Part shown: one piece after another, positions 1 to 20,506 of the stretch | Layout of the letters: each line of letters opens with the position of its first letter | Numbering within the stretch: the stretch's first letter is position 1 | Source: Ruminococcus flavefaciens | Lineage (GTDB): Bacteria > Bacillota > Clostridia > Oscillospirales > Ruminococcaceae | Length of the DNA stretch: 20,506 bases | NCBI GenBank assembly: GCA_902792495.1 | Contig: CADBAC010000001.1 | Coordinates: 1-20,506, forward strand | Reading direction: 5' to 3' | The notes under the pieces: generated by a model | The model's database searches: none | What the model was told of the DNA's origin: nothing | What the model saw: the letters and a program-made list of their open reading frames with translations, nothing else | Translations under genes and position numbers: made by a program

Positions 1-1020
1 ATCAGGACAGCGCGCTGAACGTAAACGATCCGGTCGTGATCAAACAGGTCTGTTCCTATGATGACCGGTCGTTCTATTATGTGGAATCGGATCATTGTCC
101 CGGCTGGGTCGATGCGCAGTCGGTTGCGGTTTGCGCCGGCCGCGGAGAGTGGCTCGACGCGTGGAAAACAAGCGCGGACAGCCAAGACATTCTGGTCGTG
201 ACGCAGAACCGGATCGTGACCGAGCCGTCCATCTTCGTGCCGGAGACGGCCGACGTGAAATTGACGATCGGTACGACGCTCAAACTCGTGCCGGAGGATA
301 AGATCCCCGAAAAACTCGGCGAACGGTATGCGTGGAACAATTATGTGGTGTATCTGCCCACGCGCGACGCGGACGGCGGCTATGTGCGCAGGGAAGCGCT
401 GATCTCGCAGCACTATTCGGTCAGCATCGGCTTTTTGCCCATGACACAGGCGAATATCCTGCGCACGGCGTTCACGTGCCTCGGCGACCGCTACGGCTGG
501 GGCGGGATGCTCGACGCGATGGACTGCTCGATGTTCACGCGCAATGTGTACCGCTGCTTCGGACTGCAAATGCCGCGCAACACGACGTGGCAGCAGCTCG
601 TCCCGAATACGAAGATCAACCTGTCCGGCATGACGGACGCGCAGAAACTGGCACTGCTGCAAAACACGCCTGCCGGCGCTCTGCTTTACTTCCCCGGCCA
701 CACGATGATCTACACGGGCTTCGACGCGGACACGGGGTATGTCGTCAGCGCGCTCGGTTCCGCGTCGGACAGCACGGGCGAGCTGAACGTCCGGAGCATT
801 TATTCCGTGGCGCTCAATCCGCTGAGCGTCCGCCGGCGCAGCGGCAACACATGGCTGACCGATCTGACCGCGATCGTGATTCCCGCCAATTATGCGCAGA
901 AGAAATACGATCCTTCGATCTCGCCGGATGACGTCTGCGCGCTTTGCGGCAAGGTGCATACCGGCGCATGGGGCAGGGTCGTACAGGCGATCCACAAGGT
1001 TGTCTGCTTCATCCTGCGTC
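1..1020 (+). CDS. SH3 / NlpC-P60 (C40) cell-wall peptidase, 5'-truncated, end obscured
   Basis: The gene is already open at base 3, so its start lies outside the window. The GTG at 36 is internal. The N-terminal part reads like a bacterial SH3-type wall-binding domain (motifs VIKQVCSYDD and CPGWVDAQSV). The NlpC/P60 catalytic region lies at about 440-860, with the Cys in DAMDCSMF at 525-527 and the His in PGHTMIYTG at 699-701. This family cleaves peptidoglycan stem peptides outside the cell. A CxxCGKVHTG tail (Cys codons at 936 and 945) followed by a hydrophobic-basic stretch resembles the C-terminal tail common on Clostridia surface proteins, so the true protein probably ends near 1020-1035. 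The frame stays open to 1382, but that part is antisense to a comEA-like gene and is not real protein. The base composition is much richer in G+C than the rest of the window. Function is fairly sure; the 3' end is not. Confidence 0.75.
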
Positions 1021-1050
1021 TGTTCTTCATCAGGCGCACTTTCGCTGACG
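985..1050. other. Compositional and gene-structure breakpoint
   Basis: Left of this interval the DNA is GC-rich with GC-ending codons (cgc, gcg, ctg, gac). Right of it the DNA has the mixed composition of the rest of the window. A plus-strand NlpC/P60 gene and a minus-strand comEA-like gene meet here tail to tail, and neither shows a stop codon. The plus and minus frames use the same codon boundaries, so both stay open through the join. The exact joining base cannot be fixed, because the acidic ComEA tail and the hydrophobic NlpC tail are reverse complements of each other and both read plausibly from about 985 to 1035. A chimeric assembly or amplification join is the simplest explanation; a real rearrangement is the alternative. 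Confidence 0.6.
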
Positions 1051-1544
1051 GCAACTTCCTCGTCATAGACTGGATCGTTCACGTAGATGAACTCCCTGAT
1101 ACCTGTAAATTTGCTTTCACCTATGCCGCTGACGTTCATCAGCTCCTCGATGTTTCTGAATCCGCCAATAGACGAGCGGTACGATACGATTTCCTCAGCC
1201 AGCTTTTCGCCTATTCCGGGCAGAAGCGCAAGCTGTTCTGCGCTTGCTTCATTCAGCTCGAACCACAGCACAATGGGTTCGGTGGGTTCCGTTTCCTCAC
1301 GCACAGTCGTGACCTTCGCTGTCGTCGTTTTAGCCGCCTTTGTGGTGGTTGTTTTCACTTTAGTTGTCTTTACAGCGGTTGACGACACAAGCGGCGATGA
1401 AACGGAAGTAGTGGCAACGGTAAACACTACTCTGCCGTTATCGGCTTCCTTATGGCGTTCAGCAGGCGAAAGCATAGCATAGACCGTACCCACAACAAGA
1501 ACAGCCGCCGCATAAGCCGCATAAAGTTTAGTCTTTTTTGTCAT
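990..1544 (-). CDS. ComEA-like helix-hairpin-helix DNA-binding protein, 3' end lost at the breakpoint
   Basis: Read on the minus strand from the ATG at 1544, the protein begins MTKKTKLYAAYAAAVLVVG, a short basic start and one membrane segment or uncleaved signal. A long Thr/Lys/Val-rich linker follows (roughly residues 55-80). A paired helix-hairpin-helix domain comes next, with the hairpins LPGIGEKLAEEIV and VSGIGESKFTGI at about 1115-1265. This is the DNA-binding domain of ComEA, the membrane-anchored receptor for transforming DNA. The SLBB domain often found before it is replaced by the linker. An acidic tail runs into the breakpoint and the frame stays open to base 1, which is not natural. 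A weak ribosome site (GGCGGTG) precedes the ATG. Whether it serves competence here is inference, since no comEC or comEB is visible. Confidence 0.75.
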
Positions 1545-1591
1545 GCTATCACCGCCCGAAAATGAATTACAGAACAACAACTCTTTCCACA

Positions 1592-1620
1592 ATTATACAA
1601 CAAAATCCGACAAATATCAA
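1592..1620 (-). promoter_or_regulatory. Sigma-A type promoter for the comEA-like gene
   Basis: On the minus strand TTGATA (1615-1620) is followed by 17 bases and TATAAT (1592-1597). The start codon is at 1544, giving a leader of about 40 bases. It lies back to back with the promoter of the M42 gene. Confidence 0.7.
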
Positions 1621-1678
1621 TCGTTTGCGACAAAAACACAGTGTATCCGCTATTTCGCCCTGATATTGCTGAAAGGTA

Positions 1679-1707
1679 TTGTAATTATGTCCGAAATCTG
1701 GTATAAT
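1679..1707 (+). promoter_or_regulatory. Extended -10 promoter for the M42/GNAT/PLP-enzyme group
   Basis: TTGTAA (1679-1684), a 17-base spacer, and TATAAT (1702-1707) preceded by TGG, which makes an extended -10. The first gene starts at 1747 with AGAAAGGA just upstream. Confidence 0.7.
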
Positions 1708-1746
1708 TGATTTGATTAGGCATTTTTCAGACAGAAAGGAAGATAA

Positions 1747-2778
1747 ATGATGGAACTTAAAGATACTATTGTTTCACTGTCGCAGGCATACGGCGCATCG
1801 GGAAATGAGTCCCCTGCCGCTGAGTTTGCACTCTTAATGCTCAGGGCATACTGCCCCGATGCTGAAATAATCGGCGGAAACGTTATCGGCACATTCGGCA
1901 AAAAGGACGAAAGCCTCCCTGCACTGGTGCTGGACGCTCATATAGATCAGGTGGGATTCGTGGTCACATACATTACAGACGAAGGCTTTATTAAAATAGG
2001 AAGCATCGGTGGGATCGACCGCAGACTTCTCCCTGCACAGCCTGTTATCGTTCACGGAAAGCGTGATATAAAGGGCGTGATATGCTCTGTTCCTCCGCAC
2101 CTCACAGGCGGCTCTGGAAGCGTCCTCTCTTTCGATGATGCGGCTATTGATACGGGAATGACAAAGGCTGAACTTGAGGAGATAGTTTCCCTCGGCGACA
2201 GCATCACCTTTGATGTGAAATGCCGTGACCTGCTGGGCACACGCATGACAGGCGGCGCTCTTGATGACAGGTGCGGTGTTGCGTCTATCCTCTATGCGCT
2301 GGAACTTCTCAAAGGCAAAGAGCTTGCATATAATGTCACTGTTGTTTTCTCCGTTCAGGAGGAAGTGGGCGAACGTGGCGCTAAGACAGGCGCATTCAAC
2401 ACTGCTCCCGATGTGGCACTTGCCGTTGATGTAAGCTTTGCCTACGCAAACGGCGAGGACGAGGAAAAGTGCGGCTATCTGGGAAAAGGCCCGATGATAG
2501 GCATTTCTCCGTCGCTTTCCCGTGAGATATCCGACAGGCTCATCGAGGTGTCGAAGAAGAACGATATCCCCTATCAGATAGAAGTCATGAGCGGTATGAC
2601 CTCCACCAATGCGGATCAGTATTCCGTCAGCCGTGGCGGTGCAAAGACCTGTACAGTGTCCATTCCGCTGAGAAATATGCACACCCCCGTTGAGGTCATC
2701 GACGTTAAGGATGTTGAACTGACAGCGAAACTGCTTGCCGCTTTTATCAGCAAACAGAGCGCAGAAAGCAGAAAGTAG
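1747..2778 (+). CDS. M42 family metallo-aminopeptidase (glutamyl aminopeptidase / YsdC-like)
   Basis: 343 residues, the normal length for M42 peptidases. These are cytosolic zinc or cobalt aminopeptidases that build large tetrahedral assemblies and trim peptides from the N-terminus. The two-metal set is visible: His65 and Asp67 in DAHIDQVG, Asp173/174 in GALDDRCG, the Glu205-Glu206 pair (general base and ligand) in VQEEVG, Asp228 in AVDVSF, and His312 in RNMHTPVE. The first motif has Ile and Gln where the neighbouring copy has the usual HMDEVG, which is unlikely to abolish metal binding. Tandem ATG codons at 1747 and 1750 follow AGAAAGGA, and either could be the start; spacing slightly favours 1750. 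It is the first gene after a good promoter. Some members of this family were once called endoglucanase M, and nothing here supports a cellulase role. Confidence 0.9.
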   Translation: MMELKDTIVSLSQAYGASGNESPAAEFALLMLRAYCPDAEIIGGNVIGTFGKKDESLPALVLDAHIDQVGFVVTYITDEGFIKIGSIGGIDRRLLPAQPVIVHGKRDIKGVICSVPPHLTGGSGSVLSFDDAAIDTGMTKAELEEIVSLGDSITFDVKCRDLLGTRMTGGALDDRCGVASILYALELLKGKELAYNVTVVFSVQEEVGERGAKTGAFNTAPDVALAVDVSFAYANGEDEEKCGYLGKGPMIGISPSLSREISDRLIEVSKKNDIPYQIEVMSGMTSTNADQYSVSRGGAKTCTVSIPLRNMHTPVEVIDVKDVELTAKLLAAFISKQSAESRK

Positions 2779-2780
2779 TT

Positions 2781-2804
2781 TGTAGGGGCGGATATTATCC
2801 GCCC
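2781..2804 (+). repeat. TGTAGGG-headed palindromic repeat, copy 1
   Basis: TGTAG is followed by a perfect hairpin: GGGCGGAT (2786-2793), loop ATT, ATCCGCCC (2797-2804). It starts 3 bases after the M42 stop codon and belongs to the same family as the elements at 2835, 8552 and 8655. It has no T-tract, so it is a poor terminator by itself. Confidence 0.75.
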
Positions 2805-2834
2805 GTTGGTCACGAAAAATCAACATGAATCCAA

Positions 2835-2861
2835 TGTAGGGAACGCCGCCCTCGGCGTTCC
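2835..2861 (+). repeat. TGTAGGG-headed palindromic repeat, copy 2
   Basis: TGTAG is followed by a perfect 9-bp hairpin: GGAACGCCG (2840-2848), loop CCCT, CGGCGTTCC (2853-2861). The head matches copy 1 while the stem sequence is entirely different. The rest of the gap to the next gene at 2968 shows only a weak CATGTT/AACATG dyad. Confidence 0.75.
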
Positions 2862-2967
2862 ACCAGCGGAGTTGAATAAATGAGAATAGCAATAATAGCA
2901 ATAGCCATGTTCATGCTAACATGAATACGGATAATGGAAGATTATCTTAATAATGGAGGAAACCAAA

Positions 2968-4012
2968 ATGAAAGAACTGCTCCGTGAGCTTTGCCTTACA
3001 GACGGCATCTCAGGCGATGAATGCGCTGTAAGAGAGCTTATCATAGAGAAGATCAAGGGGCTGTGCGAATACAGCACCGACCCCCTCGGCAGTCTCATCT
3101 GCTTCAAAAAGGGAAAGTCTCATCTGCTTCAAAAAGGGAAAGAAAACTCCCGAAAAGAAACTTATGATATGCGCCCACATGGACGAAGTGGGCTTCATGG
3201 TCACCTACATCCGCCCCGACGGTACTCTCAGCTTTGACACCGTAGGCGGAGTTGACCCTGCTGTTGTCATCGGCAGACAGGTGCGTGTGGGAAAAGACCG
3301 TATCAGCGGAGTTGTCGGCTCCACGGCTGTGCATAATCTCTCAAAGGAACAGCGTGAGAAAGCCCCGACTATCGGCAGTCTCTACATAGACATCGGCGCT
3401 GAGGACAAAGCCGACGCTGAAAAGCACGTTTCCCTCGGCGACTGCGTTTACTTCGATTCCGAGTTCGTGGACTTAGGCGAAAGACGCATAAAGGCAAAGG
3501 CTATCGATGACCGTGCAGGCTGTGCCATGATGATAGAAATGATGCATGAGGAGCTTGAATATGACACTTACTTCGTGTTCAACGTTCAGGAGGAAATAGG
3601 TCTGCGTGGCTCGACTGCTTCAGCATTTGCCGTTGCTCCCAATTTCGCCATCGTCCTTGAATCCACAACTGCCGCAGATATCGACGGTGCATCGGGCGCA
3701 AAGCGTGTCTGCGAAGCGGGAAAAGGCCCTGTTGTTTCTTTCATGGACAGAAGCACCATGTACGACAAGGAGCTTTACCGCCTTGCTTTCGATATCGCAA
3801 AGGAACTTGATATCCCCTGCCAGACCAAGACCATGGTCGCAGGCGGCAACGATGCGGGCGCTATACACAAGAGCGGCAAGGGAGTGCGTACTATCGCCGT
3901 TTCCCTGCCTTGCAGATATCTCCACTCTCCCTCATCGGTGATTGAATTTGCCGACATGGAGAACTCATACAAACTGGTAAAAGAACTTTCAAAGAGGATA
4001 GCTGAATTATGA
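2968..4012 (+). pseudogene. Second M42 aminopeptidase, frameshifted by a 25-bp tandem duplication
   Basis: The ATG at 2968 follows GGAGGA with 7 bases between. The first frame gives MKELLRELCLTDGISGDE and continues to about 3117. It then leaves the family frame and stops at 3237 after 89 codons. The rest of the protein (from MICAHMDEVGFMVTY) is in the +1-shifted frame and runs to the stop at 4010-4012. Removing one copy of the 25-bp repeat at 3091-3142 restores a single frame of about 339 residues reading FKKGKKTPEKKLMICAHMDE across the join, exactly as expected for M42. All metal-site motifs survive: HMDEVG, IDDRAG, VQEEIG, VLESTT and CRYLHSPS. As it stands no full-length enzyme can be made. 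A restart at 3164 would lack the first 60 or so residues. It may be a recent mutation, a slippage-prone on/off switch, or an assembly error. It overlaps the GNAT gene by ATGA. Confidence 0.85.
3091..3142 (+). repeat. 25-bp perfect tandem duplication
   Basis: The unit starting TCTCATCTGCTTC occupies 3093-3117 and again 3118-3142. With two shared flanking bases (AG) the periodicity covers 3091-3142. Since 25 is not a multiple of 3, it breaks the M42 frame. Each copy ends in AAAAAGGGAAAG. Confidence 0.95.
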
Positions 4013-4812
4013 TAAAGATAATCGAACACGAGCACGAACTTGACCGTGACCTGCTCAACAAGACCCTGTCGGGCAAGAAGATGCTTTCATACATGAGAGC
4101 ATACGGCCCAAACTATGAATTCTGCCGCTTCTACAAGCTGACAGACGAAAACGGCGTGGGCTTCATGTTCATCATCAACTCAACGCTGATAATCTGCACT
4201 GACGGAATGCTCCAGCCCAGCGAGGAGATAGACCTTTTCGTCAGCATGAATCTCCCCTTCCGTATCGAAGGCGACAGACACATCATCGACGGCATAAAGC
4301 TTGATGACCACTACCAGAAGCTGAACCGCACTATCTTTGAGCTCATCCCCGATGATTCGCCTCTTGAAGCCATCGAGGAGCACGTTGACTTCAACCCCAA
4401 GCTTACCGACGTATACCAGATACTCAGCGAGGGATTCCCGAATATAGCGGATTTCTCACTGTGGTACACTGATACATCTCACCGCACCCGTCACGGCATA
4501 AGCAGAGTTTTCACCTATCGTGGCTCGACAACAGCTTCTGCGGTATTCGACATCGGCAGCACAGTCCTCATCGGTCAGGTAGCAACAACAGTGGCCGCCC
4601 GTGGCAGAGGCTATGCAAGGGAATTTCTCAAATGGCTGGCTAAATTCTTCAACGGACTCGGAAAGAGAGCCTATCTGCTGGCGCTTGATGTACGTGTCAG
4701 CTTCTATCAGGAGATAGGCTTCAAGATAGTCGGCCGTGAGGTAGTCCTTGAGCGTATCGACATCGAAAAGGACAGCCTCAGCAAGGGCAAGCTTGCCGAG
4801 GAAAAGCAATGA
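4009..4812 (+). CDS. GNAT family N-acetyltransferase with an extra N-terminal domain
   Basis: 267 residues. The C-terminal half carries the GNAT acetyl-CoA fold: motif A reads GQVATTVAARGRGYAREF with the pyrophosphate-binding RGRGYA at residues 198-203. A strand-helix unit (AYLLALDVRVSFYQEIGFKIVGRE) ends in the typical YxxxGF. The first 140 or so residues form a second region with no motif I recognise, which may be a degenerate GNAT half or a substrate domain. The substrate cannot be named. The ATG overlaps the stop of the broken M42 gene (ATGA), so translation is probably coupled to the 3' part of that gene, and the M42 frameshift could therefore lower its expression. The next gene starts 33 bases on with its own AAAGGA site. 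Confidence 0.8.
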   Translation: MIKIIEHEHELDRDLLNKTLSGKKMLSYMRAYGPNYEFCRFYKLTDENGVGFMFIINSTLIICTDGMLQPSEEIDLFVSMNLPFRIEGDRHIIDGIKLDDHYQKLNRTIFELIPDDSPLEAIEEHVDFNPKLTDVYQILSEGFPNIADFSLWYTDTSHRTRHGISRVFTYRGSTTASAVFDIGSTVLIGQVATTVAARGRGYAREFLKWLAKFFNGLGKRAYLLALDVRVSFYQEIGFKIVGREVVLERIDIEKDSLSKGKLAEEKQ

Positions 4813-4845
4813 TCGCAGAGAACGGCAAAACAGAAAGGAATAAAT

Positions 4846-6126
4846 ATGAACAGCAGAATAAATGAACTTTACGGCTTCGATCCGAAGCTTACAGAAATGG
4901 CTGAAAAGGCTGAAAAAGCCTGCATGGATGCCTTCAGACGCACCGAGGAAACTGCCGAATACAACGGCGCAAAGGTTCTCAAAGCCTTTGCCGACAACAA
5001 GGTAAGCGAGCCATGCTTCTACGGCTCAACAGGCTACGGCTACGGCGACGTAGGCAGAGAGGTCATCGACAAGGTATTCGCTCAGGCTCTCGGTACTGAG
5101 GACGCTCTGGTGCGTTTCAATTTCGTATCAGGCACTCACGCTCTCTCCGTTGCGCTTTTCGGTGTACTCCGCACAGGCGACAAAATGGTTTCCATCACAG
5201 GCAAGCCATACGATACACTTGAAGAAGTCATCGGTCTCAGCGGCACGAAGGGTAACGGCTCGCTTATGGATTACGGCGTTGAGTACGGTCAGGTGGACCT
5301 TAACTCCGACGGCACTCCCAAGCTTGACGAGATAACCGAAGCTGTAAAGGGTGCAAAGATAGCTTACATCCAGCGCTCCCGTGGTTACTCTCTCCGTGGG
5401 GCATTTACTGTAAAAGATATCGAGGATATGATTAAAGCCGCTAAAAAAGGGAATCCTGACATTATAATCATGGTGGATAACTGCTACGGCGAATTCATCG
5501 AGGACCGTGAACCTTCAGCTGTAGGCGCTGACGTTATCATCGGCTCCCTCATCAAGAATGCAGGCGGCGGAATCGCACGTACAGGCGGATATATCGCAGG
5601 AAGAGCCGACCTTGTAGAGCTTTGCTCATACCGTCTTACCTGCGTGGGAATGGGCAAGGAAGTAGGCTGTACACTCGGCATGAACCGTGAAATGCTGCTG
5701 GGACTTTTCTTCGCTCCCGACGTTGTGGCAAATGCAGTGAAAACTTCTATTTTCGCAAGTGAGCTTTTCACTATGCTGGGATTTGAATGCTCTCCCCGCA
5801 AGGACGACTCCCGTGGAGACATCATAACTGCCGTAAAACTTGGCGACGAGGAACACCTCTGCGCTTTCTGCCGTGGTATACAGAAGGGCGCTCCCGTTGA
5901 TTCATTCGTAACTCCCGAGCCATGGGATATGCCCGGCTACTCCGATAAGGTCATCATGGCGGCAGGCGCATTCACAGGCGGCGCTTCCATCGAACTCTCC
6001 GCAGACGCTCCTCTCCGTGAGCCTTTTGCTGTATGGATGCAGGGCGGTATCACCTACACAAGCGGCAAATTAGGTGTGATGCTTGCCGCTCAGGAAATGA
6101 TAAACGAAGGCCTCATAAAGCTCTGA
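4846..6126 (+). CDS. PLP-dependent enzyme, aluminium-resistance / methionine gamma-lyase family (YnbB-like)
   Basis: 426 residues, full length for this fold-type I PLP family (Pfam Met_gamma_lyase, PF06838). Visible hallmarks are the STGYGYGDVGRE segment (61-72), VSGTHALSVALFG (94-106) in the cofactor phosphate region, Asp211 in IIMVDNCYGEF for the pyridine nitrogen, and the likely Schiff-base Lys237 in GSLIKNAGGG. Relatives are annotated as aluminium-resistance proteins or Cys/Met C-S lyases. The true substrate is not established, so a carbon-sulfur lyase role is inference. The start has AGAAAGGA 6-8 bases upstream. It is the last gene of the plus-strand group and is followed by a long inverted repeat. 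Confidence 0.88.
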   Translation: MNSRINELYGFDPKLTEMAEKAEKACMDAFRRTEETAEYNGAKVLKAFADNKVSEPCFYGSTGYGYGDVGREVIDKVFAQALGTEDALVRFNFVSGTHALSVALFGVLRTGDKMVSITGKPYDTLEEVIGLSGTKGNGSLMDYGVEYGQVDLNSDGTPKLDEITEAVKGAKIAYIQRSRGYSLRGAFTVKDIEDMIKAAKKGNPDIIIMVDNCYGEFIEDREPSAVGADVIIGSLIKNAGGGIARTGGYIAGRADLVELCSYRLTCVGMGKEVGCTLGMNREMLLGLFFAPDVVANAVKTSIFASELFTMLGFECSPRKDDSRGDIITAVKLGDEEHLCAFCRGIQKGAPVDSFVTPEPWDMPGYSDKVIMAAGAFTGGASIELSADAPLREPFAVWMQGGITYTSGKLGVMLAAQEMINEGLIKL

Positions 6127-6130
6127 ACTT

Positions 6131-6255
6131 ATTGAATTGAGAATTTAAAATTGAGAATGGAGAATTGCGGTGTCACTTCGTGACGGATCAAAATAAGTGA
6201 GCGAAGCGAACACATTCATTCTCCATTCTCCATTCTCAATTCTCAATTCTCAAAA
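6131..6255. repeat. Long imperfect inverted repeat built of GAGAATT / GAGAATGG units
   Basis: The left arm (about 6134-6166) and right arm (about 6216-6253) are reverse complements over roughly 29 bases with about two mismatches. Each is built from repeated GAGAATT and GAGAATGG units. Between them sit a small hairpin (GTCAC TTC GTGAC at 6172-6184) and the tract GTGAGCGAAGCGAA. The layout, with terminal inverted repeats, about 125 bases and no gene, fits a miniature intergenic element. It could also act as a transcription barrier after the PLP-enzyme gene. The rest of the gap to 6313 is AT-rich with nothing else seen. Confidence 0.7.
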
Positions 6256-6312
6256 AATGGTTACAAAAAGAATACAATTTTCGCTGAATATGTAATATCG
6301 CAACTTTTACAG

Positions 6313-6341
6313 TTGACATTTGACTAAATTGCTGATAAAAT
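6313..6341 (+). promoter_or_regulatory. Promoter for the pseudokinase gene
   Basis: A consensus TTGACA (6313-6318), a 17-base spacer, and TAAAAT (6336-6341). The leader is about 58 bases and ends in AAGGAGG (6391-6397). Confidence 0.8.
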
Positions 6342-6404
6342 AAATATGATGGCTTATTATGGAATATATATGAGCCTATAATTCTGACTAAAGGAGGAGC
6401 TGCT

Positions 6405-8477
6405 TTGGGAGACCTTAAACATTGCTATAAATGCATGGAAGAATACGATGCAGAACTTCATGTCTGCCCACACTGCGGCTACGATGAGAATACACCGCAC
6501 AATCCGATGTATATAGCACCCGGTACTCTGCTCCATGAAAAATACCTCTGCGGTATTCTGCTTGAATTCAACGGCGAAGGCGCTACCTATGCAGGTAAGG
6601 ATATCAGTACAGGCAAAAAGGTTCAGATAAGGGAATATATGCCTATTACCCTCTGTACCCGTATCAAAAACAGATCTACCATCAGTGTAAATTACAACAA
6701 TCTGGCTAAATATAAGGCCTTTATGGCTGAATATACAGAGCTTAACAAGTCTCTGGCAAGACTCAGGAACAATCAGAACATCATCCCCGTTCTGGATATG
6801 TTCGCTGAAAATAATACTACCTATACCATCTTTGAGCATATCGAAGGTGTAAAACTTCTTGATTATCTCAAGGAAAACGCAGGTGAACTCAGCTGGGATC
6901 AGGTTTCAAGAATATTCCCTCCCTTGTTCACTACTATCGGTATTCTCCATAACTCAGGTATCATCCACCGTGCTATCAGCCCCGATACCGTTTATATCAA
7001 CGATAAGGGCGAACTGAAACTCTGCGGTTTCAGTGTGGCCGCTGTGAGAACCGTCAACGCAGGCCTTGAGTATGAACTCTTCAAGGGCTATGCCGCTCCC
7101 GAACAGTATTCGGCAAGCAGCAATTCCCGTCAGGGCACATGGACCGATGTTTACGGTGTCAGCGCACTTCTCTACAGAGCGCTCACAGGATGTATGCCTA
7201 TCGACTCTGTGACCCGTCTCAGGCATGACAATCTCCATGAGCCATATATTCTCGATTCACGCTTACCTCCTCATGTATCTTCAGTTATCATGAAGGGTAT
7301 GAGCCTTTCGGGCAGAGACAGGATACAGACCATAACCGAACTGGTAACACAGCTCTTTGAACAGCCCTCAGATGATGAGGAGACCGCTACAGTTGCCGCT
7401 ATACAGGCCGCAGAAGCTAAACGTGAAGCCGCTTCAAGACAGCAGGCTGCAAATAATATGCCTCGCCTTCAGCGCAGGAATCCAAATCAGCCTGTACGCC
7501 GTTCCGCTCCGCCTCAGCCTCAGCACAGACAGGAGCCTGTAAGAGAACGCCGCTACCGTGACGAGGAAGAATACAGCTACGAAAGAGTAAGTACAGTTGA
7601 TAAGATAAAGGTGCCCATAATCATAAGCATCCTTCTTATCGCTATCCTTATGATAATCGGTGTTTTCGTTTACAACATCATCAATGAGCCGCAGGAAGAA
7701 GAAGACCCGAGAGCAAAGCGCAAGTCTTCAACATCTGCTTCTGAGGTTGTTGACGAGGACAGCGAGATAACATCCGATTCGTCAGGTGATATCGAAATGC
7801 CCAGCCTTGTAGGACGTTTCTTCGAGCAGACATCCGAGAAGTGGGCTGAATATTTCACTCTTGAGCCTGAGTATGAGTACACCGAAGACTATGCCATGGA
7901 TATGATCTATGAGCAGAGCATCGAGGAAGGCACTATGATAACTCAGGGTGCTGTTATCGAAGTCAAGGTCAGCAAGGGTAAGATATCTGCGATCATCCCC
8001 GACTTCAAGGATCTCACAGTCGCTCAGTATAAGATACGCCTCGAAAAGGCCGGTATCCCCGAGGATAACTACGAAATGGTAGAAGCCAAGACAGGAAACG
8101 GCGCTACCGATTCCATCACAGAGATACAGCTTGACGGCGAAAAGGTCGATCCCGGAACAATGTTCAACAACAAGGCCGGCAAGAAGCTGACTATCTACTA
8201 TGTATCTGCTAAAACTGTAAACGGTACAACTGCCGTATACAACGAAAGCTATAACGATACCACAGTTGCTTACAACTACACGGATACAACTACAGTTGCT
8301 TCATACTATGAAGAGCCTACACAGCAGGCAGTATGGACTGAGCCGCCTACACAGGCCGCTTATACCGATCCACCTGCACCTGTTGCAACAGACCCACCGG
8401 CACCTGTAGTTCCTGATCCGCCTGCACCTGTTACACCACCTGCTGATAACGGCGGCGGAGAAGCTCCTGCTGAATAA
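6405..8477 (+). CDS. Zinc-ribbon, kinase-fold (catalytically degenerate), transmembrane, PASTA protein
   Basis: 690 residues. The TTG start at 6405 is set by AAGGAGG 7 bases upstream. Order: zinc ribbon (Cys7, Cys10, Cys21, Cys24); Ser/Thr kinase fold, about 40-318; charged Gln/Arg-rich linker; one membrane helix, about 402-426; two PASTA-like repeats, about 463-526 and 527-603; and a Thr/Tyr/Pro-rich tail with three DPPAPV repeats, 655-677. Related Clostridia proteins are PASTA kinases that sense cell-wall fragments. Here the catalytic set is gone: the ATP-site Lys of VAIKEY is Arg76 (VQIREY), the HRD Asp is Ala190 (IIHRAISPDT), the metal-binding Asn is Thr195, and DFG reads GFS at 208-210. 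The APE motif (AAPEQY) is kept. It is therefore probably a pseudokinase that binds, scaffolds or regulates rather than phosphorylates. It is monocistronic by position. Confidence 0.87.
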   Translation: MGDLKHCYKCMEEYDAELHVCPHCGYDENTPHNPMYIAPGTLLHEKYLCGILLEFNGEGATYAGKDISTGKKVQIREYMPITLCTRIKNRSTISVNYNNLAKYKAFMAEYTELNKSLARLRNNQNIIPVLDMFAENNTTYTIFEHIEGVKLLDYLKENAGELSWDQVSRIFPPLFTTIGILHNSGIIHRAISPDTVYINDKGELKLCGFSVAAVRTVNAGLEYELFKGYAAPEQYSASSNSRQGTWTDVYGVSALLYRALTGCMPIDSVTRLRHDNLHEPYILDSRLPPHVSSVIMKGMSLSGRDRIQTITELVTQLFEQPSDDEETATVAAIQAAEAKREAASRQQAANNMPRLQRRNPNQPVRRSAPPQPQHRQEPVRERRYRDEEEYSYERVSTVDKIKVPIIISILLIAILMIIGVFVYNIINEPQEEEDPRAKRKSSTSASEVVDEDSEITSDSSGDIEMPSLVGRFFEQTSEKWAEYFTLEPEYEYTEDYAMDMIYEQSIEEGTMITQGAVIEVKVSKGKISAIIPDFKDLTVAQYKIRLEKAGIPEDNYEMVEAKTGNGATDSITEIQLDGEKVDPGTMFNNKAGKKLTIYYVSAKTVNGTTAVYNESYNDTTVAYNYTDTTTVASYYEEPTQQAVWTEPPTQAAYTDPPAPVATDPPAPVVPDPPAPVTPPADNGGGEAPAE

Positions 8478-8487
8478 TACAAGAATA

Positions 8488-8515
8488 AAGCCATAGTACA
8501 TCTGTACTATGGCTT
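8488..8515 (+). terminator. Strong hairpin after the pseudokinase gene
   Basis: AAGCCATAGTACA (8488-8500), TC, TGTACTATGGCTT (8503-8515): 13 perfect pairs beginning 10 bases after the stop. The plus-strand tail (TTAACTT) is only moderately T-rich, while the minus-strand tail (TTATTCTT) is better, so it may work in both directions. Confidence 0.55.
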
Positions 8516-8551
8516 AACTTGTCAAAAAGTGACATATCATCGTATAATAAT

Positions 8552-8631
8552 GGGCTGTCGGGGACGCCAGCCCCTACAATTCGTCTATTCTTCGTGAATG
8601 TTTTTGTAGGGGACGGCGTCCTCGACAGCCC
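8552..8631. repeat. Paired TGTAGGGG palindromic elements forming an 80-bp inverted repeat
   Basis: The left arm 8552-8579 and right arm 8604-8631 match as reverse complements at 25 of 28 positions (GGGCTGTCG...CCCTACAA against TTGTAGGGG...CGACAGCCC), with a 24-base loop. Each arm carries the TGTAGGG head also found at 2781 and 2835. No coding sense was found in the loop. Confidence 0.75.
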
Positions 8632-8654
8632 AAAATTAGTTTTTGACAGAATAA

Positions 8655-8678
8655 GGGCCGCCAAAGGCGGCCCCTACA
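8655..8678 (-). repeat. TGTAGGGG palindrome, possible clpB terminator
   Basis: On the minus strand TGTAG is followed by a hairpin with arms GGGCCGCC and GGCGGCCC (8655-8662 and 8666-8673) around a 3-base loop, then TTATTCTGTC. It is the first strong GC hairpin with a T-rich tail downstream of clpB, so it could end that transcript. It shares its head with the other repeats of this family. Confidence 0.6.
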
Positions 8679-8696
8679 TTTATTGTTGTATCATCT

Positions 8697-8834
8697 TATA
8701 AACAAGAAGTGCCAGCGAGCGAAAGCAGAATATGCTTAACGTACAAAGTAAGCGAGCGAAGCAAGCGAATCGTGATTGCGCCGCCGCTCGCTCAGCGGCC
8801 GACTCGTGATCGCCTGCGGGGGCGTCCCCGCCGC
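8697..8834. other. GC-rich repetitive spacer after clpB
   Basis: It contains short reiterated tracts: AGCGAGCGAAAGC, then AAGCGAGCGAAGCAAGCG, then two near-identical TCGTGATTGC/TCGTGATCGC repeats. A perfect hairpin GCGGGG-GCGT-CCCCGC (8816-8831) lies just past the clpB stop codon. No plausible gene was found on either strand. The GAGCGAAGC theme also occurs inside the element at 6131-6255. Confidence 0.55.
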
Positions 8835-11432
8835 TCAGCTTGCGGTAAGTTCACCGTTTGCGTCAAGGTCAATATCTATGACATCGCCTGCTGAGAGATT
8901 GCCGCCTATGATCCGCTTGGCAGCAATTGTCTCTACCTTGCTCTGTATGAATCTTCTAAGCGGTCTTGCACCAAATGTCGGATCGTATCCGCAGTCTACG
9001 ATGTACTGCTTTGCCTTGTCGCTGACTGTTATCTTTATGTGCTTGTCGTCAAGACGCTTCTGGAGTCCCACCAGCATAAGGTCAACAATGCTCATTATCT
9101 CGGTCTTGCTAAGCGGCTTGAAGTAGATTATCTCATCAAGACGGTTGAGGAATTCGGGTCTGAACTGTGTCTTGAGGAGGACGTCCACCTTTGCCCTTGC
9201 CTCTTCGCTTATCTCGTTGTTCTCGTCGATTCCTTCGAGGATGTATGGTGAACCGAGGTTTGATGTGAGGATTATGATAGTATTCTTGAAGTCAACAGTA
9301 CGTCCCTGAGAATCGGTGATACGTCCGTCATCAAGAACCTGAAGAAGGATGTTGAATACATCAGGGTGAGCCTTTTCTATCTCATCAAAGAGAACTACCG
9401 AATAAGGCTTTCTGCGGACTGCTTCTGTAAGCTGACCACCCTCGTCATATCCCACGTATCCGGGAGGCGCTCCTATCAGACGGCTTACAGAGAATTTCTC
9501 CATGTACTCACTCATATCTATACGGATGATATTTCTCTCGTCGTCAAAGAGTATCTCTGAAAGCGCCTTTGCCAGCTCGGTCTTACCAACACCTGTAGGT
9601 CCGAGGAAAAGGAATGAACCGATAGGTCTGTCAGGCGACTGAATACCTGCACGGGAGCGGAGTATAGCCTCGCTGACCTTTGTAACAGCTTCGTTCTGAC
9701 CGATGACACGCTTGTGGAGAAGTCCCTCCATTCCCAGTATCTTTTCCTTTTCGCCTTCCATAAGCTTTGATACAGGGATGCCTGTCCAGCGGCATACTAT
9801 CTTTGCTATCTCGTCTTCAGTAACTCTGTCACGAAGCAGTCTCTCGCCTTTCAGGTCTTCTTCTGCCTGCTTTTCAAGGCTTTCCAGTTCCTTTTTAAGC
9901 TGTGGGAGTCTGCCGTATTCAAGTTCAGCGGCCTTGTTGAAATCGTACTCACGCTTTGCCTTTTCTATCTCACCGCCGATCTGCTCCAGTTCCTCACGAA
10001 GCTTCTGAACAGCGGAAATGTCGTTCTTCTCGTTTTCCCACTTAGCCTTCATGGAGTTGAACTTCTCACGGAGTTCTGCAAGTTCCTTCTGTATCTCTTC
10101 AAGGTGTTCCTGAGAAATGCTGTCGCTTTCCTTTTTCAGAGCAGTCTCCTCTATCTGGAGCTGTATCATCTTACGGTTTATCTCGTCCAGTTCTGTTGGC
10201 ATAGAATCCATTTCTGTACGGATAGTAGCGCAGGCTTCATCTATAAGGTCGATAGCCTTATCGGGAAGGAAACGGTCGGTGATGTATCTGTTGGAGAGTG
10301 TAGCTGCTGAGATAAGGGCATTATCGCTTATCTTAACGCCGTGATATACCTCATAGCGCTCTTTAAGTCCACGGAGGATCGATATAGTATCCTCCACATT
10401 CGGCTCATCAACCATTACAGGCTGGAAACGTCTGCCGAGAGCAGGATCTTTCTCGATGTACTGGCGGTACTCGTTAAGAGTTGTAGCACCGATACAATGC
10501 AGTTCACCACGGGCAAGCATTGGTTTGAGGAGGTTGCCTGCGTCCATAGCACCGTCAGTCTTGCCTGCGCCGACGATGGTATGAAGCTCATCGATAAACA
10601 TGATTATCTGTCCGTTGCTGTTCTTCACTTCGTTGAGTACGGCTTTCAGACGCTCTTCAAATTCACCTCTGTACTTTGCACCTGCCACAAGTGCACCCAT
10701 ATCAAGGGAGAACACCTTGCGGTCTTTCAGGTTGTCAGGAACATCTCCTGCAACGATACGGAGGGCAAGTCCCTCAGCAATGGCAGTCTTACCAACACCC
10801 GGCTCACCGATGAGTACAGGGTTGTTCTTGGTCTTACGGGAAAGGATACGGATAACGTTTCTTATCTCGCTGTCACGGCCGATTACCGGGTCAAGCTTGT
10901 TCTTTCTTGCAAGTCCCACAAGTTCCTGACCGTACTTAGTGAGCACATCGTAGGTCTCCTCGGGATTCTCATTTGTAACACGGGTATTTCCACGCACTGA
11001 CATAAGAGCGCTGAGGAAGCTGTCACGGGTGATATTGAATGTCCTGAGAAGCTGTGAAACGTCTCTGTCCTTGCTTTCTATGAGTGAAAGCATGATATGC
11101 TCAACGGAAACGAACTCGTCCTTCATATTTGAAGCGATGGACTCAGCCCCTGTGAGTACACGGTCAGCCTCTGCGGAAAGTGCCATCTGAGCGCTTCTGC
11201 CGCTTCCTGTGACCTTCGGGAGCATACCTATCTTCTTATCGACCTCGGAATCGAATATATCCACATCCACGTTCATCTTCTTCAGCAGCTGAGGGATAAG
11301 TCCGTTTTCCTGCTTGAGAAGTCCTGAGAGAAGGTGTATCGGGTCGATAATGCTGTTTGACTGCATTACGGCGATGCTCTGAGCCTTTCTCACAGCGTCA
11401 ATGGATTTCTGGGTCATTTTTTCTGCATTCAT
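8835..11432 (-). CDS. clpB: ATP-dependent protein disaggregase ClpB
   Basis: 865 residues, the full length of ClpB. This is a cytosolic hexameric AAA+ machine that, with DnaK, pulls apart aggregated proteins after heat or other stress. Order: Clp N-domain with two repeats (1-145); first AAA+ ring with Walker A GEPGVGKT (209-216) and Walker B IIMFIDE (276-282); the long coiled-coil middle domain (about 405-530) that marks ClpB rather than ClpA or ClpC; second AAA+ ring with Walker A GPTGVGKT (611-618); and a C-terminal domain ending ELTAS. The start has AAAGGAGG about 8 bases upstream. It lies 56 bases after the ribbon-helix-helix gene in the same direction with no terminator between them, so the two are probably co-transcribed. 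No CIRCE element or CtsR-type direct repeat was seen near it or near the operon promoter. Confidence 0.97.
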
Positions 11433-11468
11433 ATATATATCCTCCTTTATAATGGGGTGTTTTAACTA

Positions 11469-11482
11469 TATCAGATCTGATA
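11469..11482. promoter_or_regulatory. Perfect 14-bp palindrome between the RHH gene and clpB
   Basis: TATCAGATCTGATA reads the same on both strands. It lies in the 56-base gap, about 36 bases before the clpB start. It could be an operator (the upstream gene encodes a ribbon-helix-helix protein) or an mRNA fold. Function is not shown. Confidence 0.4.
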
Positions 11483-11488
11483 CATCCG

Positions 11489-12130
11489 CTATAAAATATA
11501 CCTCTGAAGCATATCCACATACTCCTTTTCCAGCTGGGGAGCATACTGCATGAACTCATCAGGAGCCGAAAAATAAGTCTGGATAGACCTGTTCAGATGT
11601 GTCAGGTAACTGCTTATAGCCTCTCCTGCCTTTTCATCGTCAAGTCCGCTTTCGAGAAGTTTGCGTGTGAAACATCCCGAAGTCAGTTCAAAGCCGTAAT
11701 CATCCCTGCCTTTAGCGTGGAGAAGTGCAGTTTCCAGCTTTGCACGGTAGACGAAAAAGCTGTTGAACAGTTCGATAAGGCTTCCGCTCTGAGTACGTAT
11801 CTGCACTCTCAGCGTGCCCAGCTTATCATCGGGGGAACGTTCAAGCTCCACCTTATAGCTGATAGTCGGGCGGTACTTATAGTCCAGTGCAGTTTTCAGC
11901 GTCATAAGCGAAGCGGAGCGCTGCTGCTGTATCTGAAAGCTGCTGCTGACCAGTTCGGAGAGCGAGGCGAATATCTCCCTCATTCTCATTTCGGGAGTAA
12001 CGCAGGACAAATGCTCGGCCAGTATCTGATTTATAAGATTCGACCTGCTTGTGCCGAGGCGGTAAGCCTGACGGTCAACGGCTTTGATGACGTCATCCAT
12101 AAGCACCAGACTGTATACACTTTTCTTCAT
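11489..12130 (-). CDS. Ribbon-helix-helix (CopG/Arc-type) DNA-binding protein with a large unassigned C-terminal region
   Basis: 213 residues. The first 45 or so (MKKSVYSLVLMDDVIKAVDR, then LGTSRSNLINQILAEHLS) fit a ribbon-helix-helix fold: a short beta strand for the DNA major groove and two helices with the turn GTSRSNLIN. The remaining 165 residues include a strand-rich stretch (about 90-125) and helices near the end, and match no family I know. It is much larger than typical RHH repressors of 45-100 residues. The ATG at 12130 has AAAGGAGG upstream. It has a consensus promoter and leads into clpB, so it may be an autoregulator of the operon or a stress regulator; that is inference from position. 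Confidence 0.72.
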   Translation of the reverse strand: MKKSVYSLVLMDDVIKAVDRQAYRLGTSRSNLINQILAEHLSCVTPEMRMREIFASLSELVSSSFQIQQQRSASLMTLKTALDYKYRPTISYKVELERSPDDKLGTLRVQIRTQSGSLIELFNSFFVYRAKLETALLHAKGRDDYGFELTSGCFTRKLLESGLDDEKAGEAISSYLTHLNRSIQTYFSAPDEFMQYAPQLEKEYVDMLQRYIL

Positions 12131-12154
12131 AGCGTTCCTCCTTTCGATGATTAC

Positions 12155-12183
12155 ATGATATCACATCTTATAGAATTTGTCAA
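12155..12183 (-). promoter_or_regulatory. Promoter of the RHH-clpB operon
   Basis: On the minus strand TTGACA (12178-12183), a 17-base spacer, and TATCAT (12155-12160), about 25 bases ahead of the ATG. No CIRCE (TTAGCACTC-N9-GAGTGCTAA) or tandem GGTCAAA repeat of CtsR type overlaps it. Confidence 0.8.
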
Positions 12184-12237
12184 GCGGATTATATAACATT
12201 TCACGCAAGTTTCACATTGAGTTTTTGCGTTCCGTCT

Positions 12238-12269
12238 GTACTATATGTAAAAAATAGTACGTACATATA
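12238..12269. promoter_or_regulatory. Two overlapping, mutually exclusive dyads upstream of the RHH promoter
   Basis: GTACTAT (12238-12244) pairs with ATAGTAC (12254-12260). Offset within the same bases, TATATGTA (12242-12249) pairs with TACATATA (12262-12269). Both are perfect. They lie about 55-90 bases upstream of the RHH -35 and just downstream of the small-RNA terminator. A candidate operator for a dimeric repressor, not proven. Confidence 0.4.
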
Positions 12270-12331
12270 AAAAATCTATAGGCTATTCGCACAACATCGA
12301 GGGTGTGAGAGATATACTATCAGTAAAAGTA

Positions 12332-12359
12332 TAAAAAAAATCCATCCCGAAGGATGGAT
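12332..12359 (-). terminator. Intrinsic terminator of the small RNA
   Basis: On the minus strand ATCCATCC, tetraloop TTCG, GGATGGAT (12340-12359), then eight T (12333-12340, sharing one base with the stem). Nearly textbook, and it fixes the strand of the transcript because the plus-strand side has no T-tract. Confidence 0.92.
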
Positions 12360-12586
12360 GAAACGCTCCAAACGACTTTCGCCGCTTAGCACTGTGGAGC
12401 GTGCCATAGATAATAAGTTAAAACAAGTTATTGAGAATAGAAAACATGAAAAAATTACAAATGAAAGGGGTTAGTTTTATTTATTGACAAAACTATCTCT
12501 ATGGCGAGCAAGTGAATTAATACTCAGTATCAAGCACATGAGAGGGGAGGGTACTTGATACTGAATACCAATAATCTTCATTTGCT
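12332..12586 (-). ncRNA. Structured small RNA of about 255 nt, family not recognised
   Basis: A promoter (12593-12621) and a UUCG terminator (12332-12359) bracket a minus-strand transcript with no convincing gene. The 5' part forms a hairpin of 14 pairs with one G-U (12554-12567 with 12521-12534). Its loop reads CCUCCCCUCUC in RNA and is complementary to Shine-Dalgarno sequences. The middle (about 12410-12515) is A/U-rich and looks unstructured. The 3' part has an 8-bp stem (12395-12402 with 12363-12370), an 8-nt bulge CAGUGCUA, then a 6-bp stem capped by a GAAA tetraloop (12377-12380), followed at once by the terminator. I could not match it to 6S, SRP, RNase P, tmRNA or a known riboswitch. 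The loop suggests a trans-acting antisense regulator of translation. Transcript ends are predicted, not measured. Confidence 0.75.
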
Positions 12587-12592
12587 GTATTT

Positions 12593-12621
12593 ATTATAGT
12601 TCAAAACCAAGTTTTTTGCAA
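12593..12621 (-). promoter_or_regulatory. Promoter of the small RNA
   Basis: TTGCAA (12616-12621), a 17-base spacer, and TATAAT (12593-12598) on the minus strand. The predicted start is near 12586. Confidence 0.75.
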
Positions 12622-12777
12622 GCTACATTTGTAATCTAAACTGCACTTTTGTATACTTTTCATCCCTTTTCCCGATTTTTTCAGGTTAACTTTTTATTAA
12701 TTAGTATTAGCTTATTACTAATTAACATTATATATAGATTCTCAATTATTTTTTCATTTCCGACATACACAAAATAA
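12622..12777. other. AT-rich gap with a perfect 10-bp dyad
   Basis: TTAATTAGTA (12697-12706) pairs with TACTAATTAA (12716-12725) around a 9-base loop. The rest is AT-rich with no gene or promoter I can support. The dyad lies upstream of the small-RNA promoter and downstream of the lipoprotein terminator. Confidence 0.45.
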
Positions 12778-12815
12778 AAACACAGCGCTTCTTTTTTGTC
12801 AGAAACGCTGTGTTT
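12778..12815 (-). terminator. Terminator of the carbohydrate-binding lipoprotein gene
   Basis: AAACACAGCG (12778-12787) pairs with CGCTGTGTTT (12806-12815), with extra TTCT/AGAA pairing inside the loop. The minus-strand tail is TTTTTATTTT. It sits 33 bases after the stop codon. Confidence 0.8.
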
Positions 12816-12847
12816 AATATTACCGTTTGTAAAATCAATGTAATAAT

Positions 12848-14197
12848 TTACTGCCCGACATGAAATTCATTTTGTCCGTCATTAACAGTGAATGTTTCAC
12901 TGCCGTTTCCGTTGATGACTGTATAGAAGCTGCTGCCTGCACTTATCTCAGGAGCAAGCATCATTACGCTGCGGAAATTGTTGTGCGGCTGGAGCACAGC
13001 CATCTGCGAGTCGTTCAGCACCAGTTCAGCTGTCGAACCGGCTTCATATGTATCGCCGTAGTCAATAACGATAAAGGGATTTTTCGACATAGTAGGAACA
13101 GACACACGATTTCCTGCGGCATAGAGATAGCCCTTCGTATAGTTGAAAGCGCCGGCGGAGTAAACCGAACTCTTCTCTTCCTTATTACCGCCGTAAGCGA
13201 TAGTATGGCCGCCGTTGATATTGATAGTGCCCTTGGACTTCATACCGTTCGTGCCGCCTCTGATGAGGAGGTCACCGTCATTGATCGTTATGTCATCGTG
13301 AGCAAAAATTCCCGACTTGACAGAATCGATCTCATATCTGCCGCCCTCGATTATAACATCGTCGTCGCTGGAAATTCCGTGAGCGTTGTTTGAGTAGATG
13401 TACAATTCTCCCCCGCCCCTTATTCTCAGAGTATCGTTGGAGAATATAACGCCGTCGTTGACATCATCCTTAGCGCCATCCCTGAGAACCGAAATAGTAC
13501 CGTCCATAAGCTCGATAGTGCACTTCTTGGCATCGTTTATCAGTATAGCAGGGCCAGAGGAATTTGCAATACCTGCTCCGTTGAGGATAAGCTTTACCTT
13601 TTCTTCCGTTGCTGTATCAACAAATATCTGGCCGTCATCGGTATTTCCCGAGATAAGGTAGTCGCCGCCTGCGGAAATAATCACCCTTGAGCCGTCGACT
13701 GCGGCATTCGCACCGACTACAGACGGACTTCCGCCCATTACTATCTCGGCAGTATATTCGCTTTCCGTCTGCACTTCTACAGGAGTCTGAACCTCGTTTG
13801 CACCTGCCTCGGCATAGTTTTCTCCGCCCGAGGACGAGGAGTTACCGCCGCCGGAAGATGAACCGCCGCCCGATGAACTTCCGCCTGACTTAGAGTCCGA
13901 CTTGGCTGTAGTGGTGGAAGCTGTGGTAGTAGCGCCTTTTTTGGCGGATGTAGTGGTTGTTTTTTCCTTTGCCTTTGTTGTGGTCTTTTTCACGGATGCC
14001 GCCTCCGTCTCCTCTGTAGTTGCTTCCTCAGTCGTCTCCTCAGCTGTTGTGGTCTTCTTTGACTTTTCTGTTGTCTCCTCCGTTACTGCGGAACTGCCGT
14101 TATCGCTTTTCTTTTTTGCCTCATCTTTTCCGCAGGCGCATGATGTCAGCATAAGCGTAAATGCTGCTGCCATCGCCATAAATCTTCTGCTGTCCAT
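12848..14197 (-). CDS. Secreted lipoprotein with Cthe_2159-type carbohydrate-binding beta-helix domain
   Basis: 449 residues. A lipoprotein signal ends at LTSC, making Cys20 the lipidation site. Residues 24 to about 130 are a low-complexity linker of Thr/Glu/Lys then Gly/Ser. The folded part (about 145-445) has the repeated strand pattern of the Cthe_2159 family (Pfam PF14262): DYLISGNTDDGQIFVD, VKLILNGAGIANSSGPAI, then short DDDVIIEGG / HDDITINDG / KGTININGG turns. The founding Clostridium thermocellum protein binds pectic polymers and calcium, so a role in holding plant cell-wall sugars or building surface material is likely. The start at 14197 has AGGAGA upstream. It follows the VTC/DUF4956 pair but is separated from it by a terminator. 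Such proteins often occur with VTC, DUF4956 and CotH-type genes; no CotH gene is in this window. Confidence 0.85.
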   Translation of the reverse strand: MDSRRFMAMAAAFTLMLTSCACGKDEAKKKSDNGSSAVTEETTEKSKKTTTAEETTEEATTEETEAASVKKTTTKAKEKTTTTSAKKGATTTASTTTAKSDSKSGGSSSGGGSSSGGGNSSSSGGENYAEAGANEVQTPVEVQTESEYTAEIVMGGSPSVVGANAAVDGSRVIISAGGDYLISGNTDDGQIFVDTATEEKVKLILNGAGIANSSGPAILINDAKKCTIELMDGTISVLRDGAKDDVNDGVIFSNDTLRIRGGGELYIYSNNAHGISSDDDVIIEGGRYEIDSVKSGIFAHDDITINDGDLLIRGGTNGMKSKGTININGGHTIAYGGNKEEKSSVYSAGAFNYTKGYLYAAGNRVSVPTMSKNPFIVIDYGDTYEAGSTAELVLNDSQMAVLQPHNNFRSVMMLAPEISAGSSFYTVINGNGSETFTVNDGQNEFHVGQ

Positions 14198-14222
14198 AAT
14201 TCATCTCTCCTTCTATAAATTT

Positions 14223-14228
14223 ATTATA
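14223..14228 (-). promoter_or_regulatory. -10 box of a probable promoter for the lipoprotein gene
   Basis: TATAAT on the minus strand, about 25 bases before the ATG. No good -35 is present at 16-18 bases, so it may need an activator. A small dyad GCAGAT-AAA-ATCTGC lies just upstream, near 14255-14270. Confidence 0.4.
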
Positions 14229-14269
14229 TCCCCGAACACAGGCGAACTGCCCGGCAGATAAAATCTGCA

Positions 14270-14317
14270 ATAAAACAAAAATTGCCGAACACATTTTCTG
14301 AGAATATGCTCGGCAAT
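14270..14317 (-). terminator. Terminator of the VTC-DUF4956 operon
   Basis: ATTGCCGA (minus strand) pairs with TCGGCAAT (arms 14281-14288 and 14310-14317), followed by TTTTTGTTTTA. It begins 13 bases after the DUF4956 stop codon. Confidence 0.82.
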
Positions 14318-14330
14318 CCTGGATGTTGTA

Positions 14331-15071
14331 TTAGTTTTCGTAGATCTTGTCGTCGTACTTGAAGAAAACAAGATTGATTGTCATATTGCCGTTAAGGGCA
14401 CGAAGCTCGTCAACGAACTTCTTCTGGTCGATATTCTCAAGAACATCAACGCTGTAGATAAGCTCAAACAGTGTACCGAAATTGGTAGTCTTGACTCTTC
14501 TGAGCTTGTGGAATGTTGTGTATCTGTTGAGTACAGGCTCAAATACGCCCTGATAATCAAGGTTCTCAGGAATAGCTATCTTGAGAGTCATATGTCTCTT
14601 CTTGCATCCGCCGAAGTCAACCTCGCTCATTACGAAGAGGACAGCGCCGAGAATTATGAAGAACACGATAGCGAAACCGATGAATCCCATTCCGCAGGCA
14701 ACACCCATTGCCATTGCGAAGAAGATGTAGGAAATATCCTTCGGGTCGCCTGCAACGCTTCTGAATCGTACCAGTGCAAGAGTACCTGCAAGGCTGATAG
14801 CACCGATCTGTGTATTTACCAGAAGGAGTATCAGTGTAACGATGGTAGGAAGCATTACCATTGACATTACGTAGCTCTGTGAGTAGCCTTCTTTTCTGTG
14901 AGTTAAGATATAGATAAGGCTTATCAGTGTTCCCAGTACCACAGCAGAAATAAGACAGAATAAGAATTCTCCTGCTTTAAGGTCGGGAAGAACTGTGCTT
15001 GAACTGTTTATTACAGAATCAACATCATTGTACCTTGATAAAACATTGCCGAAAAAACCATTTGGAAACAT
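14331..15071 (-). CDS. DUF4956 integral membrane protein
   Basis: 246 residues. Hydrophobic segments lie at about 35-57, 67-86, 89-101 and 115-149, followed by a soluble C-terminal domain of about 95 residues. The signature ALVRFRSVAGDPKDISYIFFAM (split: ALVRFRSV at 99-106, AGDPKDIS at 107-114) between membrane helices is the conserved core of DUF4956. Its biochemical role is not known. It recurrently sits beside VTC-type polyphosphate polymerases, as here, which suggests a membrane partner or transport function for that enzyme. The ATG is 5 bases after the VTC stop, so the two genes are one transcript. The ribosome site AGGAG is unusually far from the ATG (about 12 bases), which fits coupled translation. 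Confidence 0.85.
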   Translation of the reverse strand: MFPNGFFGNVLSRYNDVDSVINSSSTVLPDLKAGEFLFCLISAVVLGTLISLIYILTHRKEGYSQSYVMSMVMLPTIVTLILLLVNTQIGAISLAGTLALVRFRSVAGDPKDISYIFFAMAMGVACGMGFIGFAIVFFIILGAVLFVMSEVDFGGCKKRHMTLKIAIPENLDYQGVFEPVLNRYTTFHKLRRVKTTNFGTLFELIYSVDVLENIDQKKFVDELRALNGNMTINLVFFKYDDKIYEN

Positions 15072-15076
15072 AAAAA

Positions 15077-15883
15077 TTACACGCTCCTGTTCATAATACT
15101 GTTATTTACCATTGAGATCCCTGATATATATATGCGGCCCGAACTGTTTGAACGTCCTGCGCTCTCCACCTGACTTTTTACAAAGTTCTGGTAAGCTCTG
15201 CCGTACTTGGAGAAGCTGGTCTTGTAGATCTCCAGCTCTGAAAGCTTGTTTACGAGCCAATCTGGTATAGCATTTGAAACCTTTACCTCCATGAGTCTCT
15301 GGTCTGCACCTATGATGTAATTGCCGTAGCTTTCATAGTTAAGGCCGAGGTCATAGCGGCGCTCAGTGATCTTTCTGTCAAAGGTAAGTCTGAAATCGCT
15401 GTCGTATTTACCGAAGAAAGCCTCACGCTGATAGCTGATATACTGCTTCGGAGCGATGGGGTAGTTATTCAGGAAAACATCCAGTTCTCTGAAAACCTGT
15501 TCGGTTATGTACTTGTTCATTTCAGGCTTTGAACGGTCTCTGAAGTAAGCATCGGACTCAGCGAGAGTCATCTGTACTCTTCTTTTTGTCACTATTCCTC
15601 CGATCTTCTTTTTGATCTCGAGGAATACCATATCGTCCGGTGCAGCAGGTGAGTAGTAGCTGCGAAGTCTGATCTTCTCCTTGTAGTAAGGCTTTGACAG
15701 TGATTCTCTTATAAGGTAATCATCGGGAGTATCGTAGTATATATTGTATATACCATACTCCTTGCCGCCAATGCAATACTTATCGGGATTCATGTATTCA
15801 TTAATGACCTCCATAAGGCCGTGATACTGATCCATATTCAGGAGAAATTTTATTTCTTTACGAGCAAAAGTATTAATTGCCAT
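15077..15883 (-). CDS. VTC-domain polyphosphate polymerase-like protein
   Basis: 268 residues from the ATG at 15883, chosen because TGGAGG lies 5 bases upstream. The frame could extend to 15994, but that start would overlap the likely promoter. The VTC (triphosphate tunnel) fold is recognisable by its charged tunnel residues: ARKEIKF (8-13), KIRLR (70-74), EIKKK (89-93), TKRRV (99-103), RLTFDR (165-170), LMEVK (197-201) and FSKYGRAY (224-231). In yeast Vtc4 equivalent Lys/Arg/Glu residues make polyphosphate from ATP; in bacteria the product and its location are less certain. The tail after residue 240 is Ser/Asn-rich. It is the first gene of an operon with the DUF4956 membrane protein. The key charged residues all appear to be present, so it is probably active. 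Confidence 0.87.
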   Translation of the reverse strand: MAINTFARKEIKFLLNMDQYHGLMEVINEYMNPDKYCIGGKEYGIYNIYYDTPDDYLIRESLSKPYYKEKIRLRSYYSPAAPDDMVFLEIKKKIGGIVTKRRVQMTLAESDAYFRDRSKPEMNKYITEQVFRELDVFLNNYPIAPKQYISYQREAFFGKYDSDFRLTFDRKITERRYDLGLNYESYGNYIIGADQRLMEVKVSNAIPDWLVNKLSELEIYKTSFSKYGRAYQNFVKSQVESAGRSNSSGRIYISGISMVNNSIMNRSV

Positions 15884-15965
15884 AAGCGCCTCCACGGCGG
15901 ATTTTTCCGACGGGAGTTTCACACTCCTTTCGTATCGTTTGAATATATTATATATTAATATTCTT

Positions 15966-15994
15966 AAAATAGTCTTAATACACAACACGTTCAA
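15966..15994 (-). promoter_or_regulatory. Possible promoter of the VTC operon
   Basis: TTGAAC (15989-15994), 17 bases, TATTTT (15966-15971) on the minus strand. A second TATAAT lies at 15947-15952 but lacks a matching -35. A GGAGT...ACTCC dyad lies in the leader. Low confidence because the region is very AT-rich. Confidence 0.35.
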
Positions 15995-16253
15995 ACAAAC
16001 TGGATTTTGAGTTTAAAAAGTTTTGTGGCATTTGGTTTTTTCTCTGTATACCGTTATTTTTCCCAATTTCGCTTCTATACTTTTCAACTTGTACGGAGTG
16101 TACCTGCAAAGTGAGAGCTTAATGAAAAAATTTTTCATAATGTCGTCACTTTACCATTTCCGAGCTGCATTCAGGTTCTGCAAAGCATCGTCTGAATCAG
16201 GTTCGCTGCCTTACAGATGAGTCCCCCAACGGACCCTCTATACTCATTTTTGC
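15995..16253. other. Intergenic gap without recognisable gene
   Basis: About 260 bases between the VTC operon promoter and the end of the araC-type gene. I find no open frame with a ribosome site, no convincing hairpin and no repeat of the families seen elsewhere. The left part is pyrimidine-rich and the right part is of ordinary composition. Confidence 0.5.
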
Positions 16254-16277
16254 AAAAACGCAGACTCTGACTGTCTG
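16254..16277 (-). terminator. Weak terminator after the AraC-type gene
   Basis: CAGAC (minus strand, 16273-16277) pairs with GTCTG (16261-16265), followed by CG and five T (16254-16258). The stem is only 5 bp. Confidence 0.4.
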
Positions 16278-16292
16278 AATCATCCTTATAAA

Positions 16293-17075
16293 TCAGACTT
16301 GTTTCCTGTACTTGGTGGGAGTCACACCCACGATTTTTTTGAACTGGCGCATGAAGTGTTCCTCGTTGTCATAGCCGCACATGGCCGCTACCTGCGAAAC
16401 GGTACAACCTGTCTCGCTGAGGATCTCCTTAGCTTTTTCAATTTTGCCGCTTATAACGTCAGAGATACAGGATACACCGAACACCTCACGGTAGATATGC
16501 TGGAAATACGACCTTGACATATTCACATCTGCGGCCATAGTGTCCACATTCCACTTCTGCTGAGGATTGCGGTAGATCTTCTCCCTGAGTTCTACAAGCG
16601 TGCTGTAGTGCGGAGCGGCAGCCTGAACAGTTTCCTCTTCACGCCTGCTGCCCGATTCGCTGAATGATATGAGGAGAGTCCTCATGAGGGTATCCAGCAT
16701 TTTAGCTCTTCTTGAGCTTAGTGAGTAATATTCCGCCGTGATGCTTCTTATAAGTGAACTTATGAATTCACTGTCAGCATAACGGACAGGTCTGTTTGTG
16801 ATAAGTTCCAGAGATTCTATAAAATCCCCGTCGCCTTCTGTGTCGAAGCATATCCAGTCACAGACAAGGGCTTTGCCGCAAGCCGAATATTCCTGCTGTT
16901 CCTTATCATTATAAAGAATGGCAGTCCCTTCAGGGCATACGATTGCGCTGTCGCCGATATGGAAACGCACACTGCTTTTTGCCAGCATGAAGAGATATGT
17001 ACCCTTTTCGGGCACACGGCTCACAGCATCGCCTGCATCGTAGACCGAATTGCAGCCGATACTTCTGATGTTCAT
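16293..17075 (-). CDS. AraC family transcriptional regulator
   Basis: About 260 residues. The C-terminal 100 hold the two helix-turn-helix units of AraC/XylS proteins: WNVDTMAADVNMSRSYFQHI then TVSQVAAMCGYDNEEHFMRQ, ending FKKIVGVTPTKYRK. The N-terminal half is a beta-rich sensor (about 1-95) of the cupin type often used to sense sugars. The ATG at 17075 is preferred, with AAAGGGGA about 9 bases upstream. The in-frame GTG at 17084 overlaps the previous stop but has no space for a ribosome site. It is the last gene of the run rqcH - DNA glycosylase - araC. Its target and ligand cannot be read from the sequence. Confidence 0.88.
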   Translation of the reverse strand: MNIRSIGCNSVYDAGDAVSRVPEKGTYLFMLAKSSVRFHIGDSAIVCPEGTAILYNDKEQQEYSACGKALVCDWICFDTEGDGDFIESLELITNRPVRYADSEFISSLIRSITAEYYSLSSRRAKMLDTLMRTLLISFSESGSRREEETVQAAAPHYSTLVELREKIYRNPQQKWNVDTMAADVNMSRSYFQHIYREVFGVSCISDVISGKIEKAKEILSETGCTVSQVAAMCGYDNEEHFMRQFKKIVGVTPTKYRKQV

Positions 17076-17080
17076 TGCTA

Positions 17081-17599
17081 TCACTCCCCTTTAACAGCTA
17101 TGAATCGTCGTTTAATATTCTTCCAATACTCCCCTGCGTAGTCTATACCTACTCTGGGAGCTTCAATTATCCGAGGTCTGTACCCGTCGTCCTCTATCCA
17201 TATCTCAGGATCGCTGCAAATGTCCCTGCCGTTGAAGCTTCCGTCCACACCGAGGTGTTTCGTAAGCTTGGCAGGTCCGTCATACTTTTCACCTGCACGG
17301 ATGAGAACGCCCTGAGGCTGTTCCTCTTCCCCCGTGACAACGTTCATCAGCCAATGCATACCATAGCAAAGATAAACGTACATCACACCGCATTTACCGT
17401 AAAGCAGTTCGGTTCTTTTTGTTCTTCCCTTGGAAGCATGACAGGCGAGATCCTCCTCACCGCCGTAAGCCTCAGTCTCAGCTATCCGTTCACTGATAAC
17501 CGAACCGTCAGCCATTCTGCGGAAGATGACCTTTCCCACCATATCCCTTGCGACCTCATCCACCTGACGGTGAAAGAAATCCATACCGAGCCTTGCCAT
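17081..17599 (-). CDS. 3-methyladenine DNA glycosylase (AAG/MPG family)
   Basis: 172 residues, slightly shorter than the usual 190-200. The protein flips out alkylated or deaminated purines and cuts the base from the sugar, starting base-excision repair. Active-site residues match human AAG: IAETEAY holds the catalytic Glu43 (equivalent to Glu125) and Tyr45 (Tyr127), followed by His54 in LACHAS (His136). CYGMHWLMNV supplies Asn86 and the intercalating region, and GPAKLTKHLGV is the conserved later motif. The ATG shares one base with the stop of the upstream rqcH gene (TAATG), a sign of coupled translation. A DNA-repair enzyme coupled to a ribosome-rescue factor is an unexpected pairing and may be only a packing accident. 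Confidence 0.92.
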   Translation of the reverse strand: MARLGMDFFHRQVDEVARDMVGKVIFRRMADGSVISERIAETEAYGGEEDLACHASKGRTKRTELLYGKCGVMYVYLCYGMHWLMNVVTGEEEQPQGVLIRAGEKYDGPAKLTKHLGVDGSFNGRDICSDPEIWIEDDGYRPRIIEAPRVGIDYAGEYWKNIKRRFIAVKGE

Positions 17600-19353
17600 T
17601 ACTTTACCCTGAGTCTTTCTTCGACCTCCGTGTCAGGTCTTACGAAAGCGGTCTTGTAATTTGTGAATATGACCTTTCCGGGCTTAGCGCCTGCGGGCTT
17701 CTTCACATATCGTGCAAGGCAGTAATCAACGGGAACAAGTGACGAACTGCGCCCTCTGCTGTTAACTGCGGCGATAACGGCGGCTTCCTCAATCGTACTG
17801 TCGGGGGGAGTTGAGCCATCCGTCAGTATGAGCACATGAGAGCCTGTAATGCTCTGAGTATGCAGCCATATATCGTTTTTCTCCGCAAATTTCAGAGAAA
17901 GCTGGTCGTTTTGTTTGTTGTTGCGGCCAACAAGTATTGTAAACCCGTCGCCTGACTTGTACTCAATGGGAGGCAATGCCTTTGGAGGCTTAGCCTTTCC
18001 GCCTGCGTACTTTATATAGCCCTGCTCACGGAGTTCCAATCGTAACTGGATTATATCATTTTCTGAAGCCGCCCTTGTAAGGGAATCGAAAACGCTGTCG
18101 AGGTACTGTAATTCTTCCTCGCCCTTTTCGATCTGCACCGCTAATTTTTCCTCTGCGGTCACGGCTTTCTTGTATTCACTGTAATAGTACTGAGCGTTCT
18201 GGGCAGGAGTTTTCCTTACGTCCAGATCGATCTTCACCTGCGGACAGTCCTCATCATAGAAATTTTCCAGCAATGCGGCACTGTCGCCCTTTTTTATGCG
18301 GTACATATTGGCAGAGATAAGGTCTCCGCAGAGTTTGTACCTGTCTTTATCCGCACAGGCAGCAAGCTCTTCACGCTGCACGCTTATACGTCTCGAAGTG
18401 CGCTCCGTAAGATTCACAAGCAGCTTGAAAAGGTCGTTTGCTCTCTGCTTGGTACGGGCTGCACGGTCACGTTCATAGTAGAAATAGTCCAGGAGTTCAG
18501 AAGCTGAGCCGAGCTCCTTGGTATACATAAGAGTACCGAACTGAGAAAGGCGGATGAAAGAGAAATCCTTCAGCTGACCTTCCTTGTCGGTGACTACAGA
18601 GAAGCAGCACTGCCCCTCAGTCAGCTGTTCACGGGTACGCTTTATCGCAAACATCAGGCGGTCCAGCTGATCTCCGCTGATGGTATCGCTGTCGATATGA
18701 ACTCCCCTGCCTGCAAAAAACGTCCATTCACGGGCAAGCACAGGAGAAATGCCTTCAAAAGTACGGATGAGAGCCTTTGATAGTTCAGCAGGTCTCTCCG
18801 CAGCAAGGCGCTGTTTCATCTGCTCGGGCTCTGCTGTCAGGAAATTCAGTCTGTCATCACGGGGCGGAAGAGTGTACTTCATACCCGGGAGGACCATTCT
18901 CTCACGGGACATTTCCTCATCCACACGCTTGATGCTGTCGATGACCTTCCCCTCGTGGCTGATGATAATGAGGTTGGAGCATCTTCCCATGATCTCGCAG
19001 GCAAGAGTAACAGTGACGATATCGCCAAGTTCATTCACACATTCAAAGTCGAGGAACAAGACACGCTCAAGTCCGTCCTGACGGATATCGATAAGTTTGC
19101 CGCTGCCGAGACGTTTTCTCAGGAGCATACAGAACATGGGCGGAGTCTGCGGATTATCCACGCTCTTCTCGGTGAGATGAACACGGGCACTGCCTGCATT
19201 TGCCGAAATATAGAGCTTTTTGCTGCCATTTCGGGTACGTATGGATATCACTATCTCCTCACGGGAGGGCTGATGAATTTTTTCAACTCTGCCGCCGATG
19301 AGGGGCAGAAGTTCGGTTCTAACTGCATAGAGAAATGCGCCGTCGAGAGCCAT
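17599..19353 (-). CDS. rqcH: RqcH (NFACT family) ribosome-associated quality-control factor
   Basis: 584 residues from the ATG at 19353, chosen because the protein then begins MALDGAFLYAV as in the family and AAAGGA lies 8 bases upstream. An extra 13 codons upstream are probably not used. The order is NFACT-N (about 1-170, with MFCMLLRKRL and GLERVLFLDFE), a helical/coiled-coil middle (about 270-430), and NFACT-R (about 455-570, with FTILVGRNNKQNDQLS, DIWLHTQ and GSHVLI). RqcH binds obstructed 50S subunits and recruits alanyl-tRNA so that stalled chains get an alanine tail that marks them for degradation. The DR pair needed for tRNA work in Bacillus subtilis (Asp97-Arg98) reads Glu96-Arg97 here, a mild change. 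Older annotations call it fibronectin-binding protein. The stop overlaps the glycosylase start by one base. Confidence 0.93.
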   Translation of the reverse strand: MALDGAFLYAVRTELLPLIGGRVEKIHQPSREEIVISIRTRNGSKKLYISANAGSARVHLTEKSVDNPQTPPMFCMLLRKRLGSGKLIDIRQDGLERVLFLDFECVNELGDIVTVTLACEIMGRCSNLIIISHEGKVIDSIKRVDEEMSRERMVLPGMKYTLPPRDDRLNFLTAEPEQMKQRLAAERPAELSKALIRTFEGISPVLAREWTFFAGRGVHIDSDTISGDQLDRLMFAIKRTREQLTEGQCCFSVVTDKEGQLKDFSFIRLSQFGTLMYTKELGSASELLDYFYYERDRAARTKQRANDLFKLLVNLTERTSRRISVQREELAACADKDRYKLCGDLISANMYRIKKGDSAALLENFYDEDCPQVKIDLDVRKTPAQNAQYYYSEYKKAVTAEEKLAVQIEKGEEELQYLDSVFDSLTRAASENDIIQLRLELREQGYIKYAGGKAKPPKALPPIEYKSGDGFTILVGRNNKQNDQLSLKFAEKNDIWLHTQSITGSHVLILTDGSTPPDSTIEEAAVIAAVNSRGRSSSLVPVDYCLARYVKKPAGAKPGKVIFTNYKTAFVRPDTEVEERLRVK

Positions 19354-19429
19354 CAGATCATTCCTTTCAAAACCTTCGCAGGAAGAAAGCATATGATCGC
19401 AGAAAGCCTCAGCCTCTTTCTTCCTCTTT

Positions 19430-19435
19430 ATTATA
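19430..19435 (-). promoter_or_regulatory. Possible -10 box ahead of rqcH
   Basis: TATAAT on the minus strand in the gap after rlmA. TTGACT lies 22 bases upstream, which is too far for a standard promoter, so this is weak evidence for separate transcription of rqcH. A short TGACT/AGTCG dyad nearby could end the rlmA message. Confidence 0.3.
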
Positions 19436-19459
19436 TCATTTTATAGCCGACTTTTCCAG

Positions 19460-20278
19460 TCAAATTTTGCGGTATATTAGTAATTCAAAGTCAGCTTTTG
19501 TACAAATTGAGCAAATTTTGGCAAGTCGTTCCTGCTGTTCCTTGCCTGTGCGGTAAAAATATGGAGTCATGGAAAATAACGACATGATATCGTCGTGATC
19601 ATCGATCTGCATATCGTAGGTTATCCGCACCTTGTCCACAAGGCCGAAACCTTCCAGTTCATAGGGCTTTACCTTGTTTTTGTAGGGGGTGTCGTATATC
19701 GCTTTTTTCAGTTCCCAGAGGTGATCTTCCGACGGGATCGCCATGATCATTATGCCGCCTTTTTTCAGTACACGTTGGTACTCCTCACCGCAATAGGGAG
19801 CGAACATAGTCACAAGCATATCGCAAACCGAGTCTGCGACCGGCAGATGAAACACACTCGCAGCCGCAAAAGTGATGTTATTTTTGCGCTTTGCAGCAGC
19901 TTCAGCCGCAACTTTTGATATATCAATACCGTACATTCTTGAAGCAATATTCGCCTTTTTAAATCTGTCATATATTGCGGTGGTATAGTATCCCTCACCG
20001 CATCCTGCATCGAGCAGAACTTTGCCTTGAAAGAACTCCTCCGCCTTGTCGCAGAGAGCATTCATAAGCGGAGCATAATAGCCCTTTTCAAGGAATTCAC
20101 GCCTTGCATTCACCATGAGTTTATTGTCGCCGTGGACAGTTTTACCCATGTGCTTCGACAGCAGCAGATTCACATATCCGCTCCTTGCGATGTCGAAGCT
20201 GTGGCCTTTCACGCAGACATAGCTGTGTTCGGTTTTCTCCAGATTACCGCCGCAAACGGGGCATATAAGTATACTCAT
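19460..20278 (-). CDS. 23S rRNA (guanine-N1) methyltransferase, RlmA family
   Basis: 272 residues. An N-terminal zinc finger holds Cys6, Cys9, Cys22 and His26 (CPVCGGNL then YVCVKGHSFD), followed by the family segment ARSGYVNLL. The SAM-binding fold starts at VLLDAGCGEGYYTTAI (about 88-102), with later motifs YGIDISK and FAAASVFHLPVADS. Enzymes of this family methylate one guanine in the helix 35 loop of 23S rRNA (G745 in E. coli RlmA-I, G748 in the Gram-positive RlmA-II/TlrB type, which affects tylosin sensitivity). A Clostridia source points to the second type, but the sequence alone does not settle it. The ATG lies 8 bases after the stop of the Nif3-like gene with GAGGTGG between, so the two are one operon. 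Confidence 0.9.
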   Translation of the reverse strand: MSILICPVCGGNLEKTEHSYVCVKGHSFDIARSGYVNLLLSKHMGKTVHGDNKLMVNARREFLEKGYYAPLMNALCDKAEEFFQGKVLLDAGCGEGYYTTAIYDRFKKANIASRMYGIDISKVAAEAAAKRKNNITFAAASVFHLPVADSVCDMLVTMFAPYCGEEYQRVLKKGGIMIMAIPSEDHLWELKKAIYDTPYKNKVKPYELEGFGLVDKVRITYDMQIDDHDDIMSLFSMTPYFYRTGKEQQERLAKICSICTKADFELLIYRKI

Positions 20279-20286
20279 CAGCCACC

Positions 20287-20506
20287 TCAGATATACAGGC
20301 AGGGATCCACAGAATACTCTGCGATCTCCACATCAAGCTGTGGGAATTTTTCTTCAATGACACGGCGCAGTTCTGTGAGGACGATGTTCTCGGTGTGGAA
20401 GTGTCCGCAGTCGAAAAGGGCTATATTTCGGTTATTGGCATCTATCCACACATCATGTTTTACATCGCCTGTTACCAGTGCGTCACAGCCTTTTTCAATT
20501 GCAAGC
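20287..20506 (-). CDS. Nif3-like dinuclear metal-centre protein (YqfO/YbgI family), C-terminal fragment
   Basis: Only the last 73 or so codons lie in the window; the start is beyond base 20506. The readable part runs GCDALVTGDVKHDVWIDA, then LFDCGHFHTENIVL, and ends EYSVDPCLYI before TGA at 20287-20289. The TGDVKHD and GHFHTE motifs supply the His and Glu metal ligands of the Nif3 family, toroidal hexamers with a two-metal site. The molecular function is still debated, with GTP cyclohydrolase 1 type 2 used in many annotations. It is upstream of and co-directional with the rRNA methyltransferase gene. Confidence 0.87.
   Translation of the reverse strand, partial: LAIEKGCDALVTGDVKHDVWIDANNRNIALFDCGHFHTENIVLTELRRVIEEKFPQLDVEIAEYSVDPCLYI

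Follow-up and report, generated by a model that had tools for sequence, protein, structure and literature searches.

What lies between the gene of a Cthe_2159-type carbohydrate-binding protein and clpB in Ruminococcus flavefaciens? In the stretch of DNA analysed here (20,506 nt, hereafter the window), the former gene is annotated at 12848-14197 and clpB at 8835-11432, both on the minus strand. Between them, the same strand encodes a 213-aa protein (11489-12130) and, upstream of it, a sequence that a previous sequence-only reading proposed to be an independent regulatory RNA exposing an anti-Shine-Dalgarno (SD) loop. The 213-aa protein was named RHH in that reading and we keep the label here; no Pfam family matched it at E 0.001.

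The RNA gene occupies positions 12587-12332 of the minus strand (~255 nt) and comprises a promoter, four helices, and a terminator. The −10 hexamer TATAAT (12593-12598), recognised from the window sequence and its relatives, is separated by a 17-nt spacer from the −35 hexamer TTGCAA (12616-12621). From this spacing, transcription is expected to start near 12586, and the 3′ end should fall within the T-tract of the intrinsic terminator (12332-12359), which consists of a stem (12359-12340), a UUCG loop, and the T-tract. These elements, as well as the A/U-rich middle and the bulged hairpin described below, were all recovered where the sequence-only reading had placed them. TATAAT precedes the RNA in 106 of the 108 loci found in the genus (see below), and at least 81 of these 106 have a TTG-type −35 hexamer at matching spacing, as counted among the 12 commonest hexamers listed. 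A run of at least five Ts occurs within 110 nt past the last stem in 107 of the 108, while the terminator stems themselves vary freely in the alignment. At the sequence level the RNA has its own promoter and intrinsic terminator, independent of its neighbours, as expected of a trans-acting sRNA, and the two signals suggest that it is transcribed. In many aligned relatives, TTGCAA or a near variant also ends the spacer, directly 5′ of TATAAT; this composite and conserved arrangement may be a regulator site. A further, strong minus-strand hairpin of 15 pairs followed by a T-tract is found at 12778-12815, between the 3′ end of the Cthe_2159-type gene and the RNA promoter. A search of the 20.5-kb window for tRNA and tmRNA genes found none.

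The minus strand of the region folds to −79.3 kcal/mol, against −45.7 ± 3.8 for shuffled sequences (z −8.8), and none of 200 shuffles was as stable. Helix P1 (12508-12585) closes the 5′ domain by pairing GCA (12585-12583) with UGC (12510-12508) and UGAA (12580-12577) with UUCA (12516-12513). It encloses hairpin P2 (12517-12571), the 13-nt loop of which (CCUCCCCUCUCAU, 12538-12550) has the invariant core CCCUCUC. The sequence-only reading was right about the existence of this first hairpin but gave it 14 bp, while about 21 pairs are formed. The long-range helix P3 (12403-12505) joins GCCAUAGA (12505-12498) to UCUAUGGC (12410-12403) and encloses the A/U-rich middle; P1 and P3 are additions to the earlier description, from which P3 was missing. 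Within P3 lie a variable linker (12471-12497, 1.05 bits per column), which served as an internal control, and the unpaired conserved middle (12419-12470), opening with CCCCUUUCAUUUGUAAUUUUUUCAUGUUUUCUAUUCUCAAUAACUU and holding CCCUUUCAU (12469-12461) and UUUUUUCAU (12454-12446). The 3′ hairpin P4 (12364-12401) is composed of an outer stem CGCUCC/GGAGCG, an inner stem within 12385-12372, and the asymmetric bulge ACAGUGCUAA (12386-12395), with core AGUGCU. Bulge and GAAA cap are as previously described in the window, but the cap is not conserved in the alignment of relatives.

The RNA was searched for in other genomes by sequence and by structure. Using blastn, the 269-base region matched 34 of 60 relatives, corresponding to 34 of the 36 same-genus genomes (its own included) and none of the 24 from other families. 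One of the blastn matches, of 26 nt in genome G003, is probably not the RNA, since the covariance model finds none in that genome. The first covariance model, built from 29 sequences, detected the RNA in 108 of 125 genomes of the genus and in 65 of the 68 good ones (≥90% complete and ≤5% contaminated). Each positive genome gave one match, except G121, with a split match, and G090, with a second copy at a contig end. The two G090 copies lie on contigs C45 and C15 (L118 and L109) in an assembly with 7% contamination, and the cut second copy may be foreign.

Outside the genus, none of 293 genomes of other genera drawn from the order matched the covariance model; the draw comprised 295 genomes, and the two that matched belong to the same genus. 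A broader model, built from 97 sequences and run on 297 genomes from the family, returned five same-genus genomes and four weak matches (E 0.006 to 0.09). The weak matches outside the genus inspected in these searches (L110-L112 and three of these four, L365, L366, and L368) were rejected, as the loop and bulge motifs are not found in the required arrangement. Because the filters of these large searches were strict and few candidates were retained for each genome, a very diverged relative outside the genus could have escaped them. A loop pattern with 17 fixed letters, run on named species genomes, hit 60 stretches, 58 of which belong to Ruminococcus or to records equivalent to the genus genomes; the matches in Pseudomonas putida and Haloferula luteola are evident chance hits. 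Phage and plasmid records gave no match.

The 17 genus genomes without the RNA were searched again with looser filters, and nothing convincing emerged. RHH was found in six of them. Two of these (G016 and G137) show about 900 nt upstream of RHH, with the RHH promoter but no RNA. In G132 the visible sequence upstream of RHH is limited to 187 nt, which do not contain the RNA 3′ end, while in G080 and G076 the contig ends before the RNA site is reached. In G139 (L214), the 115 visible nt before RHH begin with an apparent RNA terminator tail; here the RNA may have been lost to the contig break, and the value of 108 out of 125 may thus be low. Judging from these searches, the RNA is very probably genus-specific and kept by most sequenced Ruminococcus species.

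The structure was then evaluated for compensatory changes. A set of 46 pairs was read from the window sequence and counted on a structure-blind MAFFT alignment of 97 of the 108 loci (90 distinct sequences); the 11 others (L089, L095, L097, L098, and L102-L108) were left out as cut, split, or weak matches. Standard pairs fill 89.8% of the cells, against 83.2 ± 0.2% with shuffling and 31-36% with slid partners. Changes on both sides were found in 42 of the 46 pairs, for a total of 279 cells (shuffled 87 ± 8). None of 500 shuffles, which ignore the relatedness of the sequences, reached any of the five covariation measures. The slid controls tend to be beaten simply because the structure was taken from one of the aligned sequences, and the many double changes are stronger evidence than this contrast. 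The clearest covariation is in the outer stem of P4 (both-side changes in 6/6 pairs, 94.6% of cells paired), where one pair occurs as GC in 39 sequences, AU in 23, CG in 15, and GU in eight. P1 (7/7 pairs, 93.2%) and P2 (20/21 pairs, 89.2%) are also well supported; P3 is the weakest helix, with both-side changes in 7/8 pairs, 83.5% of cells paired, and one pair broken in 28 of 89 sequences.

The unpaired segments are more conserved than the P2 and P4 stems. Conservation reaches 1.83 bits per column in the P2 loop, 1.78 in the bulge, and 1.61 in the middle, compared to 0.99-1.19 for the strands of P2 and P4, 1.31 and 0.99 for those of P3, and 1.55 for the 5′ strand of P1. Of the loop and bulge sequences for which a conservation check had been proposed, the invariant parts are the cores: CCCTCTC and AGTGCT are each present in all 97 aligned RNAs. 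A conserved C-rich unpaired loop on a stable stem is a feature of LhrC-like, C-rich RNAs directed against ribosome binding sites. The 22 divergent loci that we inspected retain the CCCTCTC core, and four of them (L105-L108) carry AGTGCC instead of AGTGCT. By eye, the middle is mostly replaced in about ten of the 22, and several have inserted hairpins. Five loci (L095, L099, L102, L103, and L104) have an extra hairpin-like insert just 3′ of the first hairpin, with loop core and bulge intact, and L095 has another one inside the middle.

Could the region encode a short peptide? An AUG in the middle opens the frame MFSILNNLF in 51, or MFSILNNFF in 17, of the 86 RNAs holding ATGTTTTC, and the plus strand of the window offers MKKLQMKG. 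A small mRNA or a dual-function RNA for either peptide has nonetheless a very slight probability in our view: 94 of the 97 RNAs lack any SD-like string (AGGAG, GGAGG, or GAGGT), the third codon positions of the MFSILNNLF frame are about as invariant as the others (by eye), and interruptions of the plus-strand frame were seen, again by eye, in no fewer than four relatives (L021, L023, L027, and L029). The region had been described as about 255 bases without a convincing gene, and these results agree.

The Rfam 15 covariance search of the 20.5-kb window returned no family at gathering score. Raising the threshold to E 10 for positions 12200-12850 gave nine matches, none of which came near its gathering score; the best one, on the RNA strand, had E 0.072. 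This supports the claim of an undescribed family, and a literature search with a scope mostly outside subscription journals yielded no account of the RNA among the matches listed. A single match in all but two of the 108 genomes, and near-universality in the good genomes of the genus, are what housekeeping RNAs show; 6S RNA (RF00013) in particular resembles the new RNA in its one copy per genome and comparable length. RF00013 does not match at the RNA locus, though, and matches separate loci in 17 of 24 genus genomes (27 of 40 genomes overall were over its cut-off, and the incomplete genome of the window gave none). Moreover, we take the fold of the new RNA to be unlike that of 6S RNA. With the lack of Rfam support just described, and with 6S RNA as the housekeeping RNA searched for across the genus, we consider it extremely improbable that the RNA is a known housekeeping RNA in diverged form. 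The resemblance to Gut-1 RNA (RF01706) is limited to a weak match that overlaps the region at its 3′ end; this match is on the plus strand and, at 19.8 bits, far below the gathering score of 50.

The RNA is almost certainly real and the representative of a new, genus-wide family. The arrangement of the neighbouring genes bears on whether it is also independent. The next gene downstream, on the same strand, is RHH or ClpB in 97 of the 108 loci (contig end in three, otherwise in eight), and the next one upstream is Cthe_2159-type or DUF4956 in 91 (contig end in five, different in 12). In the window, the genes at 12848-15994 encode a VTC domain protein, a DUF4956 protein, and the Cthe_2159-type protein, and this neighbourhood is upstream of the RNA in most relatives. 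The RHH-labelled protein travels with clpB and the RNA in spite of its missing Pfam match.

Such a neighbourhood would suit a leader, attenuator, or thermometer acting in cis on the RHH-clpB operon. A leader or riboswitch-like element of clpB should, however, always lie upstream of it in the same orientation, and eight of the 105 judgeable loci are exceptions. Six loci (L079, L080, L085, L086, L098, and L108) have no RHH or ClpB match within 4-5 kb downstream of the RNA, and in L084 ClpB is 2.4 kb away. In L062 (positions 1501-1730, genome G133) the whole RNA gene, promoter and terminator included, is inverted between its usual two neighbours. The occurrence of the RNA without RHH and clpB nearby, or inverted, makes a clpB leader or attenuator unlikely. 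The T run after the last stem, found in all loci but one, also argues against it, as do a promoter-like TTGACA-17-TATCAT between the RNA terminator and RHH, a similar CTTGACAAATT..TATAAT element in most relatives, and the free change of the terminator stems (alternative pairings were covered unsystematically). The cis-acting explanation is already largely refuted, and we consider it highly improbable. The possible stress link suggested in the sequence-only reading on the basis of clpB keeps in its favour a strongly conserved neighbourhood, but the RNA persists without RHH and clpB in several genomes and was once inverted. The claim of an independent non-coding RNA gained support from the genus-wide model matches, the covariation, the promoter and terminator, the inverted locus, and the absence of coding signs.

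We surveyed pairing in one near-complete genome (G035), on 1.2 Mb of its 3.6-Mb main contig, where a simple home-made script predicted 902 start regions with an SD. For the middle, the mean local pairing score at starts was as high in one of 300 dinucleotide shuffles; weaker measures were the start-minus-internal difference (9/300), the top-1% count (27/300), and the top-0.1% count (75/300). Complements of the 7-mers of the middle were enriched 5.6-fold between −25 and +17 (shuffles 4.0 ± 0.7; 28 of 1,000 as high). The enrichment of the middle is modest. The control linker also had a high pairing score (mean reached by 3/200 shuffles, top-1% count by 5/200), which indicates that base composition contributes, even if its 7-mer complements were unremarkable (1.4-fold, 501/1,000 shuffles as high). 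Complements of the loop 7-mers were 4.2-fold enriched at the 902 starts without any excess over shuffles (470/1,000 as high), and the same was true for the loop pairing score (205/300 as high); the bulge gave 0.8-fold. The idea of an anti-SD loop is partly borne out: the C-rich core is invariant, but its complementarity to the 902 starts does not exceed that of shuffles. Pairing is more strongly indicated for the A/U-rich middle, a segment that had been passed over as filler.

Inspection of the RNA led us to define, post hoc, a pyrimidine module YYYUYUCAU, the complement of AUGARARRR. The window RNA contains it three times, at 12546-12538 in the P2 loop and at 12469-12461 and 12454-12446 in the middle, a number reached by none of 3,000 shuffles; for four other RNAs, the module count was reached by 0, 5, 5, and 235 of 3,000 shuffles. 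Among the 97 aligned RNAs, 72 have three modules, two have four, 12 have two, eight have one, and three have none. Redundant CU-rich modules in unpaired parts are a second feature shared with LhrC-like RNAs. In G035, AUGARARRR lies exactly on 81 of the 902 starts, and 107 occurrences fall within −25 to +17 (5.8 expected from the genome). By a crude rule, 54 of the 81 corresponding proteins have a hydrophobic N-terminus, compared to 277 of the 821 others. Start codons often stand in an AUGAAA context anyway, and this is how MKK-type signal peptides open regardless. Given the post hoc choice of the motif and the frequency of MKK starts, these numbers show what the RNA would hit, and not that it was tuned by selection.

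On these sequence grounds our preferred explanation, held with moderate confidence, is that an autonomous non-coding RNA regulates translation starts in trans by antisense pairing. Drifting yet rigid stems would hold up the three unpaired modules, CCCUCUCAU in the P2 loop and the two in the middle, which would bind the start codon, together with the purines next to it, in mRNAs beginning AUGARARRR. The targets would be largely secreted and membrane proteins with hydrophobic N-termini, and pairing would block the initiation of their translation. Hfq is encoded in all of the 30 genomes tested, which makes an Hfq-assisted sRNA possible, and this protein could assist the pairing. The AGUGCU bulge, beside the terminator, probably serves in protein contact or in folding. 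A bolder version, which we regard as improbable, has the RNA as a genus-wide master antisense RNA of the secretome, its three near-identical anti-start-codon modules recognising AUG-AAA-AAA rather than the SD. If this were true, one RNA would determine how Ruminococcus translates its secreted and surface proteins as a class, among them parts of the cellulosome.

The same data could also be read as a real RNA family acting mainly by binding a protein, such as Hfq, another RNA-binding protein, or a polymerase or ribosome factor, which we deem possible if rather unlikely. The CCCUCUC loop and the AGUGCU bulge would then be the contacts, with mRNA pairing secondary or absent. Coherently with protein binding, of these two most invariant elements the loop has complements no more enriched at starts than those of shuffles, and the bulge has complements with no enrichment at all. 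In addition, divergent members in which most of the middle is gone still have the loop and AGUGC, and Hfq is encoded in every genome tested. Protein binding leaves unexplained, however, the long conserved unpaired middle of most members and its complementarity to starts.

Among known RNAs, the closest parallel to the antisense reading is LhrC of Listeria monocytogenes. According to PMC4132741, LhrC exposes UCCC at three sites, distributed over two loops and a single-stranded stretch, and these pair with a G-rich sequence before the lapB start codon; RNAIII, RsaE, and SprD of Staphylococcus aureus are named there as UCCC users. The likeness lies in several redundant CU-rich sites placed in loops and a single-stranded stretch. 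The Ruminococcus RNA differs in having no Rfam similarity and one copy per genome, where LhrC has five. It further differs in its modules, whose UCAU ends match the start codon itself, in a much longer conserved unpaired middle, and in the second invariant element AGUGCU. With RNAIII, RsaE, and SprD it shares a C-rich unpaired motif in a low-GC Gram-positive bacterium; it matches none of them by Rfam, and its loop does not pair with the surveyed starts above shuffles.

This RNA is kept by most species of a plant-fibre-degrading rumen genus, and its unpaired segments are better conserved than the stems. A covariance model is now available for it, as is a locus in strains that can be cultured, R. 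flavefaciens FD-1 for example, and the regulation of secreted-protein start codons as a class is a testable idea that it raises.

The target search suggested in the sequence-only reading had a mixed outcome: the middle is modestly enriched at starts, as seen above, but no target conserved across the genus was found. In G035, plsY presents a 13-nt match to the loop. PlsY was rejected as a loop target after 30 genomes were searched, two of which gave a distant paralogue only: among the 28 orthologues compared, GTGAGAGGGGAGG is kept in three. The others mostly read GAAAGAGGAGG or GAGCGGGGAGG, apparently (by eye) the last codons of the reading frame upstream of plsY.

A 25-nt pattern complementary to the RNA, searched with up to three mismatches in the 125 genus genomes, found about 15 sites outside the RNA gene, against one for the same pattern read backwards. 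Seven of these sites, with zero to two mismatches, precede a DUF3789 gene (G008, G066, G105, G112, G118, G127, and G004), and in G008 the match extends to 34 nt at 88% identity. As a general target DUF3789 was discarded, given that 30 other loci in 28 genomes have no comparable match (best score 34.6); it is a possible target within one subclade only. Twenty secondary matches of the middle were also inspected; on a loose reading, about 13 are antisense to a start codon or to the ~60 nt before it, a count biased by the hand-picking of the 20 from the upper matches listed. In G032, a DUF3789-like gene that scores below the Pfam cut-off is matched in a different register (L223). At L220, L226, and L227, all from one subclade, the leader of the small DUF3789 protein gene is almost perfectly antisense to the RNA middle.
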